Part shown: positions 1-64,000 of the stretch, piece by piece | How the letters are laid out: every line of letters begins with the position of its first letter | Numbering within the stretch: position 1 is the first letter of the stretch | NCBI RefSeq assembly: GCF_001458175.1 | Contig: NZ_CYPW01000027.1 | Location: 54,256 to 118,255, forward strand | DNA from: Shimia marina | GTDB taxonomy: Bacteria; Pseudomonadota; Alphaproteobacteria; Rhodobacterales; Rhodobacteraceae | DNA: 64,000 bases | Direction of reading: 5' to 3' | Translations under genes and position numbers: made by a program | Notes under the pieces: generated by a model | Seen by the model: only the letters and a program-made list of their open reading frames with translations | The model's database searches: none | What the model was told of the DNA's origin: nothing

Positions 1-644
1 TTTTCGGTCACATCGGCCTTCAGGGTGGCGAGCGTGGTGCGGATGATCTGCTGATCGGGCCAGCTGGCGCGGTAGACCACAGCCACTGGGCAGTCTGTGC
101 CATAGGCCGGGGCGAGATCGGAAATCACCTGATCCAGATTGCCAATAGACAGATGAATGGCGAGCGTTGCGCCGGTGGCGGCGAAGTTCTTGAGCGTTTC
201 GCCTTCTGGCATGGAGGAGGCGCGCCCCGGGGTGCGGGTCAGCACCACGGATTGGGCAAGGCCGGGCAGGGTGAGCTCGGTTTGCAAAGCTGCGGCGGCC
301 GCGGCGAAGCTTGGCACGCCCGGTGTCACGGAGACGGGAATGCCTTCGGCCCGCAGGCGGCGGATCTGTTCCCCCATGGCGGACCAGACTGAAAGATCAC
401 CAGAATGCAGGCGTGCCACATCCCGCCCCTTTGCATGGGCCGCTTTGCATTCGGCCACGATGGCGTCCAGATCCAGCGGGGCGGTGTTGATCACGCGCGC
501 CTCAGGCGGGCAATGGGAAAGGATGGCATCGGGCACCAGAGAGCCTGCGTAAAGGCACACAGGGCAGGCGGCGATCAGGTCGCGCCCACGCAGCGTGAGC
601 AGATCGGCGGCACCGGGGCCTGCGCCAATGAAATGAACGGTCAT
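1..644 (-). CDS. cobM: Precorrin-4 C11-methyltransferase CobM (3' end cut by window edge)
   Basis: Partial gene: the frame is open from the ATG at 644 to the window edge, about 214 residues, so roughly the last 40 of the usual 250-260 are missing. CobM methylates C-11 of precorrin-4 with S-adenosylmethionine in aerobic corrin ring synthesis in the cytoplasm. The N-terminus [18 protein letters not shown] is the typical opening of this tetrapyrrole methylase family, with the Gly-rich GAGPG loop. Further on are [15 protein letters not shown] and [14 protein letters not shown], which match the family's SAM-binding segments. The start overlaps the cobE stop as ATGA (641-644), so translation is probably coupled. 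Because the frame lacks a stop in the window it is easy to miss; a competing minus-strand frame at 502-816 is a shadow. Confidence 0.93.
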
Positions 645-1018
645 AGGCTGTCTCCTTGTGCGATGGCACAGGTGGCGCAGCGGTCCTCTGAAACCACGCG
701 CCTGTGGGTAAGTTTGGCATGGGTGCCAATGGCCGCCAGCGCGCTGGCCTCGGCAATTGAGCCGGTGCCGCGCAGGGTTTGCACGGTGGCGGATTGTGTG
801 GGTGTTTCCATGGCATGTAGCGTGTCGGGTGCGAGGGCGATCACAGGCAGGGCAAGCTCTGCGGCGAAGCGTTTGAAAAGCTCTGTTTCTGCTTTGTCCT
901 GCGGAGTAGCAAGCGCGGCCAACGCTGGGACGCCATGGCCCCCGGCACAAGCCGCCAGCGCGCTGCGCAGACTGTCTAGAGTGGCTGATTGCCGAAAGCC
1001 AAAACCGGCGACATTCAT
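641..1018 (-). CDS. cobE: Cobalamin biosynthesis protein CobE (CbiG C-terminal-like)
   Basis: A 125-residue protein starting [17 protein letters not shown]. It resembles CobE and the C-terminal domain of CbiG, a small domain found in corrin pathways whose exact role in the aerobic pathway is not settled. Visible family features are the opening G-F-G-F-R, the [14 protein letters not shown] helix and the later [14 protein letters not shown] segment, near the usual E-A-A-A-L motif. The ATG at 1018 is chosen because it overlaps the cobL stop (1015-1018, ATGA) and fits the family start; an upstream in-frame ATG at 1033 would only add MERDQ. It lies between cobL and cobM with 4-bp overlaps on both sides. 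Confidence 0.85.
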
Positions 1019-2211
1019 TTGATCACGCTCCATTGCACAATGGGATAGCTGGACTTCCAGCCCCGTTTGCGGCCCAGAGGATTTGCATGGGCGAGCTCAA
1101 TACGCAAGAGCTCGCCGCCATGTGCGCTGTGCCAATTGGCCAGTAAGACTTCGGCCTCCAAAGTCACTGCATTGGCCACAAGGCGGGCACCTTGGGGCAT
1201 GTTTTGCCAAACCGTTTGCAGCATCCCTTCACTGACCCCGCCACCGATGAAAACAGCATCGGGCTGTGCAAGCCCTTCGAGGGCTTCCGGGGCAGCACCG
1301 GTGACCACGGTGAGGCGGTCCACACCAAGGTTTGCGGCATTTGTGCGGATGCGCGCGGCGCGCTCCGGGTTGATTTCGACGCTGGTAGCCTCTGTGCGCG
1401 GATGGGCGAGCAGCCACTCAATGGCGATGGAGCCAGAGCCGCCACCGATGTCCCAGAGGTGCTCTCCGGGCAAGGGGGCCAGAGCAGAAAGCGTCAATGC
1501 GCGGATCGGGCGTTTGGTGATCTGCCCGTCGTTGTCAAAAAACTGATCTGGGCGTCCGGAAGCCTGCGGCAGCGCGTCGGTGCCTTTGGCGTCAAGCGCG
1601 ACTGACACGGGATGTGCGATTTCTGTCAATGTCATAGCGTTGGCCGTAGTGTGTCGAATGCGTGCACGCGGACCGCCCAAGGCTTCCAACACAGTGAGAT
1701 CGCTGGGACCAAAGCCAATGTCGCTTAGCCAAGCGGCAAAATCGGCGACAGCGGCCCCGTCGCGTAGTGTGACAATGGCGCGCTCCCCGGTGGCAAGATG
1801 GGGGCGCAGCCGCGCGAAAGGCGCGGCATGTAACCCCATCGTGAGGGTCTGCTCCAGGGGCCAGCCCAAGACCGCAGCGGCCAGAGCCATGGTTGAGGGG
1901 GCCGGCAGGCTGCGCCATTCACCTGCGTCCAGAAGTTTGGTCAGACTGCCGCCTGCGCCATGCCAGAAGGGATCGCCTGAGGCCAGAACCACCGTTTTGC
2001 GCCCGCGCTGCTGCATGAGGATCGGCACACCATCGGCAAAAGGCACCGGCCAGACAATGGTCTCACACCTCAGATCCGGCAACAGCGACAGATGGCGCGC
2101 AGCTCCCATCACCACTTCTGCCTCAGACAGAGCTTTGAGGCTTGCAGGTGCCAGCCCATCTGGGCCATCTTCGCCGAGCCCGACAATGGTCAGCCACGGA
2201 TTATCAGACAT
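1015..2211 (-). CDS. cobL: Precorrin-6Y C5,15-methyltransferase (decarboxylating) CobL
   Basis: A 398-residue bifunctional enzyme that methylates precorrin-6B at C-5 and C-15 and removes the C-12 acetate carboxyl. The N-terminal half is a CbiE-like tetrapyrrole methylase ([25 protein letters not shown] at about residue 85). The C-terminal half, from about residue 210, is a CbiT-like class I SAM domain with motif [16 protein letters not shown]. Length and order match CobL. The ATG at 2211 gives the family-typical [16 protein letters not shown]; the frame runs ten codons further upstream but into cobK. The start codon shares CATG with the divergent cobK start, so the two genes overlap by 2 bp and cobL must be transcribed from within cobK or by read-through from the cobJ side. 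Confidence 0.95.
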
Positions 2212-2944
2212 GACAGCCAAACTCCTTCTTCTCGGTGGCACAACCGAGGCCAGCCAGCTGGCCCGCCTTTTGGCCGATCAAGGCGCAGATGCGGTGTATT
2301 CTTATGCGGGGCGTGTGGCCAGCCCCAAGGCACAGCCGTTGCCCACGCGGGTGGGCGGTTTTGGAGGTGTGGCTGGGCTTGTGCAGTATCTGCGCGAGCA
2401 TAGCATCACCCATGTGGTGGACGCCACGCATCCTTTTGCCGCGCAGATGAGCTGGAATGCTTATGAGGCCTGTGGGCAATTGGGGGTGGCGCTCTGTGCG
2501 CTGACTCGACCGGCGTGGCAAGCGGTGGAGGGAGACCGTTGGCAGCATGTGGAGGATATTCAGGGGGCTGTGGCCTCGCTGCAGGGCGTGCCCAAACGTG
2601 TCCTTCTGGCGCTGGGCAAGCTGAACCTGCCCGCCTTTGTGGCGCAGCCGCAGCATCACTATGTCTTGCGCCTTGTAGATACGCCAGACGTGGCGCCGCC
2701 TTTGCCCCACCACATAGTGATCGTGGCCCGAGGCCCGTTTGATCTGGCCGGAGATCGCGCGCTCATGCAAAGCCATGATATCGACGTGGTGGTGTGCAAA
2801 AACGCGGGCGGTATCGGTGCCGAGGCCAAGCTGCACGCGGCGCGCGAGCTTGGATTGCCGGTGGTCATGATTGACCGCCCCGCGCTGCCGCCTCGGTCTG
2901 AAATCAGTTCGGCAGAAGCAGTTTTGCAGCACTTGGGGCTGTGA
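2210..2944 (+). CDS. cobK: Precorrin-6A reductase CobK
   Basis: A 244-residue NADPH-dependent reductase converting precorrin-6A to precorrin-6B (dihydro form). The N-terminus [21 protein letters not shown] is the standard CobK/CbiJ start with its GGTTEA loop. VDATHPFAAQMSWNA near residue 80 and VVVCKNAGGIGAEAKLHAAREL near residue 190 are family motifs. It is the only ring-synthesis gene on the plus strand in the left half of the cluster: divergent from cobL with overlapping start codons and convergent with cobJ. Any promoter of its own must lie within the cobL reading frame. No strong ribosome binding site is evident apart from the region around the shared CATG. Confidence 0.95.
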   Translation: MTAKLLLLGGTTEASQLARLLADQGADAVYSYAGRVASPKAQPLPTRVGGFGGVAGLVQYLREHSITHVVDATHPFAAQMSWNAYEACGQLGVALCALTRPAWQAVEGDRWQHVEDIQGAVASLQGVPKRVLLALGKLNLPAFVAQPQHHYVLRLVDTPDVAPPLPHHIVIVARGPFDLAGDRALMQSHDIDVVVCKNAGGIGAEAKLHAARELGLPVVMIDRPALPPRSEISSAEAVLQHLGL

Positions 2945-2970
2945 CGGTTGTATTATCCGGCGTCGCGGGA

Positions 2971-3735
2971 TCATTTTTCGGCAGAGCGCGGCGTGTAAAC
3001 GAAGGGCGCGCCGTCCCTCTCAATAGTTCGTGTCTGGCTGGACCCTAACAGCACCACGGTGCGCATGTCTGCCATATCGGGCGTGGTGTCCTGAAGTGGC
3101 ACGATTTTTATGGTTTGATCCGGACGTGAGACATTGCGCGCAAAAATCATGGGGCGGTTGTCACCACAGGCTTCTTTGAGCGCCACAAGCGCTTTTTCAA
3201 AACCTTCTGGGCGAGACTTGGAACGTGGATTGTAAAACGCCATCGCAAAATCGGCCTCGGCGGCAAGGCGCAGGCGCTTTTCGATCAGGGCCCAGGGCTT
3301 GAGGTTGTCGCTGAGATTGATGGCACAGAAGTCATGGCCCAGAGGCGCGCCACAGGCGGCGGATGCTGCGAGCATTGCTGTGATGCCGGGCAGCACGCGA
3401 ATGTCCAGATTGCGCCATTCAGGGGCACCGTGCTCCACCGCTTCGTAGACAGCGGCGGCCATGGCAAAGACTCCCGGGTCACCGGAAGACACAACCACCA
3501 CGCGTCTGCCTTCACTGGCCATCTCCAGCGCATGTTGCGACCTGTCAATTTCCACACGGTTATCCGATGGGTGCAGAGTGAGGTTCGGGTTTTGCGCCAC
3601 GCGTTCCACATAGGGAATATAGCCGACAGCATCTGTTGCCTCTGCCAGAGCAGCTTGCACCTGTGGTGTTACGAGTGCGTCGTCACCGGGGCCAATGCCC
3701 ACAATCTGCACCCAGCCTTTTGATCCAGCGCTCAT
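2971..3735 (-). CDS. cobJ: Precorrin-3B C17-methyltransferase CobJ
   Basis: A 254-residue SAM-dependent enzyme that methylates C-17 and contracts the corrin ring of precorrin-3B. The N-terminus WVQIVGIGPGDDALVTPQV carries the GIGPG loop. VVVVSSGDPGVFAMAAAVYEA, PGITAMLAASAACGAPLGHDF and FYNPRSKSRPEGF are standard CobJ motifs. The ATG at 3735 is chosen because it overlaps the cobI stop (3732-3735); the open frame upstream to 3852 lies inside cobI and lacks family similarity. It is the last gene of the run DUF1636-cobW-N-G-H-I-J before the inverted cobK. Confidence 0.95.
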   Translation of the reverse strand: MSAGSKGWVQIVGIGPGDDALVTPQVQAALAEATDAVGYIPYVERVAQNPNLTLHPSDNRVEIDRSQHALEMASEGRRVVVVSSGDPGVFAMAAAVYEAVEHGAPEWRNLDIRVLPGITAMLAASAACGAPLGHDFCAINLSDNLKPWALIEKRLRLAAEADFAMAFYNPRSKSRPEGFEKALVALKEACGDNRPMIFARNVSRPDQTIKIVPLQDTTPDMADMRTVVLLGSSQTRTIERDGAPFVYTPRSAEK

Positions 3736-4463
3736 GGGCGGCGTCCCTGTCCGTGCACAACGATGATGGAGAAATAAGGGGTCACATCTTCGGTCATTTC
3801 CGAAAGTTTCAGGACGTTTTGATTGGGCATGGTGGCGTATTGCACAATCCATGCATCGCCATAGCGGCCTGCGGATTTGAGCGCGGAGATGACTTTCTCA
3901 AAATTTGTGCCGATCTTCATCACCACCAGTGCGTCGGTGCGGGCGATATAGTCGGTGAGCGTGTCTTCGGGCAGGGTGCCTGTCAGCACGGTTAGAACGT
4001 CATCTCCCCAGGTGATGGGAGCGGCGGTTGCTGTCCACGCGCCCGACATGCCGGTGATGGCAGGCACCACTTTCACAGGCACCACGTTGCGCACGCGTTC
4101 ATAGATATGCATGAACGACCCGTAGAAAAACGGATCACCTTCGCAAAGTACAACCACGTCATCGCCGCGCTGGGCGAGCGTGATCAAGTGCTGTGTGACC
4201 TCTTCGTAGAACTCAGAGAGCATTTCATTGTAGCGCGGATCAGACAGAGGGATTTCCGTCGTGACGGGATATTCCATTGGAAATTCCACCACAGTGTCTG
4301 GCAAAAGCCCTTCCACAATCTGGCGCGCCTGACCTTTGCGGCCTGCTTTGCGGAAAAACGCCACATGTTTGGCCTCGGTCAACAACCGATGCGCGCGCAC
4401 GCTCATCAGGTCCGGGTCGCCGGGGCCAAGGCCGACGCCATGGATTGTGCCAACCGCGCTCAT
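3732..4463 (-). CDS. cobI: Precorrin-2 C20-methyltransferase CobI
   Basis: A 243-residue tetrapyrrole methylase that adds the C-20 methyl to precorrin-2. The N-terminus has GTIHGVGLGPGDPDLMSVRAHRLL, the classic CobI opening. VVVLCEGDPFFYGSFMHIYERV and PAITGMSGAWTATAAPITWGDD are the family's catalytic-region motifs. It overlaps cobH by 4 bp (ATGA at 4460-4463) and cobJ by 4 bp, so it is tightly coupled in the operon. Confidence 0.95.
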   Translation of the reverse strand: MSAVGTIHGVGLGPGDPDLMSVRAHRLLTEAKHVAFFRKAGRKGQARQIVEGLLPDTVVEFPMEYPVTTEIPLSDPRYNEMLSEFYEEVTQHLITLAQRGDDVVVLCEGDPFFYGSFMHIYERVRNVVPVKVVPAITGMSGAWTATAAPITWGDDVLTVLTGTLPEDTLTDYIARTDALVVMKIGTNFEKVISALKSAGRYGDAWIVQYATMPNQNVLKLSEMTEDVTPYFSIIVVHGQGRRP

Positions 4464-5089
4464 TCTTTGCGGCTCGCAATGGCGTTGATCGCGGCCACGG
4501 TCATGGCAGAGCCGCCAAGGCGGCCTTCAACAATCATGCAGGGGACGGGTTGATCGGCAAAGAGCGCATCTTTGCTTTCCTTGGCACCGATAAAGCCCAC
4601 AGGACAACCGATGATGGCAGCTGGGCGCGGGCACTCTGGATCTTCGAGCATGTTGAGCAGGTGAAACAGCGCCGTTGGGGCATTGCCGATGGCCACGATC
4701 GCGCCGCCAAGACGATCGCGCCAATGTTCAAGCGCAGCCGCAGAGCGCGTGTTGCCCATTTCCTTGGCCAGATCGTAGATCCCGTCAGCATGCAGGGTGC
4801 AGATCACCTCGTTGTTGGCTGGCAACCGGGGGCGGGTGACTCCTTCAGACACCATGCGGGCATCGCAAAAGATCGGCGCGCCATTTTCCATCGCCGTGCG
4901 GGCGGCTGCGACCATGCCGGGGGTGAATTTCACGAATTTCTCCAAGCCCACCATGCCTGCGGCGTGGATCATGCGCACAACAACTTGTTCTTCGTCTTTG
5001 TCAAATTCAGAGAGTTCCGCTTCGCGCCGGATGGTTGCAAAGCTCTCATCATAAATGGCCTGACCATTTTTTTCATATTCGTAGGGCAC
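4460..5089 (-). CDS. cobH: Precorrin-8X methylmutase CobH
   Basis: A 209-residue enzyme that moves the C-11 methyl to C-12, turning precorrin-8X into hydrogenobyrinic acid. Family motifs are YEYEKNGQAIYDESFATIR, VVRMIHAAGMVG (with the catalytic His), PIFCDARMVSEGVTR and IGCPVGFIGAKESKDAL. The start is GTG at 5089 (VPYEYEKNG), supported by GGAGAG about 6 nt upstream and by the family N-terminus. It shares its first G with the cobG stop (TAGTG). The open frame continues upstream to an ATG at 5155, but that stretch is cobG sequence in another frame. Confidence 0.94.
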   Translation of the reverse strand: MPYEYEKNGQAIYDESFATIRREAELSEFDKDEEQVVVRMIHAAGMVGLEKFVKFTPGMVAAARTAMENGAPIFCDARMVSEGVTRPRLPANNEVICTLHADGIYDLAKEMGNTRSAAALEHWRDRLGGAIVAIGNAPTALFHLLNMLEDPECPRPAAIIGCPVGFIGAKESKDALFADQPVPCMIVEGRLGGSAMTVAAINAIASRKE

Positions 5090-6222
5090 TAAAGCTCTCC
5101 TCGGGCTTTCATGAGGGTGCGCGGCGCAAGGCCATATTTTTGGGGGGAATCCCATGCGCGGCCATTTTTGACAAGATCAAAGACGCCGTCGCGGCCCACA
5201 AGTGTGGTGCTGCAGGGTTGTGGATGCGCACAGCCTTTGGCGCAACCGGACACATGCAGCGGGCCTTTGATTTCAGAAGCGAGCGCGCGCGCGAGATCGC
5301 GGGTTTCCACAGTGGATGATGTGCAAAGCGGCGCGCCGGGGCAGGCATCAGTATGCAGCAGCGGGTCATTTGCACGGGTGATAAATGCGTCGGTCTCAAT
5401 GGCCTCTGCGCTCTCCAGCAAGAACAGACGCCATGGCGTGGCCCGCAGGGCGGTTGCTTTGCTGGCCTGCATGACATGTTTCAGAACGCGCGCTTCGATC
5501 TGACCAAAAGCGGCGCCCAAGACGGCACCAAGTGGTCTGTCTCCGGGCGTCAAAGCGGGTGCAGGGGCGGCGGGCAGCACGGCTTGCCAATCTGCGGGCA
5601 GAGGATTGCATGCCGTATGTTGCGCCATGCGGCGGCTTTTGATGCCGCCGGTGTCGATAAACCAGTGTGCCATTTCAATCAGCGCATCTACCGCGTTGTC
5701 TGCATTGATCGCGCGACCGCGTGACGCGCCATCTGCGCGCAGAAGCAGGGCACCGTTGCTGTCGCGCTCAAAGCGGAAGTCTGCGGAATTTTTTGTGAAC
5801 TGCGGCGCGCCATCAATGTCGATGGCATAGCCCACTTTGGCTGGCAGTTCTGGCAAATCTGCCAAGCGACGCATAAGCGCATGCGCGATCTGTGTGGTGC
5901 TGTCGCCTTCGGTCCAAAGCGGGGGTATCAAGATATTGCGACGGCTTTCCAGAAGTGGGTCATCCGGAAGCAAATCCAAGGCTGCCAAGCGCTCAAGCAC
6001 AGCTGTGTGATTTGCCTCAGTCACGCCCCGAATTTGCAGGTTTGCACGGCTTGTGAGGTCAATCAGTCCGGAACCAAAGGAGAGTGCGGTGTCACACAGG
6101 CCGGTCACTTGATCTGCGGTCAAACGTGCCAAGACCGGGCGCACGCGGACGACCAATCCATCACCCGACATCATCGGTCTGTAGGCACCGGGGCACCAGC
6201 CTTTTGCCTCTGGACGGCTCAT
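5089..6222 (-). CDS. cobG: Precorrin-3B synthase CobG
   Basis: A 377-residue monooxygenase related to siroheme nitrite/sulfite reductases. It makes precorrin-3B from precorrin-3A using O2, the oxygen-dependent step that marks the aerobic pathway. The N-terminal ferredoxin-like repeat shows LTSRANLQIRGV. The C-terminal 4Fe-4S ligands appear as CPGAPLC and, about 30 residues later, SGCAKGCAHP. Roughly 370-390 residues is usual. It overlaps cobN by 4 bp (6219-6222) and cobH by 1 bp. Presence of CobG rather than the alternative CobZ is a useful marker. Confidence 0.94.
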   Translation of the reverse strand: MSRPEAKGWCPGAYRPMMSGDGLVVRVRPVLARLTADQVTGLCDTALSFGSGLIDLTSRANLQIRGVTEANHTAVLERLAALDLLPDDPLLESRRNILIPPLWTEGDSTTQIAHALMRRLADLPELPAKVGYAIDIDGAPQFTKNSADFRFERDSNGALLLRADGASRGRAINADNAVDALIEMAHWFIDTGGIKSRRMAQHTACNPLPADWQAVLPAAPAPALTPGDRPLGAVLGAAFGQIEARVLKHVMQASKATALRATPWRLFLLESAEAIETDAFITRANDPLLHTDACPGAPLCTSSTVETRDLARALASEIKGPLHVSGCAKGCAHPQPCSTTLVGRDGVFDLVKNGRAWDSPQKYGLAPRTLMKARGEL

Positions 6223-9200
6223 GAAGCCTGTTCCAGATTCGCCAGAATGGAATTGCGGCGGGTGACCCAGAGGCCAGCGGCATGTAGTGCGGCAAAGCGG
6301 TCGCGCATTGCGGCGAGGGCCTGTGGATTTTCGCGCTCCAGAAAGGCCACGATGTCTTCATTGCCTAGTGTGGCATCATGATAGGCGTCAAACAGCTGCG
6401 GGGGGACGGCTCCGGCCAGATTGGCAAAAGCCCCCATGTGATCCAGCGTTGCCGCAATCTCCGCTCCGCCGCGGAAGCCATGGCGCATCATGCCGGCCAG
6501 CCAATCGGGGTTGGTGGCGCGGGCGTGTACCACCCGGGCGATTTCTTCGGTCAGGCTGCGCGCGCGCGGGGCTTCTGGATTGGTGTTGTCCACGTGATAG
6601 AGATTGGCTTGCCCACCTGTGATTTTCTGTGCGGCTGCAAAGCCAGCTTCGTGAGCCGCGTAGTCAGAGGCGACAAGCACATCTGTTTCCGGCAGATCCT
6701 GTAGGTGCACAAAGCTGTCTGCGGCGCTGACGCGATCGCGAATGCCAGCGGCGTCTCTCGTGATCTTGTCGCCATCAAACGCATAGGAGGAGGCGTTGAG
6801 CCAAGCCTCACCTGCAGCTTTGCGACCCTCATCAGAGTAGTTTTCAATATCGCTGCCCATGCCGAGCCCATAGCTGCCGGGGGCCGGGCCGTAGACGCGC
6901 GGCGCTGTGATGCGGCCTGCAAAAGGGTTCCAATCGGCGGCTTCATCGCGTTCGGCCAATGCTTTGACCGCCTGACCAAACAGGGTCGAGAGCGTGGGGA
7001 AGACGTCGCGAAACAGGCCAGAGACCCGCAGTGTGACGTCAACGCGGGGCCGATCAAGAAGGGCGATGGGCAGAATTTCCACGCCAGACACACGCTCAGA
7101 GCCTTCGTCCCAGACAGGTTTCGCGCCCAAGAGATGCAACGCCATGGCGAATTCTTCGCCTGCGGTGCGCATGGTCGCGCTGCCCCATAGATCCACGATC
7201 AGGTTTTTGGGATAATCGCCTTCTTCCTGAAGATGGCGGCGCACCAGTTCTTCGGCCAGCTTCACGCCCTGCGCATAAGCGGAACGCGACGGCACGGAGC
7301 GCGGGTCGGTTGTGAAAAGGTTGCGGCCGGTGGGCAAAACATCATTGCGGCCCCGATAAGGGGAGCCGGAGGGGCCAGCCTCGATCCGTTTGCCACTAAG
7401 CGCGCGCAACAATGCGCTGCGTTCTGCTTTCGCGGATGGCGCGGCGTCAAAGCTGCCTGCCTCTTTGGGTGGGCGGCCATAGACATGCAGGCCGTCGCCA
7501 AACTGACTTTCTTTGATGTCACAGACAAACGTATCAATGCGGGTGATGGCCTCAGCCAGACAGGTGGCCTCATCCAGTCCCAGCTCAGCCTGCAGGCCAA
7601 GTGCGTCAGCTTCGTCGCGAATGTCACTCTGCAAACGATCCCGGCGTTTGGGATCCAGACCATCCGCATTTGAAAACTCATCCAGCAGCGTTTCCAACCG
7701 CGCAAATCTTTGCGGTGTGGCGCTGGTTTTGAGCGGTGGTGGCACATGGCCGAGAGTCAGCGCATTGATGCGGCGCTTGGCCTGTGCGGCTTCGCCTGGG
7801 TCATTGACGATAAACGGGTAGACCACAGGCAGATCCCCGATCAGCGCTTCGGGCCAGCAGGTTTCTGAAAGCGCAACGGATTTGCCCGGCAGCCATTCCA
7901 ACGTGCCATGCGCGCCGACGTGGATCAGAGCATCGGCGGCGATCATCTCGCGCAGCCAAAGATAAAAGGCGACATAGCTGTGGCGCGGGACACGGGAGAG
8001 ATCGTGGTATTCATCTTCGCGCAGGTGATCGCTGCCGCGCTCTGGTTGCAGCGCAATCAGCAGCTTGCCACGGCGCACGGCTTTGAAATGGAAGGACCCG
8101 TCCGCAAAGGAAGGATCGTCGCTTGGTGTGCCCCATGCGGCGGTCAGATTACCCTGCAAAGAGGCTGGAAGTTTTTCCAGTGCGCTAACATAGTCTTCGA
8201 GCGGCCATGAAAGGGTGTCGTGCAACAGGGCGTCTTGCAGCGCTGGCTGTGCCTCCTGTGAGACATCAAAACCGGCCTCGTCCAGATCTTGGATTATGGC
8301 ATCAACGCTTGCCAAGGGATCCAGTCCTACCGCGTGGGCCATGTTCCAGTCTTTGCCGGGATAGGTACTCAGCACACAGGCAATCTGTTTGTTTTGATTG
8401 TCTTTTGCGCCAAGGGCAATCCAGCGTTCCACCTTGTCGGCAACGGCGCGGATGCGTTCGGGCTGCGCGTGGTGGGCAAAGCGGGAGTATTCCAGCGCCG
8501 GGTCTTTTTTGCCCGGCTCTTTGAAGGAGCTGACTCCCGCGAAGAGCCGCCCGTCCACTTCTGGCAAAACCACATGCATCGCCAGATCAGAGGGCGCGAG
8601 GCCGCGTTCTGACTCTGCCCAAGCTTTTTTACGAGATGTGGCAAGCGCCACCTGAAAAACCGGGGCCTCGGTGGCATCCAGAGGCGAGGTGCCGCTATCG
8701 CCCTTGCCGGAAAAGGAGGTGGCGTTGACGATCGCAGCGGGCTGCAAATCTTGTAGGGTCTGCGCCAGCCATTTCGCGCTATCAGGCACCTTGAGCGACG
8801 GGGCAAAGAGCCCGATGACATCAAAGCCGCGCGCGCGAAACTCTGCAAACATCGCCTCAATCGGGGCCGTATCGGCAGAGCTGACATAAGCGCGATAGAA
8901 TGTAATGGCCACCAGAGGCTTGCTGGGATCCCGCGCTTGCAGCGGATCGGACAGCCCTTGTTCTGGTGTCCAGCCGCCGTGGGGTGGCAGCGTTTTTGAG
9001 CCCATGACCGGCTTGGCATAAAGACCGGCTGCCAGCGCAAGCTGTGCCAGCGCCGCCTGCGCGGCAATTGCGCCGCCCGTGTCACAGAGATGTGTCAGCC
9101 GATGCAGGGTGGAGACGGGCAGTGTTGAGGCCTCGTCCAAACGTTCATCAGGGCGCCCATCAGCAGGCAAAACGGCCAGCGCAATGCCTTTTTCCTGCGC

Positions 9201-9509
9201 CAGCGCGCACACCTGCTGAATGCCATATTGCCAATAAGAGATGCCGCCAATGAGGCGGATCAGAATGGCCTTGGCACCTGACAGTGTCTGTTCCACGTAA
9301 GTGTCGACAGACAGAGGGTGTTTCAAGGCTGTCAGATTGGCCAGCCGCAGCGTAGGCAAATCCCCGTTGCTGCGGTGCCAGCCCGCCGCGAAAGCCCCCA
9401 GATCACTGTCTGAGAAAGACAGCACGACAAGATCGGCCGGGGTTTGACCCAGATCCATCGGGGTGTCGGCCTCATCAAGGCCATGGCTTTCGCGAAAGAC
9501 TACATGCAT
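6219..9509 (-). CDS. cobN: Aerobic cobaltochelatase large subunit CobN
   Basis: A 1096-residue large subunit of the ATP-dependent CobNST cobaltochelatase, which inserts Co2+ into hydrogenobyrinic acid a,c-diamide. Related to magnesium chelatase BchH. Recognisable stretches are IGGISYWQYG near residue 90, NATSFSG near 265, IHVGAHGTLEWLPGKSVALS near 545, VYGPAPGSYGLGM near 865, and MRHGFRGGAEIAATLDHMGAFA near the C-terminus. It is shorter than the roughly 1270 residues of the Pseudomonas denitrificans protein, but no conserved block I recognise is missing. CobS and CobT are not in the window. The start at 9509 follows cobW by 6 bp. Confidence 0.95.
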   Translation of the reverse strand: MHVVFRESHGLDEADTPMDLGQTPADLVVLSFSDSDLGAFAAGWHRSNGDLPTLRLANLTALKHPLSVDTYVEQTLSGAKAILIRLIGGISYWQYGIQQVCALAQEKGIALAVLPADGRPDERLDEASTLPVSTLHRLTHLCDTGGAIAAQAALAQLALAAGLYAKPVMGSKTLPPHGGWTPEQGLSDPLQARDPSKPLVAITFYRAYVSSADTAPIEAMFAEFRARGFDVIGLFAPSLKVPDSAKWLAQTLQDLQPAAIVNATSFSGKGDSGTSPLDATEAPVFQVALATSRKKAWAESERGLAPSDLAMHVVLPEVDGRLFAGVSSFKEPGKKDPALEYSRFAHHAQPERIRAVADKVERWIALGAKDNQNKQIACVLSTYPGKDWNMAHAVGLDPLASVDAIIQDLDEAGFDVSQEAQPALQDALLHDTLSWPLEDYVSALEKLPASLQGNLTAAWGTPSDDPSFADGSFHFKAVRRGKLLIALQPERGSDHLREDEYHDLSRVPRHSYVAFYLWLREMIAADALIHVGAHGTLEWLPGKSVALSETCWPEALIGDLPVVYPFIVNDPGEAAQAKRRINALTLGHVPPPLKTSATPQRFARLETLLDEFSNADGLDPKRRDRLQSDIRDEADALGLQAELGLDEATCLAEAITRIDTFVCDIKESQFGDGLHVYGRPPKEAGSFDAAPSAKAERSALLRALSGKRIEAGPSGSPYRGRNDVLPTGRNLFTTDPRSVPSRSAYAQGVKLAEELVRRHLQEEGDYPKNLIVDLWGSATMRTAGEEFAMALHLLGAKPVWDEGSERVSGVEILPIALLDRPRVDVTLRVSGLFRDVFPTLSTLFGQAVKALAERDEAADWNPFAGRITAPRVYGPAPGSYGLGMGSDIENYSDEGRKAAGEAWLNASSYAFDGDKITRDAAGIRDRVSAADSFVHLQDLPETDVLVASDYAAHEAGFAAAQKITGGQANLYHVDNTNPEAPRARSLTEEIARVVHARATNPDWLAGMMRHGFRGGAEIAATLDHMGAFANLAGAVPPQLFDAYHDATLGNEDIVAFLERENPQALAAMRDRFAALHAAGLWVTRRNSILANLEQAS

Positions 9510-9515
9510 GGCGGT

Positions 9516-10619
9516 TTAGTCTATCAGAGCTGCGCGGATCGCTTCGACATTTACGTCACCCTGTTCCGCAATCACGACCATGCGCCCCTGACGACCTTCC
9601 TCTTGTTTCCAAGGGCGATCATACTGATGCCGCACGCGTGCGCCAACCGCCTGCACCAGCAGGCGCATTGGTTTGCCTGCAACCGCTGCATAGCCTTTCA
9701 CGCGCAAGATATTCTGGTCTTTGGCCATTTTTTCGATTTTAGTGGCAAATTTGGCCGGATCAGACTGCTCAGGCACATCCACGACAATGCTGTTGAACGC
9801 GTCATGATCGTGGTCGTGATCATGATGATGGTGATTATCGTCATGGTCATGGTCATGGTCATGGTCATGGTCGTGATGGTGATGATGGTCTTCGTGGTGT
9901 GACGGGCGCGCGTCGATGTCATCCTCTGCGGCCGCTTCCAATCCCAGAATCACGCGTGGATCCACCACGCCTTCTGCCACTTCCACCACAGGCAGGGTGC
10001 GCGGCGCGGCTTTCAAAACGATGTCTTTCGCCTTGGCCGTGCCTTCCGGGCCAGCAAGATCCGGTTTGGTCAAAAGCACGATGTCAGCGCAGTTGATCTG
10101 ATCCTGAAACACTTCCGACAGGGGCGTTTCGTGGTCCAGACCTTCATCTGCCTCACGCTGGGCATCCACCGCGGCGACGTTGCTTGCAAACCGACCATCT
10201 GCAACCGCTTCAGCATCGGCCAGCGCAATCACACCGTCCACGGTGATCTTGGAGCGGATATCAGGCCAGTCAAAAGCTTTGAGCAGGGGTTTGGGCAGCG
10301 CCAGACCGGAGGTTTCGATAAGAATGTGCTCTGGGCGCGGCTCCAGCGCCATCAGGGCTTCGATGGTGGGAATGAAATCATCCGCCACTGTGCAGCAGAT
10401 GCACCCATTGGCCAGTTCCAGAATGTTTTCAGCAGGGCAATCCGGGATGGCGCAGGATTTCAGAATTTCTCCGTCTACACCAACATCGCCAAATTCATTG
10501 ACGATGACGGCGAGGCGCTTGCCCTGTGGGTTTTGCATCAACTCCCGCACAAGCGTGGTTTTACCAGACCCAAGAAAGCCGGTTATGACGGTAACGGGAA
10601 GTTTTTCAAGCGTGCTCAT
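9516..10619 (-). CDS. cobW: CobW family GTPase / cobalt chaperone
   Basis: A 367-residue G3E GTPase thought to deliver Co2+ to the CobNST chelatase. Walker A is GFLGSGKTT near residue 14; the metal-binding CxCC motif is GCICCTV near residue 74. Walker B/switch (ILIETSGLALP) and the NKxD equivalent (LLTKPDLAG) follow. Near residues 235-270 lies a very His/Asp-rich linker made of HD repeats, probably a metal store or sensor; at DNA level it contains a hexamer tandem repeat (9841-9870). A CobW C-terminal domain follows. The ATG at 10619 overlaps the DUF1636 stop (ATGA 10616-10619) and gives the family N-terminus MSTLEKLPVTVITGFLGSGKTT-like, so the upstream extension was dropped. Confidence 0.94.
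   Translation of the reverse strand: MSTLEKLPVTVITGFLGSGKTTLVRELMQNPQGKRLAVIVNEFGDVGVDGEILKSCAIPDCPAENILELANGCICCTVADDFIPTIEALMALEPRPEHILIETSGLALPKPLLKAFDWPDIRSKITVDGVIALADAEAVADGRFASNVAAVDAQREADEGLDHETPLSEVFQDQINCADIVLLTKPDLAGPEGTAKAKDIVLKAAPRTLPVVEVAEGVVDPRVILGLEAAAEDDIDARPSHHEDHHHHHDHDHDHDHDHDDNHHHHDHDHDHDAFNSIVVDVPEQSDPAKFATKIEKMAKDQNILRVKGYAAVAGKPMRLLVQAVGARVRHQYDRPWKQEEGRQGRMVVIAEQGDVNVEAIRAALID
9841..9870. repeat. Hexanucleotide tandem repeat (TCATGG)5 inside cobW
   Basis: Five perfect TCATGG units, flanked by degenerate TCGTGA/TCGTGG/TCATGA units over about 9800-9890. On the minus strand each unit encodes an Asp-His pair of the CobW metal-binding linker. Because the unit is 6 bp, gain or loss of copies would change linker length without breaking the reading frame. 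Confidence 0.9.
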
Positions 10620-10999
10620 TCGGGGATCTCCAGTGGGGGAATGCGGGCTATGCAGTTTTTGCGGAAGTGGGTGGAGCGTTCGCGCCACGGAACCAGACCA
10701 TCGACGGTTTCAGCGTATTTGGTCACGCCTTCTGCGACCAGTTCCGCGTCATCTGCGCCAGTGAAATTGCCATAGACGTAGGTCCAGCGCTCATCGCCGC
10801 CGCGAATGGTGACCGAGCAGCCGGAATCGCAGTTGGAAAAGCAGGCAACGCCTTTCACGGTCACGTTTTCCGGCAAATCTGAGGCCTGTAGCGCTTCAAA
10901 CAGCTGTGTGCCGGGGCGGGGCCCTTCAATGTCGGTGGGCTGGCCCGCACGGCAGGTGGTGCAGACAAGCAGGTCGACTGGAGCGGTTGCATCAGCCAT
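10616..10999 (-). CDS. DUF1636 family Cys-rich protein, first gene of the B12 operon
   Basis: A 127-residue soluble protein whose function is not established. It has CTTCRAG near residue 13 and CFSNCDSGCSV near residue 53, spaced like the ligands of thioredoxin-fold [2Fe-2S] ferredoxins, so metal or Fe-S binding is a reasonable inference. DUF1636 proteins recur beside cobW/cobN in alphaproteobacteria. The ATG at 10999 is preferred because AAGGGA lies 9 nt upstream; a second ATG at 11005 would place that site only 3 nt away. It is the first gene downstream of the cobalamin riboswitch and overlaps cobW by 4 bp, which points to a job linked to cobalt handling or chelatase function. Confidence 0.85.
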   Translation of the reverse strand: MADATAPVDLLVCTTCRAGQPTDIEGPRPGTQLFEALQASDLPENVTVKGVACFSNCDSGCSVTIRGGDERWTYVYGNFTGADDAELVAEGVTKYAETVDGLVPWRERSTHFRKNCIARIPPLEIPE

Positions 11000-11091
11000 G
11001 GTCATCAGTCCCTTTTCAGGAACGGGGGCACACGGGACACCTTTCTTCAGAGCCCGACACCGAAACACCCCGTCCGGTTCATGTCATTTCC

Positions 11092-11260
11092 GCTGGCAGG
11101 TCTCCCGGCTTGCGGATTTCAGGGACATGCCCTGACGGGCCGCCGGCCTTCCCGGAGTGCTCCAGTGGCTGTGGCGGACCTCTCCGGTCACGGTCGCGGG
11201 GGCGGCTGCGCTTTGGGCCTTGACGTCAGGCTCGTTTCACATTCCCTTTTCACCTGCTCA
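11092..11260 (-). promoter_or_regulatory. Cobalamin (AdoCbl) riboswitch
   Basis: Read on the minus strand. The B12 box AAGCCGGGAGACCTGCCA (right end about 11094-11111) matches the consensus closely. Upstream of it are GCCACTGG, the CCCCCGCGACCGTGA block and GGGAA, in the order expected for the cobalamin aptamer. The closing helix P1 is visible: GCAGGT (11252-11257) pairs with ACCTGC (11096-11101). It sits in the 5' leader of the DUF1636-cobW-cobN-cobG-H-I-J operon, ending about 95 nt before the first start codon. High cobalamin should reduce expression of that operon. It is in the wrong orientation to act on cobO. Confidence 0.93.
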
Positions 11261-11333
11261 AAACGAGCAGAAACCAGCGACATTCCGAATGGGCAATGAT
11301 CGCGGCTGTGTCAAGCGCGAACGGAGAGGCAGC

Positions 11334-11951
11334 ATGTCTGAAAACACGGATCAGAACGAGCGTCACAAGGCCAAGATGGCAAAAATCAAAGCGGCACGAG
11401 ACCGTATGATGGCCACCAAGACCGAAGAAAAAGGCTTGATCATCGTGCACACGGGACCCGGAAAAGGCAAAAGTTCTTCGGGATTTGGCATGGTGATGCG
11501 CTGTGTCGCCCATGGCATGCCGGTGGCTGTGGTGCAGTTTATCAAAGGTGCTATGGCGACGGGAGAACGGGCCTTTCTGGAGGAACATTTCCCCGATGAG
11601 GTGCAATTTCATGTGTCAGGGGAAGGGTTTACCTGGGAAACGCAGGATCGCGAACGTGACATTGCCAAAGCAGAAGCCGGCTGGGAGCTGGCCAAGGAGC
11701 TGATCCGCAACCCGGAGATCCGCTTTGTGATGCTCGATGAAATCAACATCGCGCTGCGCAATGACTATCTCAATATCGACGATGTGGTGGATTTTCTGTT
11801 GAGCGAAAAGCCTGAGATGACTCACGTTCTTTTGACCGGGCGCAATGCCAAGCCGGAGCTGATTGAGGCGGCGGATCTGGTGACAGAGATGACTTTGCTG
11901 AAACACCCCTTCCGCGATGGCATCAAAGCGCAGGCGGGGGTGGAGTTCTAG
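11334..11951 (+). CDS. cobO: Cob(I)yrinic acid a,c-diamide adenosyltransferase CobO
   Basis: A 205-residue ATP:corrinoid adenosyltransferase of the CobA/CobO/BtuR family, which attaches the 5'-deoxyadenosyl group to Co(I) corrinoid. The P-loop is HTGPGKGKSSSGFG near residue 43. VVQFIKG, FVMLDEINIALRNDYL and VLLTGRNAKPELIEAADLVTEM are family motifs. The ATG at 11334 follows a GGAGAGG site 6-7 nt upstream; the reading frame is open further left but only through the riboswitch DNA. It heads a plus-strand operon of five genes with overlaps or gaps of 3 bp or less, divergent from the riboswitch-controlled operon. Confidence 0.95.
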   Translation: MSENTDQNERHKAKMAKIKAARDRMMATKTEEKGLIIVHTGPGKGKSSSGFGMVMRCVAHGMPVAVVQFIKGAMATGERAFLEEHFPDEVQFHVSGEGFTWETQDRERDIAKAEAGWELAKELIRNPEIRFVMLDEINIALRNDYLNIDDVVDFLLSEKPEMTHVLLTGRNAKPELIEAADLVTEMTLLKHPFRDGIKAQAGVEF

Positions 11952-11953
11952 CA

Positions 11954-12424
11954 GTGCTGATCGCGCATCTCCCCGCAGGATATCTTGCGGCCAAGGGAGC
12001 GCAGGGTGCTGGCGCGTCAAAAGCCATTTTCTGGGGCATTTTGCTGGGCAGTATCGCGCCGGATTTTGACATGCTTTGGTTCTTTTTTGTGGATAGCCAA
12101 AGCACACATCATCACGACTACCTGACCCACAGGCCGATACTTTGGGCGGGTTTGCTCTTGTTTGGGCTTCTACTCCGGCGTCCGTTTCTGATCGCGGTGG
12201 GGTGTGGCGCACTGTTCCATCTGATGCTTGATAGTATTGCTGGTAAGGTAAGCTGGGGCTGGCCGTTTTTTGAGGGAGCGACGACGCTTGTGACGGTGCA
12301 GGCGACGCATGGTCATTGGATAAAATCCTTCATGGCCCATTGGACTTTTAAGGTGGAATGTCTGATCGTGCTTGTTGCTGTGGCAGTGTTTTTACGGTCA
12401 ACTTTTAAAGGAAAATCAGAATGA
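11954..12424 (+). CDS. Small YdjM/DUF457-like membrane protein (putative membrane-bound metal-dependent hydrolase)
   Basis: A 156-residue membrane protein with about four hydrophobic segments. It has conserved-looking acidic and His positions: IAHLPAGYL, GSIAPDFDML, STHHHDYLTHRP and LFHLMLDSIAGKVSWGWPFF. This pattern (His near the N-terminus, PDxD, HRxxTHS-like, HxxLD) resembles the YdjM/DUF457 family of predicted membrane metal-dependent hydrolases; the enzymatic activity is only a prediction. The start is GTG at 11954, 3 bp after the cobO stop, and the stop overlaps the next gene by 4 bp. Its position inside the cob operon suggests a link to corrinoid synthesis or uptake, but nothing in the sequence proves it. 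Confidence 0.75.
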   Translation: MLIAHLPAGYLAAKGAQGAGASKAIFWGILLGSIAPDFDMLWFFFVDSQSTHHHDYLTHRPILWAGLLLFGLLLRRPFLIAVGCGALFHLMLDSIAGKVSWGWPFFEGATTLVTVQATHGHWIKSFMAHWTFKVECLIVLVAVAVFLRSTFKGKSE

Positions 12425-12768
12425 TAAAACGCCTTCTGACCGAATTTGGCATGGGGACTTCGCTGCGCCGTCAGGATTATACCGAGGCGGCAAGTCGCGC
12501 GGTGAAAGATGCGTTGTGGCACAATTCGATCAATCTTGCGGAGCTGTTTGGCAAAGACAAAGCGGAGATGATCATCACTGTTGAGGTCGCGGTGCAGCAG
12601 CCGGAACAGCTCGACACAGAGGTGATCGCGGCGATCTTTCCTTATGGCCAAGTCACTGTAAAGGCGGTGAAAGGTGGGCTGGATGTGCCGCGCACGGATG
12701 GCGGCAATCCGACCGTGATGGCCAATGTGGCCATTTCCGTGGCGCTTGATGTGGAGGATGTGGCATGA
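12421..12768 (+). CDS. Lin0512 family protein, copy 1
   Basis: A 115-residue soluble protein with the Lin0512 family layout: an N-terminal EFGMGTSLRRQDYTEAASRAVKDALWHNSI block, then IITVEVAVQQPEQLDTEVI and a Gly-rich KGGLDVPRTDGGNPTVMANVAI segment. The biochemical function is unknown to me. It is a paralogue of the next gene, which keeps the same block order (GMG..QDYT.AA.RA..DA..H.SI). It overlaps its upstream and downstream neighbours by 4 bp each (ATGA), so it belongs to the cobO-cobQ operon. Confidence 0.82.
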   Translation: MIKRLLTEFGMGTSLRRQDYTEAASRAVKDALWHNSINLAELFGKDKAEMIITVEVAVQQPEQLDTEVIAAIFPYGQVTVKAVKGGLDVPRTDGGNPTVMANVAISVALDVEDVA

Positions 12769-13109
12769 GCGAGCAGCGTTTCATCATCGAAATAGGCATG
12801 GGCAACGACCAATATGGTCAAGATTACACCAAAGCGGCTGCGCGGGCGATTGAGGATGCCATCCGGCATTCTTCGATTCCGCTGTTCGCGGCTTTGGGCA
12901 AGGATCCCAAAGAGATGCGGGTGCAGGTGACCGTGGGAGTACAAGCACCAGAGCAAGTGGATTGCGCCGCGCTTGTGGAAAAACTGCCGCGAGGCCGGGC
13001 CGAAGTGAAGGCCGTGTTTGGTGGGATGAATGTGACCAATCCAGATGATGGCAATGTGCTGGTCATCGCCTCAGCAGCCGTTGAGGCTTTTTTACCCAAA
13101 CAGGTGTGA
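12765..13109 (+). CDS. Lin0512 family protein, copy 2
   Basis: A 114-residue paralogue of the preceding gene. Shared positions include [44 protein letters not shown], and a closing GGM..TNPDDGN block that corresponds to GGL..PRTDGGN in copy 1. The tandem arrangement and co-translation suggest a heterodimer or heteromultimer, which is an inference from layout only. It ends 1 bp before the GTG start of cobQ. Confidence 0.82.
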
Positions 13110-13110
13110 T

Positions 13111-14559
13111 GTGACCAAAGCGCTTATGATTCAAGGCACTGGCTCCAATGTGGGCAAGTCAATGCTGGTCGCGGGGCTGTGTCGGGCTGCGGTGAAACGC
13201 GGGCTGTCGGTGGCACCGTTTAAGCCTCAGAACATGTCCAACAATGCGGCGGTGACCTCTGACGGCGGGGAGATCGGGCGGGCGCAGGCGCTGCAAGCGA
13301 TGGCCTGTGGCAAGGCGCTGACGGTGGATATGAACCCGGTTCTGCTAAAGCCTGAGACAGATGTGGGTGCCCAGGTTGTGGTGCAGGGTAAGCGGCTGAC
13401 CACGGCAAAGGCGCGCGATTACGCCAAGCTGAAACCGCAGTTGATGGAGGCGGTGCTAGAAAGCTTCAACCGATTGAAAGCACAGAATGATCTGGTGATT
13501 GTCGAGGGTGCAGGCAGCCCGGCAGAGGTGAACCTGCGCCGGGGAGACATTGCCAATATGGGCTTTGCGCAAGCCGCGGATGTGCCTGTTGTGCTGGCCG
13601 GAGACATCGACCGGGGCGGCGTGATTGCACAGGTCATTGGCACGCAGGCGGTAATCTCTCAGGAAGATGCAGCCAAGGTTGCCGGGTTTATGATCAACAA
13701 ATTTCGGGGCGATCCCAGTTTGTTTGATGACGGCTATGACTTCATCAAACAACGGACTGGATGGCCTGGGTTTGGCGTGTTGCCCTATTTTGGGGATGCG
13801 TGGAAACTGCCCGCAGAGGATGCGCTGGACATCAAAAACGCCAAGCGCGACGGGGGGCTCAAGGTGGTGTGCCTTGGCCTGTCGCGGATTGCCAATTTTG
13901 ACGATCTTGATCCGCTGGCACAGGAGCCCGGCGTGTCGTTGACCATGCTGCGCGCAGGCGCGCCGATCCCCGGCGATGCCGATGTGGTGATCATTCCGGG
14001 CAGCAAATCCACCCGTGGCGATCTGGCGTTTCTGCGTGCGCAGGGGTGGGATATCGATCTTGCCGCGCATGTGCGTCGTGGCGGGCATGTGCTTGGGATT
14101 TGTGGTGGGTATCAAATGCTTGGCGTTTCTGTGCAGGATCCGGATGGGATTGAGGGCCCTGCTGGGGAGACCGAAGGGCTGGGGCTCTTAAATGTGGTCA
14201 CGGAGATGACTGCAGACAAGCGGCTGACCGAAACAGAGGCAGTGCATGTTGCCTCCGGGCAGAGTTTTTGTGGCTATGAAATCCACATTGGACGAACCGA
14301 TGGAGAGGACCGCGCGCGCCCCTTTGCGCGGGTGGCTGGGCGTGATGAAGGGGCGGTGTCTGCGAATGGGCGGATCAGCGGCAGCTATCTGCATGGGATG
14401 TTTCGCGATGACGGGTTCCGCGCGGCTTGGCTGTCTGCACTTGGGGCAGAAGCGGGCCAAGCTGGATATGATGCCACTGTGGAGGCTGTTTTGGACGATC
14501 TGGCGGCGCATATGGAGCGCCATCTGGATGTGGAGGCTTTGCTGCGCGTGGCACGATAA
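13111..14559 (+). CDS. cobQ: Cobyric acid synthase CobQ
   Basis: A 482-residue amidotransferase that amidates four carboxyl side chains of adenosylcobyrinic acid a,c-diamide using glutamine and ATP. The N-terminal dethiobiotin-synthetase-like ATP domain shows [34 protein letters not shown] and [23 protein letters not shown]. The C-terminal triad glutaminase domain has the nucleophile in [13 protein letters not shown] and the His in GSYLHGMF. The start is GTG at 13111 ([12 protein letters not shown]), immediately after the Lin0512 stop; the upstream in-frame ATG at 13045 lies within that gene. Full family length. Confidence 0.95.
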
Positions 14560-14564
14560 CTTCT

Positions 14565-14598
14565 TGCCTCCGGCGGGGATATTTATAGTCAAATGAAG
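14565..14598. repeat. Dispersed intergenic element, copy A
   Basis: Short motif of the form CCTCCGGCGGGGATATTT followed by ATAGTCAAATGAAG, in the gap between convergent cobQ and the GlxA-type gene. A related copy (CCCCCGGAGTATTT, then GGGTCAGAAGAAG) lies at 40587-40614. From memory, near-identical motifs are frequent between genes in Rhodobacteraceae, where they may act as transcription ends. The CCTCCGGCGGGG core can form only a short stem. Confidence 0.5.
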
Positions 14599-14601
14599 TG
14601 T

Positions 14602-15576
14602 TTAGCGGTCTTCTCTTAGGGCGCGCACAGACGTGGCGTGGGCAGATTTGAAGGCGCGGGCGAAGCTAGTAGGGCTGGAAAAACCGGTCAGCAGGGCGAT
14701 GTCGCGGACAGGAAGGGTGGTGTCCGTGGCCAGGCGCAGAGCCTCTTCCAGTCGCATGCGCAGGTAGACGGCTTGTGGTGTGGCCTGAAGATGGGATTGG
14801 AACGTCAGTTCCAATGTGCGTGTGGAGAGACCCAGAAGCTGAGCGACTTCTGTGATTTTCTTCGGTGCATCAAGGGATTGGCTCATTATGTCCAACGCCT
14901 TAGTCATCTGAGGGTGGTGGTGGATTGCACGTGGCAAAGAGATCGGGCGCTGGGCGCTGGCGGGCATTGGATCATAGAGAAAGGCGCTGCTGACACGGCG
15001 GGCCAGATCGGCACCGTAGCGGGTTTCGATCAGGTAGAGCATCATGTCGATACAGGGGCTGGCACCGCCGGATGTGGCGAAGCGGCCGGAGAGGCAAAAG
15101 CGATCGCGGATTGTGGTAACATTCGGAAATTTAATAGAGAATTCTTCTATGTCTTCCCAGTGTGTGGTGGCCGTGTGGCCGTCTAGAAGTCCGGCCTGCG
15201 CGAGAAACCAGGGGCCGCCATCGATGGCGGCGATAGAGGCACCGCTGTCATAGAGGCGGCGCAATGAGGCGAGCAGGCGCGGCGTGGCTTGCTCTTTGAG
15301 GCGAAAGCCCGCAACCACCAGAAGCAGATCGCAGGAGAGCAGTTGTTCGATGGCTAAGCCGTTGATCTGCAATCCACTTGTCAATGTCGCCGGGGCCTCT
15401 GTGGCGGTGTAGAACTGCCAGCGAAAGAGCGTTTTTCCGGCGCGGCGGTTGGCGGCGCGCATCGGGTCTACTGTGGCGGCAAAGCTCAGCGTGTTGCACT
15501 CATCCAGTACCAGAATGGCGGTGTTCAATGGCGTCGGGTTGGGATGAAAAATATTGGTTTCTGCGGATTTTGACAT
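14602..15576 (-). CDS. GlxA/CdhR-type AraC-family regulator, likely of carnitine catabolism
   Basis: A 324-residue transcription factor. The N-terminal DJ-1/PfpI-like (GATase1-like) domain covers about residues 15-190 (LNTAILVLDECNTLSFAATVDPM; SIAAIDGGPWFLAQAGLLDG). The C-terminal AraC HTH pair covers about 220-320 (ITEVAQLLGLSTRTLELTFQ; PVRDIALLTGFSSPTSFARAFK). This architecture is that of CdhR and GbdR, regulators of carnitine and glycine betaine catabolism in Pseudomonas. It faces the carnitine operon across a 74-bp divergent promoter gap, which supports the CdhR-like role. The ATG at 15576 is preceded by AGGTGAT. The exact effector (carnitine or a breakdown product) cannot be read from sequence. 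Confidence 0.85.
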   Translation of the reverse strand: MSKSAETNIFHPNPTPLNTAILVLDECNTLSFAATVDPMRAANRRAGKTLFRWQFYTATEAPATLTSGLQINGLAIEQLLSCDLLLVVAGFRLKEQATPRLLASLRRLYDSGASIAAIDGGPWFLAQAGLLDGHTATTHWEDIEEFSIKFPNVTTIRDRFCLSGRFATSGGASPCIDMMLYLIETRYGADLARRVSSAFLYDPMPASAQRPISLPRAIHHHPQMTKALDIMSQSLDAPKKITEVAQLLGLSTRTLELTFQSHLQATPQAVYLRMRLEEALRLATDTTLPVRDIALLTGFSSPTSFARAFKSAHATSVRALREDR

Positions 15577-15650
15577 ATCACCTGCGTAAAATGAAAAGTG
15601 TTGCGTGGCAAGCGCGGTACGGTTGGGTCAGATGTCAGAAAGGAATCACC
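15577..15650. promoter_or_regulatory. Divergent promoter region of the regulator and carnitine operon
   Basis: A 74-bp gap between the start codons of the CdhR-like regulator (minus) and the BKACE gene (plus). It must hold both promoters and the regulator site. An AGGA ribosome site lies at about 15641. I could not pick out a convincing operator by eye. Confidence 0.5.
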
Positions 15651-16565
15651 ATGCCGCTGCAAATGAATCGTGAGGTTTTCATCACCTGTGCCGTGACCGG
15701 TTCGGGCGGGACGCAGGATCGCAGCCCGCATGTGCCGCGTAGCCCGAAGCAGATTGCCGAGAGTGCGATTGCCGCAGCGAAAGCAGGCGCGGCGGTGGTG
15801 CATTGTCATGTGCGCGACCCGGACACCGGCGCGCCGAGCCGCGATCTTAATCTCTACCGTGAGGTGACGGACCGCATTCGCGACAGCGAGGTGGATATGG
15901 TGCTGAACCTGACCGCTGGCATGGGCGGTGATATGGTGTTTGGTGACACTGAAAACCCGCTTCCGGTCAATGAGAATGGCACCGACATGGTGGGGGCCAC
16001 GGAGCGGATGGCGCATGTGGTGGAGTGTTTGCCAGAAATCTGTACGCTGGATTGCGGCACGATGAACTTTGCCGAAGCTGATTATGTGATGACCAACACG
16101 CCGGGCATGCTGCGTGCGATGGGGCAGATGATGACTGATCTGGGGGTGAAGCCAGAGATTGAGGCCTTTGACACGGGGCATCTGTGGTTCGCTACTCAGC
16201 TGGTAAAAGAGGGCGTTCTGACCTCCCCGGCGTTGGTGCAACTGTGCATGGGGGTGCCGTGGGGCGCACCAAATGATCTCAACACCTTTATGGCGATGGT
16301 CAACAATGTGCCCTCTGATTGGGATTGGTCGGCCTTCTCGCTGGGCCGGGATCAGATGGCTTATGTGGCGGCCTCTGTGCTGGCGGGGGGCAATGTGCGC
16401 GTTGGGCTTGAGGACAACCTGTGGCTCGACAAAGGTGTGCTGGCTGAAAACTGGCAGCTGGTGGAACGCGCAGGCACCATCATTGAGAACATGGGGACTC
16501 GGGTGATTGGCCCGGCTGAAGTGCGTGAAAAGTTGGGTCTGGTGAAACGCGCGCCGAAGGGCTGA
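15651..16565 (+). CDS. BKACE (DUF849) family enzyme, probable dehydrocarnitine cleavage enzyme
   Basis: A 304-residue Zn-dependent beta-keto acid cleavage enzyme. It is expected to condense 3-dehydrocarnitine with acetyl-CoA to give betainyl-CoA and acetoacetate, the step after carnitine dehydrogenase. Family markers are EVFITCAVTGSG near the N-terminus, the zinc ligands in VVHCHVRDPDTGAPSRDLNLYREV, and the C-terminal GGNVRVGLEDNLWLDKGVLA. The ATG at 15651 follows AAAGGAATCACC. The substrate is inferred from neighbouring carnitine dehydrogenase and the CdhR-like regulator; related BKACE members act on other beta-keto acids. Confidence 0.88.
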   Translation: MPLQMNREVFITCAVTGSGGTQDRSPHVPRSPKQIAESAIAAAKAGAAVVHCHVRDPDTGAPSRDLNLYREVTDRIRDSEVDMVLNLTAGMGGDMVFGDTENPLPVNENGTDMVGATERMAHVVECLPEICTLDCGTMNFAEADYVMTNTPGMLRAMGQMMTDLGVKPEIEAFDTGHLWFATQLVKEGVLTSPALVQLCMGVPWGAPNDLNTFMAMVNNVPSDWDWSAFSLGRDQMAYVAASVLAGGNVRVGLEDNLWLDKGVLAENWQLVERAGTIIENMGTRVIGPAEVREKLGLVKRAPKG

Positions 16566-16677
16566 GGTGTTGCGGCAACGGCAGCGGACGGTGGCACTAG
16601 GTTTGCGCTCAAATCGGATTTGGTGCGCAACACACGGCGTGTCTGTATTGCGTCGGTTTTCCAACGGTATCGCGGCG

Positions 16678-16704
16678 GTGCGATTTTCGGTGTGAAAATC
16701 GCAC
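16678..16704. repeat. Perfect 11-bp hairpin between BKACE and lipocalin genes
   Basis: GTGCGATTTTC (16678-16688), a GGTGT loop and GAAAATCGCAC (16694-16704) form a perfect 11-bp stem with a 5-nt loop. It is not followed by a T-run, so it is not a standard terminator. It may attenuate transcription, stabilise the upstream mRNA or be a copy of an interspersed palindrome. Confidence 0.8.
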
Positions 16705-16771
16705 GCCTAAAGGTTGATTTCGTCCCATGGGATTAAGATTTGTCACAGGTGAGATTGAGAAAGGACAGCCT

Positions 16772-17329
16772 ATGACACGCTTAATTTGGACAGCTTCCAT
16801 AGCGGCCATTGCCGCGTTTGGCCTTGGGGCGACTTTGGCAAGTGCGGAGCGCTACCGTGATAGGCAGGTGCCGATTGAAGCGGTAGAGACGCTGGATCTG
16901 GAGCGGTATTTGGGGTGTTGGCACGAGATTGCACGCTTTCCCAATCGATTTGAAAAGGGCTGTGAAGGCGTTACCGCCGAATACAGCCTGCGTGAAGACG
17001 GTAACATCTCAGTGCTCAACAGCTGTCGCGAAGGGGCTCCGGATGGGCCGCTCAGCACGGCGGAGGGCAAAGCCTGGGTTGTTGAGGGTGGTCAGTTGAA
17101 AGTGACCTTTGTGCCTTGGCTGCCTTTTGCGCGTGGTGATTATTGGGTGCTGTGGATTGATGAGGCCTATTCGGTGGTGGCGATTGGCAATCCGGCGGGA
17201 CGCACCGGCTGGATTCTGGCACGTGACCCGGTGATCTCTGAGAGTCAGCGCGCGGCGGCAGAGGCTGCGTTGGCCCAGAACGGATATGACATCGACAAAC
17301 TATATGACGTGGCGCAACCGCCTCTCTGA
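16772..17329 (+). CDS. Secreted bacterial lipocalin (Blc-like)
   Basis: A 185-residue exported protein. An N-terminal signal peptide (MTRLIWTASIAAIAAFG... with a likely cut after LASA) is followed by a lipocalin barrel with the first conserved region YLGCWHEIARFPNRFEKGC, then VTAEYSLREDGNISVLNSC, and DYWVLWIDEAYSVVAIG as a later strand. No lipobox Cys is present, so unlike E. coli Blc it is probably soluble in the periplasm. The ATG at 16772 follows GAGAAAGGACAG; an earlier in-frame ATG (16727) would bury the signal peptide. It sits between the two carnitine-degradation genes; a role in carrying acyl-carnitines or other amphiphiles is only a guess. Confidence 0.85.
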   Translation: MTRLIWTASIAAIAAFGLGATLASAERYRDRQVPIEAVETLDLERYLGCWHEIARFPNRFEKGCEGVTAEYSLREDGNISVLNSCREGAPDGPLSTAEGKAWVVEGGQLKVTFVPWLPFARGDYWVLWIDEAYSVVAIGNPAGRTGWILARDPVISESQRAAAEAALAQNGYDIDKLYDVAQPPL

Positions 17330-17384
17330 GGCAGGGCGCCGGAGCGGTCGGTAAGACCGCACAGACAGGCAGGAGGAGAGTGCA

Positions 17385-18860
17385 GTGACAAAGACAGCAG
17401 CGATTATCGGCGGCGGGGTGATTGGCGGCGGATGGGCGGCGCGGTTTCTGCTCAATGGCTGGGATGTGCGGGTGTTTGACCCGGACCCGGAAGCGGAGCG
17501 CAAGATTGGCGAGGTGATTGCCAATGCGCGGGTGAGCCTGCCGGGGTTGAGCGACACGGCTTTGCCAGCGGAAGGCGCGCTGAGTTTTCATGAGACCATG
17601 TCTGAGGCTGTGCACGGCGCGGCTTGGATTCAGGAGAGCGTACCGGAGCGGCTGGAGCTGAAGCGGAAGGTTTATCAGACCTTGCAGGAGCATTGCGCCG
17701 AGGATGCCATCATCGGCAGCTCCACCAGTGGGTTTAAGCCAAGCGAATTGCAGGGCTGCGCCTCGCGGCCTGAGCAGATCGTGGTGACCCATCCGTTTAA
17801 TCCTGTCTACCTGATGCCGTTGATTGAGGTGGTGCCCACCGAGAAGAACCCACCGGAGATGGTGGCGCGGGTAAAGGAGATCCTGACCGGGGTGGGCATG
17901 TTCCCGCTGCATGTGCGCAAGGAGATTGATGCCCATATTGCGGATCGTTTTTTGGAGGCCGTGTGGCGTGAGGCGCTGTGGCTGGTGAAAGACGGGATTG
18001 CCACGACCGAGGAGATTGATGAGGCGATCCGTATGGGCTTTGGCATTCGCTGGGCGCAGATGGGGCTGTTTGACACCTATCGCGTGGCGGGTGGTGAGGC
18101 CGGGATGAAGCATTTCATGGCGCAGTTTGGCCCTGCGTTGGAATGGCCCTGGACCAAGCTGATGGATGTGCCCGAGTTCACCGAGGAGCTGGTGGATCTG
18201 ATTGCGGGGCAGTCTGACGCGCAATCCGGCCATATGAGCATTCGTGAGATGGAGCGCATTCGCGACAACAATCTGGTGGCGATGATGCGGGCCTTGAAGG
18301 CGCAGGATTTTGCCTCCGGTGCGGTGTTGAACCAGCATGATGCCAAGCTCTCTGCCGAGGCGGGTATGGTGCGCACAGCCCGCGAGATTGCGGACCCGAG
18401 CCAGCCGATTGTGACCGTGCGCCGGGCGGTGCCGATCGACTGGCTGGATTACAACGGGCATATGACCGAGAGCCGCTATCTGCATGCCTTTGCCGATGCC
18501 ACCGATCGGCTGATGGAGATCATTGGCTGTGATCAGGCCTATATCGCCACGGGTGGGAGCTTTTTCACCGCGGAGACCCATATCCGGCACATAGATGAGA
18601 CACATCTGGGCAGTGTGATCGAGGTACATACCCGCGTGCTGATGGGGGAAGGCAAGAAGATGCATGTCTTCCATGAGATGTATGCGGGCGAAAAACTTTT
18701 GGCGACGGGGGAGCATATCCTGATCCATGTGAGCCTAGAGACCCGTAGGCCAGCGCCGTTTAGCGAAGAAATCGCCGCCAATCTGAAGATGATCTGTGAA
18801 GCGCAGGCGAAGTTGCCCGCTCCGGAGGGGGCTGGGCGCTATGTGGGGCAGCCGCGATGA
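17385..18860 (+). CDS. L-carnitine 3-dehydrogenase fused to a betainyl-CoA thioesterase domain
   Basis: A 491-residue fusion. Residues 1 to about 320 are a 3-hydroxyacyl-CoA-dehydrogenase-like carnitine dehydrogenase: Rossmann start AAIIGGGVIGGGWAARF, then SSTSGFKPSELQ, THPFNPVYLMPLIEVVP and KDGIATTEEIDEAIRMGFGIRW. From about 340 the chain is a hotdog thioesterase (VPIDWLDYNGHMTESRYLHAFADATD) expected to release glycine betaine from betainyl-CoA. Together with the BKACE enzyme this gives carnitine to glycine betaine. The start is GTG at 17385 behind a perfect AGGAGGAG. The SDR gene overlaps its stop (ATGA 18857-18860). In Pseudomonas the two activities are separate proteins. Confidence 0.92.
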   Translation: MTKTAAIIGGGVIGGGWAARFLLNGWDVRVFDPDPEAERKIGEVIANARVSLPGLSDTALPAEGALSFHETMSEAVHGAAWIQESVPERLELKRKVYQTLQEHCAEDAIIGSSTSGFKPSELQGCASRPEQIVVTHPFNPVYLMPLIEVVPTEKNPPEMVARVKEILTGVGMFPLHVRKEIDAHIADRFLEAVWREALWLVKDGIATTEEIDEAIRMGFGIRWAQMGLFDTYRVAGGEAGMKHFMAQFGPALEWPWTKLMDVPEFTEELVDLIAGQSDAQSGHMSIREMERIRDNNLVAMMRALKAQDFASGAVLNQHDAKLSAEAGMVRTAREIADPSQPIVTVRRAVPIDWLDYNGHMTESRYLHAFADATDRLMEIIGCDQAYIATGGSFFTAETHIRHIDETHLGSVIEVHTRVLMGEGKKMHVFHEMYAGEKLLATGEHILIHVSLETRRPAPFSEEIAANLKMICEAQAKLPAPEGAGRYVGQPR

Positions 18861-19618
18861 GTGGGCGGGTTCTGATCACGGCGGGAGCCTCTGGGGTTGG
18901 CTTTGCCATGGCGGAGGCTTTTGCGCGTGATGGCTGGCAGGTGTGGATTGCAGATGTGGATGGTGCGGCCTTGGCTGCCGCGCCAGAGAATTGGCGCAAA
19001 ACTGAGATGAGTGTCACCGACGAAAGCGCTGTTTCTGCGTTGTTTTCTGAGATTGACGCGACTTGGGGCGGTTTGGATGCGCTTTGCGCAAATGCCGGTG
19101 TTGCGGGGCCTACTGCGGCAGTGGAGGATATAAATCTGCAGGACTGGCAGGCCTGTGTGGCGGTCAATCTGGAAGGGGCGTTTCTTGCGGCAAAATATGC
19201 GGCGCCGATGATGAAGGCGGCGGGCCGGGGTGCGATTGTGGTCACCAGCTCTACGGCGGGGCAATATGGCTATCCCTATCGTGCGCCCTATGCGGCGGCC
19301 AAATGGGCGGTAGTTGGATTGACCAAGACGCTGGCGATGGAGCTTGGGCCGCATGGGGTGCGGGCGAATGTGATTTGCCCCGGTGCGGTGGAAGGGGCGC
19401 GCATGGAAGGCGTGCTGGCGCGGGAAGCGGCGGCCAAGGGCATGACGCGCGATCAGGTCTATGAGGGTTATGCCTCTGGCACGGCGCTGGGGGCGTTTGT
19501 GGAGGGCCGGGATGTGGCGGATATGGCCGCGTTTCTGGCCTCTGACAAGGCGCGGATGATCAGCGGGCAGGTGATCGCGGTGGATGGGTTTACCATCAAC
19601 CCGGACCCTCAACTCTAG
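18857..19618 (+). CDS. Short-chain dehydrogenase/reductase (SDR), substrate unknown
   Basis: A 253-residue classical SDR with the cofactor loop TAGASGVGFAMAEAFARDG, NAGVAGP, the catalytic Ser in VTSSTAGQYGYPYRAPYAAAKWAVVGLTK and YxxxK within it, then the NVICPGAVEGARMEG segment. The acidic residue after beta-2 (WIADVDGA) favours NAD over NADP. It is translationally coupled to the carnitine dehydrogenase fusion. Its place in the pathway is not obvious, since dehydrogenation, cleavage and thioesterase steps are already covered; it might act on the D-isomer or on the acetoacetate/3-hydroxybutyrate side product. These are guesses. Confidence 0.88.
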   Translation: MSGRVLITAGASGVGFAMAEAFARDGWQVWIADVDGAALAAAPENWRKTEMSVTDESAVSALFSEIDATWGGLDALCANAGVAGPTAAVEDINLQDWQACVAVNLEGAFLAAKYAAPMMKAAGRGAIVVTSSTAGQYGYPYRAPYAAAKWAVVGLTKTLAMELGPHGVRANVICPGAVEGARMEGVLAREAAAKGMTRDQVYEGYASGTALGAFVEGRDVADMAAFLASDKARMISGQVIAVDGFTINPDPQL

Positions 19619-19638
19619 AGGCGCGCCGGGGTCTTCAA

Positions 19639-19652
19639 TTGATCTAAGTCAA
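19639..19652. promoter_or_regulatory. FNR/CRP-family box
   Basis: TTGATCTAAGTCAA fits the FNR-family consensus TTGA(T/C)-N4-(A/G)TCAA used by FnrL, DNR and NnrR in Rhodobacteraceae. It lies about 55-68 bp before the start codon of the sulfide:quinone-oxidoreductase-like gene, upstream of the 18-bp palindrome. The layout suggests activation by an oxygen or nitric-oxide responsive regulator. Confidence 0.6.
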
Positions 19653-19669
19653 AGTCATCTTTTGAATCT

Positions 19670-19687
19670 CATTCCATTAATGGAATG
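19670..19687. promoter_or_regulatory. 18-bp perfect palindrome, candidate SqrR/BigR (ArsR-family) operator
   Basis: CATTCCATTAATGGAATG is a perfect palindrome 19 bp before the start codon at 19707. The core reads ATTC-N8-GAAT, which is the form I recall for sites of the persulfide-sensing repressor SqrR. A site this close to the start would block transcription initiation or early elongation. No ArsR-family gene is seen in the window, so the regulator would be encoded elsewhere. Confidence 0.65.
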
Positions 19688-19706
19688 TGTTTAGGGAGAC
19701 AAAGAC

Positions 19707-21026
19707 TTGAGAGACATTTTGAAGGAGGCGCACAGTCGGCGCGCGTTTTTGAGCATGGCGGCGGGTGCGGGAGCCGTGGCTGCAACCGGCGGGGCGCGCG
19801 CGGCGCGGGCGCAGGTTCAGACCAAGGCGCATATCGTTATTTTGGGTGCGGGTGCGGCAGGTGCCGCGCTGGCCAACCGCCTGACGGAGCGGCTGGATGG
19901 GGCGCAGATCACGATTGTGGATGGGCGGGCTGAGCATTGGTATCAGCCCGGTTTCAGTCTGATTGCTGCCGGGCTCAAACCTGCCAGCTATTCCGTGAGC
20001 CAAACCACGGATTGGTTGCCCAAGGGTGTCACGCTGAAGGCGGACTGGGCGGCGGAAATCGACCCGGAAGCGCGCAAGCTGCGCCTACAGGCTGGTGAGA
20101 CGCTGACCTATGACTATTTGATCGTGGCCACCGGGCTCACGCTGGATCATGCGGCGATTGAAGGTTTTTCGTTGGACCTTGTGGGCAAAGACGGGATTGG
20201 CGCGCTTTACGCTGGACCAGAGTACGCGGCACGTACATGGCAGGCGGCCTCTGCTTTTGTGGAGCAGGGCGGCGTCGGGATTTTCACGCGGCCAGCCACC
20301 GAAATGAAATGCGCCGGTGCGCCGCTCAAACATACGTTTCTGATTGACGACATTGCGCGGGATGCCGGCACACGAGGCAAAATGGACCTCACTTATGCCG
20401 CCAACAACAACAGCCTGTTTGGGGTGCCGATTGTGGCCGAGAAGGTGCGCATGCTGTTTGGGGACAGGGGCATTGATGCGCAATACGCGCATGTGCTGCG
20501 CGCCATTGAACCCGGCGCGAAGCGTGCGATTTTTGACACGCCAGAGGGGCGCGTTGAGCGAGACTATGATTATCTGCATGTGATCCCGCCGCAACGTGCG
20601 CCAGATGTGGTGCGTCAATCTGGTCTCAGCTGGGCGGATAAATGGGTCGATCAGGGCTGGGTTGAAGTGGATAAACACAATCTGCGCCATCGTCGTTATC
20701 CCGAAATCTTTGCGCTGGGCGATGTGGCGGGCGTGCCCAAGGGCAAGACGGCGGCCTCCGTCAAATGGCAGGTCCCTGTTGTGGAGGATCATCTGGTGGC
20801 GCAGATTGCCGGAGATACTGCAGAGACCAGCTATCACGGCTATACCTCCTGTCCGCTGATCACGCGGGTTGGGCGCGCGATGCTGATCGAGTTTGACTAT
20901 AACGACAATCTGGTTCCGAGCTTCCCCGGAGTGATTGCTCCGCTCGAAGAACTTTGGATCAGTTGGTTGATGAAAGAGGTGGCTCTGAAGGCGACCTACA
21001 ATGCAATGCTGCGCGGCAAGGCCTGA
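19707..21026 (+). CDS. Tat-exported FAD-dependent oxidoreductase of the sulfide:quinone oxidoreductase family
   Basis: A 439-residue flavoprotein. The N-terminus has a twin-arginine signal (SRRAFLSMAAGAGAVAATG), then a Rossmann FAD site HIVILGAGAAGAALANRL and YDYLIVATG. Cysteines expected of the SQR family appear in TEMKCAGAPLKHTFL (about residue 199) and YTSCPLITRVGRAML (about residue 391); the latter motif is typical of SQR. FALGDVAGVPKGKTAASVKWQ is the second FAD motif. It likely oxidises sulfide to polysulfide and feeds the quinone pool, on the periplasmic side. The start is TTG at 19707 behind AGGGAG. Operator-like sites lie just upstream. Confidence 0.85.
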   Translation: MRDILKEAHSRRAFLSMAAGAGAVAATGGARAARAQVQTKAHIVILGAGAAGAALANRLTERLDGAQITIVDGRAEHWYQPGFSLIAAGLKPASYSVSQTTDWLPKGVTLKADWAAEIDPEARKLRLQAGETLTYDYLIVATGLTLDHAAIEGFSLDLVGKDGIGALYAGPEYAARTWQAASAFVEQGGVGIFTRPATEMKCAGAPLKHTFLIDDIARDAGTRGKMDLTYAANNNSLFGVPIVAEKVRMLFGDRGIDAQYAHVLRAIEPGAKRAIFDTPEGRVERDYDYLHVIPPQRAPDVVRQSGLSWADKWVDQGWVEVDKHNLRHRRYPEIFALGDVAGVPKGKTAASVKWQVPVVEDHLVAQIAGDTAETSYHGYTSCPLITRVGRAMLIEFDYNDNLVPSFPGVIAPLEELWISWLMKEVALKATYNAMLRGKA

Positions 21027-21036
21027 GGAGGGTGCG

Positions 21037-21390
21037 ATGAAAGATCTGACGTTTGAAACTCTTTGGGCGGTGTTTGAGGAAGTCTTTGGTAAAGGACTAT
21101 TCTGGGCCATGGTGCTGGCTGCTGTGGTGGTGACGCTGGCCTATCTTTTTGTGCTGATCCGGGATCGTGCGGTGAGTTGGCGCAAGTTCCTTTGGGCGCA
21201 GATGTCCATGCCGTTTGGGGCGCTGGGCGCGGTGCTGTTTGTGCAATGGGCCACAAAATCAAGCTTTGCCGATTTGGGCGGGCCCATTGATGTGATTGTC
21301 ATGTTGATGGTGGCCGCCGTGGGCGCCATCGGTCTGGCCATTCTGGTCTATACGCTGGAGGCACTTCTGGTGCGGCGCGCCAGCGAATAA
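21037..21390 (+). CDS. Small three-helix membrane protein (DUF5368-like)
   Basis: A 117-residue membrane protein with about three transmembrane segments (roughly residues 18-40, 58-77, 84-108). It begins MKDLTFETLWAVFEEVFGKG and ends in a basic RRASE tail. The ATG at 21037 has GAGGAGG 7-8 nt upstream and starts 10 bp after the flavoprotein gene, so the two are surely co-transcribed. I recall a DUF5368 label for such proteins, with less than full certainty. A role as membrane anchor or quinone-side partner of the exported flavoprotein is an inference. Confidence 0.7.
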   Translation: MKDLTFETLWAVFEEVFGKGLFWAMVLAAVVVTLAYLFVLIRDRAVSWRKFLWAQMSMPFGALGAVLFVQWATKSSFADLGGPIDVIVMLMVAAVGAIGLAILVYTLEALLVRRASE

Positions 21391-21403
21391 AAGAGGCGCG
21401 GTT

Positions 21404-22261
21404 TCAGCCATCTGTTTTGAGGGCTGAGACGTGATCAGCAAACTGGCGCGCCGGGATATCGGCCTGGCGTACCAGATCATCAAAATGCTCGGTGAAGCTT
21501 GTGACCCGTTCGGTGTCGCGAAAGGCCAGATAGTTCCGCCCCAGATAGAGCACCGCCAAGAGCGGGCCAAAGACCGTGATCGGGCTTGAGAACAGCCGGT
21601 GCGCATCAAACAGATAGAGCCGCATGCGGGGGTAGAGCTGAGCGCTGAGCGTGGCGAAATGTGCAAGCTGACGCGTACGGATCTCTTCGGGCAGGCCCGT
21701 ATAGTAGCCTTCGCCGCGTGCAAAGGCCGCAAGCTCATGGCGCGGCAAGGCAATTTCGTAATCTGAAGGCGAGGATCGCATCCAATCAAGACGGTCACGG
21801 GAGGCATTGATGGCCTGTTCCGTCGTGCGCCCCAGATGGGCGGAGTATTCCCAGACCAGCATCTCATCAATTTTGAGCATATCGGGCAGGCCCGCTGGCA
21901 CATGGCGGATTTTGTAGCCCGCCGCCTCTTTGTGCCAGGCAAAGATCTGTTCATCCACCAGCGCGCGGGGCGCTTTGGTCACCGTGAGCGCGTTGGCCAG
22001 TATATCAGCAGTGTTTTCCGGCCGATCGGTGAGCGACAGAAGCCAGTCGGCAGACACGCCCAGCGCCGCAGCACATTCACCCACGACCTGTGCATTGGGC
22101 AGCCGCGCGCCGCTGTCTTTCAAAAGCTGGCTGATGGTGGAGCGATCCACGCCAATATGACGAGCCAGCGCGGCCTGTGTCATGGCGCGGTCCTGCATGG
22201 CCGTGGCAAGGCGCTGGCGGAACCGATCCGCGCGCAAGCGTTTGTCGATAATTTCTATCAT
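21404..22261 (-). CDS. XRE-family HTH transcriptional regulator with large C-terminal domain
   Basis: A 285-residue protein. The HTH lies at about residues 20-75 (MTQAALARHIGVDRSTISQLLKD; ALGVSADWLLSLTD). Residues from about 100 form a domain of unknown type with aromatic-rich segments (YKIRHVPAGLPDMLKIDEMLVWEYSAH is an example, broken here for description). No cofactor motif is visible. It is convergent with the small membrane protein gene and divergent from DUF2061. Ligand and targets cannot be read from sequence. Confidence 0.8.
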   Translation of the reverse strand: MIEIIDKRLRADRFRQRLATAMQDRAMTQAALARHIGVDRSTISQLLKDSGARLPNAQVVGECAAALGVSADWLLSLTDRPENTADILANALTVTKAPRALVDEQIFAWHKEAAGYKIRHVPAGLPDMLKIDEMLVWEYSAHLGRTTEQAINASRDRLDWMRSSPSDYEIALPRHELAAFARGEGYYTGLPEEIRTRQLAHFATLSAQLYPRMRLYLFDAHRLFSSPITVFGPLLAVLYLGRNYLAFRDTERVTSFTEHFDDLVRQADIPARQFADHVSALKTDG

Positions 22262-22373
22262 ATGATGATAAATATCCCCAATGCAGATTTTTGTTAATTA
22301 CATCCAGAATGCCGCAACATGCTTTGGGGTGCTACTGCTTTTGTGAAAAACCAAAGACATATGGGCTGAATTT

Positions 22374-22577
22374 ATGGAAACACGCCGCCGCTCGCTTGTG
22401 AAAGCTGTGATCTGGAATGTGATTGGCATTGTGTCCATGACCTTGGTGGGGGTGCTGGCCACGGGCTCGGCCAGCCTTGGGGGGAAGATGGCGCTGATCA
22501 ACACGGTGATCGGTTTTGGCTGTTACCTGATTTATGAGCGGGTCTGGTCCAATATCCATTGGGGGCGGCGCGGGTGA
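22374..22577 (+). CDS. DUF2061 family small membrane protein
   Basis: A 67-residue protein with two hydrophobic segments separated by a short turn (KAVIWNVIGIVSMTLVG; ALINTVIGFGCYLIYERVW). The opening ETRRRSLVKAVIW and the closing YERVW.. IHWG are typical of DUF2061, whose function is unknown; some members adjoin sulfur assimilation genes. The ATG at 22374 follows a gap of 112 bp from the divergent regulator. Its last 9 codons end before the transporter gene, with a 91-bp gap. Confidence 0.85.
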   Translation: METRRRSLVKAVIWNVIGIVSMTLVGVLATGSASLGGKMALINTVIGFGCYLIYERVWSNIHWGRRG

Positions 22578-22668
22578 TTGCCCGTCTAAGATCGCCGTAC
22601 TGAGGGACGAACCGGCCGGAGGGCGAACGGGACGTGACAATGTCAGGGGGGCAGGGCATGAAGGCGGC

Positions 22669-23571
22669 ATGGAATTGTGGATCATTGCCTCTCTCGCCGC
22701 TGCGGGTTTTCAGACCGTACGCTTCATGTTGCAGAAACATCTGGCGCAGGTGTCGCTTTCGGCCGCTGGCGCCACGTTTGCGCGGTTTGTCTATTCTGCG
22801 CCGCTGGCCTTTGGGCTTTTACTTGCGCTGGTGCTGAGCGGGCGGGTGAGCCTGCCGCCTTTGCCGCTGGCGTTCTGGGGATATGGTATTGTGGGCGGCG
22901 CAGCGCAGATTACGGCGACGGTCTGTACTGTCATGCTGTTTGGGCGCCGCAACTTTGCCGTGGGTATGGCGTTTATCAAGACCGAAGTGCTTTTGACGGT
23001 GCTGGTTGGGTTGCTGGTGCTTGGGGAAAGCGTGAGCCTGACCGGGTTGTTGGCGATTGTGCTGGGGGTCTGTGGTGTGTTGATCCTGTCTGGGCCGATT
23101 GAAAGTGGGCAGCAGGGCTGGCGGCGGATTTTGACGCCTTCCGCTGCGCTGGGTCTCAGTGCTGGCGCGCTTTTTGGGGTCTCGGCAGTGTGTTATCGCG
23201 GGGCGTCATTGCAGGTGGCGGTGGATGCGCCCATGGCGCGCGCGCTGATCACCCTTGCGGCGGTGACCATGATGCAGATGCTGGGCATGTGGCTCTGGCT
23301 GAGGATGCGTGAGCCGGGAGAAGCGCGCCGTGTGCTGGGGGCCTGGCGCAGCGCGAGTTTCGTTGGCGTGACCAGCATGGCGGGCAGCTTCTGTTGGTTC
23401 ACCGCCTTTACGCTGCAAAACGCGGCATATGTGAAAACCGTTGGGCAGATCGAGTTGGTCTTTGGCATTTTGGGCACGGTGTTGATCTTCCGTGAAACCA
23501 TCAGCCGCCGGGAATATCTGGGGATGGGGCTGCTGGCCGCGTCGATTTTGGCACTGATCCTATTGGGCTGA
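22669..23571 (+). CDS. EamA/DMT-family transporter
   Basis: A 300-residue inner-membrane protein with about ten hydrophobic helices in two five-helix EamA halves. VGMAFIKTEVLLTVLVGLLVLGESV closes the first half and VKTVGQIELVFGILGTVLIFRETIS the second, both typical of the drug/metabolite transporter superfamily. The ATG at 22669 (MELWIIASLAAAGFQ) has AAGGCGG just upstream and begins at the first helix; the longer upstream frame adds a hydrophilic, Gly-rich stretch overlapping DUF2061 and is unlikely. Substrate unknown. Confidence 0.85.
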   Translation: MELWIIASLAAAGFQTVRFMLQKHLAQVSLSAAGATFARFVYSAPLAFGLLLALVLSGRVSLPPLPLAFWGYGIVGGAAQITATVCTVMLFGRRNFAVGMAFIKTEVLLTVLVGLLVLGESVSLTGLLAIVLGVCGVLILSGPIESGQQGWRRILTPSAALGLSAGALFGVSAVCYRGASLQVAVDAPMARALITLAAVTMMQMLGMWLWLRMREPGEARRVLGAWRSASFVGVTSMAGSFCWFTAFTLQNAAYVKTVGQIELVFGILGTVLIFRETISRREYLGMGLLAASILALILLG

Positions 23572-23588
23572 ACCGGACCTGCCGCGGT

Positions 23589-24296
23589 TCAGTGATCCTG
23601 TGTGCGGCCGTGTAGGCGCATGAAGAGGCTCTCTTCGTCATCGTTCCGGAAGAAGGGCACAGCCTCTGGCGGGGTGCGATCGGTGATGCGGGCTTCGATT
23701 TCGGCCAGAACCACCTCGGTGATGAAGGGCAGATCAAAGCCGCGCACGTCTTTGATGGGGATCCACTGAAGGTGGGAGAGTTCTTCGCAGGCGGCGGAAA
23801 AATCATCCAGATCGCTGACAATCTCCTCTGCATCCAGCAGGAAGAAACGCGCATCAAAGCGGCGCGGACGGCCCGGAGGCGTGATGGCGCGGAAGACAAA
23901 TTGCAGCGCCTGCGCATCCGGCACATGGCCGGTGGCGGCGTAGCTTTCCCAATCTGCTGGGGGGGTAACCGCCCAGGTGCCGGGGCGGCCCAGAATGAGC
24001 CCGGTTTCTTCCCAGAGTTCCCGGATTGCCGCAGCGGCCAGCGCGGGGAGGATGCTGGCATTGGTATCTGCGCGCAAATCCTCAAGCAGGCGTGTGCCGC
24101 AAAAGTCCGAAATGGGGGCAGCCAGAGGGATGTGGGCATCCCCGGGATCCACGGCACCGCCGGGGAACACCACTTTGTTGGGCATGAACGCCGCTTTGGC
24201 ACCGCGCTGTCCCATCAGGATGGCTGGGTTGGTGTCGCGGTCACGCACCACAATCACCGTTGCGGCATTGCGAATGGCGGTTTTGTCGATGCTCAT
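23589..24296 (-). CDS. NUDIX hydrolase (NUDT19/DUF4743-like long form)
   Basis: A 235-residue NUDIX protein. The Nudix box is split: VVFPGGAVDPGD supplies the leading Gly, and after an insert of about 35 residues AAIRELWEETGLILG supplies REx2EE. Such spacing occurs in NUDT7/NUDT19-type CoA or nucleotide-sugar pyrophosphatases, so a CoA-derivative substrate is possible but unproven. The ATG at 24296 (MSIDKTAIRNAATVIVVRD) has GGGGAG upstream. It lies 40 bp downstream of the DUF983 gene on the same strand. Confidence 0.87.
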   Translation of the reverse strand: MSIDKTAIRNAATVIVVRDRDTNPAILMGQRGAKAAFMPNKVVFPGGAVDPGDAHIPLAAPISDFCGTRLLEDLRADTNASILPALAAAAIRELWEETGLILGRPGTWAVTPPADWESYAATGHVPDAQALQFVFRAITPPGRPRRFDARFFLLDAEEIVSDLDDFSAACEELSHLQWIPIKDVRGFDLPFITEVVLAEIEARITDRTPPEAVPFFRNDDEESLFMRLHGRTQDH

Positions 24297-24336
24297 TGTG
24301 ATGTGCTCCCCTCGCGTCGCGGGGTGGCGCCGGGTC

Positions 24337-24717
24337 TTATTCGAACCCGTGCATCCGGCGCGCCCATTGGAACGCAACCACACACCCCTTCATTCTGGGG
24401 AGAAGGTAGAGGGAGAGGCCGACACAGCCAACCGCAAAAACGGTAAAAAGGATCCAAGGATCTGGGCGCCAGTGCACGAAGGCCACATGAAGCAGCGGTG
24501 CCAGAAGGTGGCCCACGATCAGAATGGTCAGATAGGCCGGGCCATCATCGGCGCGGTGGTGGTGAAATTCTTCTTTGCAGACCGGGCAGTGGTCACGCAC
24601 TTTCAGATAGCCTTTGAGCATCGGGCCTTCGCCGCAATTCGGGCACTTGCACCGAAAGCCGCGCAAAAGCGCCTGTTTCATGGGTCTTTCTTCGATGGTC
24701 ACTGTGGAATCGGTCAT
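24337..24717 (-). CDS. DUF983 family zinc-ribbon membrane protein
   Basis: A 126-residue protein. A treble-clef or ribbon with CKCPNCGEG (about residues 22-30) and CPVC (about 43-46) precedes two transmembrane helices (YLTILIVGHLLAPLLHVAFV; ILFTVFAVGCVGLSLYLLP). This is the standard DUF983 layout; function unknown, sometimes linked to cytochrome oxidase regions. The ATG at 24717 (MTDSTVTIEERP) is chosen since the longer frame upstream has no family features. Confidence 0.85.
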   Translation of the reverse strand: MTDSTVTIEERPMKQALLRGFRCKCPNCGEGPMLKGYLKVRDHCPVCKEEFHHHRADDGPAYLTILIVGHLLAPLLHVAFVHWRPDPWILFTVFAVGCVGLSLYLLPRMKGCVVAFQWARRMHGFE

Positions 24718-24930
24718 CTCGGGTCCTCGCTGTTCGCTGCGCCAAGATGTGCCCGTTCGCGCAAACATGAAAGAGGTCAAAAGGACTTGCGTCGCGATGT
24801 CGCAAATCCGGCTGGGCAGCGTCGGCACGGTAGCATTTCTTTTTGTCTCTTTTCAGTCGGTTAGAAAAAAAGATGCAGAAAATGCGACGGAACTGCGGAG
24901 CGCGGGCGTTTTAGGATCACTGAACAGGCG

Positions 24931-24978
24931 ATGAGCCGGCGCCGGAAACGGCCCTTAACCAGGAGAGTATTGAGATGA
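24931..24978 (+). CDS. Possible 15-codon Arg-rich leader peptide before the EF-hand gene
   Basis: ATG at 24931 opens MSRRRKRPLTRRVLR and the stop TGA overlaps the EF-hand start as ATGA (24975-24978). Seven of 15 residues are Arg. There is no strong ribosome site (AACAGG only 2 nt upstream). It could be a leader peptide that couples or attenuates translation, or chance. Listed with low confidence. Confidence 0.25.
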   Translation: MSRRRKRPLTRRVLR

Positions 24979-25568
24979 AGAGCACTATGATCATCGGAGC
25001 CGTTGTTGTTGCAGCCCTGGGCGTGACTGCGGTGGGAGCCGCTGCGAAAGAAGGCGGCAAGATGCGCCACCATCGGGGCCACATGCTTAACTTTGAGCAG
25101 TTGGATACAAATGCGGATGGCTTTGTCACCCCCGAGGAACTGGCGGCACAGGCACAAGCACGGTTTGACGCAATGGATGCGGACAAAGATGGCGGCCTCA
25201 CGCTGGAAGAGCTCAAGGCGCATGCCGAAGCAAACGGCAAAGACCGTATGGTGAAAGGCGCGGAGCGGATGTTTTCGCGCAAAGATGCGAATGGGGATGG
25301 CACATTGAGCCCGGAGGAAATGATGCCCAGTACAGAGCGTCAGGCCAAGATGCTTGGCAAGTTTGACACGGATGGTGACGGAAAAATCTCCATCGCAGAA
25401 TATGAGGCTGTCACCGCAGACCGTCAGAGCAAGCGCGCGGCCCATAAGGCAGAGATGTTCAAAAAGCTGGATACCAATGGCGATGGCACCATCAGCCAAG
25501 AGGAATGGGATGCCGCGAAAGAGGCGCGCGGCAGCAAAGTCCGTGGGGCAGATGCGCAGAGCAACTGA
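24975..25568 (+). CDS. Secreted calcium-binding protein with five EF-hands
   Basis: A 197-residue protein with an N-terminal signal peptide (MKSTMIIGAVVVAALGVTAVGAAA, cut likely near residue 24) and five canonical EF-hand loops: DTNADGFVTPEE (44-55), DADKDGGLTLEE (68-79), DANGDGTLSPEE (104-115), DTDGDGKISIAE (131-142) and DTNGDGTISQEE (166-177). All keep acidic residues at positions 1, 3 or 5 and 12, so Ca2+ binding in the periplasm is expected. The ATG at 24975 follows AGGAGAG. It lies 80 bp before an ECF sigma factor gene; a shared regulon is likely. Confidence 0.92.
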   Translation: MKSTMIIGAVVVAALGVTAVGAAAKEGGKMRHHRGHMLNFEQLDTNADGFVTPEELAAQAQARFDAMDADKDGGLTLEELKAHAEANGKDRMVKGAERMFSRKDANGDGTLSPEEMMPSTERQAKMLGKFDTDGDGKISIAEYEAVTADRQSKRAAHKAEMFKKLDTNGDGTISQEEWDAAKEARGSKVRGADAQSN

Positions 25569-25586
25569 TCCTTGAGACAGGCAGAC

Positions 25587-25610
25587 CTCGGGCGGCAGCG
25601 GTTGCCCGAG
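25587..25610 (+). terminator. Hairpin between EF-hand and sigma factor genes (weak attenuator)
   Basis: CTCGGGC (25587-25593), a 10-nt loop and GCCCGAG (25604-25610) form a 7-bp GC-rich stem, followed by ATTGCAACC rather than a T-run. It may partly reduce transcription into the sigma factor gene or protect the EF-hand mRNA end. Confidence 0.45.
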
Positions 25611-25648
25611 ATTGCAACCCGCATGAAGAGACGCTAGCCATCGAGACT

Positions 25649-26233
25649 ATGACGATGCCCTACGATCAACAGGATGATGTCCCTGATGATACCTTGTTGG
25701 TGCTTTATGCCAATGGGGACGACACGGCGGCGCGCGCGCTGACGCTGAGGCTGACGCCTCGAGTGTTTTCGCATGCGTTTCGCATGTTGGGAGATCGGGC
25801 AGAGGCAGAGGATGTGGCGCAGGAGGCCATGATCCGCCTGTTTCGCCAGGCACCGGAGTGGCGACAAGGGGAAGCCAAGGTCACCACATGGTTATATCGC
25901 GTCACGGCCAATCTGTGTACGGATCGGCTGCGCAAAGCCAAGGGGGTGGCGCTTGATGTGATTGCCGAGCCTGAGGATGACGCCAAAACGGCGGCGCAAT
26001 CTATGCTGGATCAGGCGCGGTCAGAGGCTCTACAAAGGGCTTTGGCGACTTTGCCTGAGCGGCAAAGAGAGGCGGTGGCCTTGCGCCATTTACAGGGGTT
26101 GAGCAATCCGGAGATTGCAGAGGTCATGACGATCAGCGTTGAGGCTGTGGAAAGTCTGACGGCACGGGGAAAACGGGCGCTGGCTGCCGCTTTGGCGGAT
26201 CAGCGCGAGGCACTGGGGTATACCGATGGCTGA
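25649..26233 (+). CDS. ECF-type RNA polymerase sigma factor
   Basis: A 194-residue sigma-70 family factor with only regions 2 and 4. Region 2 runs about residues 28-95 (FRMLGDRAEAEDVAQEAMIRLFRQAPEW; TTWLYRVTANLCTDRLRK). Region 4 runs about 125-180 (ALATLPERQREAVALRHLQGLSNPEIAEVM; VEAVESLTARGKRAL). The ATG at 25649 is preferred; another ATG lies two codons later. It overlaps the next gene, a putative anti-sigma factor, by 8 bp, and that gene is followed by a CnrX/Spy-like sensor gene, an order like sigma-anti-sigma-sensor systems such as CnrH-Y-X. Confidence 0.9.
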   Translation: MTMPYDQQDDVPDDTLLVLYANGDDTAARALTLRLTPRVFSHAFRMLGDRAEAEDVAQEAMIRLFRQAPEWRQGEAKVTTWLYRVTANLCTDRLRKAKGVALDVIAEPEDDAKTAAQSMLDQARSEALQRALATLPERQREAVALRHLQGLSNPEIAEVMTISVEAVESLTARGKRALAAALADQREALGYTDG

Positions 26234-26612
26234 TAAGTTTGACGATGACATGCTGGATGATCTGTTTGCTGCCGCACGGTCCGACGTGCGTGTGGCACCC
26301 GACCCGGATTTGATGGCGCGCGTGCTGGCGGATGCCGAGGCGGTGCAAGCCTCTTGGGCGCGCGATGATGCCGGGGCCTGTGCCGAGGCCAGCACGCCCA
26401 GTCTCTGGCAGGGTATTCTGTCCGCTTTGGGGGGATGGGGCTCTTTGAGCGGCGTGGCTATGGCCGGTGTTGCCGGTGTTTGGATTGGCGTGGCGACCGG
26501 CTCTACGCTGATGACCAATACGCTTGGCCTTGATCTTTCTGGGACGGGTGCCCAAACCTATTTGTCCGATCTGGACGTGAGCTACGCCCTTGAACTGGAC
26601 GTGGAGGAATAA
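26226..26612 (+). CDS. Putative single-pass membrane anti-sigma factor
   Basis: A 128-residue protein: a hydrophilic, acidic N-terminal half (MADKFDDDMLDDLFAAARSD...), one transmembrane segment at about residues 76-97 (GVAMAGVAGVWIGVATG) and a short C-terminal periplasmic tail ending in LELDVEE. It has no zinc HxxxCxxC anti-sigma motif. The anti-sigma role is inferred from size, topology and the 8-bp overlap with the sigma gene, as in CnrY or small alphaproteobacterial anti-sigma factors. It is only one base away from the start of the next gene. Confidence 0.6.
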   Translation: MADKFDDDMLDDLFAAARSDVRVAPDPDLMARVLADAEAVQASWARDDAGACAEASTPSLWQGILSALGGWGSLSGVAMAGVAGVWIGVATGSTLMTNTLGLDLSGTGAQTYLSDLDVSYALELDVEE

Positions 26613-26613
26613 A

Positions 26614-27129
26614 ATGAGCGAAGAGAGCAAAACCAAAAACAGAAAGCGCGGTGTGATGCGGGCGCTTTTGATTGGATCGCTGGCGCTTAACCTGCTGATT
26701 GTAGGCGTTGTGGGCGGAGCCATCTTCAGTTTCAAACGCCATGGTTCAGACGGGGGAAGTGAACGCTTCAGCGCCCCCTTTGTGCGGGCGTTGAGCCATG
26801 AGGACAAGCGCGCGGTGGGGCGCGATATCCGGCGGTCTTTCCGAGAAGCTTCGGTGGATCGTAGTGGCGATCAGTTGCTGTATCAAGCCGCGCTGCAGCA
26901 GTTGCGCGCACAGCCTTTTGATGTGGATGCGCTGCAAGAAACGGTGGGCGCGCTCGATCAGGCAAGCGCGGATCGCCGGATGCTTGCGCGCCAGAGCTTT
27001 CTGAGCCGAATTGATGCCATGAGTGATGCCGAGCGTCTGATCTATGCCGATCGTTTTGAGGAGATGATCACGCGCAAGGATCGGGGTGGAAAGCATGATG
27101 GCAAACACGGGAACAAAAAACACCATTAA
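26614..27129 (+). CDS. Periplasmic heavy-metal-sensor-like protein (CnrX/CpxP/Spy type)
   Basis: A 171-residue protein: a short basic cytoplasmic start, a signal anchor at about residues 17-38 (LLIGSLALNLLIVGVVGGAIF), then a helical hairpin domain (ALSHEDKRAVGRDIRRSFREA; ADRRMLARQSFLSRIDAMSDAERLIYADRFEEMI) of the Metal_resist/CnrX type. The C-terminus is rich in His, Lys and Gly (GGKHDGKHGNKKHH), which could bind metal. The ATG at 26614 follows GGAGGAATAAA. It probably senses envelope metal or misfolding and controls the anti-sigma/sigma pair. The metal, if any, cannot be told. Confidence 0.78.
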   Translation: MSEESKTKNRKRGVMRALLIGSLALNLLIVGVVGGAIFSFKRHGSDGGSERFSAPFVRALSHEDKRAVGRDIRRSFREASVDRSGDQLLYQAALQQLRAQPFDVDALQETVGALDQASADRRMLARQSFLSRIDAMSDAERLIYADRFEEMITRKDRGGKHDGKHGNKKHH

Positions 27130-27189
27130 AAACACAACTGACCTTCGGTGACAGAGGGTTTTTGCAATTGAAATGCCGTGAAGATCACA

Positions 27190-27212
27190 AAAGCGCGCCC
27201 CGGGCGCGCTTT
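27190..27212 (+). terminator. Rho-independent terminator after the ECF operon
   Basis: AAAGCGCGCCC, a single C, and GGGCGCGCTTT form an 11-bp near-perfect stem (27190-27212) followed by GCTTATTT. It sits between the convergent sensor gene and pleD and is nearly symmetric, so it may stop transcription from both sides. Confidence 0.8.
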
Positions 27213-27261
27213 GCTTATTTGAGAGCACCGTTTGCCGAAGTGGGGAAGGCGGGCGCGCGCG

Positions 27262-28683
27262 TTAGGCGGCGGGCAAGGACAGGGTGACCTTGTCGCGGCC
27301 CTCGGCCTTGGCGCCATAGAGTGCCTGATCTGCGCGATCAATCAATGCGGAGGCGATGGCCTCATGTGATTTGGCGCAGTTGGGCAGAGCGTTTTTCTTG
27401 GCCTTGAGCATTTCACTGCCCATGGCCACCCCAATGCTGACCGTGACGGGGATCTGAATGTCACGCCCCCGCAGGGCAACAGGCTCCGTCCGCACGGCGT
27501 CGCACAGGCGCTCAGCAATCTTGGCCGCATCCTCAGCATTGTCAGTTTGTGCTACGATCAAGAATTCTTCACCGCCCATGCGGGCAATCAGATCGGTTTG
27601 TGACAGGCAGCGGCGCATCCGGCGCGCCACCTCGGCGAGCACCATATCCCCGGCGGCGTGGCCAAAGCGGTCGTTCACACGTTTGAAGTGATCCAGATCG
27701 GCCAGCATGACAGCGAAGTCCGCGCGTTGGGTGTCTGCATGCTGGGCCATTTTGGACAGATGCGGCATCGCATAGCGGCGGTTGAACAGGCCGGTCAGAG
27801 GATCCGTGACCGCCGCCGCAAGCCCATCGTCCACCCGTTTGCGCAGCCGGTCTGCAAGACGTTTGCGTGCGATCATACTGTCCAGACGCAGGGCAGCCTC
27901 TTCGGCATCAAAACCATCGCTCAGCACATCGTTGGCACCCAGATCGAGTGCGTTGACGCGGGCGGAGTCGTTATTTTCATCCAGCACGACCAACACGGCG
28001 GCTTCACGCGTGGTGGCGCGGGCACGGACCTCGGCCAGCAGGCGCAGCGCATCTTCTGGAAGGGCCGTTTGCAGGGAGATGACAATCGCATCCGGGGCAC
28101 TAAACTGTGACATGTCGCGCATGATTTCAGGCAGCGGCTGGCTGCGCAGACCATAGGGCACAATGCGCTGCAACTGCCGGCACCATTCCTGGCCCGTCGC
28201 GGTGGAGTGGCCGGCAATCAGAACCTGCGCGGGGCGGTCAAAGCCCTGCATGGCGTCCGCCAGACCGGGCAGGCGGCCTGCCTGTTCACGCAGACGCAGC
28301 TCTTCATAGGAGTTGCGCGCGCGCATGATCGAGCGGATTCGCGCCAGAAGCGCGTCGGTGGTGACAGACATTTCAAAGGCGTCATCGGCGCCTGCGCGCA
28401 GAGCTGCGATGCGGTCCGCGCGGCTGCCATCGGTGTGCACAAGCAGGATGGGCAGATGGGCGAATGCGGGGTTCTCTTTGATCTTGGCGCAGAGCGTGAG
28501 CGCGCTCATGTCAACGAGATCTCCGCCCAGAACCAGAAGGTCTGGGAGATCTGCCTGAAGCAGATCCAAAGCCTCGCCAGCGCTGGCGGCCTGTTCGACT
28601 TGAACAAAGGCGCCGGCCAATTTGACTTTCAACAAGATACGGTTCGCCGAGATACTGTCGACGATCAAGACATGAGCTGCCAT
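27262..28683 (-). CDS. pleD: PleD-like diguanylate cyclase with degenerate receiver domains
   Basis: A 473-residue protein with PleD architecture: REC1 (1-120), REC2 (about 150-270), GGDEF (about 290-473). The catalytic loop is MGGEEF, with DPLTGLFNRRY and DLDHFKRVND also intact, so c-di-GMP synthesis is expected. REC1 aligns without gaps to Caulobacter PleD, but the phospho-acceptor Asp53 is Gly (VLGG), the acidic pair is Asp9-Ser10 and the conserved Lys is Met. REC2 also lacks the Asp (IVIS). The I-site RxxD reads SQTD. Phosphorylation and product inhibition may therefore be lost. The ATG at 28683 gives MAAHVLIVDS; the frame continues upstream across a region that encodes other genes. Confidence 0.88.
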   Translation of the reverse strand: MAAHVLIVDSISANRILLKVKLAGAFVQVEQAASAGEALDLLQADLPDLLVLGGDLVDMSALTLCAKIKENPAFAHLPILLVHTDGSRADRIAALRAGADDAFEMSVTTDALLARIRSIMRARNSYEELRLREQAGRLPGLADAMQGFDRPAQVLIAGHSTATGQEWCRQLQRIVPYGLRSQPLPEIMRDMSQFSAPDAIVISLQTALPEDALRLLAEVRARATTREAAVLVVLDENNDSARVNALDLGANDVLSDGFDAEEAALRLDSMIARKRLADRLRKRVDDGLAAAVTDPLTGLFNRRYAMPHLSKMAQHADTQRADFAVMLADLDHFKRVNDRFGHAAGDMVLAEVARRMRRCLSQTDLIARMGGEEFLIVAQTDNAEDAAKIAERLCDAVRTEPVALRGRDIQIPVTVSIGVAMGSEMLKAKKNALPNCAKSHEAIASALIDRADQALYGAKAEGRDKVTLSLPAA

Positions 28684-28767
28684 AAGAAAACCTGAAAACT
28701 GTGGAAAAAGGGACAAGGTCATAATGGCTGAGCAATGGTTAACAAACTCTTTCGAAAGTTTTGACAA

Positions 28768-29052
28768 ATGAACATGTCTCAAGACTTTGCGGAAACCGTT
28801 GCGCTGAAGGCTTTGGGCTGGTTGGTGACCCAAGATGAGGTGGTTTCGGTCTTTCTTGGGGCTACTGGTGCGTCGGTTGAAGACCTGCGCGTGCGGGCGG
28901 GTGATTCTGACTTTATGGGGTCCGTGCTGGAATTCCTGACCATGGATGATGCCTGGGTTGTGGCCTTTTGCGATGCCAATGAGCTCGCCTTTGAGGTGCC
29001 TTTGCAGGCCGCACATCAGCTGCTGGGGGCATCTCGGGCCCATTGGACCTGA
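28768..29052 (+). CDS. DUF3572 family protein
   Basis: A 94-residue acidic protein: DFAETVALKALGWLVTQDEVVSVFLGATGAS..DLR, then FMGSVLEFLTMDDAWVVAFCDA, the DUF3572 pattern. Function unknown; it is often found next to pleD in alphaproteobacteria, as here where the two are divergent across 84 bp. An alternative ATG two codons later (28774) is possible. Confidence 0.85.
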   Translation: MNMSQDFAETVALKALGWLVTQDEVVSVFLGATGASVEDLRVRAGDSDFMGSVLEFLTMDDAWVVAFCDANELAFEVPLQAAHQLLGASRAHWT

Positions 29053-29175
29053 AACACTGCGCGGCGCATGTGTGGTTTTGCTTGCGTCAGCAGGGGACGC
29101 GGGGCACGGTGCTGCGATGAACGCAGATCTGGCAGGATTGCCGGGCGTAAGAGCGAAGACATCACAAAAGGCAAT

Positions 29176-29868
29176 ATGATGCGGGTTGACGGACTTCTGT
29201 TTGATAAAGACGGTACGTTGTTTGATTTCGGAGCCACCTGGAACGGTTGGGCGGCACAGATGATTGCGCGCTTTGCCGCGGGAGACACGGCTTTGGCAGG
29301 GCGCATTGCGCAAGCGTTGGAATATGATCTTCAGGCGCAGGCCTTTTTGCCAGAAAGTTTTGTCATTGCCGGGACCAATCGTGAAGCCGCAGAAGCGGTG
29401 GCAGGTGTTCTGCCTCAGGGTGATGTGGACCAGATTGAGACGGATCTGATGCTGGCTGCTGCGGAGGCACCTTTGTCGCCTGCTGTCCCGCTTGGGCCGC
29501 TGATGGACGGGTTTTTGAGCCATGGCTTGCAGCTTGGCGTGATGACCAATGATACCGAATACGGGGCGCGGGCGCATCTGCGTGAAGCAGGTGTTGAGGA
29601 TCGTTTTGGCTTCATTGCCGGGTTTGACAGCGGATTTGGGGCCAAGCCGGACCCTGCGCCGCTTTTGGCATTTGCGGATCATGCCGCCTTGTCACCGGGC
29701 CGCGTGGCCATGGTGGGCGACAGTACGCATGATTTGATCGCGGGACGCCGTGCAGGGATGCAGACCGTGGCTGTTCTGACCGGGGTGGCCGGGACGGAAG
29801 AGTTGGCCCCACTTGCGGATGTGGTTCTGACCAATATTGGGCATCTCCCGGATTGGGTGAGCAGCTGA
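29176..29868 (+). CDS. HAD-superfamily hydrolase, phosphoglycolate-phosphatase-like
   Basis: A 230-residue HAD-IA phosphatase. Motif I FDKDGTLFDFG carries the nucleophile Asp. Motif II is in LGVMTNDTE (Thr/Asn), the Lys of motif III in GFGAKPDPAP and motif IV in VAMVGDSTHDLIAGRRAGM. Substrate could be 2-phosphoglycolate or another small phosphate ester; sequence does not decide. Two adjacent ATGs (29176, 29179) are possible starts behind AAAAGGC. It starts 123 bp after DUF3572. Confidence 0.88.
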   Translation: MMRVDGLLFDKDGTLFDFGATWNGWAAQMIARFAAGDTALAGRIAQALEYDLQAQAFLPESFVIAGTNREAAEAVAGVLPQGDVDQIETDLMLAAAEAPLSPAVPLGPLMDGFLSHGLQLGVMTNDTEYGARAHLREAGVEDRFGFIAGFDSGFGAKPDPAPLLAFADHAALSPGRVAMVGDSTHDLIAGRRAGMQTVAVLTGVAGTEELAPLADVVLTNIGHLPDWVSS

Positions 29869-30071
29869 GTGGCAGTTGCGCTTGAGCGCGCTGCTCTCAT
29901 TCTGAGACGGTGATGGCCTGGGCTGTGCCCGAAATTCAACGTGACCTGTGCAATGGTGGCCTTATTTGTCGGGCGAGCCGGCCTATGTTTTGACTTAAGG
30001 TCAAGCGTCAAAGCATTGTTTTTCTGGGCCAAGAGCGATAGAGAATGCGCGACATTTGCAGGAGGGGAGCC

Positions 30072-31823
30072 ATGCATACGCAAGAGGGGCGCACGGCAGC
30101 GGGGCGCGCTGAAATGGCTTTGGTTGGCGGCTTTGCCGGCCTTTCTATCTGGGCGCTTGTGGAGCAGATCCCCGAGGTCGTGACGCAGCCACATGCCTAT
30201 CTGGCCGTCTTCAGCTTTGTGTCTGGTTTTTTTGCCGTGCTTCTTGGGTTGAGTGGTCCCTATCGGGTGGCCCGCTCCATCTGGCCCGCTCTGTGCCTTT
30301 CCGCTGTTGCGGCAGTGTTGTTTTTTGCGGCCGGTTTGCGCTTTGACACGTTGGAGACGTTTTTTGATGCAGGCTACCCGGCGATTGCCTGGGCGATCCT
30401 GCTTGCGGTTGGCACGCCATTTGCCGCTAGCCTTTTACGAGACCACCGCATGGTTTGGGACTATGTGCATCTGTTTGATGTGAGTTGGGGCATCCTTGTG
30501 CGCTATTCTGCCGCCTGGCTCTTTGCTGGAGTGTTCTGGGCGGTGGTGTTTCTGAGTGATGCGCTTTTGCAGATCGTTGGGCTGACGGTCATTGACGATC
30601 TGCTGGATATTGATGCTGTGCCCTATCTGATCACCGGAGTAGCGCTGGGGCTTGGCCTATCGGTGGTGCATGAAATGCGGGACTATCTTTCGCCTTTCCT
30701 TGTGCTTCGGCTCCTGCGCCTCCTCATTCCGGTTGTCCTGGCGGTGGTGGTGGTTTTTGTCATCGCTGCCCTGTTGCAGGATCCGGGGGCTTTGTTTGGC
30801 AGCCTGAGCCGGGCCGGAACCCTTTTGGCGGTGGCGGTTGCAATGATCAGCCTTGTCAGTGTTGCGCTAGATCGTGGGGATGCCGATGCCGTGCCAAGCG
30901 GGTGGATGCGCTGGGCCACCGGTGCGCTGGCGCTGCTCTTGCCGGTGATTGCCGCCCTCGCGGGCTATGCTTTGTGGTTGCGTGTTGCGCAGCATGGCTG
31001 GACACCACCGCGGCTTGCGGCGGTCTGTTCGGCGGGTATCGTGGCGATCTATGCGCTCACTTATGCTATCGCCGTTATGACCGGGCGCGGATGGATGCGG
31101 CGCATTCGGCAGGCCAATATTTTGATTGCAGGTCTGGTTCTGGCGCTTGCAGCGCTGTGGTTGACGCCTCTCCTGAATGCAGAGCGGATTTCAAGCGCAT
31201 CGCAGGTTGCGCGCATTCTTCGGGAGGATCTGTCACCCGCCGATGCACCGCTTTGGGAGTTGCAGAATGACTGGGGGCGTGCCGGACAACGTGGGCTGGA
31301 TTTTCTGATCGCGCAGATGGGGAATGATCATCCGGAGTACGCAAAGGCGATTGCGGCCTTGAGTAAGGTGCCGAGCAAATGGGAATTGGAGCAGGTGACG
31401 CAGGATACGCGTGAGCTGCGCGATGCCAAGGCGTTGTTGAATTCTTTGAGCATCATTCCCGCAGAAGCTGATATTCAGGCGCAGAATTTGCTTGCTTGGT
31501 CCGGGTATCGCCTTAGAAACTGGGCGGAACTGTGCGAAAAACGGTCGGATCCTGGCTGTGTTTTGCTGCTCGGCGACTTTCAGCCGACACAATTAGGGAG
31601 AGAGGGTTTTTTGTTTTTGCCCACCAATGGACGAAATTTTACCGTTTTTAGTGTGTTTGAACGGGGGGCAGATCTTTTCATAGGTGCAAACGTGCCGACG
31701 GAGGGCGCCATGCAGGTGACCCGTGGACATGTTGAGCATATAATGGAGGGACGTTTTGAGGTTGCCCCCAGCAGCCGCAATTCCTTGTGGATTGGTGCGT
31801 TGGAGTTGTTTCCAGAATTCTGA
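30072..31823 (+). CDS. DUF4153 polytopic membrane protein
   Basis: A 583-residue protein with about ten to twelve hydrophobic helices over residues 15-380 and a soluble C-terminal part of about 200 residues (from LNAERISSASQVARILRED). The first half resembles DUF4153 proteins (LRDHRMVWDYVHLFDVSWGILVRY; VALGLGLSVVHEMRDYLSPFLVLRLLRLL). The C-terminal part has no motif I recognise. The ATG at 30072 has a strong AGGAGGGG site 6 nt upstream. It ends 61 bp before the H-NOX-like gene on the same strand, so they may share a transcript. Confidence 0.75.
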   Translation: MHTQEGRTAAGRAEMALVGGFAGLSIWALVEQIPEVVTQPHAYLAVFSFVSGFFAVLLGLSGPYRVARSIWPALCLSAVAAVLFFAAGLRFDTLETFFDAGYPAIAWAILLAVGTPFAASLLRDHRMVWDYVHLFDVSWGILVRYSAAWLFAGVFWAVVFLSDALLQIVGLTVIDDLLDIDAVPYLITGVALGLGLSVVHEMRDYLSPFLVLRLLRLLIPVVLAVVVVFVIAALLQDPGALFGSLSRAGTLLAVAVAMISLVSVALDRGDADAVPSGWMRWATGALALLLPVIAALAGYALWLRVAQHGWTPPRLAAVCSAGIVAIYALTYAIAVMTGRGWMRRIRQANILIAGLVLALAALWLTPLLNAERISSASQVARILREDLSPADAPLWELQNDWGRAGQRGLDFLIAQMGNDHPEYAKAIAALSKVPSKWELEQVTQDTRELRDAKALLNSLSIIPAEADIQAQNLLAWSGYRLRNWAELCEKRSDPGCVLLLGDFQPTQLGREGFLFLPTNGRNFTVFSVFERGADLFIGANVPTEGAMQVTRGHVEHIMEGRFEVAPSSRNSLWIGALELFPEF

Positions 31824-31884
31824 CGTGTTGGGGAAATCTTAAGATAGGTCGTGTCATAGTGCGTATGACGGAAGAGGTGTACTG

Positions 31885-32472
31885 ATGCATGGGTTGATCA
31901 ACAGAGCAATACAATGCTTTGTCCGCGACAGCTATGGGCAGTCGCGCTGGATTGAGGTGACCCGTCTTGCCAGCGTGGAGACCACGGACTTTGAGGCGAT
32001 GCTGCACTATGAAGATAGTGTGACCGATGATCTGATCATGGCTAGCGCTAAAGTCATCGGCGCGCCGCGTGAAACCATCCTCGAAGACATCGGCACCTAT
32101 CTGGTCACGCATCCCAACGTTGAGGCACTGCGACGGTTGCTGCGATTTGGCGGGCTGGATTTTGTTGAGTTTCTGCAGTCCTTGGATGACCTGCCCGAAC
32201 GGGCGCGGTTGGCCGTTGATGATCTGATTTTGCCATCGCTTGAGCTGCGGGAGCATTCGTCAGAGTGTTTTAGCCTGACCTGTCGTCATGATCAGTTGGG
32301 CTTTGGGCATGTGATGATTGGTATTTTGCGGACCATGGCCGATGACTATGGGGCTTTGGTGTTTCTGGAGCATCAAGGCGCGCAGCAGGATGCGGAGGTG
32401 ATCGACATTACCTTGGTGGAAAGCGCTTTTGCAAGCGGTCGTGAATTTGAATTGGGAGCACGTGCAGGGTGA
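31885..32472 (+). CDS. H-NOX (heme NO-binding, HNOB)-like protein lacking the proximal histidine
   Basis: A 195-residue protein with the H-NOX opening MHGLINRAIQCFVRDSYG..RW and the family pattern EDIGTYLVTHPN.EALRRLLRFGG. Lining up LQSLDDLPERARLAVDDL with the cyanobacterial H-NOX segment (LDNLHARV...) puts Pro104 where the heme-ligating His should be, and the YxSxR heme-propionate motif is also absent (residues 130-137 read SLTCRHDQ). Heme binding of the usual kind is thus doubtful. The gene overlaps the next (HNOBA-GGDEF) by 4 bp (GTGA), so the two proteins probably work as a pair. The ATG at 31885 follows GAAGAGGTG. Confidence 0.85.
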   Translation: MHGLINRAIQCFVRDSYGQSRWIEVTRLASVETTDFEAMLHYEDSVTDDLIMASAKVIGAPRETILEDIGTYLVTHPNVEALRRLLRFGGLDFVEFLQSLDDLPERARLAVDDLILPSLELREHSSECFSLTCRHDQLGFGHVMIGILRTMADDYGALVFLEHQGAQQDAEVIDITLVESAFASGREFELGARAG

Positions 32473-33482
32473 GCGAAATGGATCAGAATGGTGATCTTGT
32501 GGCCACTATGGATGTCCTGTGTCCGATGCATGTGCATTTGGACTGCGTTGGCAGGATTGTGCATGCTGGTCCGACGCTGGCGAAGCTATATCCGGATGGT
32601 GATCTGATTGGTCAGCGTTTTCTGGAGGCGTTTGAACTCAACCGTCCGCATGGTGTGAGCTCCATGGAATGCCTGTTGCAGGTGCAGGGGAAGAAGCTGC
32701 ACCTCAAGAAGCGCAGCGATCCTCAGACCGGGCTTAAGGGGGTTCTGATGCCACATGGCGACGGGGCCATTGTCAATCTGAGCTTTGGCATTTCCATTCT
32801 GGACGCTGTGCGTGAGTATGAATTGAACGCCCGTGATTTTGCCGCGACCGATTTGACAATTGAGATGCTCTATCTGGTGGAAGCGAAGTCCGCTGCGATG
32901 GAGGCGAGCCGCAAGCTGAATCAGCGCCTGCAAGGTGCGAAGATTGCAGCAGAAGAGCAGGCCTATACCGATACGTTGACTGGGCTAAAGAACCGCCGCG
33001 CGCTGGATTACATCTTGCCGCGGATGGTGGAGGAAACCACGCCCTTTGGGCTGCTGCATGTGGATCTTGATTTCTTTAAAGAGGTCAATGACACCAAAGG
33101 GCATGCGGCGGGGGATCTGGTCTTGCAGCATGTGGCCAAGGTCCTTGTGGACAGCAGCCGGGACGATGATGTGGTGGCCCGTGTCGGCGGTGATGAATTT
33201 GTACTGGTTATCAATGGCACGACGGATGCCGATGTTCTGGGGCGGATTTCTCAGCGGATCATCAAGGAAGTGGAGCGTCCTGTGCCCTACAAGGACAGCC
33301 TGTGTCAGGTGTCTGCGAGTGTTGGGATTGCTATCCATACCGGTGAGGTTGGGGCCTCGGTTGATCAGTTGATGGCGGATGCGGACGCGGCACTTTACGC
33401 GTCCAAGCATGATGGGCGCGCGACCTTTACATTGTTTACGCCGGACCTGCGCGACAGTGGGCCGTTGGCGCTGCATTCCTGA
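32469..33482 (+). CDS. HNOBA-coiled-coil-GGDEF diguanylate cyclase, partner of the H-NOX-like protein
   Basis: A 337-residue soluble protein. Residues about 18-130 look like the HNOBA (PAS-like) domain of soluble guanylate cyclase: CPMHVHLDCVGRIVHAGPT, FELNRPHGV, a variable loop, then LSFGISILDAVREYELNARDFAATD, with a coiled coil at about 130-165. The GGDEF domain follows: DTLTGLKNRRALD, HVDLDFFKEVND, RVGGDEF (239-244). The I-site RDDD (231-234) is intact, so c-di-GMP feedback is likely. The start is GTG at 32469 overlapping the H-NOX-like stop. It likely converts a signal sensed by its partner into c-di-GMP. Confidence 0.85.
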   Translation: MSEMDQNGDLVATMDVLCPMHVHLDCVGRIVHAGPTLAKLYPDGDLIGQRFLEAFELNRPHGVSSMECLLQVQGKKLHLKKRSDPQTGLKGVLMPHGDGAIVNLSFGISILDAVREYELNARDFAATDLTIEMLYLVEAKSAAMEASRKLNQRLQGAKIAAEEQAYTDTLTGLKNRRALDYILPRMVEETTPFGLLHVDLDFFKEVNDTKGHAAGDLVLQHVAKVLVDSSRDDDVVARVGGDEFVLVINGTTDADVLGRISQRIIKEVERPVPYKDSLCQVSASVGIAIHTGEVGASVDQLMADADAALYASKHDGRATFTLFTPDLRDSGPLALHS

Positions 33483-33526
33483 GTTTCGGATATCTGCTAC
33501 CTGCAAGTGGCGTGGCGCGCGGCCGG

Positions 33527-34432
33527 TCAAAGGCGCGCGATCGCCTGTCGGCTTTCGGTGGTGATGAAGTCCACAAATAGGCGCACCTTGGGATCTTGCA
33601 GTTTGCGGTGTGGGTAGAGGCAGCCAAAGGCCGCAGGGACTGGTGGGGTATCTGGCAGCACTTCCACCAAGGCACCGCTTTTCAGATGGGCGGCCACATC
33701 AAAGCGGGGTTTGTTGGCCACGCCAGCCCCGTCCAACGCCCATTGGGTGAGCACATCCCCATCATCCGCATCAAACCGGCCTTTGGCCTCAATCTTCTGA
33801 GGGCCATTTGGTGTTTGTAGCGTCCAAAAATATTCTGGAGACCTTGGAAAGCGCAACAAAAGGCAATTGTGTTTGGCCAGAAGCTCTTCCGGGGTCTGCG
33901 GTATGCCTGCGCGGGCGAGGTACTCGGGTGCGGCAACCAGCACGCGGTCACAATCTGCAATCTTGCGCAGCTTGAGATTGCTGTCTTGCAGCTCGCCCAG
34001 CACGAAGGCCACATCCAACCCATCTTCGAAGATGTCGACCTTGCGATCAGACAGACGCAGGCGCACATCCACATTGGGGTGCAGATCGGTGAAGGTCGGG
34101 ATCAGAGGTGCGATGATGCGCCGCCCCACGCCCAAAGGGGCGGTGACGCGGATGGTCCCCCGAGGGGTATCGGAAAATCCTGCCACCACCGCTTCGGCCT
34201 CATCGAGCGTTTCAATCACCTTGCGGGCGTGATCATAAAACACCTTGCCCACTTCGGTGGGGGAGAGGTGGCGGGTTGTGCGATTGAAAAGCCGCACCCC
34301 CAGCCGTGTTTCCAACTCCTTGACGCGGTTTGAAGCCACCGCTGGTGTGAGGCGCAGATCGCGACCTCCGGAGGTGATGGACCCCAGCTCCACAACGCGT
34401 ACAAACACACGCAGGCTTTCAAGATATGGCAT
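33527..34432 (-). CDS. LysR-family transcriptional regulator, probable control of xdh genes
   Basis: A 301-residue LTTR. The N-terminal winged HTH is MPYLESLRVFVRVVELGSIT..GRDLRLTPAVASNRVKELE (about 1-60); the effector domain starts at about 90 (RGTIRVTAPLGVGRRIIAPLI). It is divergent from xdhA with a 173-bp gap holding a 19-bp inverted repeat that fits an LTTR site (T-N11-A). Control of the xanthine dehydrogenase/guanine deaminase operon is inferred from this layout. The ATG at 34432 has AAGGACTG upstream. Confidence 0.87.
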   Translation of the reverse strand: MPYLESLRVFVRVVELGSITSGGRDLRLTPAVASNRVKELETRLGVRLFNRTTRHLSPTEVGKVFYDHARKVIETLDEAEAVVAGFSDTPRGTIRVTAPLGVGRRIIAPLIPTFTDLHPNVDVRLRLSDRKVDIFEDGLDVAFVLGELQDSNLKLRKIADCDRVLVAAPEYLARAGIPQTPEELLAKHNCLLLRFPRSPEYFWTLQTPNGPQKIEAKGRFDADDGDVLTQWALDGAGVANKPRFDVAAHLKSGALVEVLPDTPPVPAAFGCLYPHRKLQDPKVRLFVDFITTESRQAIARL

Positions 34433-34493
34433 GGCAGTCCTTTGTGTGGCTGATCTCGCTTTTGCCCAATTTAGTGGCGAATGCGCTTGTCAT

Positions 34494-34512
34494 TTTCAAT
34501 AAATCATTGAAA
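34494..34512. promoter_or_regulatory. Inverted repeat in the lysR-xdhA gap, candidate LTTR operator
   Basis: TTTCAATAAATCATTGAAA: perfect 7-bp arms around a 5-bp centre. It lies 61 bp from the lysR start and 93 bp from the xdhA start, the position expected for a LysR-type recall site. It contains the T-N11-A pattern. Confidence 0.6.
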
Positions 34513-34605
34513 TAGATTTGCCAAAACCCACGTTTCGGTCAAGTCTTGAGCCTTGCTACACTGATGTGTGGCCAAAGACGTGCCGACTCCCAGCAAGAGG
34601 TCAGG

Positions 34606-36057
34606 ATGCAGCACCGCAGCGAAATACGGTTTCTTCTCAACGGGCGCGATATGGCGCTTTCGGATGTGGGCGCAGATGATACGCTCCTTGATTTTCTGCG
34701 TCTTGATCAGCGCCTTACCGGGAGTAAGGAAGGCTGTGCTGAAGGCGATTGTGGCGCTTGTACCGTGATGGTTGGGCGGCTCACGCCAGAGGGGCTGCGG
34801 TATGAAACGGTGAATGCCTGTATTCGCTTTCTGGCCTCGCTGGATGGCTGTCATGTGGTGACCATTGAGTATCTTGGCGGCCCAAATGGGCGTTTGTCGC
34901 CGGTGCAGCAGGCCATGGTGGAGTATCATGGCAGCCAATGTGGCTTTTGTACGCCAGGTATTGTGATGTCGCTTTATGCGCTGTGGATGGCGCATGCACG
35001 GCCCACTGTCCGGCAAGTGGAAAGCGCGCTGCAGGGCAACCTGTGTCGGTGCACCGGCTATGCGCCGATCATTCGCGCCGCACAGGCGGTGACGGACTAT
35101 GGCACGGCCTCCGCCGAGCATTTGGCCACGGAGCGGGACAGCGTGACTGCGCGTCTGACAGCTATGCGTGATGGGCGTCGGGTCGATATTTCCAAAGGCG
35201 ATAGCCGCGCAATCCTGCCTGCGGATGTGGATGATCTGGCCGCGGTTCTGAAAGCTGCGCCAGAGGCAACCATTGTGGCGGGGTCCACCGATGTCGGGCT
35301 TTGGGTGACCAAGTTTTTAAAGCGGATTTCTTCGGCGGTGTTCATTGGCCAATTGGACGGCTTGAAAGAGATCACAGTGACCGAGGATGCGGTGACATTT
35401 GGCGCCGGGGTGACCTATACTGAGGCGCAGGATGTGATTGCGCAGCATTATCCGCATCTGGTGGCCTATTGGGATCGTATCGCGGGTTGGCAGGTGCGCA
35501 ATATGGGCACAATTGGGGGCAATATCGCCAACGGCAGCCCGATTGGAGACACGCCGCCGGTATTGATTGCGCTGGGCGCGTCGATCACCCTGCGTAAGGG
35601 CGATGCGCGACGGCAGCTGCCACTTGAAGCGTTTTTCCTCGACTATGGCAAGCAGGACCGCGTCGAGGGAGAGTTTGTTGAGAGTATCACCATTCCGCGC
35701 GTCGCAGGTGGCTATCATGCGGCCTACAAGATTTCCAAACGGCGCGAAGAGGATATTTCCTCGGTGGCTGTGGGGATGCAGGTGACGGTGGAGGCAGGGG
35801 TGATCACAGCCGCGCGTCTGGCCTTTGGAGGTATGGCGGGCGTGCCCGCGCGCGCGGCGGCGGCAGAGGCGGCATTGCTTGGCCAGTCCTGGAGCGAGGC
35901 CAGCCTGTTGGCGGCGGCAGAGAAGCTGCCAGAGGATTTCCAGCCTTTGAGCGATATGCGCGCCACGGCCGATTATCGCATGAAAGTGGCGCAGAACCTG
36001 TTCCGCCGCTTCTGGCTGGAACAGTCCGGCGCAGACGCGCGGCTGGAACGGGCGTGA
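34606..36057 (+). CDS. xdhA: Xanthine dehydrogenase small subunit XdhA
   Basis: A 483-residue FeS/FAD subunit. The first [2Fe-2S] cluster is bound by Cys44, 49, 52 and 72 (KEGCAEGDCGACTV; NACIRF), the second by Cys112, 115, 147 and 149 (QCGFCTPG; GNLCRCTGY). A FAD domain follows from about residue 190 (VAGSTDVGLWVTK; GWQVRNMGTIGGNIANGSPIGDTPP). The enzyme oxidises hypoxanthine and xanthine to urate, passing electrons to NAD+. The ATG at 34606 has AAGAGGTCAGG upstream; an earlier in-frame ATG (34546) has no family support. It heads xdhA-xdhB-xdhC-guaD. Confidence 0.95.
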   Translation: MQHRSEIRFLLNGRDMALSDVGADDTLLDFLRLDQRLTGSKEGCAEGDCGACTVMVGRLTPEGLRYETVNACIRFLASLDGCHVVTIEYLGGPNGRLSPVQQAMVEYHGSQCGFCTPGIVMSLYALWMAHARPTVRQVESALQGNLCRCTGYAPIIRAAQAVTDYGTASAEHLATERDSVTARLTAMRDGRRVDISKGDSRAILPADVDDLAAVLKAAPEATIVAGSTDVGLWVTKFLKRISSAVFIGQLDGLKEITVTEDAVTFGAGVTYTEAQDVIAQHYPHLVAYWDRIAGWQVRNMGTIGGNIANGSPIGDTPPVLIALGASITLRKGDARRQLPLEAFFLDYGKQDRVEGEFVESITIPRVAGGYHAAYKISKRREEDISSVAVGMQVTVEAGVITAARLAFGGMAGVPARAAAAEAALLGQSWSEASLLAAAEKLPEDFQPLSDMRATADYRMKVAQNLFRRFWLEQSGADARLERA

Positions 36058-36065
36058 GGAGTGAG

Positions 36066-38381
36066 ATGATGAAACAGACCGTTGCGATACGCGGTGCAGC
36101 GCATACTGACCACATCCACGACAGCGCCTTTAAACATGTGATGGGGGCGGCCGAGTATTGTGATGACATCGCCGAACCCGTGGGCACGCTGCATGCCTAT
36201 TTTGGCACCGCCAAAGTGGCCCATGCCAAAATTGTCTCTATGGACCTGAGCGCGGTGCGCGCAGCCCCCGGTGTGGTGGGCGTGCTGACCGCAGAGGATG
36301 TGCCCGGGGTGAATGATGTGAGCCCTACGGGGCGGCATGATGAGCCGCTGTTTGCCACCGAGAAGGTCGAATTCTGGGGGCAGGTGCTCTTTGCTGTGGT
36401 GGCCGAAAGCCGCGACATTGCCCGCCGCGCGGTGGAGCTGGCAGAGATTGACTATGCGCCGCTGGATCACGTGATTGAGGCGGATGAAGCGATTGCGCGT
36501 GGCTATCCGCATGTGACCGATCCCATGACCTTGCAACGGGGGGATGTGGCCGTGGGGCAGGCGAGCGCTGCCCACCGTATTCAGGGACAGATGCGTATTG
36601 GCGGGCAGGATCATATGTATCTGGAGGGGCATATTGCCTTTGCCATGCCCGGCGAGGATGACGATGTGATCGTGCATTCCTCCACTCAGCACCCAAGCGA
36701 GGCGCAGCATATGGTGGCGCATGTGCTGGGGGTGCCGAGCAATGCAGTGGTTGTGAATGTGCGCCGTATGGGCGGCGGTTTTGGTGGCAAGGAAAGCCAG
36801 ATGAACCAGTTTGCTGCCGTGGCCGCCATGGCGGCAAAGAGGTGGAACCGGGCTGTGAAAATCCGTCCTGACCGCGATCAGGATATGGAAAGCACCGGCA
36901 AGCGCCATGATTTTGTCGTGGATTATGATGTGGCCTTTGATGGGGAAGGCCGGATTGCGGCGGTGGACAATGTCTTTGCCGCGCGCTGTGGCTGGACCTC
37001 TGATCTCTCTGGTCCGGTAACCGACCGCGCGCTGTTTCACGCCGACAACGCGTATTTCTACCCGCATGTGAAGCTGCAAAGCCGCCCGATGAAGACCAAC
37101 ACTGTCTCCAACACCGCGTTTCGTGGCTTTGGCGGGCCGCAGGGTGTTGTGGCGGCGGAGCGGATGATTGAGGAGATTGCCTACAGCCTTGGCAAAGACC
37201 CGCTGGAGGTGCGTAAGGCGAATTTCTACGGCACCACAGATCGCAATGTGACGCCCTACCACCAGACGGTGGAGGACAATGTCATGCCGCGGCTGGTGGA
37301 GGAGCTGGAACAGAATTCCGACTATCGGGCGCGCCGTCAGGCGGTGCTGGACCACAACGCTAAAGGTGGGATCATCCGCAAAGGTATCTCGCTCACCCCG
37401 GTGAAATTCGGGATCAGCTTTACCGCAACCTGGTACAATCAGGCCGGTGCTCTGGTGCATATCTATAATGACGGCTCCATCATGCTCAATCACGGCGGCA
37501 CCGAGATGGGGCAGGGGCTCAATATCAAGATTGCCCAAGTGGTGGCCGAAGCCTTTCAGGTGGATGTGGACAGGATCAAGATCACCAAGACCACCACGGA
37601 GAAAGTGCCAAATACCTCCGCCACAGCGGCGAGTTCGGGCACGGATCTGAACGGGATGGCGGCGCTGAATGCCTGTGAGCAGATCAAGGAGCGGCTCATC
37701 CGCTGGGCCTGTGATCATTTTGAGGTCGAGGCGCTGTTGATACATTTTGCGCCCAATGAGGTGCATGTGGGCGATGAGGTGTTCCCCTTTGGGGAGTTCA
37801 TCAAACAGGCCTATATGAGCCGGGTGCAGCTTTGGGCCGCAGGGTTTTACAAAACGCCGAAGATTCACTGGGATCGCGAAAAGGGACAGGGGCGACCGTT
37901 TTACTACTACGCCTATGGTGCGGCAGTGGCCGAGGTTTCGGTGGATATACTGACCGGGGAATATACCGTGGATCGCGTCGATGTGCTGCATGATGTGGGC
38001 AAGTCGCTGAATCCTGTGCTGGACAAGGGGCAGGTTGAGGGGGCTTTTGTGCAGGGCATGGGCTGGCTCACCACCGAAGAACTTTGGTGGGATCAGAAAG
38101 GCCAGCTTAAGACCCATGCGCCAAGCACCTATAAGATCCCACTGGCCGGGGATATTCCGCGCGAGTTCAACGTCAATCTGGCGGATTGGTCGGAAAACCG
38201 CGAGCTGACAATCAAACGCTCCAAAGCGGTGGGGGAACCGCCGTTTATGCTGCCGATCTGTGTGTTTGAGGCGCTGGGCATGGCGGTGGCCTCGGTGGCG
38301 GATTACGCCGAATGCCCGCGTCTGGATGCACCGGCCACGCCGGAGCGTGTGCTGATGGCGGTGGAGCGGATGCGCGGATGA
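36066..38381 (+). CDS. xdhB: Xanthine dehydrogenase molybdenum subunit XdhB
   Basis: A 771-residue molybdopterin-binding large subunit. Motifs are VRRMGGGFGGKES, TAFRGFGGPQGVVAAERM, GGTEMGQGLNIK, TSATAASSGTDLNG and near the C-terminus AVGEPPFML with the catalytic Glu. The purine is hydroxylated here. Two adjacent ATGs (36066, 36069) lie behind GAGGAGTGAG; the first is given. It starts 8 bp after xdhA and overlaps xdhC by 4 bp (ATGA 38378-38381). A long antisense frame over this gene is a codon-bias shadow. Confidence 0.95.
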   Translation: MMKQTVAIRGAAHTDHIHDSAFKHVMGAAEYCDDIAEPVGTLHAYFGTAKVAHAKIVSMDLSAVRAAPGVVGVLTAEDVPGVNDVSPTGRHDEPLFATEKVEFWGQVLFAVVAESRDIARRAVELAEIDYAPLDHVIEADEAIARGYPHVTDPMTLQRGDVAVGQASAAHRIQGQMRIGGQDHMYLEGHIAFAMPGEDDDVIVHSSTQHPSEAQHMVAHVLGVPSNAVVVNVRRMGGGFGGKESQMNQFAAVAAMAAKRWNRAVKIRPDRDQDMESTGKRHDFVVDYDVAFDGEGRIAAVDNVFAARCGWTSDLSGPVTDRALFHADNAYFYPHVKLQSRPMKTNTVSNTAFRGFGGPQGVVAAERMIEEIAYSLGKDPLEVRKANFYGTTDRNVTPYHQTVEDNVMPRLVEELEQNSDYRARRQAVLDHNAKGGIIRKGISLTPVKFGISFTATWYNQAGALVHIYNDGSIMLNHGGTEMGQGLNIKIAQVVAEAFQVDVDRIKITKTTTEKVPNTSATAASSGTDLNGMAALNACEQIKERLIRWACDHFEVEALLIHFAPNEVHVGDEVFPFGEFIKQAYMSRVQLWAAGFYKTPKIHWDREKGQGRPFYYYAYGAAVAEVSVDILTGEYTVDRVDVLHDVGKSLNPVLDKGQVEGAFVQGMGWLTTEELWWDQKGQLKTHAPSTYKIPLAGDIPREFNVNLADWSENRELTIKRSKAVGEPPFMLPICVFEALGMAVASVADYAECPRLDAPATPERVLMAVERMRG

Positions 38382-39217
38382 CCGCGGCGGACCTCATAGC
38401 ATTCTTGGGCCGCAATCGCGCGGTGATGCGGGTGGAGATCACCCGTGTGCGGGGCAGTTCACCGCGCGAAGAAGGTGCTGTGATGTTTGTCGCCAAAGGT
38501 GAGATGGTGGGCACCATTGGCGGCGGCCAGCTTGAATATATGGCGTTAGATCAGGCGCGTAAGCTTCTGAATTTTGGCGAAGAGTCTGGCTTCATGGATG
38601 TGCCTCTGGGGCCAGAGATCGGCCAGTGCTGTGGTGGACGTGTGGAGATCACGCTCGCTTTGATGGGCGCGCAGGCGCGTGAAGAGGCGATCGCGCAGGT
38701 GACAAAGGATGCCGCGGCGATGCCGCATGTCTATGTCTTTGGGGCAGGTCATGTGGGCCGGGCCCTAGCGGATCAGTTTCAGCATTTGCCGCTGCGCTGC
38801 GTGCTGGTGGACAGTCGCAGTGCGGAGCTTGCTCTGTGTCAGGCACAGGTTGAAACGCGTCTCACCGCCCTGCCGGAGGCAGAGGTGCGCCATGCGCCAG
38901 CGGGCAGTGCCTTCATTGTACTGACACATGATCATGCGCTGGATTTCCTGCTGACCTCAGAGGTGCTTGCACGGCGTGATGCGCGTTGGGTCGGGATGAT
39001 TGGATCAAACACCAAACGTGGGAATTTTGAGAGTTTTGCCCGCAGCACTTGTGCCGGGCTGATGACAGACACCCTTAACTGCCCCATTGGAAACAAGGAT
39101 GGGGCAAGCGGTAGCCGCGATAAGCGGCCTGCGGTGATTGCGGCCATGGTTGTGGCCGAGGTGATCATTGCATTGACCTCTGAAACTGCCGCTCAACCCG
39201 TGGTCGCCCCCTCCTAA
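38378..39217 (+). CDS. xdhC: Xanthine dehydrogenase accessory protein XdhC
   Basis: A 279-residue chaperone that binds and sulfurates the molybdenum cofactor before insertion into XdhB. Family motifs: ITRVRGSSPREEGAVMFVA, GTIGGGQLEYMALDQAR, GPEIGQCCGGRVEI (with the Cys pair linked to cofactor binding), then the Rossmann-like HVYVFGAGHVGRALAD and MIGSNTKRGNF. The ATG at 38378 overlaps the xdhB stop. Confidence 0.94.
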   Translation: MTAADLIAFLGRNRAVMRVEITRVRGSSPREEGAVMFVAKGEMVGTIGGGQLEYMALDQARKLLNFGEESGFMDVPLGPEIGQCCGGRVEITLALMGAQAREEAIAQVTKDAAAMPHVYVFGAGHVGRALADQFQHLPLRCVLVDSRSAELALCQAQVETRLTALPEAEVRHAPAGSAFIVLTHDHALDFLLTSEVLARRDARWVGMIGSNTKRGNFESFARSTCAGLMTDTLNCPIGNKDGASGSRDKRPAVIAAMVVAEVIIALTSETAAQPVVAPS

Positions 39218-39247
39218 ACCGGGCGGCTCTCACTCAAGAGGTCAAAA

Positions 39248-40537
39248 ATGACACAGAAAATACTGCGCGGTCGCGTATTGAGTTTTGTTGCGGAGCCGCA
39301 GGGGCCGGAAGACACCGATAGTTTTGTCTATCACGAAGATGGCGCCCTATTGATTGCGGATGGCAAGATTCTGGCCATGGGGCCGTTTGATCAGGTTGCG
39401 CCAACGGCGCCGAGTGCCGCGGTTGTGGATCACCGTCCGCAGCTTTTGATGCCGGGATTCATCGACCTGCATCTGCATTTTCCGCAGGTGCAAGTGGTGG
39501 CAAGCTGGGGGTCGCAGCTTTTGGACTGGCTCAACAATTACACCTTCCCTGCGGAGTTGAGTTTTGCGGATGCGGGCCATGCCACGCGTATGGCAACGGC
39601 ATTTTACGATCAGTTGACCGGCCATGGCACCACTTCTGCGATGGCGTTTTGCTCTGTCCATGAAACCTCTGCTGAGGCTTATTTTGCGGAGGCCGCACGG
39701 CGCAATATGTGCATGATCGGTGGCAAGGTCATGATGGACCGCAATGCGCCAGACGGGCTGCTAGACAGCCCGCAGAGTGGATATGATGCCAGCAAGGCTC
39801 TGATAACAAAATGGCACGGGCAAGGGCGCGCGCGCTATGCGATTTCGCCGCGTTTTGCGATCACATCAACGCCTGAGCAATTGGAGGCGGCGGGGGCTTT
39901 GGTTACAGAGCATCCGGAGTGCTATGTGCAGACGCATCTGAGCGAAAACCGGGATGAGATTGCCTTTGCTACCAGTCTTTACCCAGAGGCGCGGGATTAT
40001 CTGGACATCTATGAAGCCGCTGGATTGGTCACAGATAAAATGTTCTTGGGCCATGCCATTCATTTGGAAGATCGCGAGATTGCAGCCATGGCAGAGCGGG
40101 GCGCGCATCCGGTGTTTTGCCCCACGTCCAATCTTTTCCTTGGCTCCGGGCTTTTTGATCAGGGTGGTCTGAAAGCGCGGGGCATTCAGAGCGGGATTGC
40201 CACGGATATTGGCGCGGGCACCAGTTATTCGATGCTTCAAACCCTCAATGAGGGCTACAAAGTGCTGCAATTGCAGGGCCAGGCGCTGCATCCCTATCAG
40301 GCGTTTCACTGGATCACACGCGGCAATGCACTGACGCTTGGTTTGGCACATGAGATTGGCACGCTCGACGCAGGCAGCGCGGCGGATGTGGTGGTGCTGG
40401 ATGCGGCGGCGACCTCTGCGATGGCCTTGCGGATGGAGGCTTCGAAAACGCTGGCTGAGGAGCTGTTTGTTCTAATGATGATGGGGGATGATCGCGCGGT
40501 GGCGCAGACCTATGTCGCGGGGATAGCGCAGAAATAG
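39248..40537 (+). CDS. guaD: Guanine deaminase
   Basis: A 429-residue amidohydrolase that converts guanine to xanthine, feeding the upstream XDH. Zinc ligands are visible as PGFIDLHLHFPQ (HxH), QTHLSEN, GHAIHLEDRE and the Asp in IATDIGAGTSYSM. LLDWLNNYTFPAE is typical of GuaD. It starts 30 bp after xdhC with an AAGAGG ribosome site, so it is in the purine operon. Guanine to xanthine to urate is thus complete here; urate breakdown genes are not in the window. Confidence 0.94.
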   Translation: MTQKILRGRVLSFVAEPQGPEDTDSFVYHEDGALLIADGKILAMGPFDQVAPTAPSAAVVDHRPQLLMPGFIDLHLHFPQVQVVASWGSQLLDWLNNYTFPAELSFADAGHATRMATAFYDQLTGHGTTSAMAFCSVHETSAEAYFAEAARRNMCMIGGKVMMDRNAPDGLLDSPQSGYDASKALITKWHGQGRARYAISPRFAITSTPEQLEAAGALVTEHPECYVQTHLSENRDEIAFATSLYPEARDYLDIYEAAGLVTDKMFLGHAIHLEDREIAAMAERGAHPVFCPTSNLFLGSGLFDQGGLKARGIQSGIATDIGAGTSYSMLQTLNEGYKVLQLQGQALHPYQAFHWITRGNALTLGLAHEIGTLDAGSAADVVVLDAAATSAMALRMEASKTLAEELFVLMMMGDDRAVAQTYVAGIAQK

Positions 40538-40568
40538 GCGGGACTTTTGTGGCTGTAGGCGCGCGCTG

Positions 40569-40614
40569 GTGGGGGCCAGCCCCCACACCCCCGGAGTATT
40601 TGGGTCAGAAGAAG
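40569..40614 (+). terminator. Hairpin after guaD plus dispersed element, copy B
   Basis: GTGGGGGC (40569-40576), CA, GCCCCCAC (40579-40586) form an 8-bp GC stem, followed by ACCCCCGGAGTATTTGGG and TCAGAAGAAG. The second part resembles the element at 14565-14598. Probably the transcription end of the purine operon. The rest of the gap up to 40770 shows nothing I recognise. Confidence 0.5.
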
Positions 40615-40770
40615 CCGGGGGCGCTTTGAAACTGCTGGCCGGGAGCTTTGGGTTTGTTGATTTTGGTGTTGGCAGCGTTGGCAGTCCAAAAGCTCTGTTT
40701 CTGGGGTTGTCGGTCTTTCCTCAGAGCGTAGGGTGGCAAAAAAATGCGGTTTTGCGGAGGGGAAGACCGA

Positions 40771-41610
40771 ATGACTGACAAAGCCTATGACCCATCGGTG
40801 GATGGGGCCAAAATGTCCTTTAAAGATGCTATGTCCTATGGAGATTATCTGCATCTGGATGGGATTTTGACACAGCAACATCCCCAGAGTGATGCGCATG
40901 ATGAACTCTTGTTTATTATTCAGCATCAGACCTCAGAGCTGTGGATGAAGCTCGCGCTGCATGAGTTGGGCGCTGCGCGTGAGGCGCTGAGGGAGGGGGA
41001 TTTGAGCCATATGTTCAAAATGCTGGCGCGTCTCAGTCGGATTTTTGAACAGCTCAATTCGGCTTGGGATGTGCTGCGGACGATGACGCCTGCGGATTAT
41101 ACGCGATTTCGGGATGCTCTGGGGCCGAGTTCGGGGTTTCAGAGCCATCAATACCGGTTGATTGAATATGTTCTGGGCAACCGCAACCCCAATATGGTGA
41201 AACCCCACGCGCATGTGCCGGAGGCTAAAGCCGCATTGGAGTCAGAGCTGGCGCAGCCAAGCTTTTATGACGAGGTGATCCACTATCTGTTTGTCTCGCT
41301 GGATGGGGATGCGCGCGCAATGCCCGCACCGCAGTTGACGCAGCCGCACAAGGCGCAGCCAGCGGTTCAGGCGCGCTGGAAAACCGTCTATGAGGATGTG
41401 GACACGCATTGGCGGCTTTATGAGCTGGCTGAAAAACTGGTCGATCTGGAGGATTACTTCCGGCGGTGGCGGTTCAACCATGTCACCACGGTGGAACGGG
41501 TGATCGGCTTTAAACGGGGCACCGGCGGCACGTCGGGCGTTCAGTATCTGCGCAGGATGCTGGATGTGGAACTTTTTCCGGAACTTTGGCATCTGCGCGG
41601 AGACTTGTAA
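40771..41610 (+). CDS. kynA: Tryptophan 2,3-dioxygenase
   Basis: A 279-residue heme dioxygenase opening the indole ring of L-tryptophan to N-formylkynurenine. [18 protein letters not shown] and [19 protein letters not shown] are the N-terminal signature; [15 protein letters not shown] follows; the C-terminal [18 protein letters not shown] and [13 protein letters not shown] hold the proximal heme His and substrate loop. The ATG at 40771 follows GCGGAGGGGAAGACCGA. It precedes kynU by 2 bp. A kynurenine formamidase is not seen next to it. Confidence 0.96.
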
Positions 41611-41612
41611 GC

Positions 41613-42806
41613 ATGGGCGTTTCGCTTCCCAGAAAAGAGCTTTTTGATATTCCAGAGGGCGTGATCTATCTCGACGGCAATTCACTTGGCGTCTTGCCCA
41701 AAGGGGCCGCTGCCCGGGCGCAGCAGACCATCACAGAGGAATGGGGCGCACAGCTTATTCGCGCCTGGAACTCTGCGGGCTGGATGGCGTTGCCGCAGGT
41801 GGTGGGAGATCGGATTGCGGATTTGATCGGGGCTCCTGCGGGCTCTGTGGCCACCGGCGACACGCTGTCGATCAAAGTCTATCAGGCGCTTGCAGCCGCG
41901 TTGAAGATGCGGCCAGATCGCAAAGTCATCCTGAGCGACAATGGCAATTTCCCCTCCGATCTTTATATGGCGGAGGGGCTGATCAAGACCTTGGATCAGG
42001 GCTATACGCTGCGCACGCCCGCGCCAGAAGAGGTGATGGCGGCGATCACCGAAGAGGTTGCGGTGGTGATGTTGACGCAGGTGGATTACCGCTCTGGGCG
42101 CATGCATGATATGGCGGCCATCACCCAGCGCGCCCATGAGGTTGGCGCAGTGATGATCTGGGATCTGGCCCATTCTGCGGGGGCGGTTCAGCTCGACATG
42201 GCCGCAAGCAAGGCGGAATTTGCCGTTGGTTGTAGCTATAAATACCTCAATGGCGGGCCGGGCGCACCGGCGTTTATTTATGTGCGGCCTGATATTGTGG
42301 AGAGTATTGAGCCGGCACTGTCGGGTTGGCTTGGGCATGACGCGCCTTTTGCGATGGAGTTGAGCTATCGGCCTGCCTCCGCCACAGAACGCATGCGTGT
42401 GGGCACGCCCCCCATTTTGCAACTTGCTGTGCTACAGGAGGCGCTGACCGCGTGGGACGGGGTGGACATGGCCGAACTACGCGCCGCCTCTCAGAGGCTG
42501 TCGGATTTGTTTATCACTGAGGTGGAAAAGCGCTGCCCGATGTTGACGCTGGCCAGCCCGCGCGAGGCTTCCACGCGTGGCTCGCAAGTGTCATTTGCTT
42601 TTGAGCATGGCTATCTGGCCATGCAGGCGATCATTGATCGCGGGGTGATTGGCGATTTTCGGGCGCCCAATATCATGCGTTTTGGCTTCACGCCGCTCTA
42701 TCTGGACGATGCAGACATCATTGCTGCGGCTGAGATCATTGAAGAGGTGATGGCCAAGGAGCTTTGGCGCGCAGAGAAATATAATGTCCGCTTACGGGTG
42801 ACTTAG
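41613..42806 (+). CDS. kynU: Kynureninase
   Basis: A 397-residue PLP enzyme splitting kynurenine to anthranilate and alanine. The N-terminus IYLDGNSLGVLPKGA, the HSAGAVQLDM segment with PLP-contacting Asp/His (WDLAHSAG), and the Schiff-base Lys in GCSYKYLNGGPGAPAF are all present, as is RVGTPPILQLAVLQ. The ATG at 41613 lies 2 bp after the kynA stop; upstream in-frame ATG at 41586 lies in kynA. Co-expression with kynA is clear. Confidence 0.95.
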   Translation: MGVSLPRKELFDIPEGVIYLDGNSLGVLPKGAAARAQQTITEEWGAQLIRAWNSAGWMALPQVVGDRIADLIGAPAGSVATGDTLSIKVYQALAAALKMRPDRKVILSDNGNFPSDLYMAEGLIKTLDQGYTLRTPAPEEVMAAITEEVAVVMLTQVDYRSGRMHDMAAITQRAHEVGAVMIWDLAHSAGAVQLDMAASKAEFAVGCSYKYLNGGPGAPAFIYVRPDIVESIEPALSGWLGHDAPFAMELSYRPASATERMRVGTPPILQLAVLQEALTAWDGVDMAELRAASQRLSDLFITEVEKRCPMLTLASPREASTRGSQVSFAFEHGYLAMQAIIDRGVIGDFRAPNIMRFGFTPLYLDDADIIAAAEIIEEVMAKELWRAEKYNVRLRVT

Positions 42807-42836
42807 GCGTAGGTATTCTGCGAGATAAAATAGTAT

Positions 42837-42862
42837 TGGGTGGGGGGAGATCCTCCCGCCCA
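42837..42862 (+). terminator. Terminator between convergent kynU and acetyltransferase genes
   Basis: TGGGTGGGGGG and TCCTCCCGCCCA form an approximately 11-bp GC-rich stem with a few G-T pairs, followed by GTTTTGAC. It lies in the 77-bp convergent gap and could serve both strands. Confidence 0.7.
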
Positions 42863-42883
42863 GTTTTGACGCTTTCTGTTGTC

Positions 42884-43789
42884 TTACAGCGCTGAGGAAT
42901 GGTCGGCCTGCGCTGCCACGGCCATCAGCCTGCGATCCAGCAGATTTAGGGGCGACATCAGACGCCCCAGCGGCGGCCACCATCCCCAAGTGCCGCCAAG
43001 CGCGCGGGGCTTGGCTCCGGTGCCGAGTTTGAAGCGTGCGAGCCCCGGGGCTTTGTCTGTATCAATGGTACCCAGTTCCAGCTGCGTGACACCTTTGGCG
43101 GATAGCCATTGCATGGCCTCCCAAAGCAATAAGTTATGAGCACAGAGGCTGCGGCCATGGGGGGTGCTGTGGCCAATGTGATAGCTTGCGCTGCGCCCAT
43201 GACAGAGAAACAGCATGGCGGCGACCTCATGTTTGCCATCAAAGGCCGTGAAGAGTTTCGCAGCGCCGGGGTTCGCGCGCCCATAGGCTCGCGTCAGTTC
43301 CTCAGACCAGGTCTTGTAGCCGCGGGCGCTTTGTTGGTCCTGATCCTTTTGCAGCAGCCAGATGTCAGGTTTGCTGGGCAGGTTTTGGCGGGTGATGCGC
43401 AGGTTCTGACTTTGAGAAAATGTCAGGCGGTTGCGCCACTTCTGATGCATTTGGGCGCGCAGATCCCCAGTGAGAGACAGTTGCGCCACATAGCTGGGCG
43501 ACATCAACCCCACCGCGCCCAGGGAAGCCAGCCAGGGTGCGGGATGATCCGGGCTGATCACCAAAAGCGATTTGTGTAAATTGGCTGCGCGCAAATTGTC
43601 GCCTAGGGTGTCGCGGCAGAGCTGTGCGCGCGGCAGCAGGGCGACAGGGAGTTTGCCAAAGCGACGCTGCAAAACCAGCGTGCCGTCAGATAAGGTGACA
43701 CTTTGCCCGCCCACCATGGTGACGGCCTGACGGTATTCGCCGCTTTGTTGAAGCGGCTTGGCGGGGAGGGGCATTTGAGCATCAAACAT
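42884..43789 (-). CDS. GNAT/FemAB-like acyltransferase (BioF2-like)
   Basis: A 301-residue protein. The C-terminal half has the Acetyltransf_6/FemAB-like pattern: MHQKWRNRLTFSQSQNLRI, TAFDGKHEVAAMLFLCHGRSASYHIGHS, LLLWEAMQWLSAKGVTQLELGTID and LARFKLGTGAKPRALGGTW. Such proteins transfer acyl or aminoacyl groups in the envelope or to small molecules; the substrate is unknown. A second ATG five codons in (MPLPAKPLQ) is an alternative start. It is monocistronic between kynU and a small membrane ORF. Confidence 0.75.
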   Translation of the reverse strand: MFDAQMPLPAKPLQQSGEYRQAVTMVGGQSVTLSDGTLVLQRRFGKLPVALLPRAQLCRDTLGDNLRAANLHKSLLVISPDHPAPWLASLGAVGLMSPSYVAQLSLTGDLRAQMHQKWRNRLTFSQSQNLRITRQNLPSKPDIWLLQKDQDQQSARGYKTWSEELTRAYGRANPGAAKLFTAFDGKHEVAAMLFLCHGRSASYHIGHSTPHGRSLCAHNLLLWEAMQWLSAKGVTQLELGTIDTDKAPGLARFKLGTGAKPRALGGTWGWWPPLGRLMSPLNLLDRRLMAVAAQADHSSAL

Positions 43790-43819
43790 AAGCTCATTAA
43801 CACCTCAGAAACCTAATTC

Positions 43820-43978
43820 ATGGTTAATGAAGTCATGAGAAAACCGAGTCACACCTCCGTATTTGGGCATAATCTGCCTGCGCAACGCTGGACAAAAGCC
43901 TCCGCTGTGCTTGTGGCGACGCTTCTTTCTGTGCCGGTGTTTGTCGTGCTGACAGCGATTGATTGGCTGTTTCTTTAA
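43820..43978 (+). CDS. Small membrane protein, 52 residues, uncharacterised
   Basis: A short frame in the gap divergent from the acyltransferase gene. It reads a basic hydrophilic head (MVNEVMRKPSHTSVFG..) and one hydrophobic helix near residues 28-52 (SAVLVATLLSVPVFVVLTA). A second ATG at 43835 (MRKPSH, 47 residues) has GAAG just upstream and may be the true start. No family recognised. The amphipathic-then-membrane layout looks coding rather than random, but expression is unproven. Confidence 0.5.
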   Translation: MVNEVMRKPSHTSVFGHNLPAQRWTKASAVLVATLLSVPVFVVLTAIDWLFL

Positions 43979-44104
43979 AGCGTTTTTCGCGCATCATCTC
44001 GATGGCGATGCGCCCGCTCGCAGAAATTCCCCGGAATTTGTCGTTAGTTGGCTGTGGCCCTATTGACGTCCCGCGACCGCTGAATTAGGAAAAGCGCATT
44101 CTTG

Positions 44105-44178
44105 GCGGGTATGGTGAAATGGTATCATAAGAGCCTTCCAAGCTTAAGGTGCGGGTTCGATTCCCGCTACCCGCTCCA
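44105..44178 (+). tRNA. tRNA-Gly (anticodon UCC)
   Basis: 74 nt with encoded CCA. The acceptor stem is GCGGGTA/TACCCGC, the T-arm is GCGGG-TTCGATT-CCCGC and the anticodon loop is CTTCCAA, giving anticodon UCC for glycine. The anticodon stem has one A-A mismatch at its base and one G-T pair. No other tRNA is adjacent. Confidence 0.95.
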
Positions 44179-44395
44179 AGAATATGTTCTCCCAATAGTG
44201 ATCTGAACTTAAAGTTAGCTCCGCCGCTTACTGCACTGATTTATATCCGTTAATTGATGTTTTGATCTGAGATTTTGTGGTGCGCCGCCTGTCCCGGTTG
44301 TGGCAACTTCACGTTTTTTGCGCTCTGCGCTTGACCCTTGCTGCAGGCTTGGCCACTAACGGCAAGAAGTTCACTTGACAGCGCAAGGGCATCCC
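44179..44395. other. Intergenic region between tRNA-Gly and the ABC exporter
   Basis: A 217-bp stretch. The sequence just after the tRNA is AT-richer than its surroundings, consistent with a promoter or tRNA 3' end. I see no gene or clear hairpin. With 43979-44104 it frames the tRNA in a gap of about 420 bp. Confidence 0.5.
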
Positions 44396-46183
44396 ATGGC
44401 CAGACAGCCGCAGCTTACATCCAGCGAACAGGATCGTGAGAAAAGCAAAAACATTAGTGCCCTGAGAGGGTTGCGCCCGTTTTTGAAACCATATCGTTTC
44501 CATGCTTTCCTGGCGCTTTGTGCGCTGACGCTGACGGCGTCCGTCTCTTTGATGCTGCCGGTGGCAGTGCGGCGGGTTGTGGATAACTTTGGCACGGAAA
44601 GTGATGCGCTGCTGGATAAGTATTTTCTGGCCGCTTTAGGATTTGCCGCGCTTCTCGCGGTGGGCACGGCACTGCGGTATCTCTTGGTTACAAAGCTTGG
44701 GGAGTTGGTGGTCACGGATATCCGCAAGGCGGTGTTTGCCCGTGTCATCAATATGAGCCCCTCTTTCTTTGAAACCCTGATGACGGGTGAGGTACTGAGC
44801 CGGATCACCACGGATACAACGGTCATTCAGTCGGTGATTGGTTCGTCGATTTCCATCGCTCTGCGCAATGTCCTGCTGTTTTTTGGGGGTCTTGCGCTGA
44901 TGCTGTTCACCTCCACCAAGCTCACTTTGATGGTGTTGCTTGTGGTGCCGATGGTGATTGTGCCGATCATGGTTTTGGGGCGGCGGCTGCGCCGGTTGAG
45001 CCGAGAAAATCAGGATTGGATTGCGGAAAGCTCTGGCAATGCCTCGGAGGCGCTTTTGTCTGTGCAGACGGTGCAGGCCTTTACCCATGAGGCCCAGACC
45101 AGAGCGGGTTTTGACCGCGTCACAGACTTGTCCCTGAGCGCGGCGATGCGCCGGATCAATACCCGCGCAGTTTTGACGATGATTGTGATCTTTCTGATTT
45201 TCACTGGCGTTGTTGTGGTGTTGTGGATGGGCGCGCGGGATGTGCGTGCCGGTGGCATGAGTGTCGGTGTGCTGGTGCAGTTTGTGATCTACTCGGTGAT
45301 GGTGGCGGGCTCTGTTGGGGCGCTGTCTGAGATCTGGAGTGAGTTGCAGCGCGCCGCGGGGGCCACGGAGCGGCTGGTGGAGCTCCTCTATGCAGAAGAC
45401 AGCGTTTTGGATCCTGATGCACCTAAGGCGCTCGCTTTGCCGGTCAAGGGCGAGATCACCTTTGCGGATGTGTCTTTCCGCTACCCTGCGCGGCCGGATG
45501 CGCCGGCGCTGGATCATGTGGATCTGACCATTCAGCCGGGGGAAACCGTGGCCTTGGTGGGTCCTTCGGGGGCGGGCAAGACCACAATCATTCAGATGCT
45601 GCAGCGGTTTTATGACCCGGTCAGCGGTGAGGTGCGTCTGGATGGTGTGCCTTTGCCACAGATGCAGCGCGAGGCCTTCCGCCAGCATATGGCGCTGGTG
45701 CCGCAGGATCCGGTGATTTTTGCACAAAGTGCCCGTGACAATATCCGATTTGGCCGCCTTGATGCGAGTGATGCTGAGGTTGAGGCCGCTGCAAAGACCG
45801 CTGCCGCACATGAGTTCATCTCTGCTTTGCCAGAGGGCTATGACAGCCCATTGGGTGAACGTGGCGTGATGCTCTCGGGGGGGCAGAAACAGCGTATCGC
45901 CATCGCACGGGCGATCTTGCGCGATGCACCGGTGCTGTTGCTGGATGAGGCGACTTCCGCACTTGATGCAGAAAGTGAGCGTCTGGTGCAGGCGGCTGTG
46001 GATGCGCTGTCTCAGGATCGTACCACCATCATCGTGGCGCATCGTCTGGCCACAGTGAAAAAGGCGGATCGCATCATTGTCATGGATGAAGGGCGTATTG
46101 TGGCGCAGGGGCGTCATGACGATCTTGTGGCGCAAGACGGGCTTTATGCCAAATTGGCACGTCTGCAATTTACCGCCGGTTGA
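44396..46183 (+). CDS. ABC exporter, fused membrane and ATPase domains (MsbA/ABCB-like)
   Basis: A 595-residue half-transporter: six transmembrane helices (about residues 25-310), then an ATPase domain with Walker A VGPSGAGKTT, Q-loop, signature LSGGQKQR, Walker B VLLLDEATSALD and the switch His in VAHRL. It would homodimerise to export a lipid, drug or peptide; the substrate is not readable. The ATG at 44396 has AAGGG 8 nt upstream, better than the TTG at 44375. Monocistronic. Confidence 0.9.
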   Translation: MARQPQLTSSEQDREKSKNISALRGLRPFLKPYRFHAFLALCALTLTASVSLMLPVAVRRVVDNFGTESDALLDKYFLAALGFAALLAVGTALRYLLVTKLGELVVTDIRKAVFARVINMSPSFFETLMTGEVLSRITTDTTVIQSVIGSSISIALRNVLLFFGGLALMLFTSTKLTLMVLLVVPMVIVPIMVLGRRLRRLSRENQDWIAESSGNASEALLSVQTVQAFTHEAQTRAGFDRVTDLSLSAAMRRINTRAVLTMIVIFLIFTGVVVVLWMGARDVRAGGMSVGVLVQFVIYSVMVAGSVGALSEIWSELQRAAGATERLVELLYAEDSVLDPDAPKALALPVKGEITFADVSFRYPARPDAPALDHVDLTIQPGETVALVGPSGAGKTTIIQMLQRFYDPVSGEVRLDGVPLPQMQREAFRQHMALVPQDPVIFAQSARDNIRFGRLDASDAEVEAAAKTAAAHEFISALPEGYDSPLGERGVMLSGGQKQRIAIARAILRDAPVLLLDEATSALDAESERLVQAAVDALSQDRTTIIVAHRLATVKKADRIIVMDEGRIVAQGRHDDLVAQDGLYAKLARLQFTAG

Positions 46184-46409
46184 GCCGCTTTACGGAAGGG
46201 GGGCATGCGGCTCTCTTGCGCGCTAGAGTGGTTTTTCAACTGGACGGCCCCATTTATGGGGTTAATCTGACGTAACGTTTTCGGGCTGATTGACCTTAGG
46301 TTGCACTGGCCTCAGGCCGGTGCGCCGGTGTCTTTAAGTACGGACTTAACGTAATGCGGCAAAAGCGCGCTTGCAGAGGTGGGCAAGCCGAAAAAGGGGG
46401 AGGAAGCAT

Positions 46410-48305
46410 ATGAGCTTTGAGAATCTGGCGGAACTGAGAGCCATTGAAACGGAGAAAACCTGGGAGGAGCGCGACAAACCTGTGACCATCTTTGAGATGC
46501 TCACGCGCACCAAGGCAAAACATCCCAACCGTCCTGCTGTGAGCTATCAGATTTTCTCTGGTCCAACGGATAAGGCGGAGACCCTGAGCTGGTCGGAACT
46601 GCATGCCAAAACAGCACAGGCGGCCAATATGTTCCGCGATATGGGCATTGGCGAGAAAGACACGGTGGCCTATGTGCTGCCCAACTGTAACGAGACGCTC
46701 GTCACCCTTCTGGGGGGCATGGTTGCGGGGATCGTGAACCCGATCAACCCACTGCTTGAGCCAGAGCAGATTGGCGCGATCCTGCGGGAGACGGATGCCA
46801 AGGTTGTTGTCTCGCTGAAGGGCTTCCCCAAGACTGACGTGGCACAGAAAGTGGCCGAAGCGGTACGCCACGCACCGCACGTGCATACGGTGCTTGAGAT
46901 TGATCTGAACAAATACCTGACCCCGCCGAAAAGCTGGATCGTGCCTTTGATCCGTCCCAAGGTGACCGGTCCCAAACACGCAGATTTCAAAGACTTCAAC
47001 AAAGAGCTGGCCAAATATCCAACCACTTTGCAGTTTGAAGATCACAAGGTTGATCGCGTTGGTGCCTATTTCCACACAGGTGGCACCACGGGCATGCCCA
47101 AAGTGGCGCAGCACCTCTATTCCGGCATGATCTATAATGGTTGGCTGGGCGATCGTCTGCTCTTCACGGAAGAAGACAACATCATGTGCCCGCTGCCGCT
47201 GTTCCACGTTTTTGCGGTGCATGTGATCATGCAGGCGGCGCTGTCTTCTGGGGCGCATGTGGTGTTCCCGACGCCGCAGGGCTATCGCGGCGATGGTGTC
47301 TTTGACAACTTCTGGAAGTTGATTGAGCGGTGGAAGATTTCCTTCATCATCACGGTGCCTACGGCGGTTTCTGCGCTGATGCAGCGCCCTGTGGATGCGG
47401 ATATCTCCTCTGTGAAGACAGCGTTCTCAGGGTCTGCCCCCATGCCGATGGAGCTTTTCAAGCGGTTTGAGAGCACCTGTGGTGTGGATATCGTGGAAGG
47501 CTATGGCTTGACCGAGGCGACCTGCCTTGTGTCCTGTAACCCACCGACCGGTGATAAGAAGGTCGGTTCTGTTGGTCTGCCTTTGCCTTATACTGATGTG
47601 CGCATTTTCAAGGATACGCCGGAAGGCCCGGAGGAATGCGCGGCGGATGAGATTGGCGAAATTTGCATTTCCAATCCGGGTGTTTTTGCAGGCAATACCT
47701 ATACCGAAGCGGATAAGAATGTGGATCTTTATCACCACGAGAAATATCTGCGCACCGGGGATCTGGGCCGGATTGATGGCGACGGGTATCTGTGGATCAC
47801 CGGTCGCGCCAAGGATCTGATCATTCGTGGGGGTCACAACATTGACCCGGCAGAGATCGAAGAGGCGATGCTGGCGCACCATGATGTGGCCTTTGCCGGG
47901 GCCATCGGTCAGCCGGATGCTCACGCGGGCGAGGTGCCTTGTGTCTATGTGGAGCTTGTGGAAGGCGCGAGTGTTTCCAAAGAAGAGCTGATGAACCACG
48001 CCAAGGTGCATGTGCATGAACGTGCCGCGCATCCGAAGTTTGTGGAGGTTATGCCGGAGCTGCCCAAAACAGCTGTGGGTAAGATCTTTAAACCTGATCT
48101 GCGCAAGGCTGCGATCAAACGGATCTATGACGCGGCGCTGTCCAAGGCTGGTGTGGATGCGCATGTGGATCACGTGCTGGACGACAAGAAACGCGGCCTG
48201 ATCGCGCAGGTGAAAACCACCGGTGGGGCCACGGACGCAGATGTGGGCAAGGTGCTTGGCGATTTTGTGCGCCCATGGGAATGGGCCAAAGACGAAGCTG
48301 CCTGA
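46410..48305 (+). CDS. Acyl-CoA synthetase (AMP-binding family)
   Basis: A 631-residue adenylate-forming ligase activating a carboxylic acid, probably a fatty acid, to its CoA thioester. The AMP-binding loop is HTGGTTGMPK (residues 222-231). VEGYGLTEATC and YLRTGDLGRIDGDGYLWITGRAKDLIIRGGHNIDP are the A5-A8 core motifs, and TAVGKIFKPDLRK carries the catalytic Lys. The ATG at 46410 follows GGGGAGGAAGC. Ends before a strong terminator. Confidence 0.9.
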   Translation: MSFENLAELRAIETEKTWEERDKPVTIFEMLTRTKAKHPNRPAVSYQIFSGPTDKAETLSWSELHAKTAQAANMFRDMGIGEKDTVAYVLPNCNETLVTLLGGMVAGIVNPINPLLEPEQIGAILRETDAKVVVSLKGFPKTDVAQKVAEAVRHAPHVHTVLEIDLNKYLTPPKSWIVPLIRPKVTGPKHADFKDFNKELAKYPTTLQFEDHKVDRVGAYFHTGGTTGMPKVAQHLYSGMIYNGWLGDRLLFTEEDNIMCPLPLFHVFAVHVIMQAALSSGAHVVFPTPQGYRGDGVFDNFWKLIERWKISFIITVPTAVSALMQRPVDADISSVKTAFSGSAPMPMELFKRFESTCGVDIVEGYGLTEATCLVSCNPPTGDKKVGSVGLPLPYTDVRIFKDTPEGPEECAADEIGEICISNPGVFAGNTYTEADKNVDLYHHEKYLRTGDLGRIDGDGYLWITGRAKDLIIRGGHNIDPAEIEEAMLAHHDVAFAGAIGQPDAHAGEVPCVYVELVEGASVSKEELMNHAKVHVHERAAHPKFVEVMPELPKTAVGKIFKPDLRKAAIKRIYDAALSKAGVDAHVDHVLDDKKRGLIAQVKTTGGATDADVGKVLGDFVRPWEWAKDEAA

Positions 48306-48331
48306 GGCCGCCTCTGATGCGTGAAGTTCTG

Positions 48332-48361
48332 AAAGGGCGCCCTGACCGGGGCGCCCTTTTT
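48332..48361 (+). terminator. Rho-independent terminator of the acyl-CoA synthetase gene
   Basis: AAAGGGCGCCC (48332-48342) and GGGCGCCCTTT (48349-48359) form an 11-bp perfect stem with a 6-nt loop, followed by T residues. A textbook terminator. Confidence 0.92.
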
Positions 48362-48436
48362 GATGTGTCTCATTTTTGTTGCTTTACCGGTGACAAAAAT
48401 CCGGTCACCGTCCTCTGGTAACAAAAGGAGACAGGC

Positions 48437-49396
48437 ATGGCTGGGCATGGGTATGAAACTGGACGGCTGGATCTGCCATTTGTGGGCATTTCAACCTTTG
48501 GCAAACGTCCTTATGTGGCGGATTGGAGCTGTCTGGAAGCCGATGTGGCCGTATTGGGCGCGCCGTTTGACTTTGGCACTCAGTGGCGCAGCGGTGCGCG
48601 GTTCGGGCCAAGGGCGGTGCGCGAGGCCTCCACGCTTTTCAGCTTTGGTCATGCCGGGGCCTATGATCACGAGGATGACGCGACCTATCTGCCCGCAAGC
48701 GTGCGCATTGTGGACATGGGGGATGCAGATATCGTGCATACCGACACGGTGAAGAGCCACGCCAATATCGAGACCGGCGTGCGCGCCGCTTTGGCGGCCG
48801 GGGCGCTGCCGGTGACCATTGGCGGAGATCACTCGATCAACATTCCCTGCATCAACGCCTTTGACGATCAGGGAGACATTCACATTCTGCAGATTGATGC
48901 GCATCTGGATTTTGTGGATGAGCGCCATGGGGTGCGCCATGGTCATGGAAACCCGATGCGGCGCGCGGCGGAAAAACCTTATGTCACTGGGCTGACGCAG
49001 ATTGGTATTCGCAATGTGAGCTCCACTGCGCGTGAAGGTTACGCCGATGCGCGTGCTATGGGCAGTACGATTTTGAGCGTGCGTCAGGCGCGCGCGCTGG
49101 GGCCTCAAGGCACTGTTGCACATATTCCCAAGGGTGCACGTGTCTATATCACCATCGATATTGATGCTTTCTGTCCCTCGATTGCGCCCGGGACGGGCAC
49201 GCCAAGCCATGGCGGTTTCCTCTATTATGATGTGTTGGAGGTGTTGCAGATCGTGGCGCGCGATCATGAGGTGGTTGGGATTGATCTGGTTGAGGTGGCG
49301 CCGGATTACGATCACACAGGATCGACCGCCATTCTGGCCGCGCAGGTGCTTCTTAATTTGCTGGGCTTCGTGTTCCATGCGAGAGGCGCGCGCTGA
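48437..49396 (+). CDS. Ureohydrolase of the agmatinase/guanidino-acid hydrolase family
   Basis: A 319-residue binuclear metal hydrolase that releases urea from a guanidino compound. Metal ligands are in TIGGDHSINIP, ILQIDAHLDF and ITIDIDAFCPSIAPGTGTPSHGG, and near the end GIDLVEVAPDYDHTGSTAILAA. Note DIDAFCPS, where many agmatinases read DIDxxDP, so substrate may be agmatine, guanidinobutyrate or guanidinopropionate. The ATG at 48437 follows AAAAGGAGACAG. Monocistronic or read with the next gene (104-bp gap). Confidence 0.88.
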   Translation: MAGHGYETGRLDLPFVGISTFGKRPYVADWSCLEADVAVLGAPFDFGTQWRSGARFGPRAVREASTLFSFGHAGAYDHEDDATYLPASVRIVDMGDADIVHTDTVKSHANIETGVRAALAAGALPVTIGGDHSINIPCINAFDDQGDIHILQIDAHLDFVDERHGVRHGHGNPMRRAAEKPYVTGLTQIGIRNVSSTAREGYADARAMGSTILSVRQARALGPQGTVAHIPKGARVYITIDIDAFCPSIAPGTGTPSHGGFLYYDVLEVLQIVARDHEVVGIDLVEVAPDYDHTGSTAILAAQVLLNLLGFVFHARGAR

Positions 49397-49500
49397 ACAG
49401 GTACAAAACCGATCTGATGGGAGCGCACAGGGGGCCACTTGCAACGGGCCTGGCAGCCATTAGATTATGCGCAAAAGCATCTTCCAACAGGATAACCTCC

Positions 49501-50544
49501 ATGAAAATGAACCCGCTGGGCCGTACGGGCCTGACTGTTTCCGAGTATTGCCTCGGCACCATGACGTTTGGCACCCAGACAAGTGAAGAGGGCGCGCATG
49601 CGCAGATGGATCTGGCGCTGGATCACGGCATCAATTTTATCGATGCCGCTGAGATGTATCCGGTGAACCCGATCAGTGCAGAAACCCAGGGGCGGACAGA
49701 AGAATATCTGGGCACGTGGTTTGCCAAGACCGGTCGCCGCAAGGACTGGGTGCTGGCCACCAAACATTCTGGCGTCGGGATGAAACATGTGCGCGACGGT
49801 GCGCCGATCACGGCGCAAAGCGTGCCTGAGGCGATTGAAGGGTCGCTGAAGCGTCTGCAAACCGATCACATCGACCTCTATCAGCTGCACTGGCCCAACC
49901 GTGGCTCTTATATGTTCCGCCAGAATTGGGACTATGATCCCTCCGCGCAAAACAAAGAGAAGACATTGGCCAATATGCTGGAGGTGCTGGAGGCGCTCCA
50001 GAAAGAAGTGGATCGCGGCACCATCGGGGCCATTGGGCTGTCTAATGAAAGCGCCTGGGGCACGTCGCAGTGGCTGCGTCTGTCAGAAGACCGGGGTCTG
50101 CCACGGGTGGCCTCTGTGCAGAACGAATATTCTCTGTTGTGCCGTCTGTATGATACCGACATGGCGGAGATGAGCCTCAACGAAGATGTGGGGCTGCTGG
50201 CGTTTTCACCGCTGGCCACCGGGCTTCTGACCGGGAAGTATCAGAATGGCCAGACTCCAGAAGGCTCGCGCAAGGCGATCAATGGGGATCTTGGCGGGCG
50301 CGTCTCTGTGCGGGTGTTTGATGCGGTACAGGCCTATCTCGATATCGCGGCCAAACATGGGATCGATCCGGTGCATATGGCTATGGCCTTCACCGTGCAG
50401 CGCCCGTTCATGTGTTCTTCCATCTTTGGCGCAACCACGCTAGAGCAGCTTGAGCATATCCTCAAAGGGGCTGATTTGCGGTTGAGCGATGAGATCCTTA
50501 AGGAGATCAACGCTGCAAACCGCGCCCACCCGATGCCTTACTAA
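49501..50544 (+). CDS. tas: Tas-like NADP(H)-dependent aldo-keto reductase
   Basis: A 347-residue aldo-keto reductase resembling E. coli Tas in length and sequence (MTFGTQTSEEGAHAQMDLALDHGINFIDAAEMYPVNP; ETQGRTEEYLGTWFAK). The catalytic tetrad can be placed: Asp and Tyr in IDAAEMYP, Lys in LATKHSG, His in YQLHWP. The ATG at 49501 follows GGATAACCTCC. Physiological substrate unknown. Confidence 0.88.
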   Translation: MKMNPLGRTGLTVSEYCLGTMTFGTQTSEEGAHAQMDLALDHGINFIDAAEMYPVNPISAETQGRTEEYLGTWFAKTGRRKDWVLATKHSGVGMKHVRDGAPITAQSVPEAIEGSLKRLQTDHIDLYQLHWPNRGSYMFRQNWDYDPSAQNKEKTLANMLEVLEALQKEVDRGTIGAIGLSNESAWGTSQWLRLSEDRGLPRVASVQNEYSLLCRLYDTDMAEMSLNEDVGLLAFSPLATGLLTGKYQNGQTPEGSRKAINGDLGGRVSVRVFDAVQAYLDIAAKHGIDPVHMAMAFTVQRPFMCSSIFGATTLEQLEHILKGADLRLSDEILKEINAANRAHPMPY

Positions 50545-50565
50545 GAGAGCGAAGACCTCAATCTG

Positions 50566-51075
50566 ATGACACAGCCTGCTTCCCCCAATGATGAGACGCC
50601 GGAGGTCTTGGCCTCCATTTCCGCTTCTGGTCCGCGCCGTGTGTTCGGTATTGCGACACTGGCTGTTTTGGGGGGCTTGCTGTTGTATCTGGGGCTGAGC
50701 ACAAGCCCGTCACCGCTCTGGCAGGTGTTTCTGTTGGTGCTTGGGGTGCTTGTGCTGTTGCTGGCAGAAAAGACCCGGCGGGCGACAGAAAGGGTCATTC
50801 AACTCACCCATGCAGGGCTCTTCACCGATCAGGGGGAAGAGATCGCAAAGCTTGACGCCATCGTGGGGGTTAAGCGCGGCATGTTTGACCTCAAGCCCTC
50901 CAATGGATTCAGCTTGTTGCTCAGCACAGCGCGTTCACGCAGATGGCAGCCGGGCATGTGGTGGGCCTGGGGGCGTCGCGTTGGGATTGGCGGTGTGACG
51001 CCGGGCTCACAATCCAAAACCATGGCTCAAATTCTGGAAGCCTTGCTTGTGGAGCGTGGCCAGGCCGCTCAGTGA
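50566..51075 (+). CDS. Hypothetical two-helix membrane protein
   Basis: A 169-residue protein with a polar N-terminus, two adjacent transmembrane helices (about 30-46 and 52-68) and a cytoplasmic PH-like or beta-rich C-terminal half (ERVIQLTHAGLFTDQGEEIAKLDAIVGVKRGMF). It starts 21 bp after the aldo-keto reductase gene and is convergent with the Tad genes. I do not recognise the family. Confidence 0.75.
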   Translation: MTQPASPNDETPEVLASISASGPRRVFGIATLAVLGGLLLYLGLSTSPSPLWQVFLLVLGVLVLLLAEKTRRATERVIQLTHAGLFTDQGEEIAKLDAIVGVKRGMFDLKPSNGFSLLLSTARSRRWQPGMWWAWGRRVGIGGVTPGSQSKTMAQILEALLVERGQAAQ

Positions 51076-51083
51076 TGTCGTGG

Positions 51084-51668
51084 TTAGGCATCGCTCCAGG
51101 CGAGGTTTGACACAAAGCGCGGGCGGGTGAACACAAGGGTGTTCATCGGAAAGCCGTTCCAGTTTTCTCCCCACCAGCGTTTCATGATCACAGGTGGGGA
51201 GAAGACGCTTTGGGTTTGAACAACAATCAGGCTCTCTCCGTTCACCAGCGTTGGCAGGTCCTGACTCATGGCGAGCATGTCTGCATTATCCCATGACGTT
51301 TCATCCCGGTCCCCATCGCGGGAAATGGAGTGTGACCACACCAATTGGTGGGTGCGATTGATGACATCCCATGTGACAAGGCTCACAGTCAGATCATGAC
51401 CACTGCGCAGGGTCGAGATTTGGTCGAAGAGGGAATGCACACCATTCAGATAGTCGTGGTTCACGGCCGCAGTTTCACGTGACAGCATATCGGAAATGGC
51501 GAAGGCCGCCTTTTCGGTGGTTGAGCGCGCGCGATAGGCGTCAAACAGCACGGCCATCGCCAGCATCGCCAGGAAAAGGCCGGGCCACATGACCACAGTC
51601 TCGACGGCCACGGTGCCGCGTGTGTCTTTGCGAAAATCACGAATTTTGCGAAGGATCGACGTGATCAT
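51084..51668 (-). CDS. TadE-like pseudopilin, second copy
   Basis: A 194-residue protein with a basic head and a TadE/TadG-type N-terminal helix (RGTVAVETVVMWPGLFLAMLAMAVLFDAYR). The remaining periplasmic part has no motif I recognise. TadE-like proteins are minor pseudopilins of Flp/Tad pili or act in secretion. It is third in a minus-strand operon, 3 bp after the other TadE-like gene. The rest of the Tad machinery is not in the window. Confidence 0.8.
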   Translation of the reverse strand: MITSILRKIRDFRKDTRGTVAVETVVMWPGLFLAMLAMAVLFDAYRARSTTEKAAFAISDMLSRETAAVNHDYLNGVHSLFDQISTLRSGHDLTVSLVTWDVINRTHQLVWSHSISRDGDRDETSWDNADMLAMSQDLPTLVNGESLIVVQTQSVFSPPVIMKRWWGENWNGFPMNTLVFTRPRFVSNLAWSDA

Positions 51669-51671
51669 GGC

Positions 51672-52208
51672 TTAGCGAGGCTCCTGAACAAAGGCGTTTG
51701 ATACCACAAGGGCATAGTCCCCGTTGTTGTCCCTTTGCAGGGCGGAGCCGATCCACGAGCCCGGGAAGATCGTGGTGACTTTGGCACAGGCGCGCAGCAC
51801 CATCATATCATTTTCACGTCCACCCTCAAAAACGGTCACAGGCTGTGCCTCCTCAGAGCTGTCGGTGCAGACAGTTTCTGCGGGCAGATCTACCCAGTTG
51901 CGTGGATCGCGGATGACCATTTCCAGTTTCAGCTTTTCGGAACAGCTTGGGATCACACCCGCGCGGGCGCAGACTTCTGAAACGATTGCATCATGGGTGA
52001 TGGGCGCCCCTGTAGACAGGCGAATATCACGCACGACCATATCCAGAGACCGCTCAAGATAGGAATAGCGCAGGGTCATCAGGCCCAGTTCAACGGAGGA
52101 CATGAACAGCCCCATGTAGAAGGGGAACATGATTACGAATTGAACCGTAACCGTGCCATCATCGCGCAGATGGAAAGATCTGATCTTTTGAAGCAGGCGG
52201 CGCATCAT
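51672..52208 (-). CDS. TadE-like pseudopilin, first copy
   Basis: A 178-residue protein with the TadE-type start (LRDDGTVTVQFVIMFPFYMGLFMSSVELGLMTLR) and a periplasmic tail containing two likely disulfide pairs (CARAGVIPSC; CTDSS, CAKV). The start overlaps the stop of the TadG-like gene (52205-52208), so the two are coupled. Function as minor pilin is inferred from family and neighbours. Confidence 0.82.
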   Translation of the reverse strand: MMRRLLQKIRSFHLRDDGTVTVQFVIMFPFYMGLFMSSVELGLMTLRYSYLERSLDMVVRDIRLSTGAPITHDAIVSEVCARAGVIPSCSEKLKLEMVIRDPRNWVDLPAETVCTDSSEEAQPVTVFEGGRENDMMVLRACAKVTTIFPGSWIGSALQRDNNGDYALVVSNAFVQEPR

Positions 52209-54016
52209 TGGGTCAACCTCAGCTGACGGATTGAGGTGGCGATGGTTGCAAAGGCCTGACGGATTTCTAGACCATCCACATCAAAATAGTGGCTGTCAGA
52301 GCTGGCACAGTCTTTCAGGACAGCCTGGCCGCTGCTGGGGGCTTCAAAGCCGATGGTGAAGACGATGATGCCGGCCTGTTTTGCGGCATCACAGATATTG
52401 CGTGTGCGCGCGTCTTTGGTGGATGTCCCATGGCTTGAGCGCACACCATAGTGCCAGTCGTTATAGGCGGAATTCGATCCCATGAAAGGGCGGTAGAGAT
52501 ATTCGGCGATCCATGAGCTGGTCGTGTAGGCCCAGAGGTCGGGGTAGGTGATGATCTCCGCGTGTCCTGGTTCGTTGACGGTGACGGTTTTGGTCACTTT
52601 GCGATAGCGGCGGCAGGATCCATTGCGACGGTAGGAACGGCACTCCCAAGAGGTTTCTGTGGTGTCATAGGAGCCTTCGCCATAAGCCCAGTTGCGCCAT
52701 TGCTGTGTTGATGGCCAGAAAAATAGGGGTTCCTGATAGTTGCCATCATTGTCTTCATCCCACTCGTCTTGCCCCACATAGACCGAGTAAAAATCTTCTT
52801 GTTCATTGTACCAGACATTGGAGTCACCGCTGCGGTAGCCGTCGCGGATATAATATTGGCTGGTGTTTTGACCGTCGGTCATGAGCACGACAATCTTGAG
52901 GGCATCTCTTGTGCCATAGTCGTAGGGGCGGTCTTCAAACTCGCGGGCGACCATGCCACCGTTGACCAATTGCTCAATTGCGGGCCGCAACGAGGGGTCA
53001 AGCAAAGCCGTGCCCCACTTCATGCCGATGTCAATGGAAGTGTTGCCGTCTGCATCAAGCGCCGTGATGTAGTTTTTGAGCTGCTCGCGGTCGTCACCAA
53101 GGACCATGATTTCGCGGTCGCGGGCAAATTCGCAGACCGGCATGTTATTGACCGGTTCGGGTGTCGCATCGCGATTGTCATAGCGGTACCACGGGTCAAA
53201 GTGCATGGTCCGCTGATAGGTTGCGTCCATATTGATGCCCGTACTGTGGAAGTCGTTGCCGCTGAAGTTGATACAGTTGGAATATTTATTGTCGCCTGTG
53301 GTGCGCAATTGACCAAACAGATCCTCATGAAGTGAGACCTGTGTGGCATAGGGCACGATGGAAATCGAAAGCGTGCCATCCTCGGTGTTGTCATCCATCG
53401 TGTCGATGAACTCGCGGGCGGCGATTTTCAGGTTTGAAAGGCGGCTGTTTCTATCCATGGAGCCGGACACATCCAGCACCATGGAGATTTCGACATTGCC
53501 GATCTGTTCCACTGCGGTACCTCCGGCACCCACGGAGAAGGCGGGCAGAATTCGTCGGTCGCCTGTATAGGGTTGTGGTCTCCAAAGGTTTTTGAACCGG
53601 GCACCCACCTGACTGTGGCGCAGGTAGGCATCAACGGCGGCGGTGGCGGTGACACTGCGGCGGGTCACGGTGGTATGTGAGGCGGTCGTTTCGGATGAGA
53701 CATCCACAGATTTGTACTCGACGCCAGATTTTTCAAAATAATCTTCGACAACTTCGTCGGCTGGGCGGGTCTGATCCAGATCTGCCGCCGCCAGAACTGC
53801 GCGGTCCAGAGTGTGTTGCAGGCGCGTGCGCTTCATCTCTGCGAGCATGATGTCTGCGCCGAGACCTCCGAGCATCACCATCATGATCACCAAGATGACA
53901 GCAAAGCCAACCATGACACCGTCATCTTCTTTTCGGAATCGCGCGCTGAGCGCCTTAACTGATGTCAAGCACGACGTTGGCAATTTGCTTACAGCAGAGA
54001 TCGAAGACAGTATCAT
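52205..54016 (-). CDS. TadG-like protein with von Willebrand factor A domain
   Basis: A 603-residue protein. After a basic head it has a TadG-type membrane helix (GFAVILVIMMVMLGGLGADIML), then a long periplasmic part with a VWA domain whose MIDAS motif is DVSGSMDRNS (about residue 165) and later VLMTDGQNT. An acidic, Tyr/Trp-rich insertion follows and a second half of the VWA fold (IVFTIGFEAPSSGQ) ends in a Cys near the C-terminus. The ATG at 54016 is preferred (GAGG upstream) over the GTG at 54025. First gene of the three-gene operon; probable role in pilus assembly or adhesion. Confidence 0.85.
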   Translation of the reverse strand: MILSSISAVSKLPTSCLTSVKALSARFRKEDDGVMVGFAVILVIMMVMLGGLGADIMLAEMKRTRLQHTLDRAVLAAADLDQTRPADEVVEDYFEKSGVEYKSVDVSSETTASHTTVTRRSVTATAAVDAYLRHSQVGARFKNLWRPQPYTGDRRILPAFSVGAGGTAVEQIGNVEISMVLDVSGSMDRNSRLSNLKIAAREFIDTMDDNTEDGTLSISIVPYATQVSLHEDLFGQLRTTGDNKYSNCINFSGNDFHSTGINMDATYQRTMHFDPWYRYDNRDATPEPVNNMPVCEFARDREIMVLGDDREQLKNYITALDADGNTSIDIGMKWGTALLDPSLRPAIEQLVNGGMVAREFEDRPYDYGTRDALKIVVLMTDGQNTSQYYIRDGYRSGDSNVWYNEQEDFYSVYVGQDEWDEDNDGNYQEPLFFWPSTQQWRNWAYGEGSYDTTETSWECRSYRRNGSCRRYRKVTKTVTVNEPGHAEIITYPDLWAYTTSSWIAEYLYRPFMGSNSAYNDWHYGVRSSHGTSTKDARTRNICDAAKQAGIIVFTIGFEAPSSGQAVLKDCASSDSHYFDVDGLEIRQAFATIATSIRQLRLTQ

Positions 54017-54342
54017 TTCACGCACCTCATTGTGACGAGGGCCCTTTTAATCCTTGTGTCAGAGCGGTCCTCATCATCATTCGGTATGTTTTGTGATTGG
54101 GGCGGAATTGAGGCGTAAAAAAGTGATTACCTAGACGTTAAGGAAAATTTTATCGTTTTAAAATATGTGGTTGTGAACAGTTCAGGGGGCTTGAGGAGTT
54201 CTGTTTCCTGTCTGTGAACAACTGGAACAGGCGAGATCACGCTAATTTACCTTTCGTCACTTGAGCTCAAGTGCTCTTACTGTTCCTTAAGGTCATGTGT
54301 GTGACGGTGAGTCGCAGTTTGATGCTTATCTGGAGGAAAATG
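54017..54342. promoter_or_regulatory. Divergent regulatory region between the TadG-like and dehydrogenase genes
   Basis: A 326-bp AT-rich stretch without a gene. The section 54110-54170 is clearly AT-rich (GTAAAAAAGTGATTACC; TTTTATCGTTTTAAAA) and fits promoters. A perfect 16-bp palindrome lies at 54258-54273. A GGAGG ribosome site for the dehydrogenase lies at about 54332. Confidence 0.6.
54258..54273. promoter_or_regulatory. 16-bp perfect palindrome upstream of the glutamate dehydrogenase gene
   Basis: CACTTGAGCTCAAGTG is its own reverse complement. It sits 70 bp before the ATG at 54343, in the place of a promoter operator. The binding protein is unknown; the shape fits a dimeric HTH regulator. 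Confidence 0.6.
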
Positions 54343-55773
54343 ATGAGCCCAATCAAAGAGCCGAGCTTTCGTGAAAGTGTGGATCTGATGTTCAACCGTG
54401 CGGTTGCGCTGATGGATCTGCCGCCGGGCTTGGAGGAAAAGATCCGTGTTTGCAATGCCACTTACACTGTGCGTTTTGGTGTGCGATTGCGGGGTCAGAT
54501 CCAGACCTTTACGGGCTATCGCTCTGTCCACAGTGAGCATATGGAGCCTGTCAAAGGTGGGATCCGCTTTGCGCCAAGTGTAAATCAGGATGAGGTGGAA
54601 GCGCTGGCGGCGCTGATGACCTATAAATGTGCGCTTGTGGAAGCCCCGTTTGGTGGCTCCAAAGGCGGGCTGTGCATTGATCCGCGCAAATATGATGAGC
54701 ACGAACTGGAACAGATCACCCGCCGCTTTGCCTATGAGCTGGCCAAGCGTGATCTGATCCACCCCTCCCAGAACGTCCCCGCGCCCGATATGGGCACCGG
54801 TGAACGTGAGATGGCCTGGATTGCGGATCAATATGCGCGGATGAACACCACCGACATCAATGCGCGCGCCTGTGTGACCGGCAAGCCGCTCAATGCTGGC
54901 GGTATTTCCGGGCGCGTCGAGGCGACGGGTCGTGGTGTGCAATATGCGTTGCGTGAATTCTTCCGGGATCCGCGGGATGTAGAGAAGGCGGGTTTGACAG
55001 GGTCGCTGGACGGCAAGCGCGTCATTGTGCAGGGGCTTGGTAATGTGGGCTATCACGCTGCCAAATTCCTGAGCGAAGAAGATGGGGCCATAATTGTCGG
55101 CATCATTGAGCGGGACGGGGCCCTTTATAATGCCAATGGCATTGATGTGGATGCGGTGCAGCAGTGGTTGATGAAGCATGGTGGCGTGTCTGGATTCCCG
55201 GATGCGACCTTCACGCGTGACGGCGCAGTGGTGCTTGAGGAAGAGTGCGATATTCTTGTGCCTGCGGCACTGGAAGGGGTCATCAACCTTCAGAACGCAG
55301 CCAACGTCAAAGCGCCGCTGATCATCGAAGCCGCCAACGGCCCGATCACAGCCGGCGCAGATGATATCCTGCGCAAGAAAGGCACCGTGATCATCCCGGA
55401 TATGTATGCCAACGCCGGTGGTGTGACCGTGTCTTATTTTGAGTGGGTCAAAAACCTCAGCCACATTCGCTTTGGCCGGATGCAGCGCCGTCAGGAAGAG
55501 TCGCGCCACCAGCTGGTCGTGGATGAGCTGGAGAAAATCAGCGCGGCGCTGGGCGGTCAATATACGCTGACCGATGGCTTCAAGCAAAAGTACCTGAAAG
55601 GGGCTGGTGAGCTTGAGCTGGTGCGGTCGGGGCTGGATGATACCATGCGGATCGCCTATCAATCCATGCGAGATGTCTGGCATGAGCGGGCAGATGTGGA
55701 AGATCTGCGCACGGCGGCCTATCTTGTCTCCATCGACAAAGTGGCCGCGAGCTACAGAGCCAAAGGATTGTAA
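54343..55773 (+). CDS. Glutamate dehydrogenase (Glu/Leu/Phe/Val dehydrogenase family)
   Basis: A 476-residue amino acid dehydrogenase, most likely interconverting glutamate and 2-oxoglutarate plus ammonium. VKGGIRFAPSVNQDEVEALAALMTYKCALVEAPFGGSKGG holds the substrate and catalytic Lys residues (written in part; motif at about 78-118). APDMGTGEREMAWIADQY has the catalytic Asp. VIVQGLGNVGYHAAKF is the nucleotide-binding loop, and EAANGPITAGAD follows. Two ATGs (54340, 54343) lie behind GGAGG; the second has the better spacing. It is followed at 2 bp by DUF6151. Confidence 0.92.
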   Translation: MSPIKEPSFRESVDLMFNRAVALMDLPPGLEEKIRVCNATYTVRFGVRLRGQIQTFTGYRSVHSEHMEPVKGGIRFAPSVNQDEVEALAALMTYKCALVEAPFGGSKGGLCIDPRKYDEHELEQITRRFAYELAKRDLIHPSQNVPAPDMGTGEREMAWIADQYARMNTTDINARACVTGKPLNAGGISGRVEATGRGVQYALREFFRDPRDVEKAGLTGSLDGKRVIVQGLGNVGYHAAKFLSEEDGAIIVGIIERDGALYNANGIDVDAVQQWLMKHGGVSGFPDATFTRDGAVVLEEECDILVPAALEGVINLQNAANVKAPLIIEAANGPITAGADDILRKKGTVIIPDMYANAGGVTVSYFEWVKNLSHIRFGRMQRRQEESRHQLVVDELEKISAALGGQYTLTDGFKQKYLKGAGELELVRSGLDDTMRIAYQSMRDVWHERADVEDLRTAAYLVSIDKVAASYRAKGL

Positions 55774-55775
55774 AC

Positions 55776-56381
55776 ATGGCAGGCACAAACGTTCCGCTGA
55801 AATGTAATTGTGGAGCGTTTGAGGCCTTACTCCAAAATGTGAGCCCGAGAACGGGCTCACATATTCACTGTCACTGTCAGGACTGCCAGACAGCGGCACG
55901 GGTACTGGGGGCGGAGGATCAGCTTCTGCCACGCGCTGGCAGCGATATATTTCACACCACCCCGGCGCATTTGACCCTGACCAAAGGACAGGAGCATCTC
56001 GCCTGTCTGCGCTTGTCTCCGCGCGGATTGATGCGCTGGTATGCGGGCTGTTGCAACACGCCGATGTTTGCAACGATGGCGCATACCAAATTGGCCTTTA
56101 TGGGGGTTTGGGTGCCCTCCATGGCCCCCCCAGCGGAGACCAAGCTTGCAAAAGTGATCGGCAAGGTGATCGCGGTGGTGCGCACGCAGGATGCGCCAAT
56201 GGGATCGCCTTCGTTGAAGGAGTACGGGTTCAACCGCGCTGGCTTTCATGTGCTGGCCCGGCATGTGTCAGCGCTCTTGCAGGGGCGGTCACGTCAGACC
56301 CCGCTGTTTGATGCAGAGGGCGCGCCGATTGTGACGCCGCGTGTGCTTACAAAGGAAGAGCGTCTGGCCGCTCAGAAATAG
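55776..56381 (+). CDS. DUF6151/GFA-like zinc protein
   Basis: A 201-residue protein with cysteine pairs that look like zinc sites: LKCNCGAFEALL, HCHCQDCQTAAR and YAGCCNTPMF. This is the pattern of GFA (glutathione-dependent formaldehyde-activating)-like folds, in the DUF6151 variety. Function unknown. It starts 2 bp after the dehydrogenase stop, so the two are co-transcribed and probably co-translated. Confidence 0.8.
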   Translation: MAGTNVPLKCNCGAFEALLQNVSPRTGSHIHCHCQDCQTAARVLGAEDQLLPRAGSDIFHTTPAHLTLTKGQEHLACLRLSPRGLMRWYAGCCNTPMFATMAHTKLAFMGVWVPSMAPPAETKLAKVIGKVIAVVRTQDAPMGSPSLKEYGFNRAGFHVLARHVSALLQGRSRQTPLFDAEGAPIVTPRVLTKEERLAAQK

Positions 56382-56493
56382 CCCAAACTGATCACGATTT
56401 GCACAGCGGTGCCGACTGGCTTTGCGGCAGGGGTGCCGCTTGCGCCTTGAACCGGGTAGTCTCTTTGAACCTATAGTGATTCAGGAGGCCGCA

Positions 56494-56832
56494 ATGGTCC
56501 GTTATTCCCTTCTTGCGCTGATGATGATGAGCGGCGCAGCCTATGCCGCAGATGGCAAAGAAGATGTCTGCAAGTATCAGGGCGCTGTTATGAAGGCCAT
56601 TCAGGAGGCGCGCCTGGACCGTGTGAAGGCTGACAAGCTGGAAGCGCATCTGTTGGAAAACGATCCGAGCTGGCCGCCAAATTACAACATTGCGATCGAG
56701 CAGTTTGCGCCAATTGTCTACGGCGCCAAACGCCGTGATCTTAAAAAAGTGGATCTGGGTGCGCAGATTGAACAGCAGTGTCTGGACAATTGGGAGAAGA
56801 TTCAGGAAATGCAGAAGTCCGTTTCCAAATGA
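56494..56832 (+). CDS. Small secreted protein, uncharacterised
   Basis: A 112-residue protein with a short signal peptide (MVRYSLLALMMMSGAAYA, cut near residue 18) and an alpha-helical mature part with two Cys (VCKYQGAV; QQCLDNWEK) likely to pair. The ATG at 56494 follows AGGAGGCCGCA. I recognise no family. It precedes dnaG by 26 bp and may share its transcript. Confidence 0.75.
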   Translation: MVRYSLLALMMMSGAAYAADGKEDVCKYQGAVMKAIQEARLDRVKADKLEAHLLENDPSWPPNYNIAIEQFAPIVYGAKRRDLKKVDLGAQIEQQCLDNWEKIQEMQKSVSK

Positions 56833-56858
56833 TCTTCTGACTGATGTGATCTGACCGC

Positions 56859-58823
56859 ATGTCGCTACCGCCCGGATTCCTTGATGAGCTTCGCAGCCGT
56901 ACCTCCATCACGCAGGTGGTGGGGCGCAAAGTCATGTGGGATCCGCGCAAATCCAATCAGGGCAAGGGCGACATGTGGGCACCATGCCCCTTTCACCATG
57001 AAAAAACAGCGTCTTTTCACGTGGATGATCGCAAGGGCTATTACTATTGCTTTGGCTGTCACGCCAAAGGGGATGCGATCAAATTTGTCACTGAGACCGA
57101 AAATGTGAGCTTCATCGAAGCGGTGGAGATTCTGGCCGAAGAGGCCGGAATGCAGATGCCCAAACGGGACCCTCAGGCGCAGCAGAAGGCGGATCGCCGC
57201 ACGCAGCTTGCCGAGGTCATGGAGATGGCAGTTCAGCATTTTCGACTGATGCTGAATGCGGCGGCGGGTACTGAGGCGCGTGCCTATCTGGACAAACGCG
57301 GCCTCTCTCAAGAGGCGCGGGATCGCTTTGGTATTGGGTTTGCGCCAGAGGGCTGGCAGGGGCTTTGGGATCAGTTGACCGGCAAGGGCGTGGCCCCGGA
57401 TCTGATCCTTGCGGCGGGCTTGGCCAAGCCGTCGACCAAAGGTGGCAAGCCCTATGACACGTTCCGCAATCGCATCATGTTCCCGATTCGCGATGGGCGC
57501 GGCAAATGTATCGCCTTTGGCGGGCGTGCCATGGATCCAAACGACAATGCCAAATACCTCAACAGCCCGGAGACCGAGCTTTTTGACAAGGGCCGCAATC
57601 TTTACAATCACGCCCCCGCGCGGGAGGCGGCAGGAAAGGGGCATCCGCTGATTGTGGCGGAAGGCTATATGGATGTGATCGCGCTCAGTGAGGCGGGGTT
57701 TGGGGCATCGGTCGCACCGCTTGGCACGGCGGTCACAGAGAACCAGTTGCAGCTGCTGTGGCGCATTTCAGACGAGCCCATCATTGCGCTTGATGGCGAC
57801 ACGGCCGGGCTGCGCGCGGCGATGCGGGTGGTCGATCTGGCGCTGCCATTGCTTGAGGCGGGCAAGAGCCTGCGCTTTGCGGTGATGCCGGAGGGGCAGG
57901 ACCCAGATGATCTGATCCGGGCCAAAGGGGCAGGGGCCGTTCAAAAGGTGCTGGATGGTGCGATGCCCATGGTCAACCTGCTCTGGCAGCGCGAAATCGA
58001 AGGCAAGGTTTTTGACAGTCCGGAGCGCCGCGCGGCTTTGGACAAGCAGTTGAAAGCCAAGATCAACCTGATCAAGGATCCGTCGATCAAATCGCATTAT
58101 GGCGAGGCGGTTAAAGAGCTGCGCTATCAGTTGTTCCGCCCACAACGTGGGGGGGGCACAAGGTTCATTGGCGGTGGCAAGCGCGGCAACTGGCAGGCGC
58201 AGCCGGTGGTGCAGAGCGGCACCAAGGTCTCCATGCTCGCGGCCAGTGAGGGCCCGGTGGAACAGCGTTTGCATGAGGCGGTAGTTCTTGCAGTGGCTTT
58301 GGTGACGCCGGCGGTGCTTGAGGACTTCGAGTATGAGCTGGAAAGCATGGAGTGTCTGGATGCGGAGAATGCGCATCTGCGCGATGTGCTGTTGCGCTAT
58401 GCCAACAGCCCGGATCCACGAGAGGCCGTGGAAATGGCTTTGGGGCCGGAGATGGTTGAAAACCTGCTGCGCCAACCCCATGTGGCCATCACACCCGCCG
58501 TGCGCAAAGCTGGTGATCAGGCGCTGGCGCGGGTCACATTGACCGAAGAATTGGCCAAGATCAAAACCGTCCGGGGACTCGATGAGGAGATCGCCGAGGC
58601 GGAAGAGGATTTGATGGGCGTTGCGGATGAGGCCATGACCTGGCGTTTGCGACAGGCCGCAGAGGAGCGCAATCGCGCCATGCAGAGCCGCCAGGAAGAG
58701 GGCGGTGACTATACGACAGGGGCCAATGGGGCGCCGATTGACCGAGACGAACGCGCAGCGCTGGATGCGCTGATGCAGAATATTGATTTCTCACGGGGCG
58801 GAAAACCACCGCGCAAAGGGTGA
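56859..58823 (+). CDS. dnaG: DNA primase DnaG
   Basis: A 654-residue primase that makes RNA primers at the replication fork. The CHC2 zinc finger uses Cys43, His46, Cys64 and Cys67 (CPFHHEKTASFHV; YYYCFGCH). The TOPRIM domain shows IVAEGYMDVIALSEAGF and ALDGDTAGLRAA. The C-terminal DnaB-binding part follows. The ATG at 56859 gives MSLPPGFLDELRSRTSI, the alphaproteobacterial start. It precedes rpoD as part of the common dnaG-rpoD pair. Confidence 0.96.
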   Translation: MSLPPGFLDELRSRTSITQVVGRKVMWDPRKSNQGKGDMWAPCPFHHEKTASFHVDDRKGYYYCFGCHAKGDAIKFVTETENVSFIEAVEILAEEAGMQMPKRDPQAQQKADRRTQLAEVMEMAVQHFRLMLNAAAGTEARAYLDKRGLSQEARDRFGIGFAPEGWQGLWDQLTGKGVAPDLILAAGLAKPSTKGGKPYDTFRNRIMFPIRDGRGKCIAFGGRAMDPNDNAKYLNSPETELFDKGRNLYNHAPAREAAGKGHPLIVAEGYMDVIALSEAGFGASVAPLGTAVTENQLQLLWRISDEPIIALDGDTAGLRAAMRVVDLALPLLEAGKSLRFAVMPEGQDPDDLIRAKGAGAVQKVLDGAMPMVNLLWQREIEGKVFDSPERRAALDKQLKAKINLIKDPSIKSHYGEAVKELRYQLFRPQRGGGTRFIGGGKRGNWQAQPVVQSGTKVSMLAASEGPVEQRLHEAVVLAVALVTPAVLEDFEYELESMECLDAENAHLRDVLLRYANSPDPREAVEMALGPEMVENLLRQPHVAITPAVRKAGDQALARVTLTEELAKIKTVRGLDEEIAEAEEDLMGVADEAMTWRLRQAAEERNRAMQSRQEEGGDYTTGANGAPIDRDERAALDALMQNIDFSRGGKPPRKG

Positions 58824-58897
58824 TTCGGTGCACGCCTTTCTGCCTCCTGAGCAACAGATGAAGAAAACGGGCTTTGTGGGGTTGCGAATCACCCCGT

Positions 58898-58919
58898 CTA
58901 GCGATTGATTCGACGCTAG
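58898..58919. promoter_or_regulatory. Hairpin and direct repeats in the dnaG-rpoD gap
   Basis: CTAGCG (58898-58903) and CGCTAG (58914-58919) form a 6-bp inverted repeat, flanked by two copies of GCGAATCACC (58884-58893 and 58919-58928). Together they look like a regulatory site for rpoD. Nothing more specific can be said. Confidence 0.4.
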
Positions 58920-58955
58920 CGAATCACCTTCAGCCCGAACTTGCAGGAGCACTTA

Positions 58956-60944
58956 ATGGCCGCCAAGGACACCGACGACCAGAAGCCCGCCGATCAGGAC
59001 GCCGAAATCTCGCTCGATATGAGCCAGGCCGCCGTCAAGAAGATGATCGCCGAGGCCCGGGAGAAGGGCTACATCACCTATGATCAGCTCAACCAGGTTC
59101 TGCCGCCCGATCAGGTGAGCTCCGAACAAATCGAAGATGTGATGTCCATGCTCTCTGAGATGGGCATCAACATCATCGAAGACGAGGATGCCGAGGAAGA
59201 AGAGGCCAAATCCACCGCCGTTGTGGACACCTCCTCTGCGAACCGTGGCGTTGCGATTGCCAGCGGCAACAACGAAAAACTCGACCGCACCGACGATCCG
59301 GTGCGCATGTACCTGCGCGAGATGGGCTCTGTTGAGCTGCTGAGCCGCGAAGGTGAGATTGCGATTGCCAAACGCATCGAAGCCGGTCGCAACACGATGA
59401 TTGCCGGCCTCTGTGAGAGCCCTCTGACGTTTCAGGCGATCACCATCTGGCGTGACGAACTTCTGTCCGAAGACATTTTGCTGCGCGATGTGATCGATCT
59501 TGAGACCACATTTGGCAATCAGATGGGGGAAGATGGCGATGAGGAAGAGGAAAGCCCTGTCGCAGAAGCCGCCAATGTAACCACGGCGCCCAAGAAGGAA
59601 GCCGAGCAGGAGCTGGACGCGGACGGCAATCCGATTGCCAAAGACGACGACGATGATGAAGACGAGCAGGCCAATATGTCTTTGGCCGCGATGGAAGCCG
59701 CACTGAAGCCGCGGGTTCTTGAAACGCTTGATATCATTGCGCGCGACTTCGCCATGCTGAGCGACATGCAGGACGCCCGTATTTCTGCCACGCTGAACGA
59801 AGATGGATCCTTCTCTGACACGGATGAGGAAACCTATCAGAAGCTGCGCTCAGAGATTGTGGAACTGGTGAATGAGCTGCACCTGCACAATAACCGTATC
59901 GAAGCGTTGATTGACCAGCTCTATGGCATCAACCGTCGTATCATGCAGATCGACAGCTCGATGGTGAAACTCGCAGATCAGGCGCGTATCAACCGTCGCG
60001 AGTTCATTGACGCTTACCGTGGCCGCGAACTGGATCCAACCTGGCTTGAAGATATGTCTGAGAAGGCGGGGCGCGGCTGGCAGATGTTCATGGAGCGCAG
60101 CCAGGACAAGGTGCTGGAGCTGCGCAATGACATGGCACAGGTTGGTCAATATGTTGGTCTGGATATACCCGAATTCCGCCGCATCGTGCAGCAGGTGCAA
60201 AAGGGTGAGAAAGAAGCCCGTCAGGCCAAGAAAGAAATGGTTGAGGCCAACCTGCGTCTGGTGATTTCGATTGCCAAGAAATACACCAACCGTGGCCTGC
60301 AATTCCTTGATCTTATTCAGGAAGGTAACATCGGCCTGATGAAGGCGGTGGACAAATTCGAATACCGTCGCGGCTATAAGTTCTCCACCTATGCGACTTG
60401 GTGGATCCGTCAGGCGATCACGCGTTCGATCGCCGATCAGGCGCGCACCATCCGTATTCCGGTGCATATGATCGAAACGATCAACAAGCTCGTGCGGACC
60501 TCCCGTCAGATGCTGCATGAGATTGGCCGAGAGCCAACCCCAGAAGAGCTGGCGGAGAAGCTGCAGATGCCGCTTGAGAAAGTGCGCAAGGTGATGAAAA
60601 TCGCCAAAGAGCCGATCTCTCTGGAAACGCCGATCGGGGATGAGGAAGACAGCCAGCTGGGCGATTTCATTGAGGATAAGAATGCTGTGCTGCCGCTGGA
60701 CAGCGCCATTCAGGAAAACCTCAAAGAGACCACCACGCGGGTTCTGGCGAGCCTCACACCGCGTGAAGAGCGCGTGCTTCGGATGCGCTTTGGCATTGGT
60801 ATGAACACTGACCACACCCTAGAAGAAGTGGGGCAGCAGTTCAGCGTGACCCGTGAGCGTATTCGTCAGATCGAAGCGAAGGCGCTGCGCAAGCTTAAGC
60901 ATCCGAGCCGCTCGCGCAAACTGCGCAGCTTCCTGGATCAATAA
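58956..60944 (+). CDS. rpoD: RNA polymerase primary sigma factor RpoD (sigma-70)
   Basis: A 662-residue housekeeping sigma factor. Region 1.1 is at the N-terminus ([24 protein letters not shown]); an acidic non-conserved stretch with KDDDDDEDE lies at about residues 228-237; region 2 has [35 protein letters not shown] (in part, about 440-490); region 3 and the region 4 helix [26 protein letters not shown] near the end. The ATG at 58956 has CAGGAGCAC upstream; an upstream ATG (58941) is less likely. Confidence 0.97.
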
Positions 60945-60947
60945 GCC

Positions 60948-61232
60948 ATGTCTTGGTTGAAAACTCTGTTCGGAGGCGGTGCCAATTCGGAGGCCGCCTC
61001 TGCGACAGAAGCACAGGCTGTGGAATATAACGGCTTTCAGATTACACCGACTCCCATTGCCGAAGGCGGGCAGTTTCGGATTTCTGCACGCATTGATGCG
61101 GTGATTGATGGGGAGCCGAAGACCCACACTTTGATCCGTGCAGATGTGCTGCGGGATCAGACAGAGGCCAATGAGGCGTCGATTGGCAAGGCAAAGCAAA
61201 TGATTGATCAAATGGGAAATCAGATCTTCTGA
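60948..61232 (+). CDS. HlyU family protein
   Basis: A 94-residue protein with the HlyU-like pattern MSWLKTLFGGG..., YNGFQITPTPIAEGGQFRISARI and RADVLRDQTEANEASIGKAKQMIDQMG. Some members are named transcriptional activators of haemolysin genes, but this family is a small alpha/beta protein whose function is unclear. It starts 3 bp after rpoD and ends just before a strong terminator. Confidence 0.87.
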   Translation: MSWLKTLFGGGANSEAASATEAQAVEYNGFQITPTPIAEGGQFRISARIDAVIDGEPKTHTLIRADVLRDQTEANEASIGKAKQMIDQMGNQIF

Positions 61233-61297
61233 TCTGTGTTGAGGGTCAAATGCCTTCCGCCTGAAATGTTTGTGACGTGATGTGACGTCAGTTTTAG

Positions 61298-61325
61298 AAG
61301 GGCCGCCGGTTGGGTGGCCTTTTTT
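61298..61325 (+). terminator. Rho-independent terminator after rpoD-hlyU
   Basis: AAGGGCCGCC, a GGTTG loop and GGTGGCCTTT form a 10-bp stem (two G-T pairs), followed by TTTTTC. A good intrinsic terminator for the dnaG-rpoD-hlyU transcript. Confidence 0.88.
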
Positions 61326-61457
61326 CGTGGCTGGAGAAAGACCATGCTGATTTTGTATATGTTACTGATTTTAGTTATTCTGTAGGATTTTGCAACACTT
61401 TAGGCGATCTTCGACGTTGTGGTGCAAGGGGGGGCAATCACGTGGCATGGCGGGCCT

Positions 61458-61676
61458 ATGACAGCTGGCGGTATTCGGATGATAGTTGTTTCCGAACGTG
61501 TGTTTGACGTTTCTACCCGTCCTGTGGGGCAAATGTACAAGAAGCTCTAGTGCGGGAAATCACGCGCGGAAAAGCGTGGGTGTGTCGTCAATGCGCGTAG
61601 TTATGCCGGTGTTTTGGAGCCCGGTATTGCTCTCGGATTGCGGATACTTTTTAATGACCGAGGTGATGTTCCGTGA
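61458..61676 (+). pseudogene. Decayed paralogue of the downstream lipoprotein gene
   Basis: The reading frame from an ATG at 61458 to a TGA at 61674-61676 is broken once by TAG at 61548-61550. Its translation aligns with residues about 23-110 of the downstream lipoprotein: MTAGGIRM..VF(D)V..RP against VTSSGVRV..VFEV..RP with no gaps over 22 residues, 9 of them identical. The TAG falls where the intact protein has Trp before Cys-Gly (WCG). A later part (VVN..GV..GDV) also lines up. The signal peptide is lost. It could still be a very divergent fragment rather than a true paralogue. Confidence 0.55.
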
Positions 61677-61731
61677 TTTTCTGATTGAGGCGGGATAGGG
61701 TTTAATCTCTGATTTTTAAGGTAAATGCAGC

Positions 61732-62145
61732 ATGAAGAGATGGGGTTTAGGTTTGGCGCTCTCCTGTGTCGCTTTGGCAGGATGCCTGAGTTCAGAGGGC
61801 TTTGTGACAAGCAGTGGCGTGCGAGTTAATCCCGTAAATGCGGATGTTTTTGAAGTGGCCGCACGTCCGGGGCAGGGAGTGTCCGATTTTTGGTGCGGTG
61901 CTGGAGACTATGCGTGGCGTGCGTTGGGCGCGGCAGACAATGAGCGCGTCTATGTCGTTGGTGGCGCAGGGCCTGGTGTAACAAGCGACAGCAAGGATAC
62001 CATGCAGTTTTCCCTTAAACAGCCGGGAGATGTGCAGGGGGCAACCGGGCGTCAGGGGAAATGGGGCCCCCATGTCGGGCGGAATTACTTTGTTGGCGAT
62101 GCCCGCCATCAATGTAATCAGATGTTCAGGCGCTTTTTGCCCTGA
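61732..62145 (+). CDS. Putative lipoprotein, uncharacterised
   Basis: A 137-residue protein. The signal sequence MKRWGLGLALSCVALAGC ends in a lipobox (LAGC), so it is probably a lipoprotein. The mature part begins with a VNPVNADVFEVAARPG stretch and contains DFWCGAGDYAWRAL, then RVYVVGGAGPGV. No known family; the same core appears in the broken copy just upstream. Ribosome site AAGGTAAATGCAGC precedes the ATG at 61732. Confidence 0.75.
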   Translation: MKRWGLGLALSCVALAGCLSSEGFVTSSGVRVNPVNADVFEVAARPGQGVSDFWCGAGDYAWRALGAADNERVYVVGGAGPGVTSDSKDTMQFSLKQPGDVQGATGRQGKWGPHVGRNYFVGDARHQCNQMFRRFLP

Positions 62146-62201
62146 TCCATTGTCCATTGCTTGATAGTGGTATGCCTCAGGGACGGGCCGCAACAGCCCT
62201 T

Positions 62202-62222
62202 GCTCAATCAGGATGATTGAGC
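62202..62222. repeat. Perfect 8-bp hairpin upstream of yjbQ
   Basis: GCTCAATC (62202-62209), AGGAT loop, GATTGAGC (62215-62222). The hairpin lies 57 bp after the lipoprotein stop and 28 bp before the yjbQ start. It may be a terminator of the former without a T-run, or an operator. Confidence 0.55.
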
Positions 62223-62250
62223 CTTATCACAGGTCAGATTGAGATCAGAT

Positions 62251-62670
62251 ATGCAGACGGAATTTCAAATTTCGACGAGAGGTGCCGGGCTCTATGAATT
62301 TACACAGCACGTAGCGCAGTGGGTGGGGGCTTCTGGGCAGCGTAGCGGCCTGCTGACCCTGTTTGTGCGCCACACCTCTTGTAGCCTTTTGGTGCAGGAG
62401 AATGCCGATCCTGAGGTGCAATCTGATCTGCAGGCGTTCTTTCACCGTCTGGTGCCACCCACAACCGATCCTGCGATGTCCTATTTGACCCATACCTATG
62501 AAGGGCCAGATGACATGCCCGCGCATATCAAAGCGGCGATGATGCCGGTGTCTCTTTCTATCCCGGTGACAGAAGGCCGCCTTATGCTGGGCACTTGGCA
62601 GGGGATTTATATGTTTGAACATAGAAATGCGCCGCACACGAGACGTGTGGCAGCGCATTTAAGTGCATGA
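62251..62670 (+). CDS. yjbQ: YjbQ family protein (UPF0047), secondary thiamine-phosphate synthase-like
   Basis: A 139-residue protein of the YjbQ/UPF0047 family. FVRHTSCSLLVQENADPEV, MPAHIKAAMM and WQGIYMFEHRNAPHTRRV are the three signature blocks with His residues near the active site. Some members have weak thiamine-phosphate synthase activity; cellular role is not firm. The ATG at 62251 gives MQTEFQIST; the upstream GTG/ATG at 62239 is less likely. Confidence 0.9.
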   Translation: MQTEFQISTRGAGLYEFTQHVAQWVGASGQRSGLLTLFVRHTSCSLLVQENADPEVQSDLQAFFHRLVPPTTDPAMSYLTHTYEGPDDMPAHIKAAMMPVSLSIPVTEGRLMLGTWQGIYMFEHRNAPHTRRVAAHLSA

Positions 62671-62674
62671 AGGG

Positions 62675-62692
62675 ATAGGCCGGGGAGCCTAT
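62675..62692 (+). terminator. Possible terminator after yjbQ
   Basis: ATAGGC (62675-62680), CGGGGA loop, GCCTAT (62687-62692), followed by GCCTTTGATG. A short 6-bp stem with only a brief T-run, so a weak call. Confidence 0.4.
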
Positions 62693-62906
62693 GCCTTTGA
62701 TGTAACAGCGTTGCCTGCAAAGCTCACGGGGAAAGAAACTCAGATTTTCCCCATATGCTCTATATCGCGGTTTACTTTTGCCTCTACCCAAAGGGTTGTG
62801 GCTGACCTATAGTGCCTGTGGATAAGTTGGGAAAATACCCAATCGGCCATAAGATTATCGGGCCGTTTCAGAGCAGCAGGTACGCAGTAGGTACAAGGGG
62901 AAGTCA

Positions 62907-63374
62907 ATGCGCTGTCCGTTTTGTGGAAACATCGACACTCAGGTGAAAGATTCACGCCCAGCGGAGGATCATGTCTCGATCCGGCGGCGTCGGTTCTGCC
63001 CAGCTTGCGGTGGGCGCTTTACGACTTATGAGCGGGTGCAGTTGCGCGATCTGGTGGTTGTGAAATCCAACGGCCGTCGCGAAGATTTTGACCGGGACAA
63101 GCTGGAGCGCTCCATCCGGATTTCCATGCAGAAACGTCCGGTTGAGCCAGAGCGTATTGATCAGATGATTTCAGGCATTGTGCGCCGTCTGGAGAGCATG
63201 GGTGAGACAGATATCCCTTCCAAGACCATTGGTGAGATTGTCATGGAAGCGCTCGCCCGGATTGATACAGTGGCCTATGTGCGCTTTGCCAGTGTCTATA
63301 AGAACTTCCAAGCCGCCGATGACTTCGATAAATTCGTCAGCGAACTGCGTCCGGATCCTGCTCCAGAGGAATAA
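62907..63374 (+). CDS. nrdR: Transcriptional regulator NrdR (ribonucleotide reductase repressor)
   Basis: A 155-residue repressor of ribonucleotide reductase genes. The zinc ribbon uses Cys3, Cys6, Cys31 and Cys34 ([23 protein letters not shown]). An ATP-cone domain spans about residues 49-139 ([30 protein letters not shown] in part) and senses ATP/dATP. The ATG at 62907 follows AAGGGGAAGTCA. It is followed at 2 bp by ribD, the usual start of an nrdR-ribDE-nusB run. Confidence 0.95.
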
Positions 63375-63376
63375 AC

Positions 63377-64000
63377 GTGACTGATCGCCGATATATGGCG
63401 CTGGCCCTGAGTTTGGGACGGCGCGGTCAGGGTATGTGCTGGCCCAATCCTGCTGTGGGCTGTGTCATCGTGAAAGATGCCCGCATCGTTGGGCGCGGCT
63501 TTACGCAGCCGGGCGGACGCCCGCATGCGGAGCCTGTGGCCTTGGCACAGGCGGGAGCCGCCGCGCGTGGGGCCACGGCCTACGTCACGTTGGAGCCGTG
63601 TTCACACCATGGCAAGACGCCGCCCTGTGCGGAGGCGCTGATTGCGGCAGGTGTGGCGCGCGTTGTGGTGGCGGTGGAAGACAGTGATGCGCGCGTTTCC
63701 GGGCGCGGGCTGGAGATGCTGCGGGCGGCGGGCATCGAAGTGACGCTGGGCGTGATGGCGGAAGAGGCCGCGCGCGATTTGCAGGGCTTTTTTCTCAAGA
63801 CAGATCTGGGTCGTCCTTTCTTGACCTTGAAGCTGGCCACCACTTTGGATGGCCGTATTGCCACGGCCTCTGGAGAGAGCCAGTGGATCACCGGGCCGGA
63901 GGCGCGGCGCGAAGTGCACGCCATGCGTCTGCGCCATGATGCGGTGATGGTGGGCGGCGGCACCGCGCGTGCGGATGATCCATCTCTGACCGTGCGTGGG
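63377..64000 (+). CDS. ribD: Bifunctional riboflavin biosynthesis deaminase/reductase RibD (3' end cut)
   Basis: Partial: 208 residues in the window, with no stop before the edge, of about 360. The deaminase domain (about 1-145) has the zinc motifs PHAEPVAL and PCSHHGKTPPC and acts on the pyrimidine of riboflavin precursors. The reductase domain begins at about residue 147 (RPFLTLKLATTLDGRIAT; WITGPEARREVHAMRLRHDAVMVGGGTARADDP). The start is GTG at 63377, 2 bp after nrdR with AGAGGA 7 nt upstream; an in-frame ATG six codons later is less good. Confidence 0.94.
   Translation, partial: MTDRRYMALALSLGRRGQGMCWPNPAVGCVIVKDARIVGRGFTQPGGRPHAEPVALAQAGAAARGATAYVTLEPCSHHGKTPPCAEALIAAGVARVVVAVEDSDARVSGRGLEMLRAAGIEVTLGVMAEEAARDLQGFFLKTDLGRPFLTLKLATTLDGRIATASGESQWITGPEARREVHAMRLRHDAVMVGGGTARADDPSLTVRG

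Follow-up and report, generated by a model that had tools for sequence, protein, structure and literature searches.

An H-NOX-like protein without haem-binding motifs paired with an HNOBA-diguanylate cyclase in Shimia marina and its relatives

The gene pair and its surroundings

The window, a stretch of 64,000 nucleotides from Shimia marina, contains two adjacent genes on the plus strand, which code for an H-NOX-like (HNOB) protein lacking the haem ligand and for a protein where an HNOBA domain and a helix precede a GGDEF domain. The features of the locus are the following:

30045-31823: gene for a DUF4153 protein, preceding the pair
31827..31842, minus strand: conserved upstream element TTAAGATTTCCCCAAC, TTAA-N7-CCAAC, CtrA-like, 16 bp, about 58 bp before the start of the H-NOX-like gene
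31885..32472, plus strand: gene for the H-NOX-like (HNOB) protein, 195 amino acids, without haem ligand
32194..32196, plus strand: codon of Pro104, the residue aligned with the proximal haem His (profile alignment to Alr2278; column count)
32469..33482, plus strand: gene for the HNOBA-helix-GGDEF protein, 337 amino acids, GTG start
32508..32819, plus strand: HNOBA (PAS-like) domain, about residues 14-117 (PF07701 best stretch, soluble guanylate cyclase profile matches and model strands; end set by the model)
32853..32963, plus strand: signalling helix and putative coiled coil, residues 129-165
32961..33419, plus strand: GGDEF domain, residues 165-317 (PF00990)
33159..33170, plus strand: I-site RxxD (R231-D234)
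33186..33200, plus strand: GGDEF active-site motif, residues 240-244
33527-34432: gene for a LysR-type regulator, after the pair
34546-36057: gene for a molybdopterin dehydrogenase-type (FAD, 2Fe-2S) protein, after the pair

Both genes of the pair are open frames and overlap by 4 bp, exactly as the initial annotation of this DNA had described. The genes around them change between relatives: a homologue of the DUF4153 gene occurs in 42 of 75 flanks and one of the molybdopterin dehydrogenase-type gene in 12 of 75, the window being counted in both cases. Within about 5 kb of the cyclase, on the minus strand (27262-29682), lies a second predicted diguanylate cyclase, with a receiver and a GGDEF domain by Pfam and PleD-like by reading.

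The pair itself is stable. Thirty-one loci were first found through HNOBA (L003-L033); an H-NOX-like gene lies directly upstream of the family cyclase in all the 27 that hold one, the other four (L008, L010, L013, L021) matching only the C-terminal part of HNOBA and being left out of the family counts. Also left out were L001, a haem-type H-NOX with a kinase, the HNOBA-kinase loci L186 and L204, which have no H-NOX gene in the stretch examined (L204 lies at a contig end), and second copies of the window locus, although which of L002, L003, L120 and L177 was kept varies between counts. Gene order and shared strand are kept in 169/169 loci with either gene (loci up to L176), a set picked by one gene or the other and with some genomes represented twice; 124 of the loci offer a start codon that would produce the 4-bp overlap. 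The two genes are therefore conserved together among relatives, a point on which the earlier reading of the locus had been made to depend. In two loci, L164 and L168, a broken H-NOX-like gene stands beside an open HNOBA-cyclase gene.

The H-NOX-like family is present in 317 of 390 genomes of the order and in 111 of 139 genera, that is, in about four fifths of the sampled genomes, marine roseobacters included; this count contains a few haem-type members, e.g. G294, G600 and G619. A scan of public genomes returned at least 581 relatives, of which the best 80 were kept, and the closest among the matches listed belongs to Shimia (88% identity). Across the class, the HNOBA profile matches 9 of 385 sampled genomes, five being members of the own family, and across the phylum 24 of 398, with 22 in that family. 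No relative was found in the viral contigs scanned with the cyclase; 64 phage records matched, none covering 80% of the query, and the five matches inspected begin from residue 83.

Domains and lost haem motifs of the two proteins

The product of 31885..32472 is a member of the H-NOX fold by profile and by fold match, with a Pfam score of 83.8 bits for HNOB (PF07700) over residues 2-157, against a cut-off of 25.5. The H-NOX-like assignment of the initial annotation is thus borne out as regards family and fold; what it left unremarked is that the haem-binding residues are missing. When the protein is aligned by profile to Alr2278, Pro104 falls where the ligand His would be expected; also missing is YxSxR, a motif in contact with the haem propionates, while Pro117 is retained. 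The same holds for most of the family: the haem-ligand column of 158 distinct rows, including the window, reads P126, H11, Q6, A5, N3, S3, G2, D1 and K1, so that His is missing in 147 rows. Only the most distant of the 11 His rows, L174-L176, keep YxSxR. In a rapidly built tree of 136 rows, eight changes are required to account for the His rows (10.7 on average after shuffling, with 1 of 500 shuffles reaching so low a value), which indicates that they are partly clustered and yet do not form one clade; gain and loss of His are indistinguishable on this tree, which contains long branches and has good support for only 21 of its 133 inner branches.

The H-NOX-like gene is under constraint, with dN of 0.08-0.17 and dS of 1.7-2.5 against four close relatives. 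The absence of both the haem-ligating His and YxSxR means that, judging by sequence, the protein is not a normal haem/NO sensor. The alpha1 H-NOX of soluble guanylate cyclase is not known to bind haem, and it is to this subunit that the window protein has its closer parallel.

The N-terminal part of the cyclase was predicted to be HNOBA-like, and the searches agree: PF07701 scores 30.8 bits with the whole protein and 33.9 bits with the N-terminal part alone (cut-off 23.4), the best stretch being residues 14-81. No generic PAS family was listed by Pfam for the cyclase at E up to 10, although the HMMER filters drop most weak matches. A profile built from the N-termini of 18 relatives matches 2p04 and 2p08, labelled by the tool only as ‘signal transduction histidine kinase’, at E-values of 3.5e-8 and 9.7e-8, residues 208-369 of soluble guanylate cyclase beta1 at 9.8e-8 and alpha1 at 4.9e-6; these entries form the top of the match list. 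A chance resemblance to HNOBA was rejected on the PF07701 score together with the guanylate cyclase and kinase matches.

In the AlphaFold2 model of the cyclase (mean pLDDT 94) a continuous helix spans residues 129-165 and leads into a GGDEF fold. The coiled coil proposed earlier to follow HNOBA is therefore confirmed as a helix, and as a coiled coil it is putative. The GGDEF domain with intact I-site holds in full: PF00990 scores 137.3 bits, and the motif at residues 240-244 as well as R231 and D234 are invariant in alignments of 26 and 81 rows. No class III guanylate cyclase family was listed by Pfam, the output domain being GGDEF. By motif, fold and I-site, the product of 32469..33482 is predicted to be a diguanylate cyclase.

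Haem motifs, output type and the upstream element

HNOB and HNOBA split over two neighbouring genes are found also with kinase, receiver and GGDEF-EAL outputs, and the haem motifs follow the type of output. His and YxSxR occur together in 7/7 rows in which the HNOBA partner is a kinase, a receiver or a GGDEF-EAL protein, and in 0/165 rows with a GGDEF-only partner, YxSxR being missing in all 165; the latter count includes L006, a GGDEF protein, and two cyclases cut by the contig end. In the 165 GGDEF-only partners the chain continues for just 58-122 residues beyond the GGDEF motif, which leaves no room for an EAL domain. By contrast, Pfam detects EAL alongside GGDEF in the partners of L174, L175 (= L181) and L176, the motif of the last reading SSDEF; their HNOBA is seen by the family profile, whereas with Pfam two of them score 23.1 and 21.2 bits, just under the cut-off, and in L174 the domain is not listed. 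HNOBA-kinase partners were recognized by Pfam in L182 and L185 and by motif in L183, and an HNOBA-receiver partner in L184; the H-NOX proteins of these four loci keep both haem motifs.

A later sample gave a similar picture. YxSxR is missing in 17/17 family loci, some of which overlap the earlier set, and a lone His occurs in three; L228-L239, among the best HNOB scores of this sample, have YxSxR in 12/12 and His in 11/12, L239 reading Q. Altogether, His is present in eight GGDEF-only rows and in three loci of the later sample, and none of these 11 has YxSxR. Since the 165 GGDEF-only rows are mostly one family, the split between outputs may represent a single event. The split offers a direct comparison for the study of how an H-NOX protein may act on HNOBA without haem: loci with a GGDEF-only partner have lost the motifs that those with a kinase, receiver or GGDEF-EAL partner retain.

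Relatives having His without YxSxR are L007, L026, L048, L097, L113, L153, L170, L171, L240, L251 and L255, which are of interest for haem binding. A second H-NOX is coded in the genome of the window itself (L001, C1:189369-189848); it has His and YSSER and, by frame reading, lies beside a histidine kinase-receiver gene, so this genome also carries a haem-type H-NOX.

Motif discovery on 75 upstream regions returned TTAA[CG]A[AT][AT]NNNCCAAC, with 17.8 bits versus 8.0 in shuffles, and the 40 listed sites all lie on one strand between -55 and -67. In a held-out set of 59 non-redundant upstream regions, 23 score at least 12 (shuffles: 0.26 on average, at most 2), and these sites share one strand and lie between -53 and -71, while the other 36, including Paracoccus and the haem-type loci, fall below this score. 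The element is conserved in many genera, and the window site is its sole zero-mismatch match in the own genome. It has TTAA and the final AAC in common with the CtrA site TTAA-N7-TTAAC; that CtrA binds there is no more than a guess. The spaced pair TTAA-N7-TTAA is found upstream in 0/79 regions exactly, in 14/79 with one mismatch (shuffle mean 3.7) and in 77/79 with two (shuffle mean 32.5, maximum 39), the shuffles used here, in motif discovery and for the held-out set being permuted two-base blocks, a simple control. According to the available text of published work, the D. shibae hnox gene has been placed under the CtrA phosphorelay, and a site prediction there names dgc2, not hnox.

The idea that the element marks a large regulon found no support: matches with up to one mismatch number six in the own genome and six in a reversed control. 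The exact full CtrA site occurs 17 times versus 16 in the control, and the neighbouring genes at 10 of these genome-wide loci looked mixed.

Possible mode of action and known counterparts

On balance, we consider it probable, by a modest degree, that the pair is a Rhodobacterales (‘group 5’) H-NOX/HNOBA-diguanylate cyclase module, in which a haem-independent H-NOX subunit controls the cyclase through HNOBA. This reading builds on what the sequences show: the domain content of both proteins, the overlap of two genes read in one direction, GGDEF and I-site motifs that are intact, haem motifs that have been lost, and a pairing conserved among relatives; from these we infer a contact between H-NOX and HNOBA, a direction of control and a cyclase dimer. 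The cyclase would form homodimers through HNOBA and the long helix, and the H-NOX-like protein would dock on HNOBA and, via the helix, change the facing of the two GGDEF domains. The result would probably be a lower synthesis of c-di-GMP, in line with proposals made for P. denitrificans and D. shibae, and binding of the product at the I-site would cap the cyclase output. By analogy with soluble guanylate cyclase, it is a reasonable supposition that the signal passes along HNOBA and the coiled coil. Since it has neither His nor YxSxR, the H-NOX part most probably does not depend on ordinary haem-NO ligation: it may either bind another ligand in the vacated pocket or be a regulatory subunit without ligand.

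As to its history, we put forward, tentatively and with rather less confidence, that the ancestor was a haem-based H-NOX/HNOBA sensor whose haem disappeared, in perhaps a single loss, while its output turned into a GGDEF-only cyclase. Selection would since have maintained the haem-free H-NOX subunit across most of the Rhodobacterales for a new input (redox, a partner protein or a different ligand), and in much of the family the conserved CtrA-like promoter element would drive it.

The chief rival is a true NO sensor, with haem held via another residue or water and the NO-bound H-NOX inhibiting the cyclase, as reported for D. shibae in the work cited, in their available text, by PMC8846402 and PMC7232146. 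The retained fold and Pro117, as well as the His found in some members, speak for it; however, His is lacking in the great majority of rows, YxSxR is absent from every GGDEF-only row and the His rows do not form one clade on the tree, which makes NO sensing of this kind rather unlikely. A second alternative, that the two proteins are co-transcribed and yet separate in action, the pairing reflecting shared regulation only, we regard as improbable: kept gene order alone is no proof of binding, and L186 shows an HNOBA-kinase apart from any H-NOX gene in the stretch examined, but HNOB and HNOBA stand together in soluble guanylate cyclase, and the same pairing is seen with four kinds of output (kinase, receiver, GGDEF-EAL and GGDEF), with the 4-bp overlap usually possible. 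Finally, a generic PAS domain with a superficial resemblance to HNOBA has hardly any likelihood, for although HNOBA is PAS-like and Foldseek with the whole cyclase model gave results filled by GGDEF and PAS-GGDEF entries, with little information on HNOBA, it is contradicted by the PF07701 score above cut-off with no PAS family listed and by the family profile, which ranks soluble guanylate cyclase and the 2p04/2p08 kinase first.

The gene pair has close counterparts, and the H-NOX/HNOBA-diguanylate cyclase arrangement is already known and not a new architecture, since the two-gene split of HNOB and HNOBA occurs with other outputs and the pair has been studied in relatives. The window pair has the layout of the group 5 H-NOX/diguanylate cyclase module of the Pden_3719/Pden_3720 type, with a non-His ligand place and an overlap upstream of the GGDEF gene. 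Indeed, hnoX/dgcA of Paracoccus denitrificans likewise consists of overlapping genes coding a protein without proximal His and a GGDEF partner. In a P. denitrificans record (L034), Pro occupies the ligand position and the partner is recognized by the family N-terminal profile; the P. denitrificans H-NOX is 38% identical to that of the window, and the upstream element was not found at that locus. The available text of Kumar and Spiro (PMC5588039) describes the hnoX/dgcA overlap and the absence of the conserved His from the H-NOX of P. denitrificans and R. sphaeroides; there, biofilm was underproduced by a P. denitrificans hnoX mutant and overproduced by a mutant without both cyclases, and the authors suggest inhibition of DgcA by H-NOX. 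Against the module reading, the available part of a 2025 study left the c-di-GMP link in P. denitrificans unconfirmed by direct measurement.

A 2022 review (PMC8738867), in its available text, defines H-NOX ‘group 5’, built from the P. denitrificans protein, reports the proximal His in less than 10% of members and Pro in most, includes GGDEF among the neighbour families (figure legend) and asks how group 5 proteins sense, a question that the comparison of output types makes easier to test. That text mentions neither HNOBA nor a link to output type nor a promoter element; no account of the output/haem split, of the HNOBA assignment for group 5 or of the element was found in the literature searched, with most subscription papers outside it.

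Similar pairs, in which an H-NOX gene lies beside the gene of a c-di-GMP enzyme, are Dshi_2815/Dgc1 of D. shibae and rcc02630/rcc02629 of R. capsulatus, which are homologues according to the available text of PMC7232146. Unlike the haem-independent reading of the window pair, the D. shibae pair is said to respond to NO: experiments cited in the accessible portions of PMC8846402 and PMC7232146 indicate that NO is detected by its H-NOX, which thereupon inhibits Dgc1; the one of these two papers that is a review lists haem as a cofactor. PMC8846402, in the same portions, lists HNOB and HNOBA with GGDEF proteins, and PMC7232146 states that the R. capsulatus homologue adjoins a c-di-GMP gene affecting gene transfer agents and motility. 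The work on both species, as far as its available text goes, ties the H-NOX pair to quorum sensing, CtrA, motility and gene transfer agents.

The haem-type H-NOX and HNOBA-type proteins with GGDEF-EAL (L174-L176), kinase (L182, L183, L185) and receiver (L184) outputs share the two-gene layout with the window pair, and differ from it in having kept His and YxSxR and in their outputs. In animal soluble guanylate cyclase the order is HNOB, HNOBA, coiled coil and cyclase. The window pair follows this order, with both profile and fold matches, but as two proteins and not one chain, with GGDEF instead of the guanylate cyclase domain and with no haem ligand in the H-NOX part; the initial proposal of a guanylate cyclase-like order split over two genes, with the cyclase replaced by GGDEF, is thus sustained by the domain scores and by the order common to all 169 loci.
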